DNA of 64,000 nucleotides, from positions 24,669 to 88,668 of IMG/VR virus record IMGVR_UViG_3300042691_016420; one strand, 5' to 3'. Shown piece by piece: positions 1 to 64,000 of the stretch. The notes beneath the pieces were generated by a model that saw nothing but the letters and a program-made list of their open reading frames with translations, did no database searches and was not told where the DNA came from. Position 1 is the stretch's first letter. Each line of letters opens with the position of its first letter. Source of the DNA: a virus. Made by a program: the position numbers and the translations under genes.

Positions 1-369
1 TAAACTATCACCATCTAATCCAACTGAATCAACAATACCTAATAGTTTAAGATCTCCTATATCTTCTGTAGTTTCTCTATACAAAATGTAGTCTCCATTT
101 TGTACATCTCCAAATATTTCTAAAGCAGAACTTATAGTCTTTGATGTAGTACTAGCACTATTTATATTACCAAGAGAAGTAGGTGTAAAAATCTCATAAT
201 TATTAGATAAGGTATTAAGATTAATAGGAGTAATATTATCAAAATCTTGATTAGGATATTGATTTACTCCACTAAAAGATCCTGTAAATGGTGTAGTTAC
301 AAAGGCTGCTGTAGTCTCAGGAGTTTTTAAAAAAAACCTTATATCAGTAAAGTTTTTGATTGCAGGCAT
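1..369 (-). CDS. Partial tail/appendage protein, N-terminal 123 residues
   Basis: An open frame runs from an ATG at 369 off the left edge with no stop, so at least 123 residues are encoded. The protein begins MPAIKNFTDIRFFLKTPET and is rich in Thr, Ser and Asn with no charged clusters, which is typical of phage fibre or appendage proteins. Its start overlaps the last 31 bases of the upstream glycosyltransferase-like gene in another frame. It lies in the appendage block at the end of the late arm. I recognise no specific family; function is inferred from position and composition only. Confidence 0.6.
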   Translation of the reverse strand, partial: MPAIKNFTDIRFFLKTPETTAAFVTTPFTGSFSGVNQYPNQDFDNITPINLNTLSNNYEIFTPTSLGNINSASTTSKTISSALEIFGDVQNGDYILYRETTEDIGDLKLLGIVDSVGLDGDSL

Positions 370-1136
370 AAGTTTCTTATTCTATTATTTAGTAATGCAA
401 TATTTATAAGAGTATCTTTCTTAGAAAGAATTTTTTTAGTAGGTCCTAAATGATAGTAATCACAAGAATCAACTAGAAACTTATACGAGTAATTATAGTA
501 TTCGCAGATTTGTTTAAGAGAAGCTTGTTCTATGAAGACCATATACTCCCAGTTATTCTTACTAATACCAGAATTATTCCTCATAAAGTTTAAAGCATTC
601 TTACAATATATATCCTTAAGTTCTTGAGAATTAAAGAGTAAGGTACTAGCATTCAATCCATGTAAACTAAATTTAGTAAAGTTTGGAAACTTATAATTAT
701 CTGGTATTTCTATAACAGGAAACTGATATCTTTTCTTATCTTTATCTAAGGGGATATCATCATGAGCAGCAATCAAATCTACATCCTCATGAAGGATAGG
801 AGTTCCCTTAAATACTGCATCTACATCCAGATGCCACTCTCCTATAGGTTGTTTATCATATACCTTAATCTTGTGGTAAGCCCAAAAAGTTTTAAAGTTA
901 ATAGAGGGTTCTTCCTCAAGAGGTATAAACTTATCAGGGATTATTCCTATACTACAACAGAGATCTTTAAATCTCTCATTGCAATGTATATTTACCTTAA
1001 AACCATGCTTTATGGTAGAAGATAGAAAGGAATACTTAAATACAAGTTTCTCTAATTTAGAGAACTCTCTATCCTCTGCCAGATAATAAGTATAATTAAC
1101 AGTTACATTTTTTGGTAGTGTCTCCACAATCATCAC
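339..1136 (-). CDS. Glycosyltransferase-like protein (GT-A type, DxD motif)
   Basis: 265 residues. The N-terminal part looks like a nucleotide-sugar-binding alpha/beta fold (VNYTYYLAEDREF), followed by a hydrophobic strand and DxD signature in WHLDVDAVF near residue 105, the usual metal and sugar-nucleotide site of GT-A enzymes. The start overlaps the upstream appendage gene by 41 bases and there is no later in-frame Met that would keep the N-terminal fold. It sits among tail appendage genes, so it may decorate virion or host surface glycans. That role is inference; a catalytically dead homologue is possible. Confidence 0.5.
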   Translation of the reverse strand: MMIVETLPKNVTVNYTYYLAEDREFSKLEKLVFKYSFLSSTIKHGFKVNIHCNERFKDLCCSIGIIPDKFIPLEEEPSINFKTFWAYHKIKVYDKQPIGEWHLDVDAVFKGTPILHEDVDLIAAHDDIPLDKDKKRYQFPVIEIPDNYKFPNFTKFSLHGLNASTLLFNSQELKDIYCKNALNFMRNNSGISKNNWEYMVFIEQASLKQICEYYNYSYKFLVDSCDYYHLGPTKKILSKKDTLINIALLNNRIRNLCLQSKTLLI

Positions 1137-3534
1137 ACAGATTTTTTAATTCCAAATATAACTCATCTGCATCATATAGAGCAGTTAAGTTTTGGTCTAT
1201 ATCTGTACTTTGATATTGAATCTCATATACCCAATCTTTATCAAGTAACTTTTTCCAGGTCTCATATATTGAGATAAAGCGAAGAGCTTTCTGATAGAGA
1301 ACCTTATCTAATTTGCAAGCATCACATAGAGTATCATCAAGAAGTACTTTCTTCTGTAATTCTAACATACAATTCTCAATCTCACAGAAGTTTATAATAT
1401 ACTTAATTAAACCATCAGAAGTTACTTTGTAAATACCGTCTTTATCAAATGTAATTTCTTGAAAAGCAAGAGGAGGTATCTCAACACTCTTAAGAATTCC
1501 TGTAGAGTTATAATTTGAAATCTCAAAAGTTAATACGCTATTCTTGTAGTTATATATTCTATACTTACCACAAGACATTCTTCTAATCTTCCAAGTTCCA
1601 CAAATTGGGAATACAACCTCCTTAGTTACAGTAACACTATAATTAGTTACAGCTACTACAAGCTTAACCATAGTAAGTTTCTCAGGTGCCCATAATCCTT
1701 TCTCAGTATCTAATGAACCATAGTAATACTTAGTTCTAAGATACTCACTTACAAATAAATCTGATTCTGCAGCATTTTCATCAGCAAAATTAATAGCATC
1801 CTCAAATAAAGTTGGTGTATCAGAAGCTGTACCTTGTAACTCCCATACATATGTATTGGGATTCAGATAGTATAATGAGTATCTTATATTAGGAGTATTT
1901 GTTGCATCAAGTTGTGGTTCTGTAGGAACAATGTGTAACTCCTCATCAGCATTAAAACAATTAAAGTTCAAATTCTGTAAGAAGATACTTGCATTCTGAT
2001 TAATTTGTACACAAGAGATAGTTGGTAAATCAAAAGTAGGTTTATACTCTTGTACAACAAAAGGAACTTCTAAATCCTCAACTAAGGGAAGATCTGGATT
2101 AATTGCTTTGTAAACTACTTTATACTCAGCATTTGGAGAACTTGCTTCTGAGAATGTATATGCATAAAATAATCCAGGAAGTACATTTTCATAGATAAAA
2201 ATAATCTCATTATTCTTATAGATATAAGCCTCAGCTCTTGCATTATTCTCAGGAGTAATAATCAAATTAGGCTCTAATGGATCAAGATACTGAAAAGCAA
2301 ATCTTATTGTATAAGATCCTGGATCTTGAGATTCTGAGTGTAATGTCTCAGCATCAGATAATGTAAGAAGACCTGGACTAGTAAGAGTACTATGAGTAAC
2401 TTCATTATTACAATTCCTTACTATAGTTTCAATCTTAATTGGATTTCCATTTGGAGTAAAGGGTAAAGAGAAATTAGTAAAGTCTGGGTCATTATCATCC
2501 CAACCTGAACCTATTCCTAAAGAATAAGTTATTGGAGAAAGAGATGCCCATACACCATTTACAAGTTCTGAGAGTGTGTATGTAATTGAGGGTTCAAAAC
2601 CACCCTCTAGTGGACATACATTATTATTTAATACTAATAGAGATGGAGAGTAAGTATAATTAGCAGTTGGATTTAAGACTGTAGAAATACTAGTAACCTC
2701 AAATCCACCTTCATAGCCACTTATATAATCATACCCTTGACCTCCTTCATTGTCATCTAATGTATCATCTATAAGAACCCATCCTGTTAAAGGAAACTCA
2801 TTAGGATTAGTGCTTGGGTTAGTAAAGTAACAAAAAGGATCATCTGCTCCAACCATTAACCTCCAGAAATTAACTGAAGGTTCTACATAAGGGTTTTCAG
2901 GATCTGAAAAATAACCACTAGTATTTCCAGGAGCTAAGAAATAAGCAATACCATTAAAAGCAGGATCTGGTGTTTTTAAGTAGTAATTGTATGTTCCAGC
3001 AACAGGAGTATTCATTCCTAAGTTACCATTATCATATCCTAAAGGTCTAACAGCAACATCAGTCTTAATATAAGTTCCATTCAAATCACTCCACTTAGTA
3101 CCACCTGTTCCCCAACCTGTTACATTATTAATAAATCCATCTCCAGCATTGGTAATACCGCTAACTAAGATATTTGCATTATCAACATCTCCACTACTCC
3201 ATACCCACTCTACCTGTATCTCATGTTCAAAAACAACAACATTTAATTCCTCAACAAGAGTTTCATTAGGATTCTCAAGCTCATCAACATTTTCTGGATC
3301 AGGTATAGCAGTTACTGTTAAGTTTGAGTAAGCTTTGTTTAACTCAAGTATATAAACATCTCCAGATTTATAAACTTCTGGATCCCATGTTCCATTAAGC
3401 TCAAGGATTAATTCTTCAGCTACTTCATCATATACTTCAATGTTAATACCTAAAGCGGTATATGTATCTGAGGTAGCTACAATCTCAAGATTATAACTAT
3501 TAATCTGCTGTTCTACTTGTAAACTCAGTGCCAT
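1096..3534 (-). CDS. Tail appendage / fibre-like structural protein with Cys-rich C-terminus
   Basis: 812 residues. Most of the chain is rich in Thr, Ser, Asn, Pro and aromatic residues with recurrent beta-strand-like stretches, as in phage tail appendage proteins built from tandem beta domains. The last 100 residues differ: helical, charged, with paired cysteines (LCDAC, LCDDCG, KCNC) that could bind metal or form disulfides. It starts inside the holin-candidate gene (35-base overlap) and its end overlaps the next gene by 41 bases. Host-recognition or baseplate-decoration role is inferred from position after the ejected proteins. No catalytic motif is seen. Confidence 0.55.
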   Translation of the reverse strand: MALSLQVEQQINSYNLEIVATSDTYTALGINIEVYDEVAEELILELNGTWDPEVYKSGDVYILELNKAYSNLTVTAIPDPENVDELENPNETLVEELNVVVFEHEIQVEWVWSSGDVDNANILVSGITNAGDGFINNVTGWGTGGTKWSDLNGTYIKTDVAVRPLGYDNGNLGMNTPVAGTYNYYLKTPDPAFNGIAYFLAPGNTSGYFSDPENPYVEPSVNFWRLMVGADDPFCYFTNPSTNPNEFPLTGWVLIDDTLDDNEGGQGYDYISGYEGGFEVTSISTVLNPTANYTYSPSLLVLNNNVCPLEGGFEPSITYTLSELVNGVWASLSPITYSLGIGSGWDDNDPDFTNFSLPFTPNGNPIKIETIVRNCNNEVTHSTLTSPGLLTLSDAETLHSESQDPGSYTIRFAFQYLDPLEPNLIITPENNARAEAYIYKNNEIIFIYENVLPGLFYAYTFSEASSPNAEYKVVYKAINPDLPLVEDLEVPFVVQEYKPTFDLPTISCVQINQNASIFLQNLNFNCFNADEELHIVPTEPQLDATNTPNIRYSLYYLNPNTYVWELQGTASDTPTLFEDAINFADENAAESDLFVSEYLRTKYYYGSLDTEKGLWAPEKLTMVKLVVAVTNYSVTVTKEVVFPICGTWKIRRMSCGKYRIYNYKNSVLTFEISNYNSTGILKSVEIPPLAFQEITFDKDGIYKVTSDGLIKYIINFCEIENCMLELQKKVLLDDTLCDACKLDKVLYQKALRFISIYETWKKLLDKDWVYEIQYQSTDIDQNLTALYDADELYLELKNLCDDCGDTTKKCNC

Positions 3535-3790
3535 TATCTTCTATATTAAGTTCTTTATCTTTAGTAAATCTTCTTACACCAATTAGTGTACCACTAGCAG
3601 TAGTAAGGATAGCTGCTTGAGTAAAGAGGTCTGCATAACCATTAATCCCTTTTAAGAGGCAGAATAATCCAAAAGCATATAATACTAGTGCTGCAATCCC
3701 ATATAAAAATCCAAACAGAAGACCTAGTGAGGATTTACCCTTACTGTTATTAAGTGCTTCTATAAGTTTGAAAGCTTTATAAGTTGGCAT
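3500..3790 (-). CDS. Holin candidate (two membrane segments)
   Basis: 96 residues. Two hydrophobic segments are clear, near residues 22-47 (LGLLFGFLYGIAALVLYAFG) and residues 53-72 (LFTQAAILTTASGTLIGV), separated by a short turn and followed by a charged tail. Size and topology fit a small class II holin, and the gene directly follows a spanin-like gene. A CGTATAA element sits 5 bases upstream of the ATG, within a hairpin. Holins share no sequence signature, so the call rests on topology and neighbourhood; another small membrane protein is possible. Confidence 0.5.
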   Translation of the reverse strand: MPTYKAFKLIEALNNSKGKSSLGLLFGFLYGIAALVLYAFGLFCLLKGINGYADLFTQAAILTTASGTLIGVRRFTKDKELNIEDNGTEFTSRTAD

Positions 3791-3827
3791 ACACCTTATA
3801 CGAGGTTATCTTTGTAACCTAAGGTGT
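3791..3827 (-). other. Hairpin overlapping spanin stop and holin leader
   Basis: Nested inverted repeats ACACCTTA (3791-3798) with TAAGGTGT (3820-3827), and GGTTA (3804-3808) with TAACC (3815-3819), form one long stem-loop. It covers the spanin stop codon and the translation start region of the next gene, so in the transcript it could control translation of the holin candidate. There is no T-tract typical of a terminator. Confidence 0.6.
3796..3803 (-). promoter_or_regulatory. TCGTATAA element upstream of holin candidate
   Basis: Reads TCGTATAA on the coding strand, 5 bases before the ATG. It is one member of a recurrent late-arm motif; see the matching finding. Confidence 0.45.
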
Positions 3828-4378
3828 ATAAGTATTCCTGAGATTGTTAGCAATAAGAGTATGCTTACAAACCAGAATTCCTGATGAGAGTAATACTTGT
3901 CAGGAGGAAGTACTGTCTGAGGACAAGGTACTTTATACTTAAGGGATAGTGTACTATCAATAGGGTAAACATTTACATGAATACCTAAACTATCTTGTCT
4001 TACTACAGCTTTATAGAAGGTATCTTTAACTACAATACTATCCTTAATACATTTGTACTTAGAGACTTTCTTAGCTACTTTCTTAGCTAGAGATGTATCC
4101 CTGCAACTTCTTATAATAGTATTATATACATCCTCTATAATAATAGTATCCTGATAGAAAACTACTGTATCTATTTGCTTAATAGGATTATCAATAGTAA
4201 CTATAGTCTCAACAGTATCTACTCTTCTAAATTGTGGATACTGTATATAAATCTTATCAAGCTTCTTCTGAAACTTATCTATATCATGTATAGCATTTTG
4301 TTCAGGGCTTCTAAATAATCTACAGGAAGCAAGTAGAAGAAGTATGAGAAGACGTGTAGTTTTTTTTACCAGACTCAT
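3806..4378 (-). CDS. Unimolecular spanin (u-spanin) candidate
   Basis: 190 residues. The N-terminus is a lipoprotein signal: basic MSLVKKTTR, hydrophobic LLILLLL, lipobox LASC with the acceptor Cys near residue 19. A periplasmic-type middle region is rich in Val, Ile and Asp. The C-terminus carries one membrane segment (FWFVSILLLLTISGILIHLRL, about residues 167-187) ending in basic residues. An outer-membrane lipid anchor plus an inner-membrane anchor in one chain is the hallmark of u-spanins such as T1 gp11, which fuse the envelope membranes at lysis. The following gene is a holin candidate, which supports the call. Confidence 0.7.
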   Translation of the reverse strand: MSLVKKTTRLLILLLLASCRLFRSPEQNAIHDIDKFQKKLDKIYIQYPQFRRVDTVETIVTIDNPIKQIDTVVFYQDTIIIEDVYNTIIRSCRDTSLAKKVAKKVSKYKCIKDSIVVKDTFYKAVVRQDSLGIHVNVYPIDSTLSLKYKVPCPQTVLPPDKYYSHQEFWFVSILLLLTISGILIHLRLQR

Positions 4379-4383
4379 ACTTA

Positions 4384-4391
4384 TTATACGC
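4384..4391 (-). promoter_or_regulatory. GCGTATAA element upstream of u-spanin
   Basis: Reads GCGTATAA on the coding strand, between the stop of the polyvalent protein gene and the u-spanin ATG, 5 bases before the ATG. It is another member of the recurrent late-arm motif. Confidence 0.45.
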
Positions 4392-4393
4392 TC

Positions 4394-7300
4394 TTACCTA
4401 CTTGCAGCCTTAAAGTCATTATACTGTATATGAGGGAATAAGTCCTCATAAGGATTATCAAGAGGATTAAGTTTAGAGATAGGTTGTAGAATCTTCAAAT
4501 CTCCTTTCTCATATCTACCATAATCCCTCTCATACTGTTTCCAAATAGAGATATTACCCTCATCATCCTCCTCAAAATCAAATGTTATTCTCATTATCTT
4601 AGCAAGTTGAGTAAGTGTACTTAAAGCAGCAAAAGGTTGGTTTACAAGTCTACTTTGATCAGAAAAACCAAATCCTGGAATGTATGTACCAATATCACCT
4701 CTTAATCTTGCAAGCTGGTAGATGGTTTCCCAGTGAATAAGATTCTCAAAATTACTATGTTCATCACTATCCCAATCATCATCATCTGCTCCAGCAAGAG
4801 GTAGGAACATAAAGCTTATAGTACCAAAAGCTACTGCATCTACAAGACCTCTCCAAAAACCTTCCTTCTCAATCTCATTTAAGTTTTTCCAATTCTCACC
4901 AATCTTGGGAAGATTCCATATTTTAATTATATTATCATATACAAATTCTCCAAATGCTCTATAGTAACCTAACTCTACTGAGCCAGCCTCAAAGTCCATT
5001 CTATACTTGTTATTACCCTTTTGAGTCATACCAGAGTATTTACTCCTAAAGGTAGGAACAATGTATTTTCTAAATTGCATAAACAATCTAAAGAGAGCCT
5101 CATCCTGGTGGTATAATCTATCAGATTCTGAGTATACACCATTGTTAGCCTTATTCAACTCATGCAATGTTCCTAAGAAATTCTCTGGCAATTTATCTAC
5201 CTCAAATACACCATCTTCTGGGATCTCTACACCCCACTTATCTAAAAGAGCTAACATAGATACAACTTGTATCTGATGTTCAGCCAAATTATTTAAAGCA
5301 AATGCTGAATTAAGTCCAAAAGTATCTTTAGCTGTTTGAAAATCAGCACCAATCTCATCTTTAAATCTACCTTGAACTGCATCAAGAGTCAGTATCATGT
5401 TGTTAAGTTTTTTCTTATCATTAACAATCATGCTTGTATATTTAGAGTGTGCTCTACCCAACTCTTTAAGAGTAAAGTTTCTACCTCCAATAGCTTCAGA
5501 AAGAGTTGCGTAATTACCTATAATTAAGTTATTTAATGCAGAAGCAGGTTTAATAAACATTCTTGTTATTGCAGTAAATTTACCCATATAATCAAATACT
5601 CTATCCCACCATTGATTACCTGCTCTGGTCTCACCATACAGTACTTGGTTAGTATATTTCTTAATTACCTCAGCTCTTCTATTTATTCTACTTCTATATG
5701 TCTCTCCTTCTTCTAATGGTTTAGTATTCTCAAGAGTTTTAGTTAATACCTCAACACTGCTAATAACATCACTCTTAGCTCTATACATCTGGACATCATT
5801 AGCCCAGTATAGGAATGATTGCATAATATTATCAGAGCTCTCACTAACATCTAGAATTCTTGTATAACCTAGAGGTACATTTTGATAAGGCTCACCATTA
5901 AGTTTAGTAGTAGTTTTCTTTTCTTTCTTTCTTAGTTCTTGAGCATCATTATACTTATTTCTATTCTTAAGAGTTTTAGAAACATCTCTTAAGATACTTT
6001 GCTCATAAACTACAGGAACTACACCATTTAATCTTAGGTGCTCAGGAAGCATATTATTCTTCTCATCATAAATTCTCTTCATCTCATTATAGAGATCAAT
6101 AGTTTCCTGAGGTTCCTTCATAAGATTCTCATACTCTGGAGTCAAGAATATCTTATTACCAGTTTGTGGATCTACAGCTTCCTGATTGGGTTTATAGAAA
6201 TTACCTTGGTAATTGTAATAAATTACACTATCCTTAGTAACTACCTTAAATGAGTTCTCACTCTCAGGTCCTATTTTATAGAAGTACTTAAGATTATCAA
6301 GAAACTTAGGAACATTACTTTTTCTAAGTTTCTCCATCATCTCATTCATCTCAGTAGCAGAGTAATTAAATGCAGTTGCTTTCTGATAGGCATTAAGTTT
6401 TGCAGATGCTTTCTTTCTCTGAGAGATTAAGGCATTTCTCTCATTAGTAGAGGTACTTGCATCTATCTTCTCATTCAAGGCCCTTATCTCTGCTTTATAA
6501 TCTCTTACAGTATCATAATACTTCTGTAAATCATACTTCTCAATAAATACCCTAACATTCTTCTTAACTGGTTGTACCTTAAGAACTCCATCCACATCTA
6601 CCTCCTCCTCAGTCTCCATTTCCTTAATAGTGTAGAACTTCTTATATACCTCTACCATATTGGCACCAGTATCTTGTACTTTCTTAAAGTATGGAAGAAG
6701 ATCTCTCTCAAGTTTAAGATGTAACTCTTTAGCATACTGTAGCATTCTTTTAACAGCTTTACTAAAGAGACCAGTAATCATATCATTAGCATTAGCTACA
6801 GGTACTCCATATGAGTTAAAGAAATCTAAATCTTTTCTAGGCTGCATAAGTTCCTTGATAAGATCTTCTTTAGTAAGTTCTTTCTCACCAACTAAAGCAA
6901 GTTGAGAATTAAGTTTCTTAGGAAAAGACATCCATAACCAATCTGCAAGATTGGGTATAGCTACCTCATAGAATGTATCAGTAGCATACTTTATCTCTAG
7001 TCCTAATACTGCAGCTTTCTCCTTAAGTTCTTGTGAGCTATCAGACTCATAAATATCATAAGACATCTGATGGAATACCATCATACTATCTACATAATCC
7101 TTTAAGAAAGATATCATAGAAAGTCTTCTATTAATCTCTGTAATCTTCTCATTCTCACTTTCAGGCAGTTCCTTAGATTCTGAGAGATCTTTCATTAAGG
7201 TTCTACTCTTAAGTACAGCAGTCTGCATAATCTTCATAAACTCTAAAAGATCAGCAGTACCTCTATAAGTATCTAAGTGTGTAAGAGCTTGTTGTAAGAG

Positions 7301-8554
7301 AGCAATCCTCTCAATTTGAAATTCAGATTTAGCAGTCTTAGAGAATCTTTCTATCTGTTCCTCAAGGAGTTTCTTCATCTCAGAAGCTCTTTGGAATATT
7401 TTTCTCTGATAGTTTTCCTTATCTAAGTCTTCATATCTTATAGTATATCTATCCCCAGCAGCATCAATAATAGAGAAGTCCTCATTACCTATATCTACTA
7501 TAGTTCCAGAATACATTAACCCATTAGAGTTAAAATCAACAGTCTTACCTACTTCCAAGTTACTCTTAAAGTAAGCTTGCTCATGCATCTCATACTTCCC
7601 AGGAACAGCCTTACTAATCATATTCTTGTATCTGAAGACTCTCTCCTCACCAGTAGGATATCTACCAGTAAAGCTATTATCATCAATACTTAATACCTCA
7701 ATGCTCTTCTCAGATATTTGCTCAGATGTACTCTCACTCCAGTAATTAAAGTTTACAGTACCTCCCATTTGTAGAGAAGTTTCTAGAGCAGCTCTAAACT
7801 GTTCTACCTCTAAATCACTAAGAGTATTAGCAGGTTTAGGTTTAAACTTAGGTAAACTCTCAGGACTACTAACAAACTGTTTAAACCCCTCTACATCTTT
7901 TTGAGAACCTAATATGTGAATTTGTTCTGGTTCAAATACTATATATTTTCCATTATTGTTATAATCTAACCTTGCGTAAGCATCATTTATGTTTTCTAAA
8001 TTTCCACCTAAGTTTTTATCTATAAATGGATTAGTAGTATTTAAAATAGCTGACTGAAGTTTTTTATCTTCAACCATCTTTTTAATATTAAAATTTCCAT
8101 TTTCAAAATAATCAGTAATACCTTTAATTCCGTATTGTAGTAAAGTTTTTATAGAAGTAGCAAATTGAAATCCTTTTTTGTTTATACCACTATCAACTTG
8201 TGCTAAATTTTTATCAAAAGTATTATTTTGCACAGTTCCAAAATGATAAACAATATCTTTTACTTTACTATTAGGAAATATACTATCAAGATATTGAGAA
8301 TATTGTTCAGGTGTGCCTATAGAAGCAATTTCTGGATTCTCATTAAAAATATCTTCTACTCCTGGTTTAATAGGTTTATAAGAGATAGTAGGTGTAACAT
8401 CTTGAGGAGTTACATAACTTGCAATTTCCTCATCGGTGATATCTTCAATATCACCGTCTCTTAAGAAAAAGATATTGTAGGCAATGCTTTCATTGCCTAC
8501 TCTTCTTACTAAATCTTTCCAAGTCTTACTTCTCTTATTTGGGCAAATTCTCAT
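4394..8554 (-). CDS. Large polyvalent virion protein with ADP-ribosyltransferase-like domain
   Basis: 1386 residues. Residues about 100-225 match the ART-type domain of phage polyvalent proteins: a YHFGT motif near residue 102, then FATS, then VFEPEQIHILGS near residue 208, in the order of the H-Y-E type ART fold. The rest is long, helical and charged with coiled-coil-like stretches (about 380-900). A hydrophobic segment near residue 1250 (AVAFGTISFMFLPLAG) could contact membrane. It follows the ferritin gene with an ATGA overlap and the RNA polymerase gene, so it is probably packaged and ejected. ADP-ribosylation of host targets is inference; the helical region has no known homologue to me. 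Confidence 0.6.
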   Translation of the reverse strand: MRICPNKRSKTWKDLVRRVGNESIAYNIFFLRDGDIEDITDEEIASYVTPQDVTPTISYKPIKPGVEDIFNENPEIASIGTPEQYSQYLDSIFPNSKVKDIVYHFGTVQNNTFDKNLAQVDSGINKKGFQFATSIKTLLQYGIKGITDYFENGNFNIKKMVEDKKLQSAILNTTNPFIDKNLGGNLENINDAYARLDYNNNGKYIVFEPEQIHILGSQKDVEGFKQFVSSPESLPKFKPKPANTLSDLEVEQFRAALETSLQMGGTVNFNYWSESTSEQISEKSIEVLSIDDNSFTGRYPTGEERVFRYKNMISKAVPGKYEMHEQAYFKSNLEVGKTVDFNSNGLMYSGTIVDIGNEDFSIIDAAGDRYTIRYEDLDKENYQRKIFQRASEMKKLLEEQIERFSKTAKSEFQIERIALLQQALTHLDTYRGTADLLEFMKIMQTAVLKSRTLMKDLSESKELPESENEKITEINRRLSMISFLKDYVDSMMVFHQMSYDIYESDSSQELKEKAAVLGLEIKYATDTFYEVAIPNLADWLWMSFPKKLNSQLALVGEKELTKEDLIKELMQPRKDLDFFNSYGVPVANANDMITGLFSKAVKRMLQYAKELHLKLERDLLPYFKKVQDTGANMVEVYKKFYTIKEMETEEEVDVDGVLKVQPVKKNVRVFIEKYDLQKYYDTVRDYKAEIRALNEKIDASTSTNERNALISQRKKASAKLNAYQKATAFNYSATEMNEMMEKLRKSNVPKFLDNLKYFYKIGPESENSFKVVTKDSVIYYNYQGNFYKPNQEAVDPQTGNKIFLTPEYENLMKEPQETIDLYNEMKRIYDEKNNMLPEHLRLNGVVPVVYEQSILRDVSKTLKNRNKYNDAQELRKKEKKTTTKLNGEPYQNVPLGYTRILDVSESSDNIMQSFLYWANDVQMYRAKSDVISSVEVLTKTLENTKPLEEGETYRSRINRRAEVIKKYTNQVLYGETRAGNQWWDRVFDYMGKFTAITRMFIKPASALNNLIIGNYATLSEAIGGRNFTLKELGRAHSKYTSMIVNDKKKLNNMILTLDAVQGRFKDEIGADFQTAKDTFGLNSAFALNNLAEHQIQVVSMLALLDKWGVEIPEDGVFEVDKLPENFLGTLHELNKANNGVYSESDRLYHQDEALFRLFMQFRKYIVPTFRSKYSGMTQKGNNKYRMDFEAGSVELGYYRAFGEFVYDNIIKIWNLPKIGENWKNLNEIEKEGFWRGLVDAVAFGTISFMFLPLAGADDDDWDSDEHSNFENLIHWETIYQLARLRGDIGTYIPGFGFSDQSRLVNQPFAALSTLTQLAKIMRITFDFEEDDEGNISIWKQYERDYGRYEKGDLKILQPISKLNPLDNPYEDLFPHIQYNDFKAASR
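8434..8500 (-). other. Two perfect stem-loops inside the 5' coding part of the polyvalent gene
   Basis: CGGTGATAT (8434-8442) pairs perfectly with ATATCACCG (8448-8456), and GTAGGCAATG (8477-8486) pairs perfectly with CATTGCCTAC (8491-8500). In the transcript they start about 54 and 98 bases after the start codon. The first is followed by a T-rich run. Confidence 0.6.
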
Positions 8555-9042
8555 AGCATATCTTTTACGTTGTGCTCAAGAGTAATCATTACTTCTTTAG
8601 AGTCACCAAAGGTATTTATTTGATCTACAAAGGTTTGTGCCTTATCAAGTTCTTCTACTTGCTCAGCACAATACTTCATGCCCAAGGTCATAGTTGGAAA
8701 ATCATCTAGAGCAGCTGCAGTCTTAGTAAGCTCATTACACTGTCTGGTAATCTCTTGCTCATGCTCAAGAGTCAACTCTAGAATATCCTTTAGAGAATTA
8801 AACTCATAATCAGGAGCAGGTAACTTAGTAAGCTCTGGCTGTACACCAAATGCAAGAAGATGATCTTTAGCAAACTTAGCATGAGCAAGTTCTTCATGAG
8901 CATACTTGTAATACAATGCTGCAAAGTTCTTAAATCCTTTATCATCAAGCCATAGAGCAAACTGCTCATAGATTCTGGAGGAAGCTTCTTCTTGTTGAAT
9001 TCTGTAATTCAGAAGGTCTATAATTTTCTTATCTAGTTTCAT
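8551..9042 (-). CDS. Ferritin (non-haem, ferroxidase site intact)
   Basis: 163 residues, close to the 165 of E. coli FtnA, and collinear with it end to end. The diiron ferroxidase residues are all present: E18 (in EEASS), E51 and H54 (in AHEELAH), E95 (in EHEQEIT), Q128 and E131 (in AEQVEE). Such proteins oxidise Fe(II) and store iron in a 24-subunit cage. The gene is the only short enzyme gene in the ejected-protein block: it follows the giant RNA polymerase gene by 5 bases and shares ATGA with the next gene. Identity is well supported; packaging in the virion or protection of phage DNA from iron and peroxide is inference. Confidence 0.88.
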   Translation of the reverse strand: MKLDKKIIDLLNYRIQQEEASSRIYEQFALWLDDKGFKNFAALYYKYAHEELAHAKFAKDHLLAFGVQPELTKLPAPDYEFNSLKDILELTLEHEQEITRQCNELTKTAAALDDFPTMTLGMKYCAEQVEELDKAQTFVDQINTFGDSKEVMITLEHNVKDML

Positions 9043-9047
9043 ATTTT

Positions 9048-12000
9048 TTATCCTTTACAAATATCCATTATTAGTGTTGATTTTCTCTCAGGAGAAAGGT
9101 CCATAAGTTCTTCTACGGAATTAATACCTATATTTCCTAAGAGATCTTTATACTGTTCAAAGTTACTTGAAATTTCATTAATAACATCATTTTCTAAGTT
9201 AGTCTCAACTATAGGTTTAAATTTACCAAATTTTTTCTCCATATCTTTAGCTATTGCCTTTAACTCCTCATCCTCTTCAGCTTGCTTTCTAGCTTCCTGA
9301 GCTTTAATTAAAGCATCAGCATCTGCTTCTGGATTATTAAAGGTTTCTTCAGCAGATACTACAGGAGGCTCATTTAATTGTACAGGAGGATTAGAGACAG
9401 CATTATCTTCTTTTTCATTCTCTACTCCAGAATATGGGGCATCATTAAAGTCACCAAATTCTCCATAAGGATCATATCTTTCTGGAATATTATTATATGC
9501 TCCTTGTCTATACTCAGGTTCTTCAGGAAGAATGTCTGAGTAAGATGCTCCTGTAAATCCTCTAGATTCCTCCTTAGGCAAAGTTTTAATAGCATTTTCT
9601 GCTTTCTCCTTAAATACATTATAAGGATATTGTCTCATCATTGCACTAGGAAGATAACCATTATTAATTACCTTAAGTCTTTTATAAACTATTCTATTAA
9701 CAGGTATCTTATTCTCAGTTAAAGATTCTACCTTACTTTCATACACCTCCTTAACAAAGATAGCTTTCTTATCATTTATAACAGTACTAAATACTAAAGG
9801 AGAAATAATCTCATAAGGATTAACAGAAGGATCTACCTCAACTACATAAGTATCCTTATCACTAGCAAAAGGAGTTAGCTCTACAAAATCTTGTTCCTGA
9901 GGTTTATAAAGAAACTTACTATTCTCAAGATCTTTAATATGTCTTGCATTTCTATTATCACTGAAGAAGTACTTAGCAAAGTTTCCAATTAAGGAAGTAT
10001 AGTTATCATAGTTTGTATGATAGACAAGTTTCTGTCTTACAGTCTTAGGTTCAGGAACATTGATGCCTCTTTGCTTAAGATATTGTATATCCCTCAGTTC
10101 TTCAATACTTAAATCAGATTCTTTAAGCTCTCTGATAATGGGCTCAACATACTCAGTGTACATTGAGTTATATGTTCCAAAATACTCAGCTCTAATCTTA
10201 CTTACTACTGAGCCCTGCAGGTATCTATAATTATCATGTACAGCAATATGAGCAAGAACCTGATAGGCAAAGTTTTTAATATCAGCATCTTCTGAGTAGA
10301 CCATCATATCAAAGCTATCTACAATACTTTGTTCTTGAGCAGGAGATAAGTTCTCAAATGTATCTATACCAATTCTTTTAAATGGATACTTAGGTGTTTG
10401 TGGTTTTTCCTCAAACATTTTACCTATTGTAAAGGCTCCTAGTCTATTCTTAACTTTCTCATAAGCCTCAGTAAGAGCTTTACCAGTAACTATATCATCA
10501 CTGTATAAATCTATTCCCCCAAGTACATTTCTCTCCTTATGTTTGCTAAAGAAGATATTAATACCCAAGAAATCTATAAACTCCTTATTAAGGGAGGCTT
10601 GGAACTTCTTACTTAGGTAATCATTTCCTTCCTTATCTGTACTCCTAAGAATAGAGCTAGTTAAGGAACTTGTATTTTTATGATAGGAGATAAGTTTATT
10701 ACCAATCTTATTACTCAATTTTGTAGAGATATCATTAACTCCCTCAATAAAGACATTGCTGGTAATATTGCTAGAATTAAATGAGAAAGTTTTTATTGTA
10801 TTACCATCACTATCAGTTTCTTCATATGCAATATTCTCATATGCAGAAAGAAGCTTATCTATCTCAAACCCTTCTTTACCAATATTCTTATTAAAGTTAA
10901 GAAGAGTATTTATCTGATAGGCATCTTTAGTAATCTTACTAACCTCATTATAAAGAGAAGCTACTGTATACTGAACATTCATTCTATGCTTATCTTCATC
11001 TGAGAGATTACTGAAATCTTTCTCTCCCATTAAGTTCTCAATCCTCTTATTATCATCCCATGTAGAGATACTATCAACAAGATCAGCATCTGTAAGAGTA
11101 ATTTCCTCAGCACCTTTAGCTGCAAGAGATTGCATAAACTCCTCAATAACTTTAGGATTATCTCTGAACTCCTGGTACTCATATATGCTCTTGCTAGGTA
11201 CACTTAAGAGAGAGGCTATCTTTCTGGCAGCTGGAGTTTGTAGGATACCTGAGATTCTATTTATACCCATACCTAACATTGCCATAGTAGATATCTCAGA
11301 GATATTACTATCAGTGATATTAAAGAGAACTAGAGTTTGATCTTTAGCATTATCCACAGTAATGGATACCATGTTAGAGAGAGTATTAAATTTGAGGACA
11401 TTCTCAGTCTTAGTTATAAAACCAATCTTGCCATCTTGCATTATAAAATCAAAATCTTGCTCTAGTTCTGAGGAAGTATCATACTCTAAGTTTGCATACA
11501 AACTCTTCAGTCTTGCAACTAATCCACTATTAAGAGAAACACCATTCTTCTGCAAGAAAGCTGCTACCTTATTTATATTAGCTGCGCCTCCAATAGCCTT
11601 ACTACCTGTAGAGATCTTTCTATACTCATTAAGCATAGTATCTTGTCCAGAGTATACAACATATTTCTGAGCTTCTTTTTTAGAGTTTGGATAACCAGCT
11701 TCTAAGAAATAAGCAGGTTTATTTTCTTTTTTATCCCCACTATAAATTTCCTTCATGAAATCTTTAGCAGGAGTATTAATAAGCCTTACACCCTCTGGAG
11801 AAGTAAGGAGTTGCATTCTAAGTTCCAGCAATCTATTAAAGTTACTTTCTGGAATTATAGAATTAACTGTTTTGCTTCCATCAGGATTCTTGTAATCCTT
11901 TAGATAACCTGTAAGAATTGCTCTTCTATCTGGGTTATCCTTATCTCTAATTAGAGTAATAGCCTCAGTAGTAGATCTTCTATTTACTTCTTCTAAAAGA

Positions 12001-15000
12001 TCTTTTTGATATTGTATATCATTGTTTATAGCTTCTAGTTCCTTAAGCAAGGAATCTTTTTCAGCATAAAACTTATCTTTCTCAGCAGGAGAAGCTTCTT
12101 TAATATTAGCATTTGCACTCCTTAAATCTGAGAGTTGTTTACTAAATGAGTATTTACCTTTTCTTAAGTTTACTATTTGAGCAGAGATTCTTTCCCTCTC
12201 CTCAACATTTAAGTTAGAGGCTATCTCCTTAACTATTTTATTAGTGCCAATAGATTTCTCAAAAGAGTAAGGATCTTCACCAAATAATTTAAACTTCTTT
12301 TTACCATTCTCAACAGTATGGAATACACTAGGCTTATGGATATATAAACTATCCACGTCATAGTCAGCACCTGAGATTTTAGTAATTTCTGCAGGAGCTA
12401 TAATTGTACTACCATAACTAGCAGGAAGTACATCTACAATCTTAATAGCAATCATAGAGTGTTGAGCCTGTGTAGGAATCCTGTAACCTACTGCTGTAGA
12501 TAACTTCTCAAACAAGGCAGGATCATCTTTCTTGAGAGCATTCCACTCAGAAATTTTGAATCCCATCTGATTGATGTATTCCTCAGAGACAATAACCTCA
12601 GCATAAGGCTTCTCCTCTGTAGGCCAAGCAAGTCTTCTGGTAGAACACTTTTGCTTTTCTTCCTTAGAAAGCTCATTATACTCATAAGTACTAATAGGCT
12701 CATTGTTATACATTATAACTCCCTTAGTTAAGGAAGTTAAGAGAGTACACTTATTACCAGGAACTTTATGAGAAGCAATGTTGTTGTTATAGTAAGACAT
12801 AACATACTGCTCAAACTTGTTCTTAATCATAGGCATATTAGGAGATACTTTCATAGTTCCTGTAATAGGATCTGTCTCAAAGAACTCCATTATTCTATCA
12901 CTAAGAGCAGAACTTTGCATAGCAGCTTTAACATACTCCATGAAAGGATCATGTGTAACTCCATCAACAGTTGCTACTAACTCCTTACCAAAGAACTCAT
13001 AACCATACTGCTTAATCTCAGAAACTAAGACATCCATTTCTCTGGTAATATCCTTAGATAAATTTCCAGAGAAGTAAGCATCAATAAGTTGTAGTAACTG
13101 AGTACCATCTTTAATTTTCTCTTTACCAGATGGGTTTTCTTGCTGAAGTCTGTAATCCTTATAATCAAAGGATAAAGTCTTTCCTGCAAAACTCTCAGCA
13201 GTTACATCTACTATACTATTAACATTCTTCTTAATTGCAGACTCTGCAAAGATAGCTTGTGGACCATCTGGTTGCTGCATCTCATTAAGCATCTTCCAGC
13301 TATCAACAGAGGAAGGTAGAGGGAGGTAATATTTACCATTAACCTCATCCTTTACTGCAGTATAAGATTTATCATTGATGGTAATAGTATCTCCTTTTTC
13401 TGCAAGCTGTGAGGTAGCATATCTTGTAAGAGTTGCTACAGCAGTCTTAATGTAATACTCTTCTCCATAACCAACAGTCTTATCAATCTTAAGAAGAGCA
13501 TCATCATCCTGATGAGCATCTATATAATCTCTATCATCCTCCAAGTAAGCTTTGAGTAAAAGATAGTTCTCATACTTTCTATCACTAACCCCACTGGTAG
13601 ATTTATCTGTTGGAGATATTACTCCTTGTCTAATATATCTATTAATTCTCTCAGAGATACTCTCAAATCCAGCAGCATCTGTAGAGTTAGCTCCCTCAAT
13701 ATCAATATCCTTAATTACACCAAACTTAAAGGTTCCTTCTCCATGATTAGGACCAGAAGCAAGTAGACCTGCACCCCTCTTAGTAATATCTACATACCCC
13801 TTAAATTGTGCAAGATTAGGACTAACCTGTGATAGAATTCTACTCCTATTCATATACTGATTAATCAGGAAGTTTCTAAGGAACTTATCTGCCTCTACTT
13901 GTTTAAGATCTTTATTGTTAGTAATTTCCTTTAAAAACTTCATCTTATCAAGATTAAAATCCTTAAAGTACTCATTCATATTCTCAGTTTGCTTTGAGAG
14001 CATTCTCTCAAAATCTTCTTCAGTAATAGGATTCTGAGATATAGTCTTCTCATTAGCATATGGAAGATTAGTATACTGGAAACCTCTTGGAAGTTGATCT
14101 CTTGTAATATCATCTTTTCTAAATCTCTCAACAAGTGAGAGAGTATATTCTTTTGGAGATAATTTTTCCTCAGGATCTTCAACAGTATGATACCCATCAA
14201 TTAATTGAGATTCTGCAGCTTTCTTAAGAGTTTCAAATGTCTCATCAATTCTAACAGCCTGTCTATCTACCTCAGCATTTAAGTACTTAAGAGTATCCTC
14301 TATAGGGTTAGCTGCATAATTATATCCTTGGAAAATAAAGTTAGTACTCTTACTCTCAAACTGTTGAATGAAGAAGTATGGAGTAAATTCTTTAGTACCA
14401 TCACTCTTAGTATAAGAGTTATTGTATATATTAAAGGTTGTATATAGTAAACTTCTAGGATCTAATTTAGAGTAAGTATAAGCATTATCTCCAAACTCAG
14501 AACCTGAGAATGTACCAAACCTTAAGTTTGGAGGATTACCTTTATCCTCTGCCTTCTTCTTCTCACTTCTAGTATCTAACTCTGGAAGATAAATCTTAGA
14601 AAGTTTTTCTAGTAAGAATGAGTTACTGATAATAGAGTACTGAGTTTTATCTTCAGCATTCTTATAATTAAGTTCTCCTATATCCAGTCTCTTAGTAAGA
14701 TTTATAGCAGCAAGTTCCTCAAGTACAGATCTAGTCTTTTCTGTAGAGAAAACTTTATTAAAGTCTTTATCCTCAAGACTGCCCTTAATAATCTTATAAA
14801 GTTTATCAAAGACAGGTTGAGCTTCAGGATCTGTATAAACATCATCTTGGATAGTAATACCAAGAGCTTTACCCATATCTCTATTCTCCTTAATACTCTG
14901 ATCAATTTGTTTACCAAACCCCTCATTTTTCCAGAGGTCCATTTGGTTTTTAACATGATCTTTCTTATTAACTTGAATTACCTTAGCCCCCTTAGTTCTT

Positions 15001-18000
15001 GTATTAAGGGTGTCAACCATTTGGAAGGATAAAGTAAATCTCTTATCAAATGCTGTATTAAAGATATTTTTAAAAGTCTCATTAGTAGTGTACATATTAT
15101 ACACTTGCTCCATAGACTTGGCAAAGTGAGATTTATCTACACTCTCACTCTCAACTCTAGCAAGCTTAGCTAAGATAGCCTCATAGTTCTCAGGATCCTG
15201 ATTACTCAAGGTAAAGAGCAAGTTGTTAATAATACCTCTCTCATCTAAGAATACTGGTCTATCTAAATCAAAGTAGTATAGTCCAGATATCATATTAGCC
15301 AAATCTCTTGTAGAAGTTTCAGTAATTGGATTTCTAGATTGCACACTCTCATTGTGCATAGTATCCTTCTCATTCTCAGGATCTACTTCCTCATAAGTTT
15401 CCTTAAAGTTTCCTACTCTAATTACTTCCTCAGTAATCATCTTAATGTTTGAGGTAGCAAATATTGCAGGGAATACTAAGCCATTCTCTTTTACAAAAGT
15501 TCTCTCTATAAGAGATCTAAAGTTATTATATTGTTCTTGAGCTATAACTTTATTTTCATCAGTAGTTAAAGGGCTCTCAAGAATTTCTTTTAATCTTCTG
15601 GCCTCAACTATAGCTCCCTGATTAGCATACTTTCTAAGTATATTAATGTAATATCTTACAAAACCTTGTAGAGTGTTTCCTGCATCTTTAAGTTCTTGGA
15701 AATTTTCTAAGAGTACAGGATTATGCCTATCAGCATACATATGGATAAGTTCCTTAACAAGCTGTGTAGATTCTGATTCTGTCCTACTTCCAGGAATAAC
15801 TTTATACTTAGCATCTACAACCTTAGGTTGAGTACCAACAATAGTCTTCTTCTTAAATTTGCCCTTAGTAGCATCTCTAAAGAAAGCCTCAAAAGAAGGC
15901 TCTTCTACAATACCACCCATAAGATTTACAAGTCTTTTAGCTTTAGTAAAGAACCCTTCAAGTATTACAGGCTTCTTACCCTCTACCATGAACTCTTGGA
16001 AGTGATCTGCAATCTTCTCCTCAAGGATAGTTTTTACAATCCAATCCTTACCTACAGTCTTTAAGAAGTTAGCATGACCCCTATCCTCATAAATCTTAAT
16101 GAGTTCCATAAACTCCTCATTAGTAACACCCCACTTATTACCAGCAATTCTAAGCAATCTATCCTGCTCAGCTTGTGGAAGTAAGGAAAAAATACCATGG
16201 AAAGCTTCATGCCACTGAGTACCCTTAGGAACAAATCTATTTAAGTAGATAATACCATCTCTGAATTCTCCATAGTTTTGAGTATTACCTTCCTTATAAA
16301 ACTCTACCTTAATTCCTGTAAAATTCTCAATCTCTCTAGCAACCTCATCTGAGATTTCTTCTAGATTAGAGTTATCCATTATAGGTTTAAAAGTAGGCTT
16401 CTTAGTAGTAGGATCTGCAAGACCGTCTGGAATATCAAAATCATCTAAAGAAGGATCTACATCTGGTATATTATCCCCAAGTCCAAAATCAGAAAGAGTA
16501 GCATTGCTTGTACTACCAAACATTGCTAACTCATCAATAGCTGCTTTATTCTCATTATAGAACTTTAACTCTTCTCCAGTTAAACCATAACTTGTATCTA
16601 AAGGGTGTGATTTAGAGTTAAGTATTTTATTAAGTATATATTCTTCTTTTTGAGTTCTATTTAAGGAAGCAAAGTTAGATGCAGGAGCAACTTGTTTTAA
16701 TTCTTTAAGAGCTCTGTAGTTAATGATGTTTTCATATTCACCTATAGTATTTGCACCAGAATCTTCAAAAGATAATAAGCTATGTTGAAACTCATGCTCA
16801 ATTACAAAATTTTCCCATTCCTCATATGTTTTAAAGGAGTCTTCAGGAAGAGCTTGAGCATAATATCCATCTTTTTGTTTACGAGGTTTAGTCCAAGCTT
16901 TCTCATCAAATTTCTTCTTAAGAAGTTCTCTATTTATTAGTATCTTATTCTCAGCACGATTATACTGAGCAGCACCAGGTTCTCCTGTAGCTGTTGTAAT
17001 AGAGGAACTATCAATAATTTGAATACCCTTATAAGTTTTAGAAGGTGTTTCTACAGGAGCAGCAGTTTTCTTGCTAGGAGTTAATTGGTTAGCAGGAAAA
17101 AGTCTATCTTGATTTTTAGATTTTACAATATTTCCATTAGCATCTGCTAAGGTATAAAATGGAATTCCTCCAGGAACTACTTTAGCAATAGTATGTGGAG
17201 CACCATTCCAAATAACAGGATCTCCTACATTATATACATTCTCAGAGTTAGCTGGAAATTCTTGCTCACCGGCAGTATATTTCTCAGAAACTTGATTGGT
17301 ATTCTCATCTAAGAAATCTCTATGCTCAAATCTAAAGTATGTTTTCCATATAGCAGGACTAACATTAGTTACAAGATAATCCTTTAAGAAATCTTCATCT
17401 TGTGCTTCCTCAGAAGCTTTATATATTCTTCTCTTAGCAAGAGAAGAGATAGCATTCTCTGGTGAAGTAAATGTTCCAAAAGCAGTCTTTAAATCAAATG
17501 TAACTCCAATAGGTTTACCATCTAATCCAAGTTTAGGAGCTGCAATTACTGCAATCTTATTAGTCTTAGTATGATAGAATCTAATGTGGATAGGAATATC
17601 TTCTTGTCCTACTTTAACAGTTTTATTAGTAGCAAGGAAAATATTTTTATTTAAGGTATTAACTAACTCTGCAACTTCAGTTCTATCAAAAGCTTTAGGG
17701 TCAGCATTAATTTTAGTTACCTGCTCAATATACTTTTGTTTCTCAGATGTAGGTAAATCTGCCCCCTTTAATCCAATAAATTGATAATTATTACTATCAG
17801 GTCTCTTAACAAGGATAGCATACTGTGTACCAAGAGATGCAGCTACATTAGGTTTACTTAAAGCTTCTTGTATTAAATCAATATTTGCTCTATTATTAAC
17901 ACTATCAATAGCAGCATAATTACCATTATCATTCTGTACAATAACATACTCTCCATTAATTTGCCATCTCTTGGAGTAAGGAGAATTCATAATCTCTGCA

Positions 18001-20759
18001 AGAGATACTGGTGCATCTCCAGAGATAATTTCTGAACGTAACTTAAGATGTTTAGTAATATCAGTATCTCCCTTTCTATCAATAAGTTTTCTCCAACCAT
18101 TAATAACATCCATGAAAACATTCCTACCTTCTTTATTAGGAATTTGTTTTCTTTGACCTTGCTCAGTTTGAGAATATGAATCTATAAACTTATCAATAGT
18201 TCCATGATTAACTTTAGATTGCTTACTGTCATTTCCAGGTTTAGTATTCCTGTTTAAGAAGTAACCTATATGAGTTTCTTTACCTCCAGTTTTCTCTATA
18301 GCATAGAGATTTTTCTGTCCCCTCTCATCTCTTACTACAAACCTATGAGTTTCCCCAATCCTTTTCATATTGTCAATGAGAGCATCAACAACTTCTCTGG
18401 ATTTATCAGCATTAGCTTTCTCTAAGGGAGTAGTTTCTTTACCCTTCTCAACTTTATAATCAAAGAGATCTCTATTAAGCTTAGGTTGAAAATCAGTCCA
18501 GTTACCATACTCAGAGTTAGGGTCTGTTGGATCATATACAAAAGATTGTCCTCTAAAGTTTCCTGCAGCAGGTCTATCTAATGCATCTCTACCTAGAGAT
18601 ACTTTCTCAGGGTCTGGATCTTGAAATTCTTCATCATAATGTTCAGTCTTCTCAATACCTATAGCACCGGCATCTCTCTCATCTGGATCAAAGATTACAG
18701 GACCTTGTGGAGTAGCACCTCTTACAGTACCATCAGGAAGTTCTCCTTCTACTACTACTTTCTTACCATCAACAATAACTACACTACCTTTCTCAGTAGG
18801 ATTATTAGTTGGGTTAGTTTCTGCCTTAACTTCTGGTTTCTCCTTATCAGCCTTCTCTACTTCCTTCTCAGCTTTCTCATTCTTCTTCTTATCCTCAAGT
18901 TTTTCTTGAGTGGCAGCTATAGAAGTAAGTGCTCTTAATTTCTCATTAGCTTTTTCTCTATCCTTAATAAGAAACCCTAAATCACTCATTAGAATTTCCC
19001 TCTCAAGAGGATTCTCCTCAGCAGCTAACTTAGTTTGTAATTCTCTTATTCTTTTATCATAAGTAGCGGCATCAGATACTGTCTTAATAATTTCCGCCCT
19101 AAATGGATTCTTTCCATAAACAGCATCTGTCTTATCAGTAATATCCTGAATTCTTTTAGCAGAATCTATTAGCTCCTGTACAGTCTTATCTTTCTTAACT
19201 CTATTATAAGATGTAGCAAATAACTCATTAAAGGTTCCCTCATCCATTCTCTTAAAATCATCAAGATCATCCATAAGATCTCCAAATCTTCCAGACTGTA
19301 TTCTACTATTTACATAGTTATAGAAAGCCTCATCCTGTGCACTTCTAAAGAGATACTTGGAAGAAGATTCTGCAACCCTCTCACTCAAGTCCCCCTTATT
19401 AGTTTGAATGGCATCATTAGTATGCTGAATGATGGGGGCAATAGATTCTTTAGCCATATACTTATTAAGCAACTCTATACCCATCTTATTGAGTTTACCT
19501 TGCTCAATACCACTAGCTACTGAAGATGGCCCACCTAGCATAGCACCAATTACCATACTTTCCTGACCTTCCTTACTACCAAAAGTTTCTTCTAAACCTT
19601 TAATGGTAGCTTGTATATAATCTCCAAATCCTCTTTGAGAAGATTGTAATTCTCTATCTGTTAAAGTTTTCTCAGTAAGAAACTGTCCAGCTTCCTGGAA
19701 TGATTCTGCAAAAGCATTACCTCCATAATTCTTAACTAAGGATATACCTTTACTAATTCCAGTAAGAGGTTTATACATTCCTGTAGCAGTATCTCTTGTA
19801 GCATCAATAGCTCTTCTAGTTTCCTTATAACCTTTAAAGAATCTGCTATATCCAATACCGTCAATATTTAAGAGAGCCATGTTAATACCAAAAGCAGTAT
19901 TAGCATACTTATTAGCTTCTTTCTCCCACTCAAGTTTAGTAACCTCATCAGCTACAGCATTTTCACCATACTGTAACTTAAAGTCTTTCTCCATGTTAGC
20001 AATATATTCTTCCCTAACACCTCTGGCTTCTACACCAGCCTCATACATATTACTAACTGCTCTCTGAGTTTGAAATTGAGCAGCATTTTTAAATTTAGTA
20101 CTAGTAAGAACACTCTTTACTTTATTAGCAAAGTTAGCATCCTTACCTACCTCAGCAGCAAGACCTGCCAGTTGTTCAGCCTCAGTAGCTGCAGTTACAG
20201 CTTTAGAGAGTCTTGTTGCAGTTAAGGCAGTTCTACCAAGTGCTCCTAAACCTTTTAAGAAAAGTCCTGTACCCATACCTCCAAGCATTGCACCTGCTAC
20301 AAATCCTCCCCCTTCACCTAAGGCATTGCCCCAGAAACCTGCACTACCTAATACAGTACCAATATCAGAAGAGAAAAACTTAGCTTTTTTCTCAGACTCA
20401 GTATCATAGAATGGAGTACTGCTAACTAAAGCCTCATCTGCTTTCTTAAATATTTTACTTAAGTCATTCTCATATAAACTTGAGAAACTTCTATTCTTAA
20501 TAGCAGCAATACTACCATAGCTAAGCATGCCAAAAGTTTCTGCTGCAGATAATGTTGCTCTACCAAGAAACCTACCTAGGATATTACCAGTAACATCCAT
20601 CATTCCTTGCTCTTGAGCAAGTACATTCTCAACAGATTCACCAGGAGCTATTGGTCTCTCATATTGAGAACCCTCAAATCCTGTGTAAACTCCTGTTGGT
20701 GTATGTGGTACTACTGGAAATCCTCCAGAGCTAAAAGTAGGTGATATTTTTTTTGCCAT
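9048..20759 (-). CDS. Giant virion RNA polymerase / polyvalent protein
   Basis: 3903 residues. Residues 2799-2803 are DYDVD in the context ISGADYDVDSLYIHK, the DxDxD catalytic loop of the crAss-type single-chain RNA polymerases related to two-barrel polymerases; the preceding RIPTQAQHSMIAIKI matches the region before the active site in multisubunit enzymes. Two zinc-peptidase motifs lie further N-terminal: HEFQH at 1322-1326, and HEAFH at 1517-1521 with a downstream EEKIADHFQEF. The first 250 residues contain a Gly/Ala-rich, membrane-like stretch. Residues about 620-680 are a Lys/Glu linker. In crAss-like phages this protein is packaged and ejected to transcribe early genes; that role is from family knowledge. 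Confidence 0.85.
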   Translation of the reverse strand: MAKKISPTFSSGGFPVVPHTPTGVYTGFEGSQYERPIAPGESVENVLAQEQGMMDVTGNILGRFLGRATLSAAETFGMLSYGSIAAIKNRSFSSLYENDLSKIFKKADEALVSSTPFYDTESEKKAKFFSSDIGTVLGSAGFWGNALGEGGGFVAGAMLGGMGTGLFLKGLGALGRTALTATRLSKAVTAATEAEQLAGLAAEVGKDANFANKVKSVLTSTKFKNAAQFQTQRAVSNMYEAGVEARGVREEYIANMEKDFKLQYGENAVADEVTKLEWEKEANKYANTAFGINMALLNIDGIGYSRFFKGYKETRRAIDATRDTATGMYKPLTGISKGISLVKNYGGNAFAESFQEAGQFLTEKTLTDRELQSSQRGFGDYIQATIKGLEETFGSKEGQESMVIGAMLGGPSSVASGIEQGKLNKMGIELLNKYMAKESIAPIIQHTNDAIQTNKGDLSERVAESSSKYLFRSAQDEAFYNYVNSRIQSGRFGDLMDDLDDFKRMDEGTFNELFATSYNRVKKDKTVQELIDSAKRIQDITDKTDAVYGKNPFRAEIIKTVSDAATYDKRIRELQTKLAAEENPLEREILMSDLGFLIKDREKANEKLRALTSIAATQEKLEDKKKNEKAEKEVEKADKEKPEVKAETNPTNNPTEKGSVVIVDGKKVVVEGELPDGTVRGATPQGPVIFDPDERDAGAIGIEKTEHYDEEFQDPDPEKVSLGRDALDRPAAGNFRGQSFVYDPTDPNSEYGNWTDFQPKLNRDLFDYKVEKGKETTPLEKANADKSREVVDALIDNMKRIGETHRFVVRDERGQKNLYAIEKTGGKETHIGYFLNRNTKPGNDSKQSKVNHGTIDKFIDSYSQTEQGQRKQIPNKEGRNVFMDVINGWRKLIDRKGDTDITKHLKLRSEIISGDAPVSLAEIMNSPYSKRWQINGEYVIVQNDNGNYAAIDSVNNRANIDLIQEALSKPNVAASLGTQYAILVKRPDSNNYQFIGLKGADLPTSEKQKYIEQVTKINADPKAFDRTEVAELVNTLNKNIFLATNKTVKVGQEDIPIHIRFYHTKTNKIAVIAAPKLGLDGKPIGVTFDLKTAFGTFTSPENAISSLAKRRIYKASEEAQDEDFLKDYLVTNVSPAIWKTYFRFEHRDFLDENTNQVSEKYTAGEQEFPANSENVYNVGDPVIWNGAPHTIAKVVPGGIPFYTLADANGNIVKSKNQDRLFPANQLTPSKKTAAPVETPSKTYKGIQIIDSSSITTATGEPGAAQYNRAENKILINRELLKKKFDEKAWTKPRKQKDGYYAQALPEDSFKTYEEWENFVIEHEFQHSLLSFEDSGANTIGEYENIINYRALKELKQVAPASNFASLNRTQKEEYILNKILNSKSHPLDTSYGLTGEELKFYNENKAAIDELAMFGSTSNATLSDFGLGDNIPDVDPSLDDFDIPDGLADPTTKKPTFKPIMDNSNLEEISDEVAREIENFTGIKVEFYKEGNTQNYGEFRDGIIYLNRFVPKGTQWHEAFHGIFSLLPQAEQDRLLRIAGNKWGVTNEEFMELIKIYEDRGHANFLKTVGKDWIVKTILEEKIADHFQEFMVEGKKPVILEGFFTKAKRLVNLMGGIVEEPSFEAFFRDATKGKFKKKTIVGTQPKVVDAKYKVIPGSRTESESTQLVKELIHMYADRHNPVLLENFQELKDAGNTLQGFVRYYINILRKYANQGAIVEARRLKEILESPLTTDENKVIAQEQYNNFRSLIERTFVKENGLVFPAIFATSNIKMITEEVIRVGNFKETYEEVDPENEKDTMHNESVQSRNPITETSTRDLANMISGLYYFDLDRPVFLDERGIINNLLFTLSNQDPENYEAILAKLARVESESVDKSHFAKSMEQVYNMYTTNETFKNIFNTAFDKRFTLSFQMVDTLNTRTKGAKVIQVNKKDHVKNQMDLWKNEGFGKQIDQSIKENRDMGKALGITIQDDVYTDPEAQPVFDKLYKIIKGSLEDKDFNKVFSTEKTRSVLEELAAINLTKRLDIGELNYKNAEDKTQYSIISNSFLLEKLSKIYLPELDTRSEKKKAEDKGNPPNLRFGTFSGSEFGDNAYTYSKLDPRSLLYTTFNIYNNSYTKSDGTKEFTPYFFIQQFESKSTNFIFQGYNYAANPIEDTLKYLNAEVDRQAVRIDETFETLKKAAESQLIDGYHTVEDPEEKLSPKEYTLSLVERFRKDDITRDQLPRGFQYTNLPYANEKTISQNPITEEDFERMLSKQTENMNEYFKDFNLDKMKFLKEITNNKDLKQVEADKFLRNFLINQYMNRSRILSQVSPNLAQFKGYVDITKRGAGLLASGPNHGEGTFKFGVIKDIDIEGANSTDAAGFESISERINRYIRQGVISPTDKSTSGVSDRKYENYLLLKAYLEDDRDYIDAHQDDDALLKIDKTVGYGEEYYIKTAVATLTRYATSQLAEKGDTITINDKSYTAVKDEVNGKYYLPLPSSVDSWKMLNEMQQPDGPQAIFAESAIKKNVNSIVDVTAESFAGKTLSFDYKDYRLQQENPSGKEKIKDGTQLLQLIDAYFSGNLSKDITREMDVLVSEIKQYGYEFFGKELVATVDGVTHDPFMEYVKAAMQSSALSDRIMEFFETDPITGTMKVSPNMPMIKNKFEQYVMSYYNNNIASHKVPGNKCTLLTSLTKGVIMYNNEPISTYEYNELSKEEKQKCSTRRLAWPTEEKPYAEVIVSEEYINQMGFKISEWNALKKDDPALFEKLSTAVGYRIPTQAQHSMIAIKIVDVLPASYGSTIIAPAEITKISGADYDVDSLYIHKPSVFHTVENGKKKFKLFGEDPYSFEKSIGTNKIVKEIASNLNVEERERISAQIVNLRKGKYSFSKQLSDLRSANANIKEASPAEKDKFYAEKDSLLKELEAINNDIQYQKDLLEEVNRRSTTEAITLIRDKDNPDRRAILTGYLKDYKNPDGSKTVNSIIPESNFNRLLELRMQLLTSPEGVRLINTPAKDFMKEIYSGDKKENKPAYFLEAGYPNSKKEAQKYVVYSGQDTMLNEYRKISTGSKAIGGAANINKVAAFLQKNGVSLNSGLVARLKSLYANLEYDTSSELEQDFDFIMQDGKIGFITKTENVLKFNTLSNMVSITVDNAKDQTLVLFNITDSNISEISTMAMLGMGINRISGILQTPAARKIASLLSVPSKSIYEYQEFRDNPKVIEEFMQSLAAKGAEEITLTDADLVDSISTWDDNKRIENLMGEKDFSNLSDEDKHRMNVQYTVASLYNEVSKITKDAYQINTLLNFNKNIGKEGFEIDKLLSAYENIAYEETDSDGNTIKTFSFNSSNITSNVFIEGVNDISTKLSNKIGNKLISYHKNTSSLTSSILRSTDKEGNDYLSKKFQASLNKEFIDFLGINIFFSKHKERNVLGGIDLYSDDIVTGKALTEAYEKVKNRLGAFTIGKMFEEKPQTPKYPFKRIGIDTFENLSPAQEQSIVDSFDMMVYSEDADIKNFAYQVLAHIAVHDNYRYLQGSVVSKIRAEYFGTYNSMYTEYVEPIIRELKESDLSIEELRDIQYLKQRGINVPEPKTVRQKLVYHTNYDNYTSLIGNFAKYFFSDNRNARHIKDLENSKFLYKPQEQDFVELTPFASDKDTYVVEVDPSVNPYEIISPLVFSTVINDKKAIFVKEVYESKVESLTENKIPVNRIVYKRLKVINNGYLPSAMMRQYPYNVFKEKAENAIKTLPKEESRGFTGASYSDILPEEPEYRQGAYNNIPERYDPYGEFGDFNDAPYSGVENEKEDNAVSNPPVQLNEPPVVSAEETFNNPEADADALIKAQEARKQAEEDEELKAIAKDMEKKFGKFKPIVETNLENDVINEISSNFEQYKDLLGNIGINSVEELMDLSPERKSTLIMDICKG

Positions 20760-20770
20760 AAGTTTTATTT

Positions 20771-22465
20771 CTATTTACCACTTATATCATCTCCGCAAAC
20801 CTGGTATTGTCCATTGGAGAGACGAGTTAAGTAAACTTTCATTTTTGCTACTCTCTTATTACCCAACTCTGGATAATTCAGAGGATCAGGTTCAAAGTTA
20901 TGAATAATTGCAGTCTTACCAAGATTTTCTACCTCATATAATGATTGAGCTTGTTCATCTCTTGGATTTAAGGTACCAAGTGTTGCTACATAAGGTTTAC
21001 CATTAAGATTAACAGTATAACTTTGTAAAGGTAATCCTGAGTTTTTATCTCTACCATAAGGAGAGGCTGTTAGTTTAGCACCAACAATAAGCTTAGGATC
21101 ATCTTTACTAGCACCAATTACATTAGCCATTGCTACAGGTTCTTTAGGATCTTTAGGATCTAAGCTATATAACATAACACTAGTAGGGTTACCTAACATA
21201 GCATTAATAATATTAACCCTTTGGTCCTTATCATCTATAGTAGTTCCATAGATAGGAGTACCTTCTTTTTGTTCTTGTATATAAGCAATAGTATCTTTAA
21301 GAGCTAACTCTTTTGCATTAGGACTTCTTCTTCTAGCATGCAAGAAGTTCTCATACACATCAGCATGCTTCTCTCTAATTAACCTCTCAACTTGAGAAAT
21401 TGAACGAGAAATTTTTTCTTCTTTAGAGGCAAGTCCTGATTGTTTTCCAACATTAGAGTATCTACTAAAATCTCCTCCAGTTCCCATAATACTAGGTCCA
21501 CCTAAAATCATAGGATTTTCTTGAGCAGGTTTAATATTACCCTTATCATCAATATACTGCTTAAGCTCTTCTTTAGTTTCTCTAAAATCTGTTTTAGGAA
21601 TTGTACTAAGTGGTACTGCTAATTGTGCAGCAGCCTCTTCAGCAGCTCTCTTCTCATCAAAGTATCTAGCAGTAGAAGCATCAAATTTATCCTCAGAAAC
21701 AGTTTCTCTCTTCTGATTGTAGGCAGCAAAAGTATTTATGAATTTCTGTATACCCTTAGAATCTAATCCTAGCTCTGTAGACATTTCTCCAATAGCATCA
21801 GGATTCATAGCTAGTGCAGTATTAATGCCACCTAGAATTGCATCCTTAGATTTAATGGAAATCTTTCTTCTTGATACTTTACCATTACTAAGAGCAACTG
21901 TAACATCCTGGCTTTGCTCAGGAGTATTCTTAGCAACATCCTCAAATATTTTATTATAATCTACTCTAGGTTTAAGACCTATAAAGTTATATCTCTGAAG
22001 AGCTCCTGTAGCAGGATCTACACCATTAAAGTTTAAATTATATCTATCTTGATAGGTAGAGTATTTACCATCAGCCATAAGTTTAGCAGCAGTTTCTCTA
22101 CCCTTAATCCATTCTTGTGCAGAACTATTAATTAAGTTTATATTAGGATCAGATACAAAACCATCAACAATATCTTGCAGTTTTCTCTTATACTCAGCAG
22201 AACCTTTATCAGGCATACTGTTATGTAATTTCATAGCTTGAGATAAGTAATCTTGTTTCTTTTTCTCAAGATATTCACTGTGCCCTTTAATAGGAGTAGA
22301 GAGTGCAGAAACACTTCTCTTAGCTTCTCTCTCCATAGCATCAGCAGCATCATACCTTTTCTGCTTTTCCTGCATAGCAGCATACATCTCCTCAAAAGGT
22401 AGAGGTACATAAGTATTTCTACTTTCCCTTATAGGGACATTAACTGAGTATGCGTTTATAGCCAT
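20771..22465 (-). CDS. Virion cargo protein candidate, helical
   Basis: 564 residues starting MAINAYSVNVPIRESR. The first 120 residues are strongly helical and charged (KQKRYDAADAMEREAKRS); the middle is Ala/Glu/Lys-rich and the C-terminus (about 420-560) looks like a small beta domain. No enzyme motif is seen. It lies directly before the RNA polymerase gene and 3 bases after the previous cargo gene, a position taken in crAss-like phages by proteins packed in head or tail and ejected. Function is inferred from order only. Confidence 0.5.
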   Translation of the reverse strand: MAINAYSVNVPIRESRNTYVPLPFEEMYAAMQEKQKRYDAADAMEREAKRSVSALSTPIKGHSEYLEKKKQDYLSQAMKLHNSMPDKGSAEYKRKLQDIVDGFVSDPNINLINSSAQEWIKGRETAAKLMADGKYSTYQDRYNLNFNGVDPATGALQRYNFIGLKPRVDYNKIFEDVAKNTPEQSQDVTVALSNGKVSRRKISIKSKDAILGGINTALAMNPDAIGEMSTELGLDSKGIQKFINTFAAYNQKRETVSEDKFDASTARYFDEKRAAEEAAAQLAVPLSTIPKTDFRETKEELKQYIDDKGNIKPAQENPMILGGPSIMGTGGDFSRYSNVGKQSGLASKEEKISRSISQVERLIREKHADVYENFLHARRRSPNAKELALKDTIAYIQEQKEGTPIYGTTIDDKDQRVNIINAMLGNPTSVMLYSLDPKDPKEPVAMANVIGASKDDPKLIVGAKLTASPYGRDKNSGLPLQSYTVNLNGKPYVATLGTLNPRDEQAQSLYEVENLGKTAIIHNFEPDPLNYPELGNKRVAKMKVYLTRLSNGQYQVCGDDISGK

Positions 22466-22468
22466 GTT

Positions 22469-24466
22469 TTATTTTCTCTTATACGCTTTAGCTTTCTTTA
22501 AACCTTTAGCTGCAGTTTTGCTAGCAGTTTTGGGCACTAATTTAAGCAATCCATCAATATCTTTAATATCATAATTTATACCTAGATCTCTTAGAGTTTG
22601 TAGTCTCTGCTCATCAGCAGCTCTTTGTCCTGCCATTTCCTGAGCAACTTCAGTAGCACTATCAATCTTTTGACCTAACCCAATAAGTTGTTGATCATAA
22701 GCAGCTCTACCCATAGCTCTTTGTTGAGCATATTGATTTCTAAGACCAAGATTTGCTTGAGCTTCAACATTGCCTAAGTCTATATTCTTATTAGCAATAT
22801 CCTGTCTAGCAAGAGTATCTTGGATTACAGCATCATTAGCTGCCTTCATTCTAGCAGCAGATAAGTTTCCTGCTTGTGCAAGATATCTGCCAGCATCTCC
22901 TCCTACAATATCTCTAGCACCTTCTCTGCCTGCTTGTTCAGCAAGTTGTATTTCTCTAAGAGTCTTAGGTAATTGAGAAGCATAATTATATCTACCTAAC
23001 TTTAAGTAGTTTTCAGGAACACCTTCTATACCTTTACCAAGAATAGAAGTTCTTGCAGCAATCTCAGCCATAGCTGGCATATTAGCTAAGAAGTTACCCT
23101 TTCTCTTATTTCCTGCAAAAGTATCATTCTTATCCTCAGGTTCTGGTGGAAGAGTAGGAGTAATATCATCTTTAGGTTTTTCTTTTTCTCCACCTACTGG
23201 TTTTACATCTTCCTCAAGTCCAGAAAGATAAGATTTACCTTTATAATCAAATTTAGTTAAACCTTTATTTACAGCTTCTCTTCTTGCTGTTTCTAACTCA
23301 GCAGTAACTTTAGGAATCTTTCCACTATTAACAGCTGCTATATAATCAGATAGAGAAAGGTTATACATTTTCTTAGCAGCTTCCTCACTCATCTCTCTAC
23401 CATATCCTCCACCATAACCAAGTGCAGACTGTTCAGTAAAAGTTTTATTAGAACCAATTACTGGTCTTTTCTTAACAATGCCCTCAATTGTTTTACCTTT
23501 AGTAGATTTTTTACCAGCCTGAGCTTTATCAACATTATCCTCAGGCATCTGTTCTATAATATTATTTAAGAGTTTATAGTTACCTTTCTTATAAGCAGCA
23601 ATAGCTTGTTTATTCTTACCACCATTAGCAGTAACAATAGCAGAACCTTCTGGAATAGTTAACGCTCCAGTGCCATATTTATATGGGCTCTTACCTTCTA
23701 CAGCAGAGGTAATTCTTTTAACATTAGCTCTTATTTCATTAAGCTCCTTTGTCTCTTGCCCTTTGAGAAAAGTTTTAATACTTTCTCCTTCAGTAGCTTT
23801 ACGATACTTATTACTAGCATTCATAACATCTATTTCTCTTTGTAAAATATCTCTTCTCTGTTGTTTATAAAGATTAGTTACTTTATCTTTTTCAGCATTA
23901 GAGAGATCTTCCCAATCATAACCAAGATTTTTCTTACCAAATCTTTCTCTTTTAGTAATAACCATTTTACCATCTACTGTTTGGTATCTCTTATTACCAG
24001 GAAATACAGATTCTCCATCATAGTTATTAAAGTATTCTGTAGCTCTATCAGTAGACTTAGGAACAACTCTAGTTTTAGTTACCGGAGCTTTCTCAATATA
24101 AACTTTCTTTTCTCCAGATACAGTAGGGTAAGTTTTCTTTTTTACAGGAGTAGTGTCTTTTTTAATAGTAGTTCTAGCAGGAACAGTATCTTTCTTAATA
24201 GAGACTGCTTTAGCAGTTTTAACTTTTGCTTTAGGTAATGGAAAATCATATGGAACATCAGGAAGCTCATCAAACTCATTTGGAGGATTCATTATGTTCT
24301 CAAATTCTAACTCATTAACATCAATATCTTTTCCACCAGGTTGATACTTATATTTTTTCTTAGGATGTTTACAGCCGCAATTCTTCATGCCTTTTTTAGC
24401 TTCAGGAAGATTCTCATCTCCTCTATATTGTTTTACGGCTTTAGCCCCAGATAAAAGTTTATACAT
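22469..24466 (-). CDS. Lysine-rich virion cargo protein candidate
   Basis: 665 residues. The N-terminus is basic with CGCKHPKKKYKYQPGGKD, then a Thr/Lys/Pro/Val linker; a Pro/Glu linker (about 440-460) separates it from a C-terminal helical Ala/Gln-rich domain with QAG-type turns. DKAQAGKKSTKG near residue 315 resembles PRAQAGKQSVKS in the neighbouring 501-residue protein. Its ATG overlaps the preceding stop as TAATG. Virion packaging is inferred from composition, the shared short motifs and position. Confidence 0.5.
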   Translation of the reverse strand: MYKLLSGAKAVKQYRGDENLPEAKKGMKNCGCKHPKKKYKYQPGGKDIDVNELEFENIMNPPNEFDELPDVPYDFPLPKAKVKTAKAVSIKKDTVPARTTIKKDTTPVKKKTYPTVSGEKKVYIEKAPVTKTRVVPKSTDRATEYFNNYDGESVFPGNKRYQTVDGKMVITKRERFGKKNLGYDWEDLSNAEKDKVTNLYKQQRRDILQREIDVMNASNKYRKATEGESIKTFLKGQETKELNEIRANVKRITSAVEGKSPYKYGTGALTIPEGSAIVTANGGKNKQAIAAYKKGNYKLLNNIIEQMPEDNVDKAQAGKKSTKGKTIEGIVKKRPVIGSNKTFTEQSALGYGGGYGREMSEEAAKKMYNLSLSDYIAAVNSGKIPKVTAELETARREAVNKGLTKFDYKGKSYLSGLEEDVKPVGGEKEKPKDDITPTLPPEPEDKNDTFAGNKRKGNFLANMPAMAEIAARTSILGKGIEGVPENYLKLGRYNYASQLPKTLREIQLAEQAGREGARDIVGGDAGRYLAQAGNLSAARMKAANDAVIQDTLARQDIANKNIDLGNVEAQANLGLRNQYAQQRAMGRAAYDQQLIGLGQKIDSATEVAQEMAGQRAADEQRLQTLRDLGINYDIKDIDGLLKLVPKTASKTAAKGLKKAKAYKRK
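22479..22486 (-). promoter_or_regulatory. GCGTATAA element upstream of the 564-residue cargo gene
   Basis: Reads GCGTATAA on the coding strand within the last codons of the preceding gene, 13 bases before the ATG at 22465. Because it also encodes residues of that gene, this copy is weaker evidence than the intergenic ones. Confidence 0.3.
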
Positions 24467-24984
24467 TATTTACCAGCTTTAATTTTCTTTTCTTGCTTAA
24501 GCATCTCAGGAGTAGGTTTTTTACCAGAACCTTTATTAGCTCTGATATTATCCCAAAGACCTCTCTGAGAAGTAGAACCATCAGCTCTCTTAATCATCTC
24601 CTTCTTCTTAAACTTAATGCTCTTAGTTCCCTCAGCATATTTCATACCTTTAGAACCACACATTTTAGAATCAGTTTTCATAGACTTGCTACCATTCTTA
24701 ATTACACCTCTGCCTTTAAGAATATCAGCTCTTGTAACTTGTCCATCACCAGTTAAGTCTGGAAAAGAACCTTTTTTAGCACCAACAGATTTAGAACCAT
24801 CCTCATGTTTCCACTTGGCTGCATTCTGTGCAAAGATAGCTCTCTTCTTAGTAATAGGATTCTTACTATGAGTAAGTTCTTCTGTAGTCTTACCAGTAGC
24901 TTTTTTGGTAGCTGTAAACTTACCTCTGTTCTCTGGTTTAATGTAAATACCAGAGTTTCCTTTTTTGTTCATCTTGAATTTCAT
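24466..24984 (-). CDS. Small basic virion protein with calcium-loop-like motif
   Basis: 172 residues, about a quarter Lys/Arg. The N-terminal segment (IKPENRGKFTATKKATGKT ... FAQNAAKWKH) is a pattern I know from structural modules of Bacteroidetes phages. PDLTGDGQVTRADILKGRG (about residues 74-92) resembles a dockerin or EF-hand loop with D, D, Q, T, D at ligand spacing. Copies of a G(S/T)KS motif follow (EDGSKS, KNGSKS, AEGTKS). A CGTAAAA variant of the late motif precedes the ATG by 8 bases. Probably an ejected or internal virion protein. Confidence 0.55.
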   Translation of the reverse strand: MKFKMNKKGNSGIYIKPENRGKFTATKKATGKTTEELTHSKNPITKKRAIFAQNAAKWKHEDGSKSVGAKKGSFPDLTGDGQVTRADILKGRGVIKNGSKSMKTDSKMCGSKGMKYAEGTKSIKFKKKEMIKRADGSTSQRGLWDNIRANKGSGKKPTPEMLKQEKKIKAGK

Positions 24985-25001
24985 AACTTTATTTTACGTT
25001 T

Positions 25002-26147
25002 TTAACAGTTCCACTTTCTAAGAGCAAGAGCTTTTCTTGTAGGCTTACCATTCTTTTCCATAGGTCCCTTAACACCAGACATTCTAGCACAAAAGGATTT
25101 TCTTCTATTAGCTGCTTTAGAACCTGGCTTAAGTTTAGATGGTGGAGTAGTAACAGCCATCTTTAGATTACCTCCAGTAGCCCTATTATACTTATCTACA
25201 CCTTTTTGAGTCAAGCCTCCCTTAGGATCTTTCTCTTTTCTACTAAAGGATAGAGAAACACTCTTGCTCCCATCCTTATACTTAATTAATGGTTTCATAT
25301 CTTTACTACCTTGTTTCTTTTTATTTAATGGTTTTCCTGTTTTAGGATCATAATATACTCTATCATATATCTCATAGGGTTTGCCTATTTTATCTGAGTA
25401 AGGAACATCAAAATCATATGTATCATAGATTGAGTAATAGTTTCCTTTTTTATCTTTACCTTTAGAATAAGTTACATTTTGTAAAGGTCTAAAAGAAGAT
25501 TCTACACCTGTTCTCTTAGTTGGAGTATCTTTATTTCCAAAAATTTTATCAGAAGCTTTTTGTAAAAAGTCTTTTTCTCTAACAAAAGCTTTTGATGCAT
25601 TACTTATTACTGAATCCTCAAAAGCAGGATATGCATTTCTTACAGTATAATATTTAGTATTTTTTGTTTTATTTTCTGTAGGAGTATATTTAGATCTAGT
25701 TACTGTTTTTTCTTTCTGAGGAATTCCCATATAAAAAGCCCATGCATCTTTATCTGCTTGAGTTACATTCTTACTTTCTTCATCAGTTACTTTTCTTCCT
25801 GAAGTAAATCTTCCAATAGCAGGTATAGTTTCTAAAAGAGGATACTCATCAGGATTTACACTATCATATATTCTTCTTCTAAGACCTTCTGATAAACCAA
25901 AAGTTCTTCCGTTATTATAATCAGCTTTAGCTTTCTTAGTTCCTTTCTGTTTAAGAGGAGTCTCTACAACATAAGGAGTGTTAAACTTGTACTGACCAGT
26001 ATTAGGATATAAAGTTTTACCATTAGCTTTAATAGGAAAAGCCATACCTTGAGTAGTAATAAGGTTAGATGGGATTACATTGACTGGATTCTTAGCAGTC
26101 TTAGCTCCCTTTAAATATCCTGTCTTATTTACTGGTAAATTTCTCAT
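25002..26147 (-). CDS. Basic virion protein with conserved C-terminal 'SFCARM ... ALRKWNC' domain
   Basis: 381 residues. The C-terminal 80 residues follow a pattern widespread in phage proteins of unknown function: KGGLTQKGVDKYNR, TTPPSKL, RRKSFCARMSG and a terminal ALRKWNC (I recall it as DUF6321-like; the label needs a search). It also has LIKYKDGSKS near residue 285. The upstream part is low-complexity, basic and Tyr-rich. The gene shares ATGA with the 501-residue gene before it and sits in the cargo block. Confidence 0.6.
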   Translation of the reverse strand: MRNLPVNKTGYLKGAKTAKNPVNVIPSNLITTQGMAFPIKANGKTLYPNTGQYKFNTPYVVETPLKQKGTKKAKADYNNGRTFGLSEGLRRRIYDSVNPDEYPLLETIPAIGRFTSGRKVTDEESKNVTQADKDAWAFYMGIPQKEKTVTRSKYTPTENKTKNTKYYTVRNAYPAFEDSVISNASKAFVREKDFLQKASDKIFGNKDTPTKRTGVESSFRPLQNVTYSKGKDKKGNYYSIYDTYDFDVPYSDKIGKPYEIYDRVYYDPKTGKPLNKKKQGSKDMKPLIKYKDGSKSVSLSFSRKEKDPKGGLTQKGVDKYNRATGGNLKMAVTTPPSKLKPGSKAANRRKSFCARMSGVKGPMEKNGKPTRKALALRKWNC

Positions 26148-27649
26148 CTATATACCTTAACTCTTTTAGAACCTTTATTAAAATCATTCTTAGTATTGAA
26201 GGTACTCCTTGGTGGAGGTGGCTTCATCTCATATAACATAGGAGGATCTATAATCCTATTAGTGTCAGGATTTTCCTTTTTATGCGACCTAGGAGTCCTG
26301 ATTTTCTCCTTTCTTCTCTCATCAGGAATCTGTCTTGCAACTTGATGAAGCCCAGCTCTGGGCTGAATAAATTTATTAGCAGCATTGGCAGGAGTACTAC
26401 CAGTAAGATTCTGAGAAAAGGCAGCAGTATTGAGATCATCAACTTTAATTTGTTTAGCACCAACAGCCATTTTACCAGAACCTAAGAGAGATACCTTACT
26501 TCTTTTAGGCATTAAGTTATTAGTACCTTGTTTAAAAGCAGGAGCTCCCATTCCTACAGTTTCTTTATTATAATATTGAGGTAGTATATTTCTTCCTTTA
26601 TAAGTTCCCTTTATCTTATTATAACCTTCATCACTTAAAGTTCCTCCAAGAATATCAGTTATAACACCCTTTCCTCTTCCTGCAAATTTTCCTGCTTCAA
26701 AACTTCTTTTTAATTTGCCAATAAGTTTTGCCTTTTTTACTAAAGGAAGTGCTCCAGCACTTTCAAGAGCTGCATCAATAGTTGCTTCTGTACTAGGATT
26801 ATTTTTTACATTTTTAATAGATCTATATGCATCATCTGAAGATGTTACTCCAAAAGGATCAATTATTTCTACAAAATTTTCAAACCAACTATCTTTATCT
26901 TCAGTATTTTCTGATTTAGTTTTAGATTTAACAGATTGTTTACCAGCTTGTGCTCTAGGCATAACTACAGCCTTAACTCCACCTTCCTCATGAGTAGGAT
27001 CATTAGGATTATAGTATAAGAGATCTCTACTACCATCTTTCTTCTTAGGAGAGAAGATAGGTTCTCTACCCTCTGTCTCAATAAGACGAGGTTGTTTAGT
27101 TTTAACTTTATACTTACCCTTCTTAGCTAAAGCTGCTTGTACATCTGTAGAAGAACCCTCAGTATATCTTTTATTTATATTAGCAATCCTAGTAGCTTCT
27201 TCAGCTTTCTGAGCTTCTTCCTTAACTTTCTCTTGAGTAGTTTTACCAAATGGATTCTTCATACCAAGAGCTTGTAATCCTGCAGTAATTGGAACTTTGC
27301 TAAATAAATCTGCAGCAGCTGTTTTATCACCTGTAAGTGCAGAAAGTGCTTGACCAGCTGTTTCCATAGGATTAAGTCCCGTAGAAAGAATTTCAGAAAA
27401 TTTATTTTTATAATTTCCTTTAGAATCTTTAAGTGCTGCATTAGAGATTGCACTTACTCCTTGCAATGCACTACCCAAACCTGGCATAGCTATATTAGCA
27501 GCAGTAGCTGCAATATTTCCTCCTACTTGGTTTTTAGCATCTTGTTCTTGTCTTAGTTTATAAGCAGTATGATAGGGAGGAGTATCTTCCTCTATTCTTT
27601 GAACCCCTCCTTGGAATTTATATTTATTTCTTAATATTTTTCTTTTCAT
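26144..27649 (-). CDS. Lysine-rich virion cargo protein candidate
   Basis: 501 residues, first gene after the muzzle gene. It starts with basic NKYKFQGGVQ, has an Ala/Gly-rich helical segment (about 45-85), a YYNPNDPTHEEGGVKAVVMP region (about 212-232) typical of Bacteroidetes phage structural proteins, then PRAQAGKQSVKS and a basic end KGSKRVKVYR. The composition and short motifs link it to the 665-, 381-, 172- and 496-residue proteins. A TCGTATAA copy lies 63 bases upstream, inside the muzzle gene. No enzyme motif seen. Confidence 0.5.
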   Translation of the reverse strand: MKRKILRNKYKFQGGVQRIEEDTPPYHTAYKLRQEQDAKNQVGGNIAATAANIAMPGLGSALQGVSAISNAALKDSKGNYKNKFSEILSTGLNPMETAGQALSALTGDKTAAADLFSKVPITAGLQALGMKNPFGKTTQEKVKEEAQKAEEATRIANINKRYTEGSSTDVQAALAKKGKYKVKTKQPRLIETEGREPIFSPKKKDGSRDLLYYNPNDPTHEEGGVKAVVMPRAQAGKQSVKSKTKSENTEDKDSWFENFVEIIDPFGVTSSDDAYRSIKNVKNNPSTEATIDAALESAGALPLVKKAKLIGKLKRSFEAGKFAGRGKGVITDILGGTLSDEGYNKIKGTYKGRNILPQYYNKETVGMGAPAFKQGTNNLMPKRSKVSLLGSGKMAVGAKQIKVDDLNTAAFSQNLTGSTPANAANKFIQPRAGLHQVARQIPDERRKEKIRTPRSHKKENPDTNRIIDPPMLYEMKPPPPRSTFNTKNDFNKGSKRVKVYR

Positions 27650-27651
27650 GT

Positions 27652-30600
27652 TTATGCTACAGAAGGTTTGAAGAAAGTCTTAACGTAATTTAAAACTAAG
27701 GGTTTATCCTGATTATACGAGAGCTTAGTGTACAGAAACTTACCTTTCATATGTGCTCTAAAGTCTGCATTAATATCTAGATTACTGCTCTCAAAAATAT
27801 TTACATAAGGATCTACTACAGCATCTAGTGGTAATTCTGCATGGAAAGAACTTCTATAATAATTTGTAGGTACTTTAGTAGCATCATAATTATTTAAGAA
27901 GTTATTCTCAAAATCATCAGAATATGCAAAAGGAAGTTCTGTACTATTTTGTCTATCTGTCCAACAATGAATAGTTGAGAAAGATTCATCATTAAAGATA
28001 TAACTGTTAGGTTCTACAAATCCTGGAGAATTTATTCCTTGATTTCCACCTGACATGGTATTCATCTCTATCCTATCAAATCTCTTAAATGCATCAGGTT
28101 GAGTATTCTCTACAAAAGTTATATAAGAGTTCTTTCTAATTCCATTTGGATTATCCATGTTATAAAAACTATTCTCATTATTTCTCCAAGCATATGAGGA
28201 ACCATTTATTGTAAAGTAAGCATTGGGAGAAAAGTCATGAAGGGATGTCCATGTTTGAGTCTTAGGATAGAAAGAGATGGCTTTTTCCTGAGTAATATTA
28301 TTAATTAAGAGTCTCTTATTAGCCCAATCATATCCCATAGTATACTTATCATTAGTATTTACAAATCCTCTAAAGAATGAGAAAAGTCCTAAATCTGATA
28401 TTTCTACAGGGGCATCTCCAGCAAATAAGAATACCTTACCTTGTTTATGGTCTAAGAACACTCTACCAAATGGAGTATTGGTTCCACTCTTATCAAGTGT
28501 GCCCATATAACCTCCTTTAATATCAAGGATAAGTTTAGATGGAAGTTGGAATACTCCAGCATTACCAAGTATTACTTGACCTTGAGATGTAGCTTGAGTA
28601 GTATTAGGATTAAAGTAAGAAAGCCATAATCCATATTCTGTATGATGAAAGAAGTTATTATTGAATACAAAAGTATCTGTAATTTCTCCTCTATGTCTAG
28701 GTACATCATGAAAACTATTAGGAGAAAAATATCTATACTGATCTACCAACTCACTCTCAAAAGATTGTGAGGAATATATACTTCTATTTTTATACTCTTG
28801 TATCTCATTAAAGAATAAAGGTTTAGGAAAACTTAACTTTAATCCTGTAAGAGAAGAATATTGTTTATTATAACCAGTACTTACTTTCCACCATTCAAAA
28901 TTAAATAGTCCAAAATTAGTTTCCTGATCATTTACAATATACTTGTAATTAGGGTAGAATGGAACTTTACCATCTTCTGTGTGTCTAAGAGAATAGTTAT
29001 TCTTAGACTCTACATAAACTCCCATCATACAATGTCCTTCTACTGTCTCATTAGTAGTTTTTCCAACAAGTTTATCATAAAAATTAAAGAAGTATTTACT
29101 TATATAAATATCCCCCTCAAGTTCTGCTGTTGTTGGTAAATTATTACCATCACCTATTACAACAACTGCCGGAGTATATTCTGCATTTTCTAACTTACCA
29201 TATTGAAACTCATTATCATTAATGATTCTAGATAAATTGATGCTTAATCTTTGAGTCTCATCTAAATCTTCATAATGATAACCAGGATTAAACATTGAAA
29301 AATCATCTTCCTCTTCAAAATCTTCTATTTGATTAACAATAAATTGAGGGTCTAAGTAATATTTACTTTCAGCATTAGAGTTGTCATCAAAAAAATGTGA
29401 GTCTGAAGTTTTTAAGTGTATATATTGAGATGAAAATTTAATTGTAATTTTACTATCAATAACTATATTATTCTCAGAACCAATATTTGTAATATATTCT
29501 GCATCTTGTATATTTACTAAATTGCCTTTATTAGAGATAAACTCATTAAACTCAAAGAATAAGTTGGCATACAAAAGAGTATCAGTTCTTTGAGCATTTC
29601 TATCTGTACAAATAGGAATTGTTAATTTAACATAGAAAGGATCAGGGCCATAAGTTAAATACCATGCAAAATAAGGCCCATCAACTTCAGGATTTCCTGA
29701 ATGAATTATAAGATTATTACCATACCCTACTCTTTGTATTTTATATCCTGCCTTTACTTTACTAGCATCTAATAGTGTATCTGGAGAATGATACATTGCA
29801 TAGGTTCTATTAGTAAACCATCTAGGGGCCCATGTATAAGCTTGCACACTATCTTCACCCTCACCGCTTCCAACACTTTCTCTGTGGAATACACTGCCTG
29901 TCCAAAGGTTGCCTATATACTTATCATTGTTATACTCATTCTGAAGATAAGGTCTTGAGAAACCATTATCAATTATTCTAGTATTAGTATCATTATTTCT
30001 AGGTTGAAAGCCAATTACATATCCTTGAATATTAGCTTTCTGTTCATCAGTAAAGTTTATATTCTCAGCTCTAACCCTAAGTATATTTATATAATCCTCA
30101 TCACCAATATATCCAGTTTGATCATAGTCTGGCATTTGATGATGTCTAATTCTTCCTGTTAAACCAACCTCTTGATATTTTTCTGTATACTCTTCTTTTG
30201 AGTACCAAACTGCTAGTGTAGGAATATTTACATTAGGAGTAAGATTTCCTGGAATATGATATGCAAATCCTAAACTACCATCTTTATAAATTGGTGTAAT
30301 TGAGAATGAGTAAATTTCTTCTCTCTGAAAACCTTTTAATACTGAAGGGTCAGCATAAACATTAGTTTTCTGAAAGTTTTGATCTCTAGAAATATTTACA
30401 GTTTGATTGGTTGTAGTATTTATAAGTGAGTATATTCTATCACTTCCTGGAAAAAAACTCCCTATTATTTCATTTGGCCAATTTAATCCTCCATTTGATT
30501 TTCTAACAGATAAAAAGTTTCTTCTTGTATCTACAGATTTTTCATCTATAAACCAATATAACTTAATATTGTTAGCAACTTCTTGAAAACCAGCATCATA

Positions 30601-31596
30601 TTTCTTACTAGTAATATTAGATAGTACAAGAATATTATCTTTCTGTTCTATACATTTTGCACTATTAACATTTACAGGTATTTCTAATAATGCACTCTCA
30701 CTAACATCCTGCAAATATTGAGATTCATTGCTAAATGATATTTCTAAGTTTTCCCTTATCTCAAATAAACCTAAACTTTTTATAGAGAGAACATTTGTTA
30801 AACCTATATATGTAATTACAACAGGTTCAATGTATTGATAGTTTTCATCAAGATTTTGTAAACTTATTAATATTCTTTGATTACTATTACTTTGAGGTGG
30901 AGCTCCAGTTACTTTATCATTATATATTTGAGTACCATTAGATACATCGGGTACACCAGGAACAATATTTATAAATCTAGAAGGTATGTTAAAAGCAGTT
31001 TTATTATTCTCACTTGTAGCATATCTAAATGCAAATGAGTATGTCCCTGTTGGAAGAGTTCCTCCTTGTTGAACTGAGTAATTAGCATATGGCATTTTAT
31101 AACTCAGTTGTAAATCCCAATCTTCAAGAGTATTATATATATCTGAGTTGTATTCTAAATCTTGAAATTGAGTAACATTAAATCTTCTAGGTTTATTACC
31201 CTCCTCAACAAAATATACTACAATTTCATTTTTAGAATTTATTCTAGCTACAGAATCTATCTCTTTTTCAAAATTTAATTTATAAGGAGTAAAAAAGTCA
31301 TTAAAGATTCTCTCATAAACTCCATTCTGAAATAAACCTATCTCAGAATATTTATTACCATCATTACCTAATTGTTGAAAGAAAATAATAAATAAGTCTT
31401 GTACAGGACAAGAACCTAAATATGTATAGGAAGCAGCATCTTCTAAGGTTTTAGTAATACTCTCTAACTCCTCATTAGTAAGTCTACCACTATCATTCCT
31501 AATCCAGTTATAGGCATCAACATAACTACCCTCTGGTTGCATCTGAGGGCTATTGCTTCTGTGCAATCCTTTCTCAAAACTATTAGTACCTTCCAT
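27652..31596 (-). CDS. Tail muzzle / stabilisation protein
   Basis: 1314 residues, beta-rich, starting with the conserved-looking NSFEKGLHRSNSPQMQPEGSYVDAYNWI. The N-terminal pattern (many loops of GL..N.....PEGS) matches large P22 gp10-like stabilisation proteins that crAss-like phages use to build the distal muzzle of the tail. Many NxT/NxS and aromatic beta-strand stretches follow, with a charged segment about 760-790. It lies between the ring/adaptor genes and the cargo genes, the expected place. Family-level assignment is good; the exact ring is not resolved. Confidence 0.75.
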   Translation of the reverse strand: MEGTNSFEKGLHRSNSPQMQPEGSYVDAYNWIRNDSGRLTNEELESITKTLEDAASYTYLGSCPVQDLFIIFFQQLGNDGNKYSEIGLFQNGVYERIFNDFFTPYKLNFEKEIDSVARINSKNEIVVYFVEEGNKPRRFNVTQFQDLEYNSDIYNTLEDWDLQLSYKMPYANYSVQQGGTLPTGTYSFAFRYATSENNKTAFNIPSRFINIVPGVPDVSNGTQIYNDKVTGAPPQSNSNQRILISLQNLDENYQYIEPVVITYIGLTNVLSIKSLGLFEIRENLEISFSNESQYLQDVSESALLEIPVNVNSAKCIEQKDNILVLSNITSKKYDAGFQEVANNIKLYWFIDEKSVDTRRNFLSVRKSNGGLNWPNEIIGSFFPGSDRIYSLINTTTNQTVNISRDQNFQKTNVYADPSVLKGFQREEIYSFSITPIYKDGSLGFAYHIPGNLTPNVNIPTLAVWYSKEEYTEKYQEVGLTGRIRHHQMPDYDQTGYIGDEDYINILRVRAENINFTDEQKANIQGYVIGFQPRNNDTNTRIIDNGFSRPYLQNEYNNDKYIGNLWTGSVFHRESVGSGEGEDSVQAYTWAPRWFTNRTYAMYHSPDTLLDASKVKAGYKIQRVGYGNNLIIHSGNPEVDGPYFAWYLTYGPDPFYVKLTIPICTDRNAQRTDTLLYANLFFEFNEFISNKGNLVNIQDAEYITNIGSENNIVIDSKITIKFSSQYIHLKTSDSHFFDDNSNAESKYYLDPQFIVNQIEDFEEEDDFSMFNPGYHYEDLDETQRLSINLSRIINDNEFQYGKLENAEYTPAVVVIGDGNNLPTTAELEGDIYISKYFFNFYDKLVGKTTNETVEGHCMMGVYVESKNNYSLRHTEDGKVPFYPNYKYIVNDQETNFGLFNFEWWKVSTGYNKQYSSLTGLKLSFPKPLFFNEIQEYKNRSIYSSQSFESELVDQYRYFSPNSFHDVPRHRGEITDTFVFNNNFFHHTEYGLWLSYFNPNTTQATSQGQVILGNAGVFQLPSKLILDIKGGYMGTLDKSGTNTPFGRVFLDHKQGKVFLFAGDAPVEISDLGLFSFFRGFVNTNDKYTMGYDWANKRLLINNITQEKAISFYPKTQTWTSLHDFSPNAYFTINGSSYAWRNNENSFYNMDNPNGIRKNSYITFVENTQPDAFKRFDRIEMNTMSGGNQGINSPGFVEPNSYIFNDESFSTIHCWTDRQNSTELPFAYSDDFENNFLNNYDATKVPTNYYRSSFHAELPLDAVVDPYVNIFESSNLDINADFRAHMKGKFLYTKLSYNQDKPLVLNYVKTFFKPSVA

Positions 31597-31601
31597 AAAT
31601 T

Positions 31602-32411
31602 CTATCTAAATCTTCCGTGTCTATTTTGTTGTTGCATAATACCCAAGTACCTGAATGAGGTATAGTAATGATTGGTAATTGGAAGAAGCCTCATATTCTC
31701 ATTAGAGAGTCTTTGCATCATATGAATATCTGGCATTCTACCCTCTGTTCTAGCTTGCAGACAGTATCTGTTCCACTTCTGCTCAAAGAACATCATCTTA
31801 AATTCTGGATTCTTAAACTTGTATCCCTGATAGGAGAGTTGCTTACAGCAATACCATTGTAAAGCTTCTATAAAAGCTTCCAAGTCTGGGATAAGTGGTA
31901 ACTCATTCTCATCTGTAGGAACTGCCCAGTATTGCATAGTAATAGTTCCTTTCTCAAGATTAAAGAGGAAGCAGTTATTCTCAATTCTATAATCTAAAAC
32001 TGAGTTCCAAGTCAAATCATTCTCAGGAGTTAGCCAGTTATTTACAGAATGTCTAATGGAGTTATTAAAGGGGTTATACTGTTGTGTAGGATCATAAAAG
32101 TTTACTCTCCTATTAGCATAGATGTAGGAAGTCTCAAGATAATTAGGAAGTCTAGTCTCCTCTACAAAAGTTTCTTGAGTACCATCAGGAGTTTCAACTT
32201 TTAACCATCTCAAGAAGTTAACCATATCACAAGGAATCTCTGCCCTGTAATCAGATATCTCAAGAACTTTTTCCTTTAGTACTTGTGGATAATCTCCACC
32301 AATATGCTGCAATGCAGCAGCTATCCATTCATAACAATCAGCTATTGGGAGTGGTTCCACCACCAGTTGTTCTAGCCTGTATATTACTGTATTTATGCTT
32401 GCTAACTTCAT
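31602..32411 (-). CDS. Tail adaptor / ring protein
   Basis: I choose the ATG at 32411 (269 residues, MKLASINTVIYRLEQL) over an upstream in-frame ATG because a GCGTATAA element overlaps the upstream start and lies 8 bases before this one. The protein has a helical N-terminus (CYEWIAAALQHIGG) and later beta segments followed by a helix with paired Cys (ALQWYCCKQLSY), a layout like short-tail gp4/gp11-type adaptor proteins. The gene precedes the muzzle gene by 5 bases and overlaps the previous gene. Role as a collar or tail ring is inferred from order. Confidence 0.6.
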   Translation of the reverse strand: MKLASINTVIYRLEQLVVEPLPIADCYEWIAAALQHIGGDYPQVLKEKVLEISDYRAEIPCDMVNFLRWLKVETPDGTQETFVEETRLPNYLETSYIYANRRVNFYDPTQQYNPFNNSIRHSVNNWLTPENDLTWNSVLDYRIENNCFLFNLEKGTITMQYWAVPTDENELPLIPDLEAFIEALQWYCCKQLSYQGYKFKNPEFKMMFFEQKWNRYCLQARTEGRMPDIHMMQRLSNENMRLLPITNHYYTSFRYLGIMQQQNRHGRFR

Positions 32412-32799
32412 AATATAATTTATACGCATCTATATTCTGAAGTATATAAGCAGCTAGAGATCTAGCTAAGACTCTGACTGTCTTAAACTTGTATCTATTA
32501 AAGATACCTTTGGGAGTAAAGTTTACCATACAAGCATAACCATTAGTATGCTCATTTAAGTGTCTAATAGTATAACCCTCTTCTCTGGTAGCTTTAAAGT
32601 CTATAGGTTTTTTCTTAAACTCTCTAGTAGGTTTAAAGCGTATTACCTCAAAGGTTCCTAGAGGTGTTTCTATTGTTTTACCTTTAAATAGGTGAGAATA
32701 GAATACCTTCTGAAACTCTCTAAGAATTTCATCATAAGGTAAGTGTTTTAAGTTTGGGTTTTCAATAAGGAAATTTCCCTTATTGTTGACTTCCATCAT
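32338..32799 (-). CDS. Neck/tail protein with possible HU/IHF-like fold
   Basis: 153 residues from the ATG at 32799; an upstream extension would lie wholly within the preceding gene, so I reject it. ILREFQKVFYSHLFKGKTIETPLGTFEVIRF resembles the core of HU/IHF proteins (helix, then the short strands with GTFEV). Yutin-type annotations of crAss-like phages list IHF-like proteins in this block, next to the tail genes. It overlaps both neighbours (20 and 74 bases). Whether it binds DNA or serves structurally is not known. Confidence 0.45.
   Translation of the reverse strand: MMEVNNKGNFLIENPNLKHLPYDEILREFQKVFYSHLFKGKTIETPLGTFEVIRFKPTREFKKKPIDFKATREEGYTIRHLNEHTNGYACMVNFTPKGIFNRYKFKTVRVLARSLAAYILQNIDAYKLYYEVSKHKYSNIQARTTGGGTTPNS
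32420..32427 (-). promoter_or_regulatory. GCGTATAA element deciding the start of the adaptor gene
   Basis: Reads GCGTATAA on the coding strand, 8 bases before the ATG at 32411 and overlapping the alternative ATG. This placement matches other copies and favours the downstream start. Confidence 0.4.
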
Positions 32800-33436
32800 T
32801 TTCATGGTCTTTAGGAATAGCAAAGGTAAACTTAAACTCTGATTCCTCAAGCATTCTAATGATGGTAGATAGCATATTATTAGAGATAGGATAATCCCAC
32901 TCTTGTCCTTGAAATGGAGCAATCTTACCAGCTAATTTTGCAACTAACTCTGGTTCCTCAAATACTCCTCTAACAAGTATTTTCTTAACTGTACAAGTAG
33001 GAGGAAACTTTAAGTATATCTTATTTTCTCTAGCAAACCATCTAGGAAATCTACCTGCATGTCTGGTATAAGCTACTGATTTAAGGGACTGTAAATCTAA
33101 TTGTGTCCATCTATCCTCAAAGTCTGCTCTACCTACATAAGTTAAGTAATCATGCATATGGCCTTCTATAGGTTTAGGTATCTCAATAGTAGTTCTAAGA
33201 ATTCTATCCTTAGTATCAAAACCAATACCTTTATCTACTTTCTCAAGATCTAAAGTTAGCTCTTGTATAATAAATGGAGATAAAGGTCTACCTTTCTCCA
33301 TATCCTGTCTAATAAGAAAAGACCTATAGTAATTCAAGATAAAGAGTACTTGTCTATCAGATAGTGGGTTATCATCTGACTGGGAGAACTTACTCCTTAG
33401 TTCTTGAATGGTATATATTATCTTAGATAGCAACAT
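32780..33436 (-). CDS. crAss-type conserved neck/ring protein
   Basis: 218 residues: a helical N-terminus (LLSKIIYTIQELRSKFSQSDD, DRQVLFILNYYRSFLIRQDM) followed by beta segments with FPRWFARENKIYLKFPP. The architecture of an N-terminal helical pair and a beta domain is usual for head-tail connector rings. It follows a strong terminator and a TCGTATAA element, so it probably opens a transcription unit that runs into the adaptor and muzzle genes. Function inferred from order. Confidence 0.5.
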   Translation of the reverse strand: MLLSKIIYTIQELRSKFSQSDDNPLSDRQVLFILNYYRSFLIRQDMEKGRPLSPFIIQELTLDLEKVDKGIGFDTKDRILRTTIEIPKPIEGHMHDYLTYVGRADFEDRWTQLDLQSLKSVAYTRHAGRFPRWFARENKIYLKFPPTCTVKKILVRGVFEEPELVAKLAGKIAPFQGQEWDYPISNNMLSTIIRMLEESEFKFTFAIPKDHENDGSQQ

Positions 33437-33443
33437 ATATTTT

Positions 33444-33451
33444 TTATACGA
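33444..33451 (-). promoter_or_regulatory. TCGTATAA element upstream of neck/ring gene
   Basis: Reads TCGTATAA on the coding strand, 7 bases before the ATG at 33436, lying between the terminator of the upstream gene and this start. This intergenic copy is among the best placed for a promoter. Confidence 0.5.
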
Positions 33452-33455
33452 TATA

Positions 33456-33483
33456 AAAAGAAAGAGGGAAGATTTCTCTTCCC
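33456..33483 (-). terminator. Rho-independent terminator after the 440-residue structural gene
   Basis: On the minus strand GGGAAGA and TCTTCCC (33466-33472 and 33477-33483) form a 7-bp stem with a 4-base loop, followed by TCTTTCTTTTT. It lies 28 bases past the stop of an apparently highly expressed structural gene. Confidence 0.85.
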
Positions 33484-33510
33484 CCTAACTGTGAGTCTCC
33501 GATTTATATC

Positions 33511-34833
33511 TTAGGCATTAAGGAAAGTAAATGAACCCCAACCTGAAACAGTATATGTTCCAAGCCAAGCATCTAAAATATCAAGGAAGTGGCCTACTGA
33601 ACCAGTTGGAGTAGGTGTTACATCAAATTGACCAGTATCAGCAATAAAAGGAGCAGCAATTACAACAGTTTGTAAAAACTCACTTTGATTAGATTGCATC
33701 ACATTATACCCCCAATTTGAAACATATGATAACGCAACTGTACAATAGAAAGTTCCAGGAGTTGCATTCAAAGGGAATGTTTCAAATGGGAACTCTCTGT
33801 AGTTAATCAAAGGATTAGAGTTAGTGTAAGCTTTTTCTTCAAGATCTCTAATTTGACGATAAGAACCAATTGGATAAACAGGAGCAGTTGCAGAAATAGT
33901 AATAAGACCAGCATCATTACCTTTAGGAGTAATTACTACAAAGTCTACCATTCTAAACTGATCATATCTATTTTTCTGAGTTTGAGCAACAGCATCAAAT
34001 TCAAAAGTAAATGAAGTAGGAAAACTAGCAACAGGTACAACATATGCTTGAGTAGCACCAGTACCAGTAGCTATTGTAGCAGTTGTTTCTTGGAAAGCAG
34101 TATCAAGAGTAATTTTACCAGTTTCTACTTTTTCAATAAGATACCAGCTAGTTCCAAGATTAAGGAGAACTCCAGCAACAACTGCAGCATTAAGAGCTCC
34201 TGTAAAAGTTACAACTCTAGAACCTCTAGTAGCTGTAAGAGCTTGACCAGCAGCAACAAAACCAGTAAATGAAGTAGATGGAGATTTTCTATAAACATTT
34301 ACCAACTGATAAGGAGAACCTGCAGAGGTAAGAGGATTAGCAGCAAAACCTTTAGCAATAGTGCTAGCCATTTCCATTTTAACAAAACCATCTGAAGGAA
34401 TGCTAGCAGGAGTAGTATAAGAACCAATAATTTCAGTGTTCTTATTATAAGTACCCATCCTCAAATCTTCCTTAATCTGTACTCCAATTGAGTAAGTAGT
34501 AGAAGCAGCAAGTGCAGTAGCTCCTACAGTAGCAGTAGCAGAGGCTTCAGCAACTGCAGCTAGTGCTGGTGAAGCTATAGCATTTTCATTATCTTGAGAA
34601 GCAGCAATATACTTAACATTACTTCTTGTAATTGGTGTAGAAAACACAGGAGTGTTTACACCATTCTTGTTGATACAAGAAACAATCTTAATTGTTTTAC
34701 CTGCAACATTACTGATTGTAAGAGCAGTATGAGTATCTGCATCTACAATAAGAAGATCTCCAGGGATCATTGTATCAACAGTTGTTCCACTAGCTGTAGA
34801 TCCATCACCTACGAAAACTTTTAAAAGTTCCAT
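33511..34833 (-). CDS. Abundant virion structural protein candidate
   Basis: 440 residues, Ala/Thr/Ser/Val-rich and poor in Lys, with the even beta pattern of secreted or capsid-decorating proteins. The leader is A-rich with no Shine-Dalgarno (ACAAATTTAAAAAAATGG), like that of the capsid gene and typical of strongly translated Bacteroidetes genes; a terminator follows directly. Placement three genes after the major capsid protein and its own terminator suggest an auxiliary capsid or tail-tube protein. I cannot tell which. Confidence 0.55.
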   Translation of the reverse strand: MELLKVFVGDGSTASGTTVDTMIPGDLLIVDADTHTALTISNVAGKTIKIVSCINKNGVNTPVFSTPITRSNVKYIAASQDNENAIASPALAAVAEASATATVGATALAASTTYSIGVQIKEDLRMGTYNKNTEIIGSYTTPASIPSDGFVKMEMASTIAKGFAANPLTSAGSPYQLVNVYRKSPSTSFTGFVAAGQALTATRGSRVVTFTGALNAAVVAGVLLNLGTSWYLIEKVETGKITLDTAFQETTATIATGTGATQAYVVPVASFPTSFTFEFDAVAQTQKNRYDQFRMVDFVVITPKGNDAGLITISATAPVYPIGSYRQIRDLEEKAYTNSNPLINYREFPFETFPLNATPGTFYCTVALSYVSNWGYNVMQSNQSEFLQTVVIAAPFIADTGQFDVTPTPTGSVGHFLDILDAWLGTYTVSGWGSFTFLNA

Positions 34834-34867
34834 TTTTTTAAATTTGTTTTTTAGTTATAAAATTTAT

Positions 34868-35503
34868 TTAAGTTACATCTTTAATTTGCACCTTAGACGG
34901 AGTCCTTTCAGACCCATATGTCTCAAGTGCATATATAACAGCTAGATTTATTATCTGCTCATGTAAAGCAGGATGTAAATCAGATGTTATATTCTGTTTA
35001 TACGAGACTTGAATTGGTTTCTTTAAATAAACCATATCAAACTTCTTAAGAATACTTCCTTTTGGAATATATGCTAAGATTTGAGATACTTTAAAGAATA
35101 TTGCAATCTCAGTATCATCACTTCTTTCAAAGGGATTAGAGATTACTTTAGTCTCTGTATCAAGAATATGTCTTACTGTTCTTACTTTGCCCTCTATACC
35201 ATTTATCTCAAGAGTAGCATTAGATTGTAGGTGAAAATAATAATCTGCAGGTAGAGTTACTGCATACACATCATCATCAAAAGTATCTAACTGAAATGGA
35301 CAAGAAGTACGAAGAGTTTGAGTAGAGAGTACATCAGAGAGTTTCTGTGTAGCCTCAAACCCTTCATAAGCATCTTGTACAATCTTATTGATAGCTTTAT
35401 TAAAGAAGACATCAACCACTTCAGGTTGTAGACGTAGAGCACTCTCAGTATCAAGAGTATCTAGTTGAACCTTAAATGCTTGATGCCATTCTTTAATATT
35501 CAT
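34868..35503 (-). CDS. Head-tail connector / ring protein candidate
   Basis: 211 residues. MNIKEWHQAFKVQLDTLDTESALRLQPEVVDVFFNKAINKIV is an amphipathic helical N-terminus of the sort seen in gp6/gp15-like connector proteins; a beta section follows (TLPADYYFHLQSNATLEIN), then a C-terminal helix (LHEQIINLAVIYALE). It is 3 bases from the preceding gene. A TCGTATAA copy lies inside it, 165 bases upstream of the 440-residue gene, without clear meaning. Confidence 0.5.
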   Translation of the reverse strand: MNIKEWHQAFKVQLDTLDTESALRLQPEVVDVFFNKAINKIVQDAYEGFEATQKLSDVLSTQTLRTSCPFQLDTFDDDVYAVTLPADYYFHLQSNATLEINGIEGKVRTVRHILDTETKVISNPFERSDDTEIAIFFKVSQILAYIPKGSILKKFDMVYLKKPIQVSYKQNITSDLHPALHEQIINLAVIYALETYGSERTPSKVQIKDVT

Positions 35504-35506
35504 ATC

Positions 35507-36370
35507 TTATGCAGTTAACATCTTATCATACGCTTTCTCAACAAGATCTTTAAGCTCCTGATTCTTTTTATCTTTCAGGAATTTATAAATCTCATCAAAA
35601 GTAAAGCCTAGTTGGATACCATTAAACTTGTATCCATTATTATCTTTAATAATAGCTCCAGAGAGATATAGTTGGTTATACTTATACTTCTCATCTACTG
35701 AAGGATCATTCATCAGAGCTACAAAAGTATCTGCCTGTTTAGGGGAACCCTCAATGTAGTCTGTAAGTCTCTCATCAATAGCGGCATCTAGAAGATTAGC
35801 TGCACTCTTACCAGTAATAACTGTAAAGTACTTTCTCTTATCTTCTGGAGTAAGAGTGAGATACTTAGCATAAGCCTCAGCTTTATGTCTTCTATTCTCA
35901 ACCTTCTGCTTAGAAACTTCTGCAAGAGAAGTAAGCTCTAGCATAGCAGCTGAGGATGGGTTAGGGTTATTATAAGCAATAGAGGGGTTAGCAATCAGAA
36001 ACTTAATCTTTAAGTTGTTCCATACTTCCTCAATATCAGCTTCTCCTGTCTCAATAGTAAGACCAGTATCTTTACCCTCAGTATCTAGGTTAACTTCATA
36101 GTCTACCCAGAAACCATTATGCATTTCACCAAAACACTCAATTGGACTATCATACCAAAAGTTGCTTCTAGGAGAAAAGTAACCCATTGGTTTACCTAAT
36201 TTCTCCTCAAAATATTTTTCATCTTCTTTAGTAAGACCAGTAATAAAGTTATTAGACATATCCTTGTATGCCACAATCCTATATTTAGTCTTATCAAATT
36301 GGGTAAACTTTTTACCACCTTTTGTAAATCCCCAAGAACTCTTAGGAATACTTCTTAATCTATACTTCAT
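35507..36370 (-). CDS. Conserved structural-module protein
   Basis: 287 residues from the ATG at 36370 (MKYRLRSIPKSSWGFTKGGKK); the longer frame needs a TTG start inside the promoter region and is rejected. The N-terminal half is rich in aromatic residues (YFSPRSNFWYDSP), the C-terminal half is helical and charged (SLAEVSKQKVENRRHKAEAYAKYL). A TATATTTG promoter element lies 27 bases upstream and the capsid-gene terminator just before that, so this gene opens a new unit. Function unknown; probably virion assembly. Confidence 0.5.
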   Translation of the reverse strand: MKYRLRSIPKSSWGFTKGGKKFTQFDKTKYRIVAYKDMSNNFITGLTKEDEKYFEEKLGKPMGYFSPRSNFWYDSPIECFGEMHNGFWVDYEVNLDTEGKDTGLTIETGEADIEEVWNNLKIKFLIANPSIAYNNPNPSSAAMLELTSLAEVSKQKVENRRHKAEAYAKYLTLTPEDKRKYFTVITGKSAANLLDAAIDERLTDYIEGSPKQADTFVALMNDPSVDEKYKYNQLYLSGAIIKDNNGYKFNGIQLGFTFDEIYKFLKDKKNQELKDLVEKAYDKMLTA

Positions 36371-36397
36371 AATTTTTAATTTTAATTCTTGTTGTTG

Positions 36398-36405
36398 CAA
36401 ATATA
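36398..36405 (-). promoter_or_regulatory. Host-type TATATTTG promoter element
   Basis: Reads TATATTTG followed by CA on the minus strand, matching the Bacteroidetes -7 consensus TAnnTTTG. It sits between the capsid-gene hairpin and the next gene, giving a predicted leader of about 20 bases. Confidence 0.55.
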
Positions 36406-36413
36406 TGTTGAAA

Positions 36414-36452
36414 TAGGATAGGAAGACAGGAAAAATTCCTGCTCCTATCCTA
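36414..36452 (-). terminator. Long hairpin after the major capsid gene
   Basis: TAGGATAGG (36414-36422) pairs with CCTATCCTA (36444-36452); an inner CAGGAA/TTCCTG pairing extends it with a small bulge. It lies 18 bases past the capsid stop codon. The T-run after it is weak, so it may stabilise the mRNA rather than terminate efficiently. Confidence 0.65.
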
Positions 36453-36469
36453 CAACAACATGAGAAAAA

Positions 36470-37924
36470 TTAGACGAATCTACCAATCTTAGCAGGAATC
36501 AGTTCACCAGCTGAAAGGGGATCTTTCAACAGGATACCAGACCTTCTAATCATGTGGATTTGAGCACCATCAAGGGCAGAACTAGAAGGAGCAAATCCTT
36601 GCTTATAGTTACCATTGATATCAGTCATACCTTCAATCTGGATTGAACCCATCTGAGCACCCTTAAGGGTTACTTTTACAAGGTTAGCACCATTAGCATT
36701 GTTACCAATATTGAAGATAGTGAAACGAGAGGACTCCAGAGGATATCCAGTAGCAGGGTCAAGTTGTCTGTTAAGTACAATATCATCATACAGAGGACAA
36801 TGTACTACAGTTACCTCAAGACCATTAGGGAACATACAAGTTTTGAACTGAGAACCAAAGCTCATATTCATTCCAGTGCCAGATACAAACTGTCCACCTT
36901 CATAAACTTTAATAGAGAGGTTCTTAACTTTTTCCTGAATTGCTCTATCAAACTCAATCATACCCTGTCTTCCAGTCATCATAACAAACTTGAAGTCACC
37001 ACCAGATTGACCATTAGCAATCCAAGAGAGGTTCATCAGGTAATCCTGAAGCATATCATAAGACAGTCTGTTATAAGTCTGCTTGTTTCTGTTAGAGATT
37101 TGTTGTCTCAGACCAGCACCTTCAATGATAGGTCTACCATTAGGTCCAAGGACATTACCTTTAGACATAGTACCATACATCAGAGCAATTTCTTCTCTCT
37201 TTAAGAGTTGAGCCATAGCTTCCCACTTAGCCTTCTCAATCCAAGAGAAAGTCTTAGATCCATCAGACTTGGTCAGCTCAATAGCAATCTTTTGCTTCAT
37301 AGCTTCAGCAGAGATAGCATGCTCAATTCTGTGAGTAGTGAAGTAGTTCTCAAACTTAGCAGGAGAGAAGAAATCTACCCAACCACCTCTGTCCGACATC
37401 TCAGATACAGGAGAGTAAGCTCTACTAAGTTTAGCACCAGCAACTACATCATTAGGATCAAAATACTGAGCAGGGTCAGAGAATTGGAAAGTATATAACC
37501 AACCATTACCAGTCTGAATAGGATCAGCAATAATGTTTACAAGAGCACCACTATCAGTTCTTACTTTATCAATACCAGAGAACCACTTCTCTTCCAAGGT
37601 CATTTGTACAGGAGCACAGTTAAGACCAAGGTTGGTACCAGTAGCACCAGCAGTAATCTTGATAGTTCTATCATTCATGTAAGCTACATCCCACTGATAG
37701 ATATTGCTATCAATTTCCTTTTCCTCAATTCTACCAAGAGCCTCAGTGAGACACTGGAGAGAGTGACCATATTGCTTACCAAGAAGGTAAGATACTACCT
37801 GTCCAAATTGGAAAGGTTTGCGAAGCAGTAACTGATCAAGCTTGTTGCTATCAGTTAAAGCACCTGAGACTGCCCTGGCATCAATGAGCCTGGGGAGACT
37901 ACTGGAATTTACGTTAACATCCAT
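36470..37924 (-). CDS. Major capsid protein
   Basis: 484 residues, the size of crAss-like capsid proteins of the HK97 fold. It starts MDVNVNSSSLPRLIDARAVSGAL and has the spaced Gly/Asn turns and beta/alpha mixture expected (DPATGYPLESSRFTIFNIGNNANG, KGAQMGSIQIEG). The A-rich Shine-Dalgarno-free leader (AAATAAAGTAAAATGG), the acidic scaffold gene just upstream and the stem-loop just downstream all fit. Codon use looks cleaner and G/C-richer than that of its neighbours, as in highly expressed genes. No delta-domain cleavage site was identified. Confidence 0.85.
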   Translation of the reverse strand: MDVNVNSSSLPRLIDARAVSGALTDSNKLDQLLLRKPFQFGQVVSYLLGKQYGHSLQCLTEALGRIEEKEIDSNIYQWDVAYMNDRTIKITAGATGTNLGLNCAPVQMTLEEKWFSGIDKVRTDSGALVNIIADPIQTGNGWLYTFQFSDPAQYFDPNDVVAGAKLSRAYSPVSEMSDRGGWVDFFSPAKFENYFTTHRIEHAISAEAMKQKIAIELTKSDGSKTFSWIEKAKWEAMAQLLKREEIALMYGTMSKGNVLGPNGRPIIEGAGLRQQISNRNKQTYNRLSYDMLQDYLMNLSWIANGQSGGDFKFVMMTGRQGMIEFDRAIQEKVKNLSIKVYEGGQFVSGTGMNMSFGSQFKTCMFPNGLEVTVVHCPLYDDIVLNRQLDPATGYPLESSRFTIFNIGNNANGANLVKVTLKGAQMGSIQIEGMTDINGNYKQGFAPSSSALDGAQIHMIRRSGILLKDPLSAGELIPAKIGRFV

Positions 37925-37965
37925 TTTACTTTATTTTGTTTTTAAGGTTTTACAATTTATTTTAC

Positions 37966-38940
37966 TTATATGATAATATCATCAAAGTCATCTATATTAC
38001 TATTTCTCTTACTACCAGAAGAACCTGAACGGATATTATTATCCTTTTGGCTCTTCAAAGCTTTAGAGAGTTTATCAGCAACATTAGTAGTAGCTCTTTT
38101 CTGTAAGTCCTCACTATTAAAGTTAGTATAGTACATAAAGGCCATTACTAATTGTTTCTCATAATCCTGAGAATCTTCCTGTAACCTAGTTAAGCCACTC
38201 TTAGTAGGCTGTGTCATATAGTTAAAGAAATCATCTCTGGTTCTTTTATCCATCTTAAATCCCTGTATCTCCTCAATACTGTTGATTGTTTGTCTAAGAG
38301 TTACCATTTGTTCTCTGGCATACTCTTCTTCCTCAATCTTCCTTTGTTCTAAGGAATTAAGATATTCTTGCATTTGAGCTCTTTGTGAGTTTACAAGAGC
38401 ACTATGTGCTTCTTCTACCTCATTACCAAAAGTTCCATCATCTTTAGAACTCTCAATAAGACGAGCTATTCTATCTTCAGAAAGACCCTTAGCAGTATAG
38501 TAATCTATTACTACTTGCTCTTGAGTTCCTGCATCAGACATATCTAACTCACTGTAATTTACTTCTCCATAAATCTGCATTACATCTTGGATTGAACCTC
38601 CATTCTGTACTACATCATAGAGCATTGCTAACTCCTCATTCTCTTGGAATGCAGCAGCTAGTCTAGCATTTACAGTATCCTCAAGGAGTTCTTGAATACC
38701 ATCTTCACTGACATCATACTCCTTGTCCTCATCTGCAAATAAAACTCCCTTTTCTACCAAATCCTCCATGAGAATCTGATAAGGGGTTTTATCCTCTTCA
38801 TTAATCTCCTCCTCATAATCTTGTTCTTTAGATTCTTCATAAGAATCTTCAGTATCCTCAAGATTTTCCTCCTCTACATCTGTCTCTTCAGGTGTAGGTT
38901 TTACATTTTCTAATTCTTCTTCTACAAAATCACCAAACAT
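37966..38940 (-). CDS. Scaffold protein candidate
   Basis: 324 residues, very acidic at the N-terminus (about 60 residues with runs of E and D) and helical or coiled-coil after residue 190 (EQRKIEEEEYAREQMVTLRQ), ending in a Lys/Ser/Asn-rich tail and DDFDDIII. Position immediately upstream of the capsid gene, charge and helical content fit an internal scaffold. An upstream CCGTATAA element sits 20 bases before the ATG. Confidence 0.65.
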   Translation of the reverse strand: MFGDFVEEELENVKPTPEETDVEEENLEDTEDSYEESKEQDYEEEINEEDKTPYQILMEDLVEKGVLFADEDKEYDVSEDGIQELLEDTVNARLAAAFQENEELAMLYDVVQNGGSIQDVMQIYGEVNYSELDMSDAGTQEQVVIDYYTAKGLSEDRIARLIESSKDDGTFGNEVEEAHSALVNSQRAQMQEYLNSLEQRKIEEEEYAREQMVTLRQTINSIEEIQGFKMDKRTRDDFFNYMTQPTKSGLTRLQEDSQDYEKQLVMAFMYYTNFNSEDLQKRATTNVADKLSKALKSQKDNNIRSGSSGSKRNSNIDDFDDIII

Positions 38941-38960
38941 GTTGTTCTAATTTTAAATTG

Positions 38961-38968
38961 TTATACGG
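38961..38968 (-). promoter_or_regulatory. CCGTATAA element upstream of scaffold gene
   Basis: Reads CCGTATAA on the coding strand, 20 bases before the ATG at 38940, in the intergenic gap after the 496-residue gene. Confidence 0.4.
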
Positions 38969-39005
38969 AAATTATTATACTATCTAATATTTATTATTAG
39001 ATTTT

Positions 39006-40496
39006 TTATTTCATAAACTTTTTATATAGTGTTCTAGGAAGCATTTCATATGCTGAAGGTGCTGCTTTAGAAGCCATATACATAATATTTAACTTTTGTC
39101 CTAAACTAAAATCTTTTGTTTTTCCTTTAGTATTTTTAGTTGTAGGATTTACCTTTTTTTCACCAGAATCTGTAGTTACAGGTTTTTGTTTTTCTTTATT
39201 AATTGAGGGTTGTTTACTAGGTTGATTAAAAGGTATATTAAATCCTGCCATAGCATATGGATTATTTTTCATTCTAACCAATTCTTGTCCTTGAATAGGA
39301 TTATTTCTTTTTTTATAAAAATCTTTCCATTGAGCTTCTGTCCAAGAGTCTTCACCTTTTCTTATCTTAGCTAAAGGTTTTTTTTCAGATTTACTAACAG
39401 CTGCATATTTACCAATACCTTCTACAGTAAATTCTTTACCAGAAGCCATCCCAGCTCTATATTGTTTTTGTTGAGCAGGAGTCATATCCTTAAAAGATTT
39501 ATAAGGAGACATAGTTTCTTTAAATGCCTGACTACTCATAGATCTCTTAATCAAGTTATCAAGAATAGGTGTACTTTTCTTTTGTTCTTGATTCATAGGT
39601 CCTACAAAAGAACTTTCATTATAAGTAATAGGTGCTCTAGCCATAGCCTCAAGTTTTCTATTTTCTGCTTTCCTCTCTCTCCTAGATTGTTTTTGTACAG
39701 GAGCAACATTAGAAGACATCTTAGGAGACATTGTAGGAATTTGAGCAGTTGGGATAGAAGCCATTCTAGGAGTAAGTGGACTAATAGGAGCACCCATTTT
39801 ATTTACTCTCTCAATAGCTTCAGCAATTTCCTTTTTACTATCATAAGCATTAAAAGCCTTTAACTGCTCAGGACTCATTTGTGGAAGATTATCTAATGGA
39901 CCTGGTCCAATAATCTCCTCAGCACCAGCTTGATATTTAACAAGAGAAGGTTTATTAGTTTTAAGACTATCAGTTTTTACATTAGCTTTTTTACCCTCAA
40001 GTTTCTTAGGAGCAACTCTACTATTTAATTCTGCATTTCTTTTAGCATTAGCTGCATTAGCTACTAGTATAGTATTCATTGCATTATTAATTCTATTCTG
40101 TTCTAGAATATATTCCATATTCTTTGCAGATTTTGTTCCTTCTTGATACTTAATCATATTAGTTCCTTTTTTATATGGTCTTCCTGTTGGGTCTTGTTTT
40201 TTATTTGCATTAATAAGTGATGCTATACTAGTTCCAACAGAACCAATTATATCACCATAGTTTCCCATAAAAGATCCTGCTTTATCCATAAAAGAAGGTC
40301 CTTTTGAGGAAAGGTAATCTTGAGACATTACCTTATTATCAACAATTTTTCCTAAAGTTTTTTGTTCGGGAAAAAGAAATTTACCAGTTGAGAACTTATT
40401 AGGATCTTCTTTTTGAGGTGCTAATACACCTACACTTTTAGAATTGTCATAAACAAGTCCACTTGTTCCTGGATAATATTTTTTTACCTTCTTCAT
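39006..40496 (-). CDS. Lysine-rich virion protein candidate
   Basis: 496 residues, low complexity, rich in Lys, Pro, Ser, Gln and Met. It has MIKYQEGTKSAKN near residue 115 and LVKYQAGAEEI near residue 185, motifs shared with the cargo proteins downstream of the muzzle gene. A short Gly/Ala segment (about 75-95) could be hydrophobic. It lies between portal and scaffold genes, so it may be an internal head protein. No enzyme motif is seen. Confidence 0.5.
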   Translation of the reverse strand: MKKVKKYYPGTSGLVYDNSKSVGVLAPQKEDPNKFSTGKFLFPEQKTLGKIVDNKVMSQDYLSSKGPSFMDKAGSFMGNYGDIIGSVGTSIASLINANKKQDPTGRPYKKGTNMIKYQEGTKSAKNMEYILEQNRINNAMNTILVANAANAKRNAELNSRVAPKKLEGKKANVKTDSLKTNKPSLVKYQAGAEEIIGPGPLDNLPQMSPEQLKAFNAYDSKKEIAEAIERVNKMGAPISPLTPRMASIPTAQIPTMSPKMSSNVAPVQKQSRRERKAENRKLEAMARAPITYNESSFVGPMNQEQKKSTPILDNLIKRSMSSQAFKETMSPYKSFKDMTPAQQKQYRAGMASGKEFTVEGIGKYAAVSKSEKKPLAKIRKGEDSWTEAQWKDFYKKRNNPIQGQELVRMKNNPYAMAGFNIPFNQPSKQPSINKEKQKPVTTDSGEKKVNPTTKNTKGKTKDFSLGQKLNIMYMASKAAPSAYEMLPRTLYKKFMK

Positions 40497-40501
40497 TAAT
40501 A

Positions 40502-40771
40502 TTAAAGATTTTGCATAATCTTATATTGTGCATTAGAGAGAGCCTTATGAATCTCTGCAAATACAGGATTTAATTGTTCTCCATAAAGATTTCTAAAGAT
40601 AGAAGCTAATTCTGAAAGTTTAGCTACAATTTCTTCCTTATTAACAGCAGGTTTAGCTTCTACAACAGGAACTACAACCTCCTCCTTCTTTTCTTCTACA
40701 ACAGGAGTAACCTCAGGAATAAAAGTTTCTACTTTAGATTCTTCTTCTTTATTTTTAAATAGTTTTGCCAT
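40502..40771 (-). CDS. Small protein of unknown function after portal
   Basis: 89 residues: an acidic, Val/Glu/Lys/Pro-rich first half (FIPEVTPVVEEKKEEVVVPVV) and a helical second half (EEIVAKLSELASIFRNLYGEQLNPVFAEIHKALS). Located between portal and the 496-residue gene with a GCGTATAA element 19 bases upstream. Possibly a head assembly factor; not recognised. Confidence 0.5.
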   Translation of the reverse strand: MAKLFKNKEEESKVETFIPEVTPVVEEKKEEVVVPVVEAKPAVNKEEIVAKLSELASIFRNLYGEQLNPVFAEIHKALSNAQYKIMQNL

Positions 40772-40790
40772 GATTATATATTTATATTTT

Positions 40791-40798
40791 TTATACGC
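40791..40798 (-). promoter_or_regulatory. GCGTATAA element upstream of the 89-residue gene
   Basis: Reads GCGTATAA on the coding strand, overlapping the first base of the portal stop codon region and 19 bases before the ATG at 40771. Confidence 0.4.
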
Positions 40799-43194
40799 TA
40801 TTTACTTTTTGGTTTATACTTAAGAGCTTTCTTCTTAAGAGAAATTTCTTCTTTCTTAAGAGCAAGTTTATCATTCTCAAGCTTCATCCTATCAGCATGA
40901 ACTCTATTCTGCTGCTCATTCTCTCTAGCCTGCATTTCTTGTTCTACTTGCATCCTACTCTTTTCCATCTCAAGCTTTTGTTGTTTCTCAACTTGCTCAA
41001 ACTGTTGTTTAGATTGTTGTAAAGAAAGTTTAGTAGCTTCCATTACATCAGGAATAGCATTTTGATTTACATCAGGATTACTCATACCAATAGAACCCAA
41101 GGCTCTAATCTCAGCTTCTCTAAGTCTAGCTTCTCTATCAAGTTGTTTCTGAGCCTCATCTCTATCCATCTTCTCTCTAGCAATTTTCTCATTGCTTTGA
41201 ATTTGTTGTTGCTGTACTTGAGTTTGTTGTTCCTGCATCTTCATCTTTCTTTCCTCAGATTGTTTAATAGAGCTTTCTACCTCAGCAATAGAGTTAGATT
41301 TAAGGAGAGTAACAAAGTTAGAGAACTGTAGAGTTCCAGATGAGATACCTTCTTTAGCAAGTCCCTTAAGTTGTTCAAGGATAGCATTATCCTTAATACT
41401 ATCAGAAACATATAACCCAAAGTCAGTATTTAAGAGAGATTTAGTATTTAAAATTGTTCTAGAGAATTCATCAAAAACAAGTTTACCATGCTCACTAGTA
41501 GAGTATGCAATCTTAGCTATCTCAAGAAGATGTTCAAGTACTTTCTCCTTAACCATTGCATGCTCATGAAAGTATATCTCAGTTAGAGCATTACTCTGCA
41601 CTACAGATCTTTCTACACCTCCTACAGTCTCAGAGGAATTAATTTGTCCCTTTCTTTGCCTAGAGATACCAGTAATATTCTCTACTGCTTCCTCAATCTT
41701 ATTAAGCATTGAGAAGTAACCATTTATGGAATTAGAGAGGGTCATATCTATTCCAGTAAACTGGTTAAACTTAGATACAGAAGATGGATCTCCTTCTCTA
41801 CCTTCCTCAGCTGAGTTTACAAATGCAATACCCAGAGTATCAAAGTAATACATCCATTGCTCTACTGTCCATCCCTTACTCTTTGGGATTTGAGCAATAT
41901 CCATTACAAACTTCTTACCTTTTGCCTTAGCAAATTCTAACTCTAGTCTGTACCAGATGATGTTGTAGAGGTATTGATAGGGCTTAATGAGATCAACAAG
42001 TGAGGTCGGCTTACTGTTGATGTTGTTGAATATTCTACCAATGAATGGAAGTTTACACTTGTATGGGTTATCCACTGTGTTGAATTGATAGGGACTCTCG
42101 TAAGCAAAGAAGATTGTTGGCCCAACTTGGACTCCAATCCATGTTCTTGGAATCCAGTTCCACTCAACTGAGATTTGGTCCTTAAGTTCTGCAGGAATTT
42201 TGAAATCCTCATCAACAACTTTCTTTTGTACTTGCCCATTCTTATCAAGGTAAGTTGCAGTCCCAATTTTCTTCTCACTTTTCCATGTGACAAGTTGCAT
42301 GAGAATTTTGGTACCTGTGTAGTTGTAATGTGGGTATGTTGTTGTGATGACTTCTGGGGATTGTCCATATGATGCTGTAGCGTTAAATATTTCTGCACTT
42401 CTTAAGTTCTCTTTATCTTTATCTGTAAGTCTGTCTCCAAACCAATCTAGTATTTGACCTCTATCTAACCACATTCTACCTACTGCCCAATCACAATCCT
42501 CAATAAAGAGTGAGTCCTGGTTCTTATCACACTCAAAGTGTATTGGGTTCCAAGGGATTAAGACAGGTTCATTATTAAAGATACCTGCATAGTACACCTC
42601 TTCTGCACAAGTAAGTGCATTCTGAAAACCTCTGATAAAGTGATTCTTAAGTTTAAGAGACTTCTCAAGATGTTGTAAGAGTTTATTAGCAGTAATCTCT
42701 ACAGAGTTTGTATAAGAGTTGGTAAAGTAATTCTCTACTTCAGCAGGACTCTCAGCTTCTACCTTTTCTCCAAGGGCATTCTTAAGCACTGCAAGATAAG
42801 AATACTCTAAGGCTTCTTTCTTGTCTTGGAGATATTGATTAAACCCTTCTCCAGCAGTGGAGACAACTTTATAGGTAAATGGCCTCTTAAGTTCTTCTCC
42901 AACCAGTTGAAGAACTGAGGAGCGCACAATATTATAGTCTTGAAAGTTAGCAGGAAGATTACCAATGCTATCATGTATATCAACACCATAAGGCTTAGTG
43001 ACATAACTAAAGTCCTCAATGTTGACAATAGAATTAAAGAGATCATAATTAATTTGTTTAGCCTCTCTTGAAGTTCTACTTCCTGAGAGATTGGAGTATG
43101 CTCTACCTACTAGGGCAATAATACATTTCTTTTGCCAGTCTAGGGTTTCCTTAGTCCTTTGAGGTACTCGTTGTTCTGGAAGTGGTGGAATCAT
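40798..43194 (-). CDS. Portal protein
   Basis: 798 residues. Features of portals are present: N-terminal helical wing region, central beta/helix core with WNPIHFECDKNQDSLFIEDCDWAVGRMW, and a long C-terminal Gln/Glu/Lys-rich helix (about 640-798) that would form the barrel. It follows the terminase gene, sharing its ATG with the terminase stop as TAATG. Position between large terminase and scaffold matches the crAss order. A TCGTATAA copy lies 45 bases upstream, inside the terminase gene. Confidence 0.85.
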   Translation of the reverse strand: MIPPLPEQRVPQRTKETLDWQKKCIIALVGRAYSNLSGSRTSREAKQINYDLFNSIVNIEDFSYVTKPYGVDIHDSIGNLPANFQDYNIVRSSVLQLVGEELKRPFTYKVVSTAGEGFNQYLQDKKEALEYSYLAVLKNALGEKVEAESPAEVENYFTNSYTNSVEITANKLLQHLEKSLKLKNHFIRGFQNALTCAEEVYYAGIFNNEPVLIPWNPIHFECDKNQDSLFIEDCDWAVGRMWLDRGQILDWFGDRLTDKDKENLRSAEIFNATASYGQSPEVITTTYPHYNYTGTKILMQLVTWKSEKKIGTATYLDKNGQVQKKVVDEDFKIPAELKDQISVEWNWIPRTWIGVQVGPTIFFAYESPYQFNTVDNPYKCKLPFIGRIFNNINSKPTSLVDLIKPYQYLYNIIWYRLELEFAKAKGKKFVMDIAQIPKSKGWTVEQWMYYFDTLGIAFVNSAEEGREGDPSSVSKFNQFTGIDMTLSNSINGYFSMLNKIEEAVENITGISRQRKGQINSSETVGGVERSVVQSNALTEIYFHEHAMVKEKVLEHLLEIAKIAYSTSEHGKLVFDEFSRTILNTKSLLNTDFGLYVSDSIKDNAILEQLKGLAKEGISSGTLQFSNFVTLLKSNSIAEVESSIKQSEERKMKMQEQQTQVQQQQIQSNEKIAREKMDRDEAQKQLDREARLREAEIRALGSIGMSNPDVNQNAIPDVMEATKLSLQQSKQQFEQVEKQQKLEMEKSRMQVEQEMQARENEQQNRVHADRMKLENDKLALKKEEISLKKKALKYKPKSK

Positions 43195-45242
43195 TAGTTA
43201 CTAAATAATTTAGAAGAGAAAAAATCTCTGCCATTCCTCTTATACGAGTCTTTAAAAGCAGGTTGTATTCTAGTTAATTCTATACTTCTAATAAGAGCTA
43301 ATGAGAAGGATATAAATCTATCAAAGTTACCTCTACTATTATAAGTAATAAGTTCCTGTAGTAAGCCTACACTCTTTATCTTATATACATTACTCTTACC
43401 ATCTTCATACTCCTCTCTTAACCAGTTATTTACATAGGTAATGAGTTCATTCTTAACAGAGGAATATGAATTCCCGACAACTCTGATACCATAGGTGTTT
43501 GAGTGTTGGTTAGAAGCAGCCTTGACAATACTAGGCGTTCTGGATAATAGATGTAACTTATGTTTGTTCTCACAGTGAGTTTTGAAATTGTTGATGTTAT
43601 TCTCATATAGACAACTTGCATTATAGTACTCTATTAATAAGATACACTGGTCATAGAACTCTTTAAAGTTTTGTGGCCTACCTGTGTACTCTGCAACTGG
43701 AAGATCATGGGTTTCTTCTCCAATAGCATACCTTTTAAAGATAAAGAGTGAGCCAAGAGACTCAGAGTAATTAGCTTCATCTGTTGCATATGGATCTAGC
43801 CCTGCAGTATATAAGTTGTACGATGTACCTGGGGTTGGTTTCTCCCATATCTGTATACAACCACTCTTATCTAGGCTTTTGTCTCTATATTCTAAAGGTC
43901 TGAGAGACAGGTCTGGGATAAACTCTGCATTACCTCTCTCATCATAAGACATTCTACCACAGATACCTTTATACTCATCTTTAGTCATGCATAGACCTAG
44001 CTGTTTACGCAAGTCCTCTGTAGGAAATACATTATTAGAGATGATTTGGAAAGCCTCAGATGGTGACCAAGCATACTCAGTAGTATGTCTTAAATATTCC
44101 TCAGGAGATTTTGCTTTAGCTTTCTTATTCTCTCTAAGTTTAGTCAAGAGTTCCTTGGCTCTTGGTATATCTGAGTTACCTTCCTTATCATAAGCACCTT
44201 CATAGTTCTGATACATAGGAAAGAAGAATCCTGCAGGTTTCTCAGGCAGTCCATCCTCATCCCATACATTCTCAAAGGGCATCATATTGTAATTATCTGG
44301 GTTATAGTACATTTCTGCAAAATCAATAGTACCTGCTTCCATATCACCACCAGTACCAAAGACAATCATCATCCCAGTATAGTAATCACCAGCCTTAATA
44401 GAGGGTTCCATAGCATAGTAACTCTCATTCCAATTAATGAAGGTACCTGCTTCTTCTACAATTATCTTACTAGCATCAGCTCCCCTTGCAGCATCAGCAT
44501 TGTTCTGAAAAGAGATACAAGTAATAGCACTTTGAAAGCCTTTTGTAAGTTCTGTACCATCCTCAGTATACTCAATAAAACCACTCTTAATTCTACCATC
44601 AGCAATCTTATTAACAAGACGTGTTCTCTTGAAGGCAGGACAGTGCTCATTTAAGTGATTGAGCATATCCATAACCTTAGTAAAGATACCAATCTCTGAG
44701 AATAGGTACTTCTTATCATAAGCAGCAACAAGGGTAAGAGACTTTTTGATGAAGGTATATTCCCAAGCAATAGTAGCAGCATTCTTATAAGAGAATCCTC
44801 TTCTTCTTGCCTTACCTACTATCATACTCTTACCTCCCTCTGTCCAAAGTACTTTATTGTTTAGGTGTAAAGTAGGTATAAGAGCAGGATCTATACCATT
44901 CTCTGCAATCTCTAGAAACCAGAAGTACTCAAAGTCACCATCCCAAAAATCAGGGAGGAGAAATCCTTTGGATACCTTTCTCTTACCTCTATTATCATCA
45001 GTTAAGTTTACCTTATTGATGAGGCAGTAGTTTAGATAGAAGTAATGCTTACCAGTAATCTTAGCACCTGAGGTTTCATAGCCATTTATACACCTATTGT
45101 ACTCCTCATCCCAAAACCTATCAAATTCCAGTGTTCCAGGAAGAGCATCAGTGTATCTACCAGTAGTAATAAATCTATTACCAACTTCTCTAAAGGGTTC
45201 TGTATTAACCCAGATACCATTCTTGTTTCTTACTGCTCCCAT
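43194..45242 (-). CDS. terL: Terminase large subunit (TerL)
   Basis: 682 residues. The ATPase site appears as a deviant Walker A (GKARRRGFS, about residues 142-150) and Walker B with the catalytic Glu (KIIVEEAG, about 258-265); the C-terminal RNase H-like nuclease has GLDPYATDEAN (about 478) as the first Asp motif. These order and spacings are those of crAss-like terminases, which drive DNA packaging and cut concatemers. The start overlaps the preceding gene by 13 bases. Confident. Confidence 0.9.
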   Translation of the reverse strand: MGAVRNKNGIWVNTEPFREVGNRFITTGRYTDALPGTLEFDRFWDEEYNRCINGYETSGAKITGKHYFYLNYCLINKVNLTDDNRGKRKVSKGFLLPDFWDGDFEYFWFLEIAENGIDPALIPTLHLNNKVLWTEGGKSMIVGKARRRGFSYKNAATIAWEYTFIKKSLTLVAAYDKKYLFSEIGIFTKVMDMLNHLNEHCPAFKRTRLVNKIADGRIKSGFIEYTEDGTELTKGFQSAITCISFQNNADAARGADASKIIVEEAGTFINWNESYYAMEPSIKAGDYYTGMMIVFGTGGDMEAGTIDFAEMYYNPDNYNMMPFENVWDEDGLPEKPAGFFFPMYQNYEGAYDKEGNSDIPRAKELLTKLRENKKAKAKSPEEYLRHTTEYAWSPSEAFQIISNNVFPTEDLRKQLGLCMTKDEYKGICGRMSYDERGNAEFIPDLSLRPLEYRDKSLDKSGCIQIWEKPTPGTSYNLYTAGLDPYATDEANYSESLGSLFIFKRYAIGEETHDLPVAEYTGRPQNFKEFYDQCILLIEYYNASCLYENNINNFKTHCENKHKLHLLSRTPSIVKAASNQHSNTYGIRVVGNSYSSVKNELITYVNNWLREEYEDGKSNVYKIKSVGLLQELITYNSRGNFDRFISFSLALIRSIELTRIQPAFKDSYKRNGRDFFSSKLFSN

Positions 45243-45748
45243 CTGTTAATCTTTGCTCCAGCTCTTACCTTATTCTGTGCTACATTCTCAGATTCTACTT
45301 TATCTTTTAAGCCCTCTAGAGTAGTAATAACTTGCAGGGTATTCTTTAGTGCATCAGTAACTTCCTTAACCTTATATACAGGATTACCTCTAGCATCTAA
45401 GAGTGCATAATCTACATTTCTAAAGTAAGCTCTAGTTTGATTGGCTGCATGTATGGCATCCTGAAGGTAGCGCATATTAAAGCTGTAATTAAGTTCTTTA
45501 TATTTCTCAATAGCATCCTTTAGATCTTGAGTAAGTTCTACTCCTAAATCTTTATGCAGTGCAGCTATCTTTTGTTCCTCATCATAAGCTCTATAAGGAG
45601 AGTTAAAGTCAGCAAATAGGTATACGTACTTAAAAAGTTGTATACCATTATCCTTTTTACTACTATCCTGCAGCTTCTTAAACTCTGGAATCAAGAGGCA
45701 AGCCTCATGCAAATTTACAGTAGCTCCATTTATCTCAATTATTTTCAT
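45230..45748 (-). CDS. Possible small terminase subunit
   Basis: 172 residues, mainly helical and charged (EEQKIAALHKDLGVELTQDLKDAIEKYKELNYSFNMRYLQDAIHAANQ). Its only functional hint is position: directly before and overlapping the large terminase gene, where small terminases lie. Small terminases diverge beyond recognition, so the assignment is inference. It overlaps the HU-like gene by 14 bases. Confidence 0.35.
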   Translation of the reverse strand: MKIIEINGATVNLHEACLLIPEFKKLQDSSKKDNGIQLFKYVYLFADFNSPYRAYDEEQKIAALHKDLGVELTQDLKDAIEKYKELNYSFNMRYLQDAIHAANQTRAYFRNVDYALLDARGNPVYKVKEVTDALKNTLQVITTLEGLKDKVESENVAQNKVRAGAKINRWEQ

Positions 45749-45953
45749 CTCTTAGTTTCTTAAATTTCTTATAAGCATCCCTTTTAGAGAGTTTTCTAGT
45801 AAAGGTACCTATATACCTAACTGTTACCTTAGGTTCCTTGTTCTTCATAGCTTTAGCAGGAGAAGAGAAAGCAAATTTTACAACAGCATCTACATCTTTG
45901 TACGGAATTTGCAGATTCTCAGCTACTTCCTTGATAATTTGGTTAAGTCTCAC
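45735..45953 (-). CDS. Short HU/IHF-like DNA-binding protein
   Basis: 72 residues. LNQIIKEVAENLQIPYKDVDAVVKFAFSS ... VTVRYIGTFTRK matches the pattern of HU/IHF subunits (N-terminal helical pair, then strands with GTF). It stops before the DNA-gripping arm usual in 90-residue HU proteins, so it may be a reduced form. Located among packaging genes, where IHF-like proteins can help bend DNA. Overlaps both neighbours by about 11-14 bases. Confidence 0.55.
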   Translation of the reverse strand: MRLNQIIKEVAENLQIPYKDVDAVVKFAFSSPAKAMKNKEPKVTVRYIGTFTRKLSKRDAYKKFKKLRDENN

Positions 45954-46287
45954 TAAAGATAAATTTGATATCTGCTAGGTATATACCATTTCTAAAGCCA
46001 GAAGAGGTTAAGAGACCTTTCTTTTTTAGAGATGCCTTAATGTTGTTGTAAGAAGCATCCTTAAGAGAGAGTTTATCCTTAATTTTCTTATTAGTTTTAG
46101 CAGAGTTTAGCAATTCCCAAGCAATAGCAGGGGTACTTTGTTCTTGAAAGGACTCATATTCCCTAAGTAATTCGGCAGCTACCTTAATTTCTGTCTCAGT
46201 AAGGTTAAAATTTAGTGCCATAACCTTCATATAGTTGTGATAGGTATCACCCCTCACTGCTATCAAGCGTTGTTTCTCCATCTCCAA
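45943..46287 (-). CDS. Winged-helix-like regulator candidate
   Basis: 114 residues. A helix-turn-helix-like segment (FNLTETEIKVAAELLREYES) is followed by INDKL-like IKDKLSLKDASYNNIKASLKKKGLLTSSG, a recognition-helix pattern common in phage winged-helix regulators, and a terminal strand. It is the second gene of the late arm, near the divergent promoter, so it could regulate the arm switch. Function is inferred from pattern only. Confidence 0.45.
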   Translation of the reverse strand: MEMEKQRLIAVRGDTYHNYMKVMALNFNLTETEIKVAAELLREYESFQEQSTPAIAWELLNSAKTNKKIKDKLSLKDASYNNIKASLKKKGLLTSSGFRNGIYLADIKFIFSET

Positions 46288-46645
46288 AAGGTATCTTAAG
46301 TTGTAAGTTATTTATTTCTTGTTGGAAGTACTCTTCCTCAGCAGCATTTATAAGAGTCATAATCTCATCTGGAGTTTCTAAGAAATTAAACATAATATCC
46401 TCAGTTAAGCCTTGCATAATAGTAAATGTATGCTCAGTCAAGGGTGAACTTTGTCCACCTATAAGAATAAAAGGGGGTAAAGTATTAAAGGCAAAGGTAA
46501 TATTCTTATAAGATAGGTTTTCTCCCTCTACAACAGTTTCTCCTGCTTCCCTTAACATCTCAGCAATATCATGAGTAATAGTCTTTCCCTTAGCATCCTT
46601 AAGAGAATCCTCAAAAACTAGTAATCTAAGTTTTATACTTTTCAT
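46247..46645 (-). CDS. First gene of late arm, unknown function
   Basis: 132 residues from the ATG at 46645 (MKSIKLRLLVFEDSLKDAKGKTI); the upstream Met would lie in the promoter palindrome. No catalytic motif is seen; the sequence is acidic with a hydrophobic core (LPPFILIGGQSS). It is the first gene of the minus arm, 11 bases from the divergent promoter element. Overlaps the next gene by 41 bases. Confidence 0.5.
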   Translation of the reverse strand: MKSIKLRLLVFEDSLKDAKGKTITHDIAEMLREAGETVVEGENLSYKNITFAFNTLPPFILIGGQSSPLTEHTFTIMQGLTEDIMFNFLETPDEIMTLINAAEEEYFQQEINNLQLKIPFGDGETTLDSSEG

Positions 46646-46655
46646 AATCTTTATA

Positions 46656-46671
46656 TATATTTGCAAATATA
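46656..46671. promoter_or_regulatory. Palindromic bidirectional promoter between the two arms
   Basis: The 16-base perfect palindrome TATATTTGCAAATATA contains TATATTTG, the Bacteroidetes -7 type element, on both strands. The flanking genes start 11 bases (minus) and 21 bases (plus) away, so one DNA site can drive both arms. The -33 TTTG boxes are not clear. It could also be bound by a dimeric repressor. Confidence 0.6.
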
Positions 46672-46691
46672 AAATAAAATTTTAAGAAAAC

Positions 46692-46958
46692 ATGAATAGA
46701 AGTTATCGTAGAAAGTTAGAAAAACTAAGAGAGCAAGAATATAGATTATTTGTAAAGAAGAATAAGGGTTTTCTAGATGCTATTAAGGGTGATGGAGGAT
46801 CTCAGGAAACAATGCAAAGAATTAAGGAACTTTTAGATAATTATGGGCAACAAGAACAGACCTTGGAAGGAAGAAAAGAAATTATCACCACAGAAGAAGA
46901 AAGAACAGAAGTTGAAGGAAACCAAGAAAGCTCTAGACAAGATGAAGTGGGAAGCTAA
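46692..46958 (+). CDS. Small basic protein, first gene of plus arm
   Basis: 88 residues. Basic, helical N-terminal half (MNRSYRRKLEKLREQEYRLFVKK), acidic C-terminal half. The leader is short and A-rich (AATTTTAAGAAAACATG). The last 116 bases are also coded in another frame by the next gene, so either the C-terminus or the neighbour is questionable. Not recognised; common type of small phage early protein. Confidence 0.5.
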   Translation: MNRSYRRKLEKLREQEYRLFVKKNKGFLDAIKGDGGSQETMQRIKELLDNYGQQEQTLEGRKEIITTEEERTEVEGNQESSRQDEVGS

Positions 46959-46998
46959 AGTTAAGGATAGTAAGAGATCAGATATGTTTGATGAGTAA
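46843..46998 (+). CDS. Lysine-rich 51-residue protein in an overlapping frame
   Basis: Encodes MGNKNRPWKEEKKLSPQKKK and continues to DSKRSDMFDE*, 51 residues of Lys/Glu-rich helix. It starts inside the upstream gene in another frame and ends 9 bases before the next ATG, fitting the small-gene run. Its composition resembles that of the next basic protein. The 116-base overlap makes both genes less certain. Confidence 0.45.
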   Translation: MGNKNRPWKEEKKLSPQKKKEQKLKETKKALDKMKWEAKVKDSKRSDMFDE

Positions 46999-47007
46999 AT
47001 AAAGTTT

Positions 47008-47142
47008 ATGGCAAAGAATAAAGTAACAGAGAATACCTTCAAGAAGAAATATAAAGTTTCTCTTGGTAGACATGCTAAGAAAGATAGTTTGTCTAAAGGA
47101 AGTAAGAGATATAAGAAACCTTATGCTGGACAAGGAAGATAA
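47008..47142 (+). CDS. Basic 44-residue protein
   Basis: Encodes MAKNKVTENTFKKKYKVSLG ... KRYKKPYAGQGR*, with 16 Lys/Arg. The terminal KPYAGQGR is a pattern I have seen in small proteins of Bacteroidetes phages. It is spaced 9 bases from the preceding stop and 7 bases from the next ATG, so it is a proper operon member. Possible nucleic-acid binding; function unknown. Confidence 0.6.
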   Translation: MAKNKVTENTFKKKYKVSLGRHAKKDSLSKGSKRYKKPYAGQGR

Positions 47143-47149
47143 AAATAAT

Positions 47150-47350
47150 ATGAGTAATACAGTATTAAAGAAATTAATATCTCAGTATGTTGAGCTATTA
47201 AGTAAGTTGCCTGAAGAGAAGGCTATGGTTAATGTAGTTGTAACTTCAGGCCTTGTTAATATTAAGGGAGAGTTAATAAAAGATAATGATATAAAAAATT
47301 TATCTTATCTTCTTATTGATAATGAGGGAGATACATTAGAAGTAGATTAA
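47150..47350 (+). CDS. Small protein of unknown function
   Basis: 66 residues from the ATG at 47150 (MSNTVLKKLISQYVELLSKL), chosen over an upstream in-frame Met that lies deep inside the previous gene. The sequence is a helical half and a beta half with acidic end (NEGDTLEVD*). Last gene of the first plus-strand cluster, followed by the hairpin-rich region with a terminator. Confidence 0.55.
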   Translation: MSNTVLKKLISQYVELLSKLPEEKAMVNVVVTSGLVNIKGELIKDNDIKNLSYLLIDNEGDTLEVD

Positions 47351-47376
47351 AAAGGAGTTATAATGTCAATTATTTC

Positions 47377-47384
47377 TCGTATAA
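47377..47384 (+). promoter_or_regulatory. TCGTATAA element on the plus strand
   Basis: The only copy of the late-arm octamer that I found in plus orientation. It is followed by hairpins and by a terminator about 130-160 bases downstream, with no good gene between, which suggests a small RNA promoter. Confidence 0.35.
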
Positions 47385-47540
47385 TTATTTAAAATAATTA
47401 CATACATTTAAATATGTATTTGCCCATACTATAGGTAAGTTTAATTACCTTAAGTAATTAGGGTTAAGAAAGAGAGAATCTAAGAGGCATTGTATAGCAT
47501 ATGCAATCAGGGGTAGTAGCTAAGTTACTACCTTTTTGTT
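47385..47540 (+). ncRNA. Candidate small RNA, hairpin-rich, with own terminator
   Basis: Between a TCGTATAA element and a rho-independent terminator lies about 150 bases with at least four potential hairpins: AATTATTT/AAATAATT, ATACAT/ATGTAT, TAATTAC/GTAATTA and TTGTATA/TATGCAA. A nine-codon frame (MSIISRIII) with an unusually good Shine-Dalgarno (AAGGAG, about 47352) precedes and overlaps the element. It could be a small RNA or a leader/attenuator for the downstream gene, though a promoter after the terminator makes attenuation less likely. Confidence 0.4.
47512..47537 (+). terminator. Rho-independent terminator
   Basis: GGTAGTA (47512-47518) pairs with TACTACC (47526-47532), followed by TTTTT. 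Confidence 0.85.
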
Positions 47541-47546
47541 TTTATA

Positions 47547-47554
47547 TATATTTG
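47547..47554 (+). promoter_or_regulatory. Host-type TATATTTG promoter element
   Basis: TATATTTG followed by CA, 12 bases before the ATG at 47567 and just after a terminator. Matches the Bacteroidetes -7 element; no clear -33 box. It predicts a very short leader. Confidence 0.5.
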
Positions 47555-47566
47555 CAAAAAATACTT

Positions 47567-47890
47567 ATGAAAAGAAAAAAAATAATAGATATTATAACTG
47601 AGAATAATTTTAAGGAAATATCCTCAACTCCTGCAAATATGTATTCAATAATGTTTGATGCTGAGGGTAAAGATAAAATAATTTGTAAAGCTGATTGTAA
47701 AATATTTACTTATGTAGATGAAGAGTATGTGCTTTTAGATAGTTGTGTTAATATTAAAGCTTACTATTATGAGAAGCATGAGGATATAAATAATGAAATT
47801 CAAATATACAAAGCCAATAGACTTATATTTGAGGGGAAGATAGAAACTGAGGAAGAGTTTAAAACTCTTATGAAGATGCTTAGTTTGTAA
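47567..47890 (+). CDS. Protein of unknown function
   Basis: 107 residues from MKRKKIIDIITENNFKEISS, chosen because a longer frame would start upstream of the promoter and terminator. Alternating charged and hydrophobic stretches (YSIMFDAEGKDKIICKADCKIF, NEIQIYKANRLIFEGKIET) suggest a small beta-rich fold. No motif recognised. Single-gene unit between its own promoter and the next intergenic hairpin. Confidence 0.55.
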   Translation: MKRKKIIDIITENNFKEISSTPANMYSIMFDAEGKDKIICKADCKIFTYVDEEYVLLDSCVNIKAYYYEKHEDINNEIQIYKANRLIFEGKIETEEEFKTLMKMLSL

Positions 47891-48059
47891 AAGATATATT
47901 TTACAGAATAGTAGTATTGTATTTTACATTTTATAAATTTTTTTAAAAATTTTTTAAAGTGTGGGGGGAGTGGATAGCTAACAACAAAGTCCCCCAGTTC
48001 CTTAGTTAAGGCGCGCACCCCCATGCAAGCCTATGTTTCACAAATTAATTACTAAAAAA
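47891..48059 (+). other. Intergenic stretch with T/A runs and a G/C-rich hairpin
   Basis: 170 bases without a gene. It holds A/T runs (about 47930-47960), then an unusual GC-rich patch with GGGGGA paired to TCCCCC (near 47964-47996) and GGCGCGCACCCCC just after. The GC-rich patch is unlike the neighbouring sequence. Confidence 0.45.
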
Positions 48060-48305
48060 ATGATTATTGCAAAAAACACCCCATTCTTCTTTCATTCTCT
48101 TAGAGGTGAAAAGTCAGCGTTAATTCTGGTAAAGAAACCAGGAGTCTTTTCAGGCACACCAGTATATGTAGCTAGAGATCTAGTTGCAGGTATGGAGCCC
48201 GGTGATGTGGCAAGGTTGCAAATGGACTACACTGCTGTACCTTGGATAGTAGACGGTGAAGCCAGAACTGCAAAGAATGGCCAGCAGCTGCTCATCCTGC
48301 AGTAA
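48060..48305 (+). CDS. Small protein, OB-like, unknown function
   Basis: 81 residues from the ATG at 48060 (MIIAKNTPFFFHSLRGEKSA); an upstream ATG at 48033 is possible, but an A-rich stretch (ACTAAAAAAATG) precedes the chosen start. The sequence is a compact beta pattern (LILVKKPGVFSGTPVYVARDLVAGMEPGDVARLQMDY) with a C-terminal NGQQLLIL. The base composition is more GC-rich than that of its neighbours, a hint of recent transfer or strong expression; a strong terminator follows. Confidence 0.55.
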   Translation: MIIAKNTPFFFHSLRGEKSALILVKKPGVFSGTPVYVARDLVAGMEPGDVARLQMDYTAVPWIVDGEARTAKNGQQLLILQ

Positions 48306-48310
48306 GAAAG

Positions 48311-48330
48311 GGGGACTATGTCCCCTTTTT
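48311..48330 (+). terminator. Rho-independent terminator
   Basis: GGGGAC (48311-48316) pairs with GTCCCC (48320-48325), followed by TTTTT, 6 bases after the stop codon. Confidence 0.9.
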
Positions 48331-48646
48331 GTTTGCTTTTCTTCTAAACAGAAACTTCTAGAAACTTTCATAAGTGGTTGATAATCACACTAAACCTTTC
48401 TCACTTAAGTTTCAGTTTTCAGGCTATTACTGATTGTTATTTCATTCAATAATTATAGCCAAACTTCTATTTGCATTTAATTGTAATCAAAACAAGAAGC
48501 TAGAGATCATACCTCTATATTGGTCAATAAAAGACCCTAATAGTTGGAGTCATTCTCCAAAGTCACTGATTGCAATTAATAAAAGTCCTAAGCATGACTA
48601 TAAACTGCTTTTGTTTTATGTTTAATTATTATTTATTCACAAACCA
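48331..48646 (+). other. Intergenic stretch with no supported gene
   Basis: About 315 bases. I see a short hairpin TTGGAG/CTCCAA near 48543, but no gene with a normal start: the longest plus frame needs a TTG start and lacks any plausible leader. It may hold the promoter of the lipoprotein gene, which I cannot identify. Confidence 0.4.
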
Positions 48647-48868
48647 ATGAAAAAGTTATTTGTCCTCATTGCAGCATGTGCTGCATTATCCTCTTGTTCA
48701 GATCTTACAAGAGATGCTAAAAAAGTAAGAGTTAAATCTATAAGATTTGATAATTACAAAGCACAATATACAGCTAGTATAGCTGTTGATGAAATGATAG
48801 TTGATACCATCTTTAATGTTGGAGATACTATTCAAGAGAATAACAAGTTGTACATTATTGTAAAGTAA
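48647..48868 (+). CDS. Small lipoprotein
   Basis: 73 residues. MKKLFVLIAACAALSSC is a classic lipoprotein signal peptide with lipobox ALSSC (acceptor Cys about residue 17), followed by SDLTRDAKKVR and a small beta-rich domain of 55 residues. It is probably an outer- or inner-membrane lipoprotein that alters the host surface, for example superinfection exclusion; that is inference. It ends 1 base before the next small gene. Confidence 0.7.
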   Translation: MKKLFVLIAACAALSSCSDLTRDAKKVRVKSIRFDNYKAQYTASIAVDEMIVDTIFNVGDTIQENNKLYIIVK

Positions 48869-48869
48869 T

Positions 48870-48998
48870 ATGCATACCTTAACTCTATCTCATACTCAGT
48901 GGAAAAGATTTTCACAGATTATGACAAACAAGCACAGAATTTATTCTCTTATGTACTCTATGGGTTACTATACCTATAAAGTATTATACATAGGATAA
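48870..48998 (+). CDS. 42-residue protein after lipoprotein
   Basis: Encodes MHTLTLSHTQWKRFSQIMTN and ends at a TAA 5 bases before a terminator, which argues that the frame is real. It follows the lipoprotein stop by one base. Basic, with Tyr-rich end (YTYKVLYIG*). Function unknown. Confidence 0.5.
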   Translation: MHTLTLSHTQWKRFSQIMTNKHRIYSLMYSMGYYTYKVLYIG

Positions 48999-49003
48999 AT
49001 TAC

Positions 49004-49037
49004 AGGAATACAGGTAGTAATATCTGTATTCCTTTTT
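49004..49037 (+). terminator. Rho-independent terminator
   Basis: AGGAATACAG (49004-49013) pairs with CTGTATTCCT (49024-49033), followed by TTTT. Confidence 0.88.
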
Positions 49038-49190
49038 GTTAATGCAGCCAGATATTTATATCTGAGAGTCCAAAGCCTCTAAAAGCCAAAATGCAGATGG
49101 ACAAAACTCTAGCTAGAGTAACTTTAGAAAAGGTAAATTGCTTAAACACTTTCCGTTTAAGAGATGTAAATTCATCAACCTTTTCTTCTT

Positions 49191-49340
49191 ACACCAGTAG
49201 CAATACTGGTGTTTGTTAATGCACCATAACTCACTTCCCAAGGGTGAGCAGTTGTAATAACACTTGTATAGGGTAATGCAGGTAAAGACTTAACCATAGG
49301 GGAATATACTTCGACTATATGGTTATTACAACTGAGTGCA
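49191..49340 (+). ncRNA. Structured intergenic RNA element
   Basis: ACACCAGTA (49191-49199) and TACTGGTGT (49204-49212) form a 9-bp hairpin with GCAA loop. A second, multibranch fold follows: outer pair TGCAC (49220-49224) with GTGCA (49336-49340), hairpin CTCAC/GTGAG (49230-49248), and a 13-bp stem CAGTTGTAATAAC (49249-49261) with GTTATTACAACTG (49322-49334), inside which ATATA and TATAT pair around CTTCGAC. Such layered pairing is unlikely by chance. It resembles a riboswitch or leader element for the downstream microprotein operon, but no known class is recognised. Confidence 0.5.
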
Positions 49341-49385
49341 GAGGGGCAAATTAAATGTTTAACAATAACCAATTAAGTAAACAAC

Positions 49386-49493
49386 ATGGATAAGTATAGA
49401 TCTTTAGCTGCTGATTTATTTATAACAGCAGTTGTAACACTAAGTTTATTTGTAATAGTAATGAAAATCTTAATCTTAATAGTAAAACTATGA
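49386..49493 (+). CDS. 35-residue membrane microprotein
   Basis: Encodes MDKYRSLAADLFITAVVTLS and continues as one hydrophobic segment ending IVKL*. It shares ATGA with the next frame, so the two are translationally coupled. One membrane pass is clear. Possible toxin-like or superinfection peptide; function unknown. Confidence 0.55.
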   Translation: MDKYRSLAADLFITAVVTLSLFVIVMKILILIVKL

Positions 49494-49663
49494 GTAAAGA
49501 ACAAGAGTGGTGGCTGTATAGGTCACCACTTATTAAACAACAACTGCAGGTAAAGTATTTTCCTGAGACTAATTATAATTATCTTTCACAAACGCAAATT
49601 CAAAAAATTTATGAACAAGAAAAACAGCAACAGAATATGGGGCATAAAGTCCTTAGTAATTAA
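49490..49663 (+). CDS. 57-residue Gln-rich protein
   Basis: Encodes MSKEQEWWLYRSPLIKQQLQ and ends NMGHKVLSN*. It shares ATGA with the upstream microprotein and overlaps the next frame by 53 bases. Hydrophilic and Gln/Lys-rich. Function unknown; the start is supported by the coupling overlap. Confidence 0.45.
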   Translation: MSKEQEWWLYRSPLIKQQLQVKYFPETNYNYLSQTQIQKIYEQEKQQQNMGHKVLSN

Positions 49664-50006
49664 TGATCTTAGAATATATACTATTTGCGTTAGAGTAAAT
49701 AGTAATTCTATCACTCATAACAAAGTTATTAATGATCCATTTTGGAAGACTAGACATACCTTAGGTATGCATAATAGTACTTCTAAACTGGAATTTATGC
49801 ATACTACAACAAACTTTGATGAAGCAGTTGAGGCAATAAATAGTCTTACTAAGATACTATTTGCTCATAAGATTGCCAAATCCTTACTCTCAGAATATGC
49901 ATTACAAAATAATGTAAAGAATGAGATTGTAAGAGATGTTGTTTCTGAGATGAATAAGATACATCAAGAAGAAACAGCTTTACCTTTTAATGATTATATC
50001 TTTTAA
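49611..50006 (+). CDS. Protein of unknown function
   Basis: 131 residues (MNKKNSNRIWGIKSLVINDL). Alternating beta N-terminal half and helical C-terminal half (EAVEAINSLTKILFAHKIAKSLL). It overlaps the upstream frame by 53 bases and ends 5 bases before the next ATG. No family recognised. Confidence 0.5.
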   Translation: MNKKNSNRIWGIKSLVINDLRIYTICVRVNSNSITHNKVINDPFWKTRHTLGMHNSTSKLEFMHTTTNFDEAVEAINSLTKILFAHKIAKSLLSEYALQNNVKNEIVRDVVSEMNKIHQEETALPFNDYIF

Positions 50007-50011
50007 AAGTT

Positions 50012-50257
50012 ATGATGAAGGTAGTATGTATTGATGATGCTAATAGACCACCAGAAGTACCAACTTCTTGCTGGATTGTTGCAGGACAGGAATATACTGT
50101 CCTTAGAGTAGGTAGGAACAAATTGACAAATGAGGATTATTTCATTCTTCAAGAAGTTCAACCTACTCCTCCTTATGGAGGATATAAGGTAGACAGATTT
50201 GTCTTACCTCACCAAGATGCACTTGAGGCTCAGTATGAGCTACAAGCTATAAAATAA
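50012..50257 (+). CDS. Small conserved phage protein (CIDD type)
   Basis: 81 residues. The opening KVVCIDDANRPPEVPTSCWI and the pattern of G-x-YTV-x-x-V then beta strands and a final RFVLP is known to me from small proteins of Bacteroidetes phages and elements. No function is established. It is 5 bases after the previous gene; a non-coding A-rich leader with the 127-residue gene follows. Confidence 0.6.
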   Translation: MMKVVCIDDANRPPEVPTSCWIVAGQEYTVLRVGRNKLTNEDYFILQEVQPTPPYGGYKVDRFVLPHQDALEAQYELQAIK

Positions 50258-50319
50258 CTTCAATATTCTTTTTACTATTTTAAACAATTTAAATCTTTTA
50301 AAAAAACAAAACAAAAGTT

Positions 50320-50703
50320 ATGGTAAAATTTGAGTTTATCCGCGACACAGAAAGAAATCAAGAAGTAGCACAATTTAATGCTAAACTTATTTCAATGTCT
50401 TCAGGTCCAGTAGGTAACTTTCCTAGTGGTAAAGAGTATTATGCAGGTACTATTGAGTTTACCAACCACTTTGGCCAGAAAGTACAGAGAGGTTGCATTA
50501 TTAATGCAGCTAATCATGCTAAAGGTATGAGTGAAGGTAATGAGTATTTGTGTAATGCTATTATCAGAGATGGTCAAACTACACCTCTTGTAGTTTGTTC
50601 TCATCTTCCTGCTAGTGGTTCTCGTGCTACAGCTGATGACTTTGGATTTAATGTATCTACAGCAACTCCTGTAGTTAATGCTAATCCACTGGTTGTAGCA
50701 TAA
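50320..50703 (+). CDS. Highly expressed small protein candidate
   Basis: 127 residues, starting MVKFEFIRDTERNQEVAQFN. The leader (AAAAAAACAAAACAAAAGTT) is purine-rich and Shine-Dalgarno-free like those of the capsid and 440-residue genes, and a very stable terminator follows 14 bases after the stop: together they suggest strong expression as a single gene. The fold looks beta-rich with GTIEFTNHFGQKVQRGC. A nucleic-acid-binding OB fold is possible but not shown. Confidence 0.55.
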   Translation: MVKFEFIRDTERNQEVAQFNAKLISMSSGPVGNFPSGKEYYAGTIEFTNHFGQKVQRGCIINAANHAKGMSEGNEYLCNAIIRDGQTTPLVVCSHLPASGSRATADDFGFNVSTATPVVNANPLVVA

Positions 50704-50716
50704 GTTAGAGTATATA

Positions 50717-50742
50717 GGAGGGGAGAAATCCCCTCCTTTTTA
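50717..50742 (+). terminator. Rho-independent terminator
   Basis: GGAGGGGA (50717-50724) pairs with TCCCCTCC (50729-50736), loop GAAA, followed by TTTTTATTTT. Confidence 0.93.
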
Positions 50743-50756
50743 TTTTATTCTTTCCT

Positions 50757-51134
50757 ATGAAGGTTAAAGAATCTTGGGTTGCAGAACCCATTGTTAAAGA
50801 ACCTACTCTTATAGAAGGGTGGAGAGTATCTAGGTTTATTAAGGATAAACCTGCTCTTACTGTACAACCTAATGGTTGGGGATACAGTAATGTTAAACTT
50901 GAGAACTCATTTTACTATATAGATGTCTGGTACAAATTTATAGAGAATGGTATTAAGTTTTCTTATGATGAGAAGAGAGGATATAAACCTCTTAAGAAAC
51001 TTATAAAGTTTCCAACAGAATATGTTCCTACAAGTAACAAGAATGTTTTTATTCTTGAGAAAGTAGGCTCACTTAAGTACAAATTCATTAAAGCAAATAG
51101 ATTAGTTAAACTTAAAATTATTAAAACTCCATGA
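50757..51134 (+). CDS. Protein of unknown function
   Basis: 125 residues (MKVKESWVAEPIVKEPTLIE). Lys-rich with beta-like hydrophobic patches (YYIDVWYKFIENGIKFSYDE). It shares ATGA with the next gene, so both are one unit after the terminator. Not recognised. Confidence 0.5.
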   Translation: MKVKESWVAEPIVKEPTLIEGWRVSRFIKDKPALTVQPNGWGYSNVKLENSFYYIDVWYKFIENGIKFSYDEKRGYKPLKKLIKFPTEYVPTSNKNVFILEKVGSLKYKFIKANRLVKLKIIKTP

Positions 51135-51484
51135 AAAAGATTAAAGACAATTCTAGTACAGTAACTTTTACAGACAAAAATCTCTGGAAACACAGAGATG
51201 GTAGAATGGAAGTTATTAACACAATGACAACCAAACTCATCACAGAAGTAGTACTTCCTGAGATAGAGAAGCGTATTGTAGAAAAGAGAGCAGCAGTTGC
51301 TCTTTTTACAGAAAAGTTGCAACTTTGCAACCAAGTGCTTGTTAGTAGGGGTATCCTTACTAAACAAGAGAACATTAATTCTCAAATTATACAGGCTATT
51401 AAGAGATTTCCTATTGAAGTAATAGAACAAGCTCTTGAGGAGATGCTTGAGGAAGAGAGAATTCGTGTAAATAAGGTGCATTAA
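51131..51484 (+). CDS. Helical protein of unknown function
   Basis: 117 residues. A central helical, charged stretch (ITEVVLPEIEKRIVEKRAAVALFTEKLQL) and C-terminal coiled-like end (FPIEVIEQALEEMLEEERIR). Starts at ATGA overlap with the upstream gene, ends 8 bases before the tRNA fragment. Not recognised. Confidence 0.5.
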   Translation: MKKIKDNSSTVTFTDKNLWKHRDGRMEVINTMTTKLITEVVLPEIEKRIVEKRAAVALFTEKLQLCNQVLVSRGILTKQENINSQIIQAIKRFPIEVIEQALEEMLEEERIRVNKVH

Positions 51485-51492
51485 GCACCTAT

Positions 51493-51525
51493 GGTTCTGT
51501 AGCTCAGCTGGATAGAGTTACTTTA
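51493..51525 (+). pseudogene. tRNA 5' half interrupted by HNH gene
   Basis: GGTTCTG, TA, GCTC-AGCTGGATA-GAGT are a textbook tRNA acceptor strand, linker and D-arm with the GG pair in the D-loop. The anticodon arm breaks off in ACTTTATTATT just before the stop of the convergent HNH gene. I find no matching T-arm or acceptor 3' strand (CAGAACC) downstream, so the tRNA is broken or split. Confidence 0.7.
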
Positions 51526-51891
51526 TTATTCAGAATGAACTATACGATGACAATTTGCACAAAGCAGTTGACATTTGTCTAGTTCATTCTTAATAATAGA
51601 TTTAGATTTTAATCTAAGTTTTGACCAGTCAAAATCTTTTTCATTAGGATTAAGATGATGGAATTCAAAAACAGAATAATGAGTGTTATCTAAATGTAAA
51701 TTACATCTTTCGCAAGATGAACCTTTATATTTAACAGCTTCAATTTTTCTATCTATCCATCTTTTTGAACATCTTTTATTGAAACAAGTTTTGCAGTAAC
51801 ACATCCTTCCTTGAGAATGTGTTTTTGAAGCATAGAATTCTGAAACATTTTTAGTTTCTTTGCAATCAGAGCAGGTTTTTAATGTATCCAT
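51526..51891 (-). CDS. HNH homing endonuclease
   Basis: 121 residues. Zinc-binding pairs CSDC and CKTC (N-terminal) and CERC, then the HNH core FEFHHLNPNEKDFDW and LLCANCHRIVH with the catalytic His and Asn. Such small HNH enzymes cut DNA to move themselves or an intron. The gene is reversed relative to its neighbours and sits within a tRNA gene between two imperfect copies of a D-arm sequence. A TCGTATAA element lies 6 bases upstream of its ATG, as at late genes. Confidence 0.88.
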   Translation of the reverse strand: MDTLKTCSDCKETKNVSEFYASKTHSQGRMCYCKTCFNKRCSKRWIDRKIEAVKYKGSSCERCNLHLDNTHYSVFEFHHLNPNEKDFDWSKLRLKSKSIIKNELDKCQLLCANCHRIVHSE

Positions 51892-51897
51892 ATTTAA

Positions 51898-51905
51898 TTA
51901 TACGA
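51898..51905 (-). promoter_or_regulatory. TCGTATAA element upstream of HNH gene
   Basis: Reads TCGTATAA on the coding (minus) strand, 6 bases before the ATG at 51891. Notable as a copy of the late-arm motif in the plus arm, at an isolated minus-strand gene. Confidence 0.5.
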
Positions 51906-51940
51906 TTAACTGGATAGAATTTATAAATCTAAGCTTATAT

Positions 51941-52012
51941 GGCCTCATAGTTAAATGGATATAACACCTCTCTTCTAAAGAGGATTTCCAAGTTCGATTC
52001 TTGGTGAGGCTA
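51941..52012 (+). tRNA. tRNA-Arg (anticodon TCT)
   Basis: Acceptor GGCCTCA pairs with TGAGGCT (one G-T pair); D-loop contains AAATGG; anticodon stem CCTCT/AGAGG with loop CTTCTAA, anticodon TCT; T-arm CCAAG-TTCGATT-CTTGG; discriminator A. CCA is not encoded. AGA-type arginine codons are abundant in this AT-rich genome, which fits. Confidence 0.92.
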
Positions 52013-52052
52013 CAGGTTAATTTGGTTAATTGTGAAACAATAGATTGATAGG

Positions 52053-52088
52053 ATATAGTGGGGTATATTATCCCACTATATTTTTTTT
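52053..52088 (+). terminator. Strong rho-independent terminator after tRNA-Arg
   Basis: ATATAGTGGG (52053-52062) pairs with CCCACTATAT (52072-52081), followed by TTTTTTT. Confidence 0.93.
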
Positions 52089-52092
52089 CTCT

Positions 52093-52100
52093 TATATTTG
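52093..52100 (+). promoter_or_regulatory. Host-type TATATTTG element of the sigma-like gene
   Basis: TATATTTG lies only 4 bases before the ATG at 52105, directly after a terminator. If it acts as a -7 element the mRNA would be nearly leaderless. Confidence 0.5.
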
Positions 52101-52104
52101 TATC

Positions 52105-52554
52105 ATGAACTTTGATTTTTACAACTATAAGAAAGATGTAAAAAGATTTGCTAAGAATAACTTTAAACTAAAAGATGAAGATCTTGATGATTTTGTAGAA
52201 GATATCCTCCTTAAAGCAACTCTTAAACAACATCTATTTGATAGCACTAAGAGTGCACCAGTAACTTGGATAAATAATATCGCAAGGAATCATTATATTG
52301 ATAAATATATTAGGAAACAACATCCAGATTATGTTGATGAGATTCCTGAGAAATTATCAGAAACTTCTAACGATAATATAGATATTAATAATTTTAAGGA
52401 ATCTCTAATGGGAACTTCCTTATACATGTTCTTCTTGCTTAAATCAGAAGACAAATCAGTGAAAGATATCTGTAATGAGCTCCAGATATCTACACAAGAT
52501 TACAATGAGCTCAATAAACAATTAAAACAAAAGTGGTATGAGTACAATGATTGA
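52105..52554 (+). CDS. Sigma-70-family (ECF-like) factor candidate
   Basis: 149 residues from the ATG at 52105 (MNFDFYNYKKDVKRFAKNNF); the longer frame needs a TTG before the terminator. Region 2 pattern: DLDDFVEDILLKATL ... TWINNIARNHYIDKYIRKQ, matching the DLxQEVFLKA and WLYxIARNxxIDxxRK signatures of sigma factors. The C-terminal part (SVKDICNELQISTQDYNELNKQL) fits a region 4 helix-turn-helix, though divergent. It could direct RNA polymerase to phage promoters such as (T/G)CGTATAA; that link is inference. Confidence 0.65.
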   Translation: MNFDFYNYKKDVKRFAKNNFKLKDEDLDDFVEDILLKATLKQHLFDSTKSAPVTWINNIARNHYIDKYIRKQHPDYVDEIPEKLSETSNDNIDINNFKESLMGTSLYMFFLLKSEDKSVKDICNELQISTQDYNELNKQLKQKWYEYND

Positions 52555-53086
52555 GTTAATTGTAGCATTAGCTGCACTTAATTTTACCATCAATGGTATT
52601 GAGTATTACATAAAATACTCTAATTTTATTGAAAGTCCAGTAAAAGCAGCATTTAATGCATTCTCTGGAGTATGTGCAATTTTATTATTTTTCCTTCACT
52701 TAAATATTGTTCTTGATAAGTATGAGAGTAATAAACAAATTAAGATTCAAGTGGATAGTGTCGAAGTTAAAGAAATTCCTTACAAGAAACTCAAGGCTAC
52801 GTTCTATAATCCAACATCAGGCCAATGTGATGCAACACCACTTGTTACTGGAAGCGGATATAAGATTAATCTTGGAAAACTTAAGAGAAAAGAAATAAAG
52901 GTAGTAGCAGTAAGCAGAGATCTCTTAAAGCAATATCCTTATGGCTCCACTATTTATGTACATCAGCCTGTACATCTTAGAGGACACTATAAAGTAGAAG
53001 ATACTATGAATAGTAGATTCAAGAATAGGATTGATTTCTTAGTATATGACAAATTAAATGTAGATTCTGTACATATTTCTATATAA
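52538..53086 (+). CDS. Membrane-anchored 3D-domain protein
   Basis: 182 residues. Two hydrophobic segments at the N-terminus (about 5-18 and 40-60) would anchor it; the rest is a 3D (Asp-Asp-Asp) double-psi barrel domain: QCDATP, then SRDLLKQYPYGSTIYV, VEDTMN and RIDFLVY with the three Asp residues. The domain occurs in cell-wall-active proteins related to lytic transglycosylases. The frame overlaps the sigma-like gene by 17 bases; an internal ATG at 52547 is an alternative start. A role in wall remodelling or lysis is inference. Confidence 0.7.
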   Translation: MSTMIELIVALAALNFTINGIEYYIKYSNFIESPVKAAFNAFSGVCAILLFFLHLNIVLDKYESNKQIKIQVDSVEVKEIPYKKLKATFYNPTSGQCDATPLVTGSGYKINLGKLKRKEIKVVAVSRDLLKQYPYGSTIYVHQPVHLRGHYKVEDTMNSRFKNRIDFLVYDKLNVDSVHISI

Positions 53087-53088
53087 TT

Positions 53089-53253
53089 ATGGGACAGTTA
53101 AAAGCAAGGGTGTTCACAAAGAATCACAGTGAACAAAAGTTTTCTTTAAGAAGATTAAGAAGAATAGCTTTGAAGAAAACTGATAACATAATAGATGCTA
53201 CAATAACATATGAAAATATGTTAGAAAATGTAAAGAAAGGATTTAAAATATGA
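53089..53253 (+). CDS. 54-residue basic protein
   Basis: Encodes MGQLKARVFTKNHSEQKFSL and RRLRRIALKKTD, ending GFKI*. Two bases after the previous stop, ATGA shared with the next gene. A strongly basic helix (LRRLRRIALKK) suggests nucleic-acid contact. Function unknown. Confidence 0.55.
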   Translation: MGQLKARVFTKNHSEQKFSLRRLRRIALKKTDNIIDATITYENMLENVKKGFKI

Positions 53254-53477
53254 CAGCACAAGAGAAAGCAGAAGAGTTATTTAATAAGTACTTTTCTGAG
53301 ATAGACATGCCTTCAGAATGTGAAGGATGTATGATGTGTGTTGGTAGATGTGGTAATATGGTAGCTATTGCAAAGAAATATTCTTTAATAGCAGTAAATG
53401 AAATATTAGGAAACATGGGCGCAGATAGAGGTTATACATTTTGGCAAGAAGTTAAACAAGAAATAGAGAAGCTATGA
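53250..53477 (+). CDS. Cys-rich small protein, possible metal-binding
   Basis: 75 residues. CEGCMMCVGRCG (about residues 24-35) has four Cys in C-x2-C-x2-C-x3-C spacing, as in metal or cluster-binding sites. Helical flanks (MTAQEKAEELFNKYF and WQEVKQEIEKL). Overlaps both neighbours by 4 bases. Confidence 0.5.
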   Translation: MTAQEKAEELFNKYFSEIDMPSECEGCMMCVGRCGNMVAIAKKYSLIAVNEILGNMGADRGYTFWQEVKQEIEKL

Positions 53478-53704
53478 ATTACTCAGAAGCAATTAAGAAA
53501 TCTTTTACTTTAAAATGGGTAACTGCACCTTGTCCAACAGGAGAAGAATGTTGGTGTAGAGTTATTAAATGTGATCCTCCTTTAATGTATAAAGAAAATG
53601 AAGATTCTGATGAGGAAGAATATTGGCCTGTTCATTCAGGAGAATTAGGTAAAGATACTGCTGAACATTTTGTTAAAGTACACAATAAACATTTAGGATT
53701 ATGA
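53474..53704 (+). CDS. Small acidic protein
   Basis: 76 residues with CPTGEECWCRVIKC and an acidic stretch (ENEDSDEEEY). Overlaps the upstream and downstream genes by 4 bases each, so it is a coupled operon member. Not recognised. Confidence 0.5.
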   Translation: MNYSEAIKKSFTLKWVTAPCPTGEECWCRVIKCDPPLMYKENEDSDEEEYWPVHSGELGKDTAEHFVKVHNKHLGL

Positions 53705-53931
53705 ATAATATACCAACAGCAGAAGAAACTTATTTGAAGTATACTCAATGTGTAATGAATCATGAAGATATTAAAGTAGCTATGATTGAATTTGCTAAAC
53801 TTCATGTTGAAGCTGCATTGAAAGAAGCATTAGAAAGCATACCTTGTCTTGGTTCAAGTAGTGATATTGCTACTTATGAAGAAGTAGAAAATGCAGTTCT
53901 AAACAGTTATCCATTAGATAAAATAATATGA
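53701..53931 (+). CDS. Small helical protein (phage early type)
   Basis: 76 residues. PTAEETYLKYTQCVMNHEDIKVAMIEFAKLHVEAALKEAL is a helical pattern common in small phage proteins of Bacteroidetes phages. ATGA overlaps at both ends. Function unknown. Confidence 0.5.
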   Translation: MNNIPTAEETYLKYTQCVMNHEDIKVAMIEFAKLHVEAALKEALESIPCLGSSSDIATYEEVENAVLNSYPLDKII

Positions 53932-54239
53932 AATTCTATATTACACAGGAAACAAAACAAGAGATTGAAGCTAAGATAGCTGAACTTGAAAAGGACAGGC
54001 AACATTGGCTGGATAATACTATTAAAAATATTGGGAATCCTAACTATAATAGTTTAATGGATTCTATAAATCAAGCTAAAGCTGAACAGGCAGCGTTTTT
54101 GTTAAAAGAAATCCTATCATCAGCAACAATACTTCCTGTTGAAGAAAGTTGGTATGATACAAATATATCTGCTGTTCAACCTGAACAAAAATTGGGAAAA
54201 GCATATCCAAATGGAGTTATCATTCAACCTAAACAATAA
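53928..54239 (+). CDS. Coiled-coil small protein
   Basis: 103 residues. An N-terminal coiled stretch (TKQEIEAKIAELEKDRQHWL) and hydrophilic C-terminus. ATGA overlap with the upstream gene and 6 bases from the next ATG. Function unknown. Confidence 0.5.
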   Translation: MKFYITQETKQEIEAKIAELEKDRQHWLDNTIKNIGNPNYNSLMDSINQAKAEQAAFLLKEILSSATILPVEESWYDTNISAVQPEQKLGKAYPNGVIIQPKQ

Positions 54240-54245
54240 GTAATT

Positions 54246-54428
54246 ATGAGTTTAGACTATCTAGAAAAATTCATTAAAGAACAAAAAGAAAAATATCCTT
54301 CTCTTAAGAATGATATTATGGAATTATATTACCTATGTCTATCTGAGATAGATGAAGGTGGATCTGAGAGCAATGAGGTAGATCATTGTATAGCTAGTAT
54401 TGAGGAATTAATAGAGGATAATTCTTGA
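54246..54428 (+). CDS. 60-residue acidic protein
   Basis: Encodes MSLDYLEKFIKEQKEKYPSL and ends ELIEDNS*. Acidic helix. Last gene of the overlapped small-gene operon; directly followed by the 20-bp periodic repeats. Function unknown. Confidence 0.5.
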   Translation: MSLDYLEKFIKEQKEKYPSLKNDIMELYYLCLSEIDEGGSESNEVDHCIASIEELIEDNS

Positions 54429-54477
54429 TTCCCGACATATTTTAAGGTTTCCCGACAATAAATAGGGATTCCCGACA
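54429..54477 (+). repeat. Three TTCCCGACA direct repeats at exact 20-base spacing
   Basis: TTCCCGACA starts at 54429, 54449 and 54469. The spacing is two DNA helix turns, so a protein could bind all copies on one face. It lies right after the operon stop codon and before the structured RNA region. A further isolated copy lies inside the terminase gene near 43471. Confidence 0.75.
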
Positions 54478-54484
54478 AAAACAC

Positions 54485-54530
54485 TGCACAGAATTACGGC
54501 AATTATAAACTTTTGTAGTAGTTTTGTGCA
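54485..54530 (+). other. Stem-loop before the first tRNA-like element
   Basis: TGCACA (54485-54490) can pair with TGTGCA (54525-54530), 4 bases before the acceptor strand of the first tRNA-like element. It could expose or mask the tRNA-like domain. Confidence 0.35.
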
Positions 54531-54533
54531 CAT

Positions 54534-54639
54534 AGTCAGGTGGCGGAATTGGTAGACGCTATCTAAAAGATTATATGAAAGGGTGATATAAGAATGAAAT
54601 GAATAAACCTATTTACAGGTTCGAATCCTGTCCTGACTA
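54534..54639 (+). tRNA. tRNA-like element with class II features, anticodon not assignable
   Basis: Acceptor AGTCAGG (54534-54540) pairs with CCTGACT (54632-54638), discriminator A. D-arm GCG-(GAATTGGTAGA)-CGC is that of tRNA-Leu/Ser types. T-arm ACAGG-TTCGAAT-CCTGT is canonical and is directly preceded by a variable arm GAATA-AACC-TATTT. The space between D-arm and variable arm (about 41 bases) is too long for a plain anticodon arm; it contains TTATAT/ATATAA and TATC/GATA pairings. Total about 106 bases. Could be an interrupted Leu-type tRNA or a tRNA mimic. Confidence 0.55.
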
Positions 54640-54644
54640 CTATG

Positions 54645-54830
54645 AGTAAGAGGTACTCAGAGTCTTTAATCCAAGACTTAAACAATGGATAGGGTATTGG
54701 ACTGGACATCCTTAAACGCCAGTCTCTTGGGACTAAAGGATACCAACACAAATCCTCCCAGTAGTGTTGGCTGTTTTCAAGGGGGATGCCCCGCAGGTTT
54801 TTAAGAAATAGAAAACCGAATTAACTACTC
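54645..54830 (+). ncRNA. Hairpin-rich stretch between tRNA-like elements
   Basis: Series of perfect short stems: GAGTA/TACTC (about 54644), AGTCTT/AAGACT (54661-54678), GACTGG/CCAGTC, CCAACAC/GTGTTGG (54743-54770), GGGG/CCCC around GATG (near 54781-54792) and GGTTTT/AAAACC (54797-54818). No open frame fits. The density suggests a folded RNA continuous with the neighbouring elements. Confidence 0.45.
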
Positions 54831-54855
54831 ACAAGTAATCTCATTGTGGGGAAAT

Positions 54856-54946
54856 AGTCAGGTGGTGTATATAAGTAACACCCTTCATTGTAAGGATAGT
54901 AATATCTGGAAGGAAGAAGTAAGTGCAATTCTTACCCTGACTACCA
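54856..54946 (+). tRNA. Thr-type (TGT) tRNA-like gene with a 15-base hairpin insertion in the anticodon loop
   Basis: Acceptor AGTCAGG/CCTGACT, discriminator A and encoded CCA (54944-54946). D-arm GTGT-ATATAAGTA-ACAC. Anticodon stem CCTTC (54882-54886) pairs with GAAGG (54909-54913). The loop begins ATTGTAA (U33, anticodon TGT) but then carries 15 extra bases (54894-54908) that form their own hairpin GGATA-GTAA-TATCT. Variable AAGAA; T-arm GTAAG-TGCAATT-CTTAC. Without the insertion the length is exactly 76. D- and T-loops lack the usual GG and TTC, so function as a normal tRNA is uncertain. Confidence 0.6.
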
Positions 54947-55070
54947 GTGTTGTTCCCTTGAGAAAGGAATACTGAACAGAAACTATGTATGAAACTGATT
55001 ACAATAAAAGTAATGGCTTAGAAATAAGTTGGTAAAACAGTACAGACAACACAGAGGACTTCTTATCCTC
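54947..55070 (+). ncRNA. Multibranch RNA domain and adjacent anticodon-like hairpin
   Basis: GTGTTGT (54947-54953) pairs with ACAACAC (55046-55052), enclosing a T/A hairpin TTCC...GGAA with GAGA loop, a TACTG/CAGTA stem, ATTAC-AATAAAA-GTAAT, and CTTA-GAAA-TAAG with a GNRA-type loop. Right after, GAGGA-CTTCTTA-TCCTC (55054-55070) has a 5-bp stem and 7-base loop like a tRNA anticodon arm reading TCT. Confidence 0.5.
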
Positions 55071-55073
55071 AAT

Positions 55074-55155
55074 TTATCGGTTTCATCTCTAAAGATAGTA
55101 TCTTTGGACCAACAACCTTATACTTGTGAAAACCGAGAGTTTAGTGGGTTGTTTA
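55074..55155 (+). ncRNA. Pseudoknot RNA element, copy 1
   Basis: Stem A: CGGTTTCA (55078-55085) with TGAAAACCG (55127-55135), one bulged A. Stem B hairpin inside it: 9 bp around AGT (55088-55108). Stem C: AACAACC (55111-55117), in the loop of A, with GGTTGTT (55147-55153) outside A, giving an H-type pseudoknot. A second copy at 55237-55320 preserves all three stems with compensating changes. Confidence 0.8.
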
Positions 55156-55156
55156 T

Positions 55157-55237
55157 AGTCAAGTAATGCGTAATGTGAAAGGGGCCCATCACATCCTATA
55201 AGGTTGCATAGTCATGAGTTCGAATCTCATCTTGATT
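55157..55237 (+). ncRNA. tRNA-like domain between the pseudoknots
   Basis: Acceptor AGTCAAG (55157-55163) pairs with CTTGATT (55231-55237). Canonical T-arm ATGAG-TTCGAAT-CTCAT. No normal D- or anticodon arm: instead ATGC (55166-55169) pairs with GCAT (55206-55209) around a hairpin ATGTGA/TCACAT and a CCTATAAGG loop. Discriminator and CCA are absent. It abuts pseudoknot copy 1 on the left and shares one base with copy 2 on the right. Confidence 0.55.
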
Positions 55238-55320
55238 TATCGGTTTCATCTCTTAGAGTAGTCCTCTTAGACCAATAACCCTATGCTTGTGAAAACCGAG
55301 AGCTTAGTGGGTTATTTATA
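55237..55320 (+). ncRNA. Pseudoknot RNA element, copy 2
   Basis: Same three stems as copy 1: A CGGTTTCA with TGAAAACCG; B hairpin in the CTCTTAGAG region, 8 of 9 pairs kept with changed bases; C AATAACCC (55274-55281) with GGGTTATT (55309-55316). It ends 16 bases before the ATG of the next gene, so it may act as that gene's leader. Confidence 0.8.
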
Positions 55321-55336
55321 AACGTAAAATTAGAAT

Positions 55337-55723
55337 ATGAAGAAGTTAATATTTATCTTATTACTATTTATTAGTAATACTCTTTACTCTCAACAGTTTT
55401 ATGAAGCTAAAACTTTTTCTTTCTGTACAATTAAGAGAGGTGAGAGATGGACTGAGTGGACTGAAGTAGAACTTATCAAAGCTTCTATAGAGGTAGATAG
55501 TGCTGATGGTACTATAGTTTTATATACTAATAGAGTTGCAACTTATAGTATTTATAAAACTGATAAGTTTATAAATGATGGTGAAGTAGTCTATTGGTTT
55601 TTTTGTGAGGATGATTCTAAAGTCCTTTGTAATATCCAGTTAGTTCTAGATAGAAATGGATATAATAAGAATGAGATGGAAATTAGGTATGCAGATTTAA
55701 AATTAAGATATGAACTTAAATGA
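55337..55723 (+). CDS. Secreted protein
   Basis: 128 residues. MKKLIFILLLFISNTLYSQQ is a Sec-type signal peptide with probable cleavage near YSQ (about residue 18). The mature part is beta-rich with paired Cys (FCTIKR, WFFCEDDSKVLCN). It is preceded by the second pseudoknot element. A periplasmic or secreted role affecting the host envelope is inference; no family known to me. Ends 14 bases into the next gene. Confidence 0.6.
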   Translation: MKKLIFILLLFISNTLYSQQFYEAKTFSFCTIKRGERWTEWTEVELIKASIEVDSADGTIVLYTNRVATYSIYKTDKFINDGEVVYWFFCEDDSKVLCNIQLVLDRNGYNKNEMEIRYADLKLRYELK

Positions 55724-56291
55724 GATTCCTAAATATGTAATTAATCTACCTCATAGAACAGATAGATTAGGATCTTTTATAAGAGAAATACATAAAACTT
55801 TCATTAATAAAGACTTTACTATAATTGATGGTGTAATTAAAGAAACTTCAAGAGCTGGTATTTGGCAAGCATTTAAGAACTGTATACAAGATGCTAAAAA
55901 TAAAAACCACTTTGAGATTCTTTTTATGGAAGATGATGTAGTTTTTAGAGATGGAGCATATAAATATTCTCAAGAATGTTTTAATAATTTACCCAATGAT
56001 TGGGATATTCTTTTAGGAGGTATATCTGGTGTTAAAGAATTAATAGAGTATAATAATTATTGGAATAAAACAGTTGATTTTAGTGGAGGGCATTGTATGA
56101 TAATATCTTCTAAGATTTTTGATAAATTATTAAATATGGAAGAAAAAATACCAACAGATAGGGCTCTTGGAAGAATATTTAACTGTTATGTTACTAAAAA
56201 ACTTTTTGCTATACAATCAGCAGGATTTTCTGATTATGTAAAAAAAGAAGTAAATTATAGTGATTTTTTTAATCAATTTGAATTATTATGA
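55710..56291 (+). CDS. Glycosyltransferase family 25-like protein
   Basis: 193 residues. YVINLPHRTDRL (residues 9-20) is the opening signature of LPS-type GT25 enzymes, and LFMEDDVVF (about residue 71) supplies the acidic DDD-like donor site. The chain is shorter than the family's usual 230-260, so C-terminal elements may be reduced. Phage GTs of this kind may modify host surface sugars or phage proteins. Overlaps the secreted gene by 14 bases and shares ATGA with the endolysin gene. Confidence 0.72.
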   Translation: MNLNEIPKYVINLPHRTDRLGSFIREIHKTFINKDFTIIDGVIKETSRAGIWQAFKNCIQDAKNKNHFEILFMEDDVVFRDGAYKYSQECFNNLPNDWDILLGGISGVKELIEYNNYWNKTVDFSGGHCMIISSKIFDKLLNMEEKIPTDRALGRIFNCYVTKKLFAIQSAGFSDYVKKEVNYSDFFNQFELL

Positions 56292-56749
56292 ACTTAAGTA
56301 AGAATTTAACACTCTTTGAAATGATAAGGAGTGATATGGCTAAGAGAAAGGGAGTTTCTAATCAGCCTACTCCTGAGCATATTGAGAATATGAAAGTTTT
56401 GGCTGAGAAAATATTCCAACCAATTAGAGAACACTTTGGTGTTCCTATCTATATATCCTCAGGATATAGAAGTGCAGCATTAAATAAGAAGATTGGGGGT
56501 TCTAGAACATCTCAACATCTTACAGGAGAAGCAATAGATATAGATATGGATGGACATCCACATGTTTCTAACGTACAAATCTTTAACTTTATAAGAGCTA
56601 ATCTTATTTTTGATCAATTGATTTGGGAATTTGGAAACAATAGTAATCCTGATTGGGTTCATGTGTCTTATAATACTTCAGGCACTAACAGAAGAGACGT
56701 ATTAAGGGCTACCAAAGGCACATTTGGGACTAAGTATGTAGCAATGTGA
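56288..56749 (+). CDS. Endolysin, peptidase M15-type (D-Ala-D-Ala carboxypeptidase fold)
   Basis: 153 residues. The M15 motifs are present: SGYRSAALN (about 57-65), IGGSRTSQHLTGEAIDID with His, Asp zinc ligands (about 67-84), and WVHVSY (about 121-126) with the third ligand His. The enzyme cleaves peptidoglycan stems and serves as the lysin in crAss-like phages. No signal peptide is seen, so it needs the holin. It is on the plus arm, far from the holin and spanin candidates. Confidence 0.85.
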   Translation: MNLSKNLTLFEMIRSDMAKRKGVSNQPTPEHIENMKVLAEKIFQPIREHFGVPIYISSGYRSAALNKKIGGSRTSQHLTGEAIDIDMDGHPHVSNVQIFNFIRANLIFDQLIWEFGNNSNPDWVHVSYNTSGTNRRDVLRATKGTFGTKYVAM

Positions 56750-56985
56750 GTAATGTAATAGTAATAGAGGTAGGTAAGAATTATTCTAAATTTGAGGAAC
56801 TTGCCTACCTAAAAGAGGAGAACTATTGTCTTCTAAATATGGACAATTTTGTATGGTATATTGGAACATGTTTAAATGATCCTTACCTTGCACAGCAATT
56901 ACTAGCTAAATATATGGGAATAACTCCCCTACATGCTAATGTAATTGTACAAATTAATAAGTATGACAGCGGAAAGAAAGATTAA
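56746..56985 (+). CDS. Small protein of unknown function
   Basis: 79 residues starting at GTG (GTGAGT overlaps the endolysin stop): MSNVIVIEVGKNYSKFEELA. Hydrophobic core with paired strands; C-terminal tail DSGKKD*. The stop lies 23 bases inside the next gene. Not recognised. Confidence 0.5.
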   Translation: MSNVIVIEVGKNYSKFEELAYLKEENYCLLNMDNFVWYIGTCLNDPYLAQQLLAKYMGITPLHANVIVQINKYDSGKKD

Positions 56986-57913
56986 TCTGGACTTTAATGA
57001 TGTACTCATTTGTCCAGCTTCCTACTCTGATATAAGGAGTAGATCTGAGTGTGAGGTAGGAGATATTCTACCTCTTTTTACTGCTCCTATGGATACAGTA
57101 ATTAATAGAGATAATATGCACATCTTTAAAGACTTTAATATATGCCTTCCTAGAGAGAATAATGGCCCTCATGTAGATGAGGATGTATTCTCTTCTTATG
57201 GTATAGAAGAATTTGAGAAGTTATTTCTAGAGAATGAGGTATCCTTTACCAAAGCTAATATTCTTATTGATGTAGCTAATGGTCACATGAGGAGATTGCA
57301 TTATGCTGTATCTCTTGCTAAGAAGAAATATCCCCATATGTCTCTAATGGCAGGTAATATTGCCAATCCAGAAACATTTGAGATATTACAAGATGCTGGT
57401 GCAGACTACATTAGAGTAGGTATTGGTAATGGTGGAGGATGTTTAACTACACAACAAACTGGTGTAGGATATCCTATGGCCTCACTAATTAGTGAGTGTA
57501 ACTTTGTTAAGAGAGGTTCCAAACTTGTAGCTGATGGTGGTATGCAGAAATACTCAGACATCATCAAGGCTTTAGCCATTGGTGCAGACTATGTAATGCT
57601 AGGAAGCATTCTAAATAGAATGCGAGAGAGTGCTGGTGAGACTGTTACCTATCAAGGTAAACCTCATAAACACTTTAGAGGTATGTCTTCTAAGGGTGTG
57701 CAAGAAGATTGGGGTAGAGATATCCTTAAAACTTCTGAGGGAATTGATAGGTATTTTCCAGTAGAATATACATACTCCCAGTGGGTATCTAACTTTAAAG
57801 ATTATCTAAAGAGTGCTATGTCCTACACAGGATGTGGAACTCTTGAGGAATTTATTGGTAATGTAGAGATTATACAAATTAGTAATAACGCTTACAATAG
57901 ATTTGCAAAATGA
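56963..57913 (+). CDS. IMP dehydrogenase / GMP reductase-family enzyme
   Basis: 316 residues from the ATG at 56963 (MTAERKINLDFNDVLICPAS), chosen over a TTG upstream. The catalytic loop RVGIGNGGGCLTTQQTGVGYP holds the active Cys (about residue 159) and the phosphate-binding ADGGM...DIIKALAIGADYVMLGS follows. The length fits GMP reductase or a CBS-less IMP dehydrogenase; the flap appears short. Either changes the purine pools of the host during infection. I cannot separate the two activities by motif. Overlaps the preceding small gene. Confidence 0.82.
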   Translation: MTAERKINLDFNDVLICPASYSDIRSRSECEVGDILPLFTAPMDTVINRDNMHIFKDFNICLPRENNGPHVDEDVFSSYGIEEFEKLFLENEVSFTKANILIDVANGHMRRLHYAVSLAKKKYPHMSLMAGNIANPETFEILQDAGADYIRVGIGNGGGCLTTQQTGVGYPMASLISECNFVKRGSKLVADGGMQKYSDIIKALAIGADYVMLGSILNRMRESAGETVTYQGKPHKHFRGMSSKGVQEDWGRDILKTSEGIDRYFPVEYTYSQWVSNFKDYLKSAMSYTGCGTLEEFIGNVEIIQISNNAYNRFAK

Positions 57914-58266
57914 GAATTTATTATAGTCTAGATGAGATAAAGGAGATTGTTGATGAGTTAATGCCTCCTAAGAATAATCACTTGATTGGTAAATTTAAGT
58001 TAGAGTTTCTAATTAGTTCTAAGAATTGGGACTATGCTTCTAATGAGATTGAGATTGTTAATCAAAGAAACTTTAAGTATTACATTAAGAAAGCAAGTTT
58101 GCAACAAGAGATAGATATTCTTAGAAGTTATCTTGATGATTATTATGAGTATTATGATGATCATGCTCTATGGAAATATCAAACAGAGTTAAGAGAAAGA
58201 ATTAAAAGATTAGAAGATGAAAATAAAATATGGATACTGCAAGAGTTGTCAAAAATCTCTCTTTAA
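57910..58266 (+). CDS. Protein of unknown function
   Basis: 118 residues (MRIYYSLDEIKEIVDELMPP). Beta-like N-terminus (LIGKFKLEFLISSKNWDYAS) and C-terminal charged helices. Shares ATGA with the IMPDH-like gene and overlaps the next gene by 50 bases. Not recognised. Confidence 0.5.
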   Translation: MRIYYSLDEIKEIVDELMPPKNNHLIGKFKLEFLISSKNWDYASNEIEIVNQRNFKYYIKKASLQQEIDILRSYLDDYYEYYDDHALWKYQTELRERIKRLEDENKIWILQELSKISL

Positions 58267-58615
58267 TTTTAAACACCATGAAATGGCTTGGTGTACTAGC
58301 TGTAATAAGTCTGCTGTTGATATTGAAGAGTTTTACTCCAGAACTATTGGAGATGCTGAGGTTAGAGAAGGAGAAATATCTGATCTCATAGAAGGTATTA
58401 GGGAATCTTTTGTATGGACCTCTAATTATGATAAAGATATGAATAGAACTGAGCCTGTTAATAAACTCTTAAAAGACTTAGATACTGATCATATTATTAA
58501 TATTATAGACTATCTTGTTGGTAGAGATTCTATACAAGAAGCTACAAAAAGAAGTATATCCGTAATGGTTAATGAATTAAAGTACAGACATGATAAAAGA
58601 ATTTATTCCTTATAA
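58217..58615 (+). CDS. Zinc-ribbon protein
   Basis: 132 residues. YCKSCQKSLFNFKHHEMAWCTSCNKS (split here as CKSC and CTSC, about residues 8-11 and 26-29) forms a CxxC...CxxC zinc ribbon at the N-terminus, followed by a helical acidic region. The start inside the preceding gene is kept because the first Cys lies close to it. Nucleic-acid or protein binding in replication is plausible but not shown. Confidence 0.6.
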   Translation: MKIKYGYCKSCQKSLFNFKHHEMAWCTSCNKSAVDIEEFYSRTIGDAEVREGEISDLIEGIRESFVWTSNYDKDMNRTEPVNKLLKDLDTDHIINIIDYLVGRDSIQEATKRSISVMVNELKYRHDKRIYSL

Positions 58616-58970
58616 TTTAGCATTAGCACTTAAAGAATTGGGGTTTGATGAACCTTGTTTTAAAAAATATATAGCAGGATGTTTATGGAGCAATCCAATA
58701 GCTCCTGAAGTATATGAAAATATACCTCTAAATAGTTCTGATTGTTTAGCACCACTATACCAACAAGCATTTAGATGGTTTAGAGAGAAGTATAAAATGG
58801 ATTCTGTAATAATTAGAAGTTTTAGTATGACTAATTCCTATCATTATAATATTGTTATAGACCAAGATTATGGAAATGATTTACAATCTACATCAATTCC
58901 TAATAGAACTTATCAACAAGCAGAACTTGAATGTCTTAAAAAATTAATTGAGATTGTAAAAAACAAATAA
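58590..58970 (+). CDS. Conserved small phage protein (LYQQAFRWFREKY type)
   Basis: 126 residues. LALALKELGFDEPCF and APLYQQAFRWFREKYKMDS and ELECLKKLIEIV are patterns I know from a small family spread widely across Bacteroidetes phages and prophages. Function is unknown. Overlaps the zinc-ribbon gene by 26 bases and stands before the DNA polymerase gene. Confidence 0.65.
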   Translation: MIKEFIPYNLALALKELGFDEPCFKKYIAGCLWSNPIAPEVYENIPLNSSDCLAPLYQQAFRWFREKYKMDSVIIRSFSMTNSYHYNIVIDQDYGNDLQSTSIPNRTYQQAELECLKKLIEIVKNK

Positions 58971-58976
58971 TTATGA

Positions 58977-60851
58977 ATGAAAAGAGTTTGGGTTTATGAT
59001 CTAGAGACCTTAGACATTTTTACTGCAACTTTTATAGATAGAGACTCTGATGAAACCAGAGTCTTTGTCATTAGTAAGAGTAAGGATGAAAGAGAAGAAC
59101 TATTCTCATTTCTTAAGAATGAGGTTAGTGGATTAATAGGTTACAATAGTGTACACTTTGATGGACAAATAGTAGAGTATATGTTTAGGAATCCTAACTG
59201 TACTCCACAAGACATTAAGAGGTATGCTAGAATTATAACTTCAGAGGATAATAGAAGACCTGATGTGGCTGAATGGCAATTTAGAATCCCACAACTAGAC
59301 CTATTCAGGTCTCTATCTCTCTCTACTAAAGCCAAAAGAACTGGCTTAAAGTGGTGTGAATTTATGATGGACCTAGAGAATATTGAGGATATGCCTTCAC
59401 AGGGTGTAGGTGAGAATTGGGAAGAGATGGTGCTCTCTTACAATCTAAATGATGTTATTGCTACTAAGGAACTGTATAACAGATTTAAGCATGAGATTGA
59501 GCTACGCAAGGCTATAACCTTGAGAGACAATGTTAATGTTATGAATAGTACAGAGCCTGATATGGCTAAGAAACTATTTGGTAAGTATCTCTCTAGAGCT
59601 ATGAGGATTCCCCTCAATGATTTAAAGAGTATGTCTACCAGTAGAGATGTAGTACATGTCAAGGATATTATATTTCCTTATGTTACCTTTAATAAAGAGA
59701 AGTTTAAAGAAGTCCTAACACACTTCCAGAGCCTCTCTCTTAAGAATAAGGATAACTTTGAGAAGGTAGTAAACTACAAAGGCATTCCTATTGTCTTTGG
59801 CTTAGGTGGTATCCACGCTGCTCCTAAGAATAAGATATATAGTAGTGATGAGAATATGATTATTAAGAGTCTGGATGTAGTAAGTTTCTATCCTAATCTT
59901 ATGATTAGGAATGGCTTATGTCCAGCACATTTACCTAAGGATATATTTCTTCCCTTGTATGAGGGTTTCTTTAATGAGAGGAGAAGTATTCCAAAATCTG
60001 ATCCTAGAAACTATATACTTAAAATTTTGCTTAATGCCACTTATGGCTTGACAAATGATGAGTATAGTTTTCTGAGAGATAGAGCAGTAACTCTCTCTAT
60101 ATGTATTAATGGTCAACTCCTGCTAACTATGCTACTAGAGATGTTAGCAGAGAAGATGCCTTTAGAATTAGTCATGATGAATACAGATGGCTTTGAGGTT
60201 AGAATTCCAAGAGCTTATGAGGAAACCTATAACTCTGTTTGTAAAGAGTGGGAATCCTTAACTAAACTTGAGTTAGAGTTTGTAGACTATCAGAAGATGA
60301 TAATCTCAGACGTAAATAACTATATAGCTATCTACACTAATGGAAAAACAAAGACTAAAGGCAAGTATGAGTTCAAGGATATTCCACTTCATAAAAACAA
60401 ATCTCATTGTATTATACCTTATTCTGTTTATAATTATTGGGTTCATAATATTAATGTAGAGGAAACTATTAAGGGACACAGGAATATCTTTGATTTTTGT
60501 GCAGGAGTTAAGGCTAAGAAATCTGTAGAGAGAGGGCAATCCTCCTATGAGTTGCATGCTATAGCAATACAAGATTTAAAAATAACTAAGCTTAGTAAGA
60601 CTGTAAGATACTATATTTGTAATAAGAACCATGATGGCTATCTAATGAAGAGATATTCTATTGGAAGCTTAGAACAAGTAGAAGCTCCGGCTAGAAAGGG
60701 TAAAATCTTTAAAGCTTGGACTGTTAAATACTTTAATAAGTACTTCAAGCCAAAAGAATTCTCAGATTATAATATTGATTATCAGTATTATATAATGAAA
60801 GCTAATGAATGGATTGCAGAATTTGATGAAAAACAATTATCTTTATTCTAA
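58977..60851 (+). CDS. Family B DNA polymerase
   Basis: 624 residues. Exonuclease motifs: YDLET (7-11), IGYNSVHFD (about 53-61) and YNLNDV (about 155). Polymerase motifs: A DVVSFYPNLM (about 300), B KILLNATYGLTN (about 348), C MMNTDGFEV (about 400) in which the usual YxDTD is NTDG, as in some crAss-like enzymes. The chain is short for PolB (no long thumb), like crAss and protein-primed types. Replicates phage DNA. Confidence 0.88.
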   Translation: MKRVWVYDLETLDIFTATFIDRDSDETRVFVISKSKDEREELFSFLKNEVSGLIGYNSVHFDGQIVEYMFRNPNCTPQDIKRYARIITSEDNRRPDVAEWQFRIPQLDLFRSLSLSTKAKRTGLKWCEFMMDLENIEDMPSQGVGENWEEMVLSYNLNDVIATKELYNRFKHEIELRKAITLRDNVNVMNSTEPDMAKKLFGKYLSRAMRIPLNDLKSMSTSRDVVHVKDIIFPYVTFNKEKFKEVLTHFQSLSLKNKDNFEKVVNYKGIPIVFGLGGIHAAPKNKIYSSDENMIIKSLDVVSFYPNLMIRNGLCPAHLPKDIFLPLYEGFFNERRSIPKSDPRNYILKILLNATYGLTNDEYSFLRDRAVTLSICINGQLLLTMLLEMLAEKMPLELVMMNTDGFEVRIPRAYEETYNSVCKEWESLTKLELEFVDYQKMIISDVNNYIAIYTNGKTKTKGKYEFKDIPLHKNKSHCIIPYSVYNYWVHNINVEETIKGHRNIFDFCAGVKAKKSVERGQSSYELHAIAIQDLKITKLSKTVRYYICNKNHDGYLMKRYSIGSLEQVEAPARKGKIFKAWTVKYFNKYFKPKEFSDYNIDYQYYIMKANEWIAEFDEKQLSLF

Positions 60852-60855
60852 AATT

Positions 60856-61086
60856 ATGTACAAGAAAGTGATTATACAGCCTTATAAAAGTGTTGGAATT
60901 GATGGGAAAACCACAGTTACTGGTAGATACAAAGACAATATTGGTGTAGGTAAATTTGAGACAGAAGATACTTATACACTAGTATGCACTATTTCCAGAG
61001 ATATTGGTAACCAGAAAGAACAGGAAGCATATGCAACTCTAATAGCTACTCTCTTAAATGAGAATAGAAAATATGTTATGGAGTAG
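60856..61086 (+). CDS. Small protein of unknown function
   Basis: 76 residues from the ATG at 60856 (MYKKVIIQPYKSVGIDGKTT); an upstream Met lies inside the polymerase gene. Beta-rich, possible OB-like fold (TLVCTISRDIGNQKEQEAYA). Four bases after the polymerase stop. A replication accessory role is inference from neighbours. Confidence 0.5.
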   Translation: MYKKVIIQPYKSVGIDGKTTVTGRYKDNIGVGKFETEDTYTLVCTISRDIGNQKEQEAYATLIATLLNENRKYVME

Positions 61087-61102
61087 TATTTTATAAGAAT
61101 AT

Positions 61103-61531
61103 GTGAAAAGAAAAAAACAGAGTATTAAGCTCCTAGCTCTTAGTAAGTATAAAAATGTACATGAGCTAAAGCAACAGCTTTATAGAAGTGCTAGAAAAAG
61201 AGCACTTCAAAAGGGGCTTGAATTTAATATTGAACTGAGAGATATACACATTCCTAAGAAGTGTCCTATCCTCAAAGTTCCCCTAATATGTAGTACTAGG
61301 TACTCTCCATCCATAGACAGAATATATCCTGATAAGGGGTATGTTAAGGGTAACATTGCTGTTATTAGCACCCTAGCTAATAGTATGAAAGCTAATGCTA
61401 CCCCAAATGAACTTTTAATTTTTGCTAAAAACATTAAGAAGTATATGGATTTATATGAAGAGGTAGAAGTGGATGAACTTCCAGTTCCACCAGATCCAGA
61501 TGAGATAATTAGAATAATGAATGAAGACTAA
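61103..61531 (+). CDS. HNH / endonuclease VII-like protein
   Basis: 142 residues from a GTG start. CPILKVPL..., then SPSIDRIYPDKGYVKGNIAVIS and ANSMKANATPNEL follow the pattern of small phage nucleases of the HNH/recombination-endonuclease group (SxDRIxPxKGYxxGNxxxIS). The paired-Cys zinc site typical of HNH is reduced to one Cys in CPIL, so activity is uncertain. The C-terminus is acidic with Pro. Overlaps the helicase gene by 11 bases. Confidence 0.55.
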   Translation: MKRKKQSIKLLALSKYKNVHELKQQLYRSARKRALQKGLEFNIELRDIHIPKKCPILKVPLICSTRYSPSIDRIYPDKGYVKGNIAVISTLANSMKANATPNELLIFAKNIKKYMDLYEEVEVDELPVPPDPDEIIRIMNED

Positions 61532-62699
61532 GGATCAAAAACAAGCTGAGATAGTAAAAACTTGGGAAGACAATAATAGAGTGGGTCTCCTAACTGCAGT
61601 AGGTAGCTTTGGCAAAACCATTACTGCAATCAAGTGTTGTAAGACACTTACAGAAGATACTGTTATACATGTAGTTGTCCCAAGACAAATTTTACAGGAA
61701 CAGTGGGTTAAGATTCTTAAAGAATGGGGAGTAAAGGCAGAAGTTTTTGTTGTTAATACATATGTTAAAACTAGCATGCAATCAGATTTTCTGATACAAG
61801 ATGAGATACATATGTATTCTAATGATGAGGCTATTGTCTTTAACCAAGCTGTGCTAAATAGTAAGTGGAAGTATTTTCTAGGTCTATCAGCCACCATGTC
61901 AGAAGCCCATATAGAGACCCTTTCTAAGAGGGGTATCAGAGAAATCTGTAATATCTCTATGAAAGAGGCTTTACAAAACCATTGGGTTGCACCTGTAATA
62001 GAGTATAATAAGATGTTGGACTTTACAGAAGTAGAGGCTAAGCAATATGCTGAAGCTAATAAGATGTATGAGTTCTACTTTAAGACATTCTATAATAGGT
62101 TTGATGATGTAATGGCATGTCTAAGCCCTGCAGGTAGAGATGCTTATCTGTATAGAAGGAATCAAGGACTAAATCCAACTAGTCCAGGATACCTAGATCC
62201 AGGTAAAGCAGTAACACATGCAGTGCAGTTTAATAGATGGCTTAAGAAAAGAAAGGACATTATTTACAATGCTTATAACAAGTATAATGAGATTCTTAAT
62301 ATCATATCTGAGCATGCTGATGAGCGCTGTATTATTTTTAGTGAGAGTACTTCTTTTTGTGATTATCTTCATACTATTCTACCCAATAGTGTTCTTTATC
62401 ACTCCAAGATTAGTGAGAAGAAGAAGAGAGAGAACTTAAAGAAATTCTTAGATAAAGAGGTACAGTATCTTATAGGTGCAAAGAGCGTAGATCAGGGATT
62501 TGATGATAGTAGTGTCACACTTGGTATTATAGCCAGTAGTACTTCAAGCTCTACCCAACATAGACAACGTCTATACAGGGTAACTAGGTATGAGAAAGAT
62601 AAACTTTCCTACCTATATAATCTAGTAATAAGAGGCTCACAAGAGGAAAGTTGGTTAAGAAGTAAACAGAAAGATACAAGAGCTGCAATAGTAATATAG
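61521..62699 (+). CDS. Superfamily 2 DNA helicase
   Basis: 392 residues. Motif I is GSFGKT (28-33), an unusual Walker A with Phe; motif II LIQDEIHMY (about 93); motif III GLSATMSE (about 122); motif VI HRQRLYRVTRY (about 346). The layout is that of small phage SF2 helicases in the replication block. It shares sequence frame edges with the upstream nuclease-like gene (11-base overlap). Likely unwinds or remodels DNA in replication or repair. Confidence 0.85.
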   Translation: MKTKDQKQAEIVKTWEDNNRVGLLTAVGSFGKTITAIKCCKTLTEDTVIHVVVPRQILQEQWVKILKEWGVKAEVFVVNTYVKTSMQSDFLIQDEIHMYSNDEAIVFNQAVLNSKWKYFLGLSATMSEAHIETLSKRGIREICNISMKEALQNHWVAPVIEYNKMLDFTEVEAKQYAEANKMYEFYFKTFYNRFDDVMACLSPAGRDAYLYRRNQGLNPTSPGYLDPGKAVTHAVQFNRWLKKRKDIIYNAYNKYNEILNIISEHADERCIIFSESTSFCDYLHTILPNSVLYHSKISEKKKRENLKKFLDKEVQYLIGAKSVDQGFDDSSVTLGIIASSTSSSTQHRQRLYRVTRYEKDKLSYLYNLVIRGSQEESWLRSKQKDTRAAIVI

Positions 62700-62746
62700 A
62701 GTCTTTTATAGAGGGGTTAGGATTTTTAAAACGACAAATAAAAGAC

Positions 62747-63406
62747 ATGCTAGATTTAGAAAAATGGGTTGATGTCCTTGTGAAATATGATATTTCTGGC
62801 GAGGAATTAACCTATCTACTCTTGATTTATAACAAGAGGTTTGATTTGGTGTATAAGTATAGTAACTTTACACCAAAAGATGATGAGGTAAGACCAACTT
62901 CTGCTACTGAGAAGATGGTTGGTCAAAGAATAACCTTGACTTCCAAGTATGGAGTTAAGGAGAATGTCCTAGTCAATGGTAATAGAAGTAGGAGAGCTAT
63001 AAACTCTGAGATGATACTCTCACTTGCAGAGAGGGGTCTAATTGAGCAAGTAATTCCCAGTACCAAGAATACATTCCAACTGGATTATTTTGAGGTTACT
63101 GATAAACTTGCCAAAGAACTCTTCTTTGAGGTAGATAAACACATTGATGAGCTTTATGAGGCTTATCCTACTTTTACACTTATTGAGGGTAGACAAGCAT
63201 TTCTTACCTCTGCAGACAGGAATCTGATGTCCATCCTGTATGCTAAAAACATTAAGAGGAACATCAATACTCACAATGAAGTTATTGCTAAAGTTAAATC
63301 TAACTATAACAATCTGAATATGAAGATAGAAAACTTTATTAAGAGTAAGCTATGGGAAAAACTAAATATTGAAGAACCAAAAGTAGATAAAGTAACTTCA
63401 CTATGA
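62747..63406 (+). CDS. Replication-block protein of unknown function
   Basis: 219 residues (MLDLEKWVDVLVKYDISGEE). Helical, charged, with a middle segment TEKMVGQRITLTSKYGVKENVLVNGN. It shares ATGA with the DnaB-like gene and comes 47 bases after the SF2 helicase, so a helicase loader or primosome role is plausible but unproven. Confidence 0.5.
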   Translation: MLDLEKWVDVLVKYDISGEELTYLLLIYNKRFDLVYKYSNFTPKDDEVRPTSATEKMVGQRITLTSKYGVKENVLVNGNRSRRAINSEMILSLAERGLIEQVIPSTKNTFQLDYFEVTDKLAKELFFEVDKHIDELYEAYPTFTLIEGRQAFLTSADRNLMSILYAKNIKRNINTHNEVIAKVKSNYNNLNMKIENFIKSKLWEKLNIEEPKVDKVTSL

Positions 63407-64000
63407 ATTTAGAAGAGAGAATACAAGCTGGATTGGATGGTAAGTTTCAAGGCTTATCTAATGGCTTCAAGAGAATTAATTCTGAGATACATGGTATCCA
63501 GAGAGGGGTATACACCTTACTGGGCGGTTTATCAGGTACTTATAAGACTACTCTTGCAGATTTTATGCTATTAAATGCAATATCTGATGCAGAAAGCAAA
63601 GGACTGGAAATCAATGTATTCTATTATTCTTATGAGATTGACGAGTTATCTAAGAAATGTAACTGGCTTTCCGTCATCATAAGGAATAAACATGGGATTA
63701 TAATTCCCCCAGAGGTTATTAAAGGTTTTGGTGACAATAGACTGACACCTGAACAATTAGAGTATGTCAAGATGGAAATACCAACTGTAGAAGCTTTGTT
63801 CTCTAAGATAAATTTTAGATTTAAGAGTACTAATCCTACTGGTATCTACAATGAGATGTGGCAATATATGTCTAATAAGGGGACCTTTACCTATATGGAT
63901 TATATAGATAAGGAAGGTAATCCTAAGAAGAAGATTGATAAGTTTATACCTAATAATCCTGAGGCTTATAATATAATTATCCTAGACCATCTGCTCTTAC
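63403..64000 (+). CDS. DnaB-like replicative helicase, N-terminal part
   Basis: Open from the ATG at 63403 to the edge, at least 199 residues. GGLSGTYKTT (about 40-49) is the Walker A of a RecA-like fold, and IIILDHLLL (about 191-199) fits Walker B with the terminal Asp-His of DnaB helicases. The sequence between (SYEIDELSKKCNWLSVIIRN) resembles phage replicative helicases of the crAss group. It begins the next reading unit with an ATGA overlap. Truncated by the window edge. Confidence 0.75.
   Translation, partial: MNLEERIQAGLDGKFQGLSNGFKRINSEIHGIQRGVYTLLGGLSGTYKTTLADFMLLNAISDAESKGLEINVFYYSYEIDELSKKCNWLSVIIRNKHGIIIPPEVIKGFGDNRLTPEQLEYVKMEIPTVEALFSKINFRFKSTNPTGIYNEMWQYMSNKGTFTYMDYIDKEGNPKKKIDKFIPNNPEAYNIIILDHLLL

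Follow-up and report, generated by a model that had tools for sequence, protein, structure and literature searches.

A rare, duplicated RNA fold on both sides of a tRNA-like RNA in a phage array of tRNA-like RNAs and structured spacers

Do the two copies of a folded RNA that lie around a tRNA-like domain in this phage form a system of their own, or are they accessory to the RNA between them? Within the window (the whole 64,000-nt stretch of viral DNA analysed here, from a virus whose DNA polymerase matches PHROG 1252), a first-pass annotation had described two tandem copies of a pseudoknotted RNA, hereafter the knot, that share sequence and stems and flank a tRNA-like domain with intact acceptor and T-arm. 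Our analysis bore out both the repeat (86 nt per copy, 84% identical, ungapped, 163 nt apart) and the domain between, termed TLS3, in which a 7-bp acceptor and a T-arm were found. These elements close a noncoding stretch (54430-55336) that runs, in order, spacer X, TLS1, spacer Y, TLS2, spacer S1, knot 1, TLS3 and knot 2 (Table 1).

Table 1 Positions in the window of the array elements, the stems of the knot and the gene that follows
Feature	Position	Strand	Description or basis
Spacer X	54478..54533	+	long hairpin
TLS1	54534..54638	+	Rfam tRNA 38.7 bits; acceptor and T-arm scan
Spacer Y	54642..54855	+	about 210 nt, structured
TLS2	54856..54942	+	tRNA-like RNA; acceptor and T-arm scan
Spacer S1	54945..55071	+	GTGTTGTTCCCTTGAGAAAGGAA...ACAACACAGAGGA...TCCTC
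Knot copy 1	55072..55157	+	repeat; pair counts over three copies; all-helix listing
Knot copy 1, stem A	55077-55083 with 55130-55136	+	invariant 7 bp
Knot copy 1, hairpin B	55088-55096/55100-55108	+	covaries
Knot copy 1, stem C	55111-55118/55146-55153	+	covaries
Knot copy 1, stem D	55122-55125/55137-55140	+	all-helix listing
TLS3	55157..55237	+	22 distinct homologues; model R2 92.7 bits
Knot copy 2	55235..55320	+	repeat; pair counts over three copies
Knot copy 2, stem A	55240-55246 with 55293-55299	+	
Knot copy 2, hairpin B	55251-55271	+	
Knot copy 2, stem C	55274-55281/55309-55316	+	
Knot copy 2, stem D	55285-55288/55300-55303	+	
Downstream gene	55337..55723	+	128 aa, probable exported protein

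Covariation in the knot was evaluated on an alignment (A1) of copy 1, copy 2 and a third copy from a diverged relative (L001), three sequences being too few for formal significance. The compensated change previously noticed in stem C was recovered (one compensated pair among the three copies), and hairpin B, described as staying paired, contains four compensated pairs but also one T-T mismatch in copy 2. An exhaustive list of the helices of 4 bp or more that all three copies can form revealed a further stem, D (columns 51-54/66-69), which had escaped the first reading; it nests inside C and shows a compensated A-U to G-C change. Besides B, C and D, one short all-AU helix has a compensated pair, and it clashes with B. 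Copies 1 and 2 differ at 14 positions, all of them in B, C or D (nine, three and two, respectively), and six pairs carry double changes over B, C and D, compared with 0-1 when the partners were slid by 1-3 columns. Covariation across the three copies thus supports the proposal of a folded phage RNA. Because two U-G pairs of copy 1 (columns 19-35 and 47-75) become A-C when read on the opposite strand, it is the plus-strand RNA that folds; the genes flanking the array are likewise on the plus strand. The folding energy of copy 1 alone is ordinary (z -0.5), and that of the whole 907-nt stretch is unusual (z -4.0, 20 shuffles). As the annotation had stated, no known family matches: Rfam 15 gave no match on the knots at gathering score, and at E up to 10 a single chance antisense lncRNA match overlapped them.

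The H-type pseudoknot claimed for the element depends on stem A (UCGGUUU/AAACCGA), which would pair the 5′ strand with the apical loop of D and so interleave with C. This 7-bp stem is possible in all three copies but is invariant in them, without covariation, and composition shuffles reach a 7-bp stem A in about 2% of cases; for these reasons we regard the pseudoknot as likely and plausible, but unproved. Within the spacer explanation set out below, the knot would be a small autonomous RNA fold in which stacking of C on D gives a two-part hairpin whose apical loop is 11 nt long (GUGAAAACCGA); seven of these loop nucleotides would pair with the upstream UCGGUUU to form A, and hairpin B would hang from the connecting strand.

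A compact, likely pseudoknotted fold with an invariant core and a variable hairpin B, placed directly beside a tRNA-like RNA, could in principle be a ribozyme that cleaves itself and thereby releases the TLS3 ends, by analogy with theta ribozymes, minimal HDV-like ribozymes located beside phage tRNAs, mostly in phages of Bacteroidota, and proposed to free phage tRNA 3′ ends (PMC10879173). The knot resembles these as a small, likely pseudoknotted RNA directly beside a phage tRNA-like RNA; unlike them, it has a different strand order, lacks P3 and occurs upstream of the tRNA-like RNA as well. An HDV-type descriptor (strand order P1-P2-P3-P1′-(P4)-P2′, with a 7-bp P1 starting at G) matched neither strand of 54430-55400 and neither knot copy, and the knot drew no Rfam ribozyme match. 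The catalytic C that marks the start of J4/2 in HDV-like and theta ribozymes (PMC10879173) is absent from two of the three copies, since the segment joining the 3′ strands of A and C (GAGUUUAGU or similar) has no C in copy 1 or in L001. With descriptor and catalytic base both failing, HDV/theta identity was rejected, and a self-cleaving knot of this sort appears quite improbable.

Two other comparisons concern pseudoknotted RNAs. Some plant viruses carry exonuclease-resistant RNAs beside tRNA-like domains, with a loop paired to a distant strand; the knot, in a fold predicted from sequence alone, similarly pairs its loop with a distant strand and adjoins a tRNA-like domain, but has no Rfam match. 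ToxI-like RNAs of type III toxin-antitoxin systems are short pseudoknots repeated in tandem ahead of a ToxN-type toxin gene. This identity was set aside, as the knots are 163 nt apart and the product of the next gene matches no Pfam family.

That gene nevertheless bears on a further possibility, namely that copy 2 is a cis-regulatory element (a riboswitch or translation control) of the coding sequence at 55337. Copy 2 does end 16 nt upstream of the ATG, as annotated, but it is absent from relatives, where the gene leader lies directly 3′ of TLS3. Because L001, L020 and L023, all without copy 2, retain the short leader CGTAAAA...ATG after TLS3 and before the corresponding start codon, control of the next gene is highly improbable; copy 1 and the L001 copy, moreover, are located upstream of TLS3 and not of a gene.

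The distribution of the knot is narrow. The arrangement seen in the window recurs in L002, a record of the same phage that is 99.99% identical over 12.9 kb, and a homologous copy with kept stems was found in one relative, L001 (genes about 75-86% identical), which has a single knot upstream of TLS3. Two copies flanking the tRNA-like domain therefore describe the window but not a conserved arrangement. Of the spacers the knot is the rarest, with three copies spread over two phages: pattern scans of IMG/VR and GTDB, whose exact patterns miss diverged copies, yielded no fourth copy, model R1 recovered no further knot over the fetched loci and 20 whole records (the compared records being metagenomic and possibly incomplete), and the rest of the phage genome contains none beyond copies 1 and 2. 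Weak R1 matches in L045, L049 and L050 consist of hairpin-like parts with the conserved core missing, and the fold is likewise missing from additional IMG/VR pattern-scan contigs and from a Pedobacter MAG returned by the GTDB scan. Sequence borders raise the question of mobility: all three copies are bounded by TTAT and TTTATA, and the knot separates S1 from TLS3 and recurs beyond TLS3, at a place where relatives have nothing, a pattern that a short mobile or recombining sequence of no use to the phage might show. Since the stems were kept by compensated changes after duplication, however, selection on the fold is implied, and no other copy is present in the remaining genome; a functionless mobile sequence is in our judgement decidedly unlikely.

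TLS3 presents the opposite distribution. A gapped pattern retrieved it from 31 viral stretches (22 distinct sequences), and in every contig other than those of the two knot-bearing phages it occurs without the knot. It comprises a 7-bp acceptor, a D-like hairpin with GG in the loop and a T-arm with the loop TTCGAAT, and all 23 pairs of the proposed structure form in all 22 sequences, nine pairs of the acceptor and T stems showing double changes; the acceptor and T-arm are thus 100% paired, even in L028, whose acceptor is wholly different (TATTGGG/CCCAATA). The body, ATGC-GTA-ATGTG..GG..CACAT-CC..GG-TT-GCAT, is nearly invariant, but much of it was demanded by the search pattern, so that its conservation is in part a product of how the sequences were selected. 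The hairpin loop always contains GG and the T-loop always TTCGA, features that, going by tRNA structure, the elbow requires. Where a tRNA has its anticodon arm and 7-nt loop, TLS3 has no such arm and shows only CC..GG, and neither ARAGORN nor the Rfam tRNA model called TLS3 in the window. Its exact pattern has no match in 84,980 prokaryote genomes, and searches of INPHARED for the array and for TLS3 returned no real match to either. As judged by sequence comparison, TLS3 is a separate, widespread RNA and the knot an optional spacer. Where the knot pair had been put forward as the system and the tRNA-like domain as its neighbour, the comparison shows the reverse, with TLS3 and the arrays widespread and the knot optional.

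The knot is one of several interchangeable structured spacers, X, Y, S1 and others among them, that separate tRNA-like RNAs. Spacers have been exchanged, because X precedes TLS1 in the window but TLS3 in L023. Spacer Y, without an Rfam match in the window, is conserved in two much larger or unrelated arrays (G011 and G015) and was located at L142 8046-8257 and L141 3934-4144 (minus strand). Spacer S1 appears three times in G011 and also in G015, G009 and L040; it lies directly before a TLS in G011 and G015, while in the window knot 1 intervenes between it and TLS3. In L009, L015, L020, L029, L041 and L051, tRNA-like RNAs or tRNAs are preceded by a short hairpin, TGACAGC(T)TGGAAAGACA(A)GCAA, which recurs with one change in L063 and shows a compensated stem extension from GCTG/CAGC to GCTTG/CAAGC.

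The RNAs so separated are themselves unusual. TLS1 has tRNA-Leu-like ends and a D arm, with about 49 nt replacing the anticodon arm; TLS2 is 98-99% identical in L001 and L052; and the two have the acceptor AGTCAGG/CCTGACT in common. Elsewhere, L037 has three tRNA-like RNAs besides TLS3 and L051 two, one of which ARAGORN calls tRNA-Gln, and the 208-kb contig G011 holds at least 16 members, counted as exact matches to the T-arm and acceptor 3′ end that they share (16 in all). Long arrays were seen in L141 and L144 (G011:160500-180000), L037, L051 and L142, with the members in G011, at least 16, standing alongside ordinary tRNAs. A scan for relatives through the M15 peptidase returned mostly unrelated phages, plus L063 with tRNA-like RNAs. 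Members of the long arrays keep the acceptor AGTCAGG/CCTGACT and the T-arm constant around a hypervariable middle of very different length. Among 31 distinct non-TLS3 members (68 to 154 nt), average identity is 84% over the last 26 nt and 28% over the middle, the acceptor having been a search criterion, so that its identity is no evidence. Some of these members score as tRNAs, and most, by eye, have no normal anticodon arm; most array members look unable to decode, and a few of the non-TLS3 members may do so.

What, then, might the knot do between such RNAs? The first-pass annotation had listed an exonuclease-resistant, ribosome-binding, regulatory or processed RNA. Of these, a processed RNA fits best because the knot copies abut an element with tRNA ends, whereas regulation of the next gene is disfavoured as described above. 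The reading we tentatively favour is that the knot serves as an insulating or processing structured spacer in a precursor cut at its tRNA-like ends. The array would most likely be transcribed as a single precursor (promoter and terminator scans of the array gave nothing above chance), and host RNase P together with 3′ tRNA-processing nucleases would cut at the TLS acceptor ends, releasing TLS3 and the knots. Lying 2-3 nt from each acceptor end, the knots would keep TLS3 from misfolding with its neighbours and would shield newly made ends from exonucleases. What the comparison shows directly are the sequences and positions, stems B, C and D, the TLS3 family and the array context; that the array is transcribed and processed, that stem A forms in solution and that the knot insulates or protects are steps that we infer. 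Consistent with a spacer of this kind are the compensated changes in B, C and D, the short distances of the knots from the TLS3 acceptor (3 nt on its 5′ side, 2 nt on its 3′ side), the intact TLS3 acceptor and T-arm (the usual substrate of RNase P), the different spacers likewise placed beside the TLS of other phages (S1, Y, X and a short GGAAAGA hairpin) and the exchange of X between TLS1 and TLS3. Against it count the small set of three knot sequences in two phages, the contigs in which TLS3 has no knot beside it, so that the knot is not required, and the invariance of stem A. The main rival holds that the knot, once freed from the precursor, acts as a small RNA with a host protein or RNA as its binding target, and might for instance be a decoy for a defence or decay factor. 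Strong conservation outside hairpin B in all three copies would suggest a binding partner, and two copies would raise dosage, but the distribution is very narrow, and this rival is judged unlikely.

Known phage RNAs offer partial parallels to such a spacer and its array. T4 RNAs C and D are stable RNAs of unknown function within a phage tRNA operon and so are also non-decoding RNAs among phage tRNAs; T4 has two RNAs, whereas here there are families of tRNA-like RNAs with shared ends plus structured spacers. The freshwater-1 RNA (Rfam RF02979), found inside or beside tRNA clusters at L037 2073-2134 and L144 1885-1947 (both minus strand), is like the knot a structured small RNA in tRNA-rich regions, here of two TLS3-carrying phages, but has no sequence or structural likeness to it, and an Rfam scan did not find it in the window.

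The larger finding is the array context; the knot is real but rare, one among several exchangeable folded spacers. Our literature search found no description of such tRNA-like arrays, and a viral array of tRNA-like RNAs is seemingly undescribed so far. Clusters of tRNA genes in phages are usually interpreted as devices for codon supply. We put forward, with some reserve, a new RNA system of tRNA-scaffolded arrays, in which the acceptor, D and T arms are constant, a hypervariable region takes the place of the anticodon arm and exchangeable structured spacers separate the members, which would act on host factors and not on codons. If true, arrays whose members mostly look unable to decode but keep the parts recognised by tRNA enzymes would mean that phages have put the tRNA scaffold, and the machinery that processes it, to another use, and the conserved TLS3 body and the structured spacers provide concrete RNAs for making, probing and deleting.

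Short repeats also accompany these loci. Three TTCCCGACA repeats, 20 nt apart, lie just upstream of the array (window 54429-54477), the motif occurring four times in the window against 0.01 expected, and the upstream repeats are kept in L001, L023 and L052. In a 123-kb contig (L028 at about 4418, 5220 and 5528, and L143), a 25-nt unit, AAACAGATTGACCCAAAGGCATGGG, occurs three times among tRNA-like RNAs.
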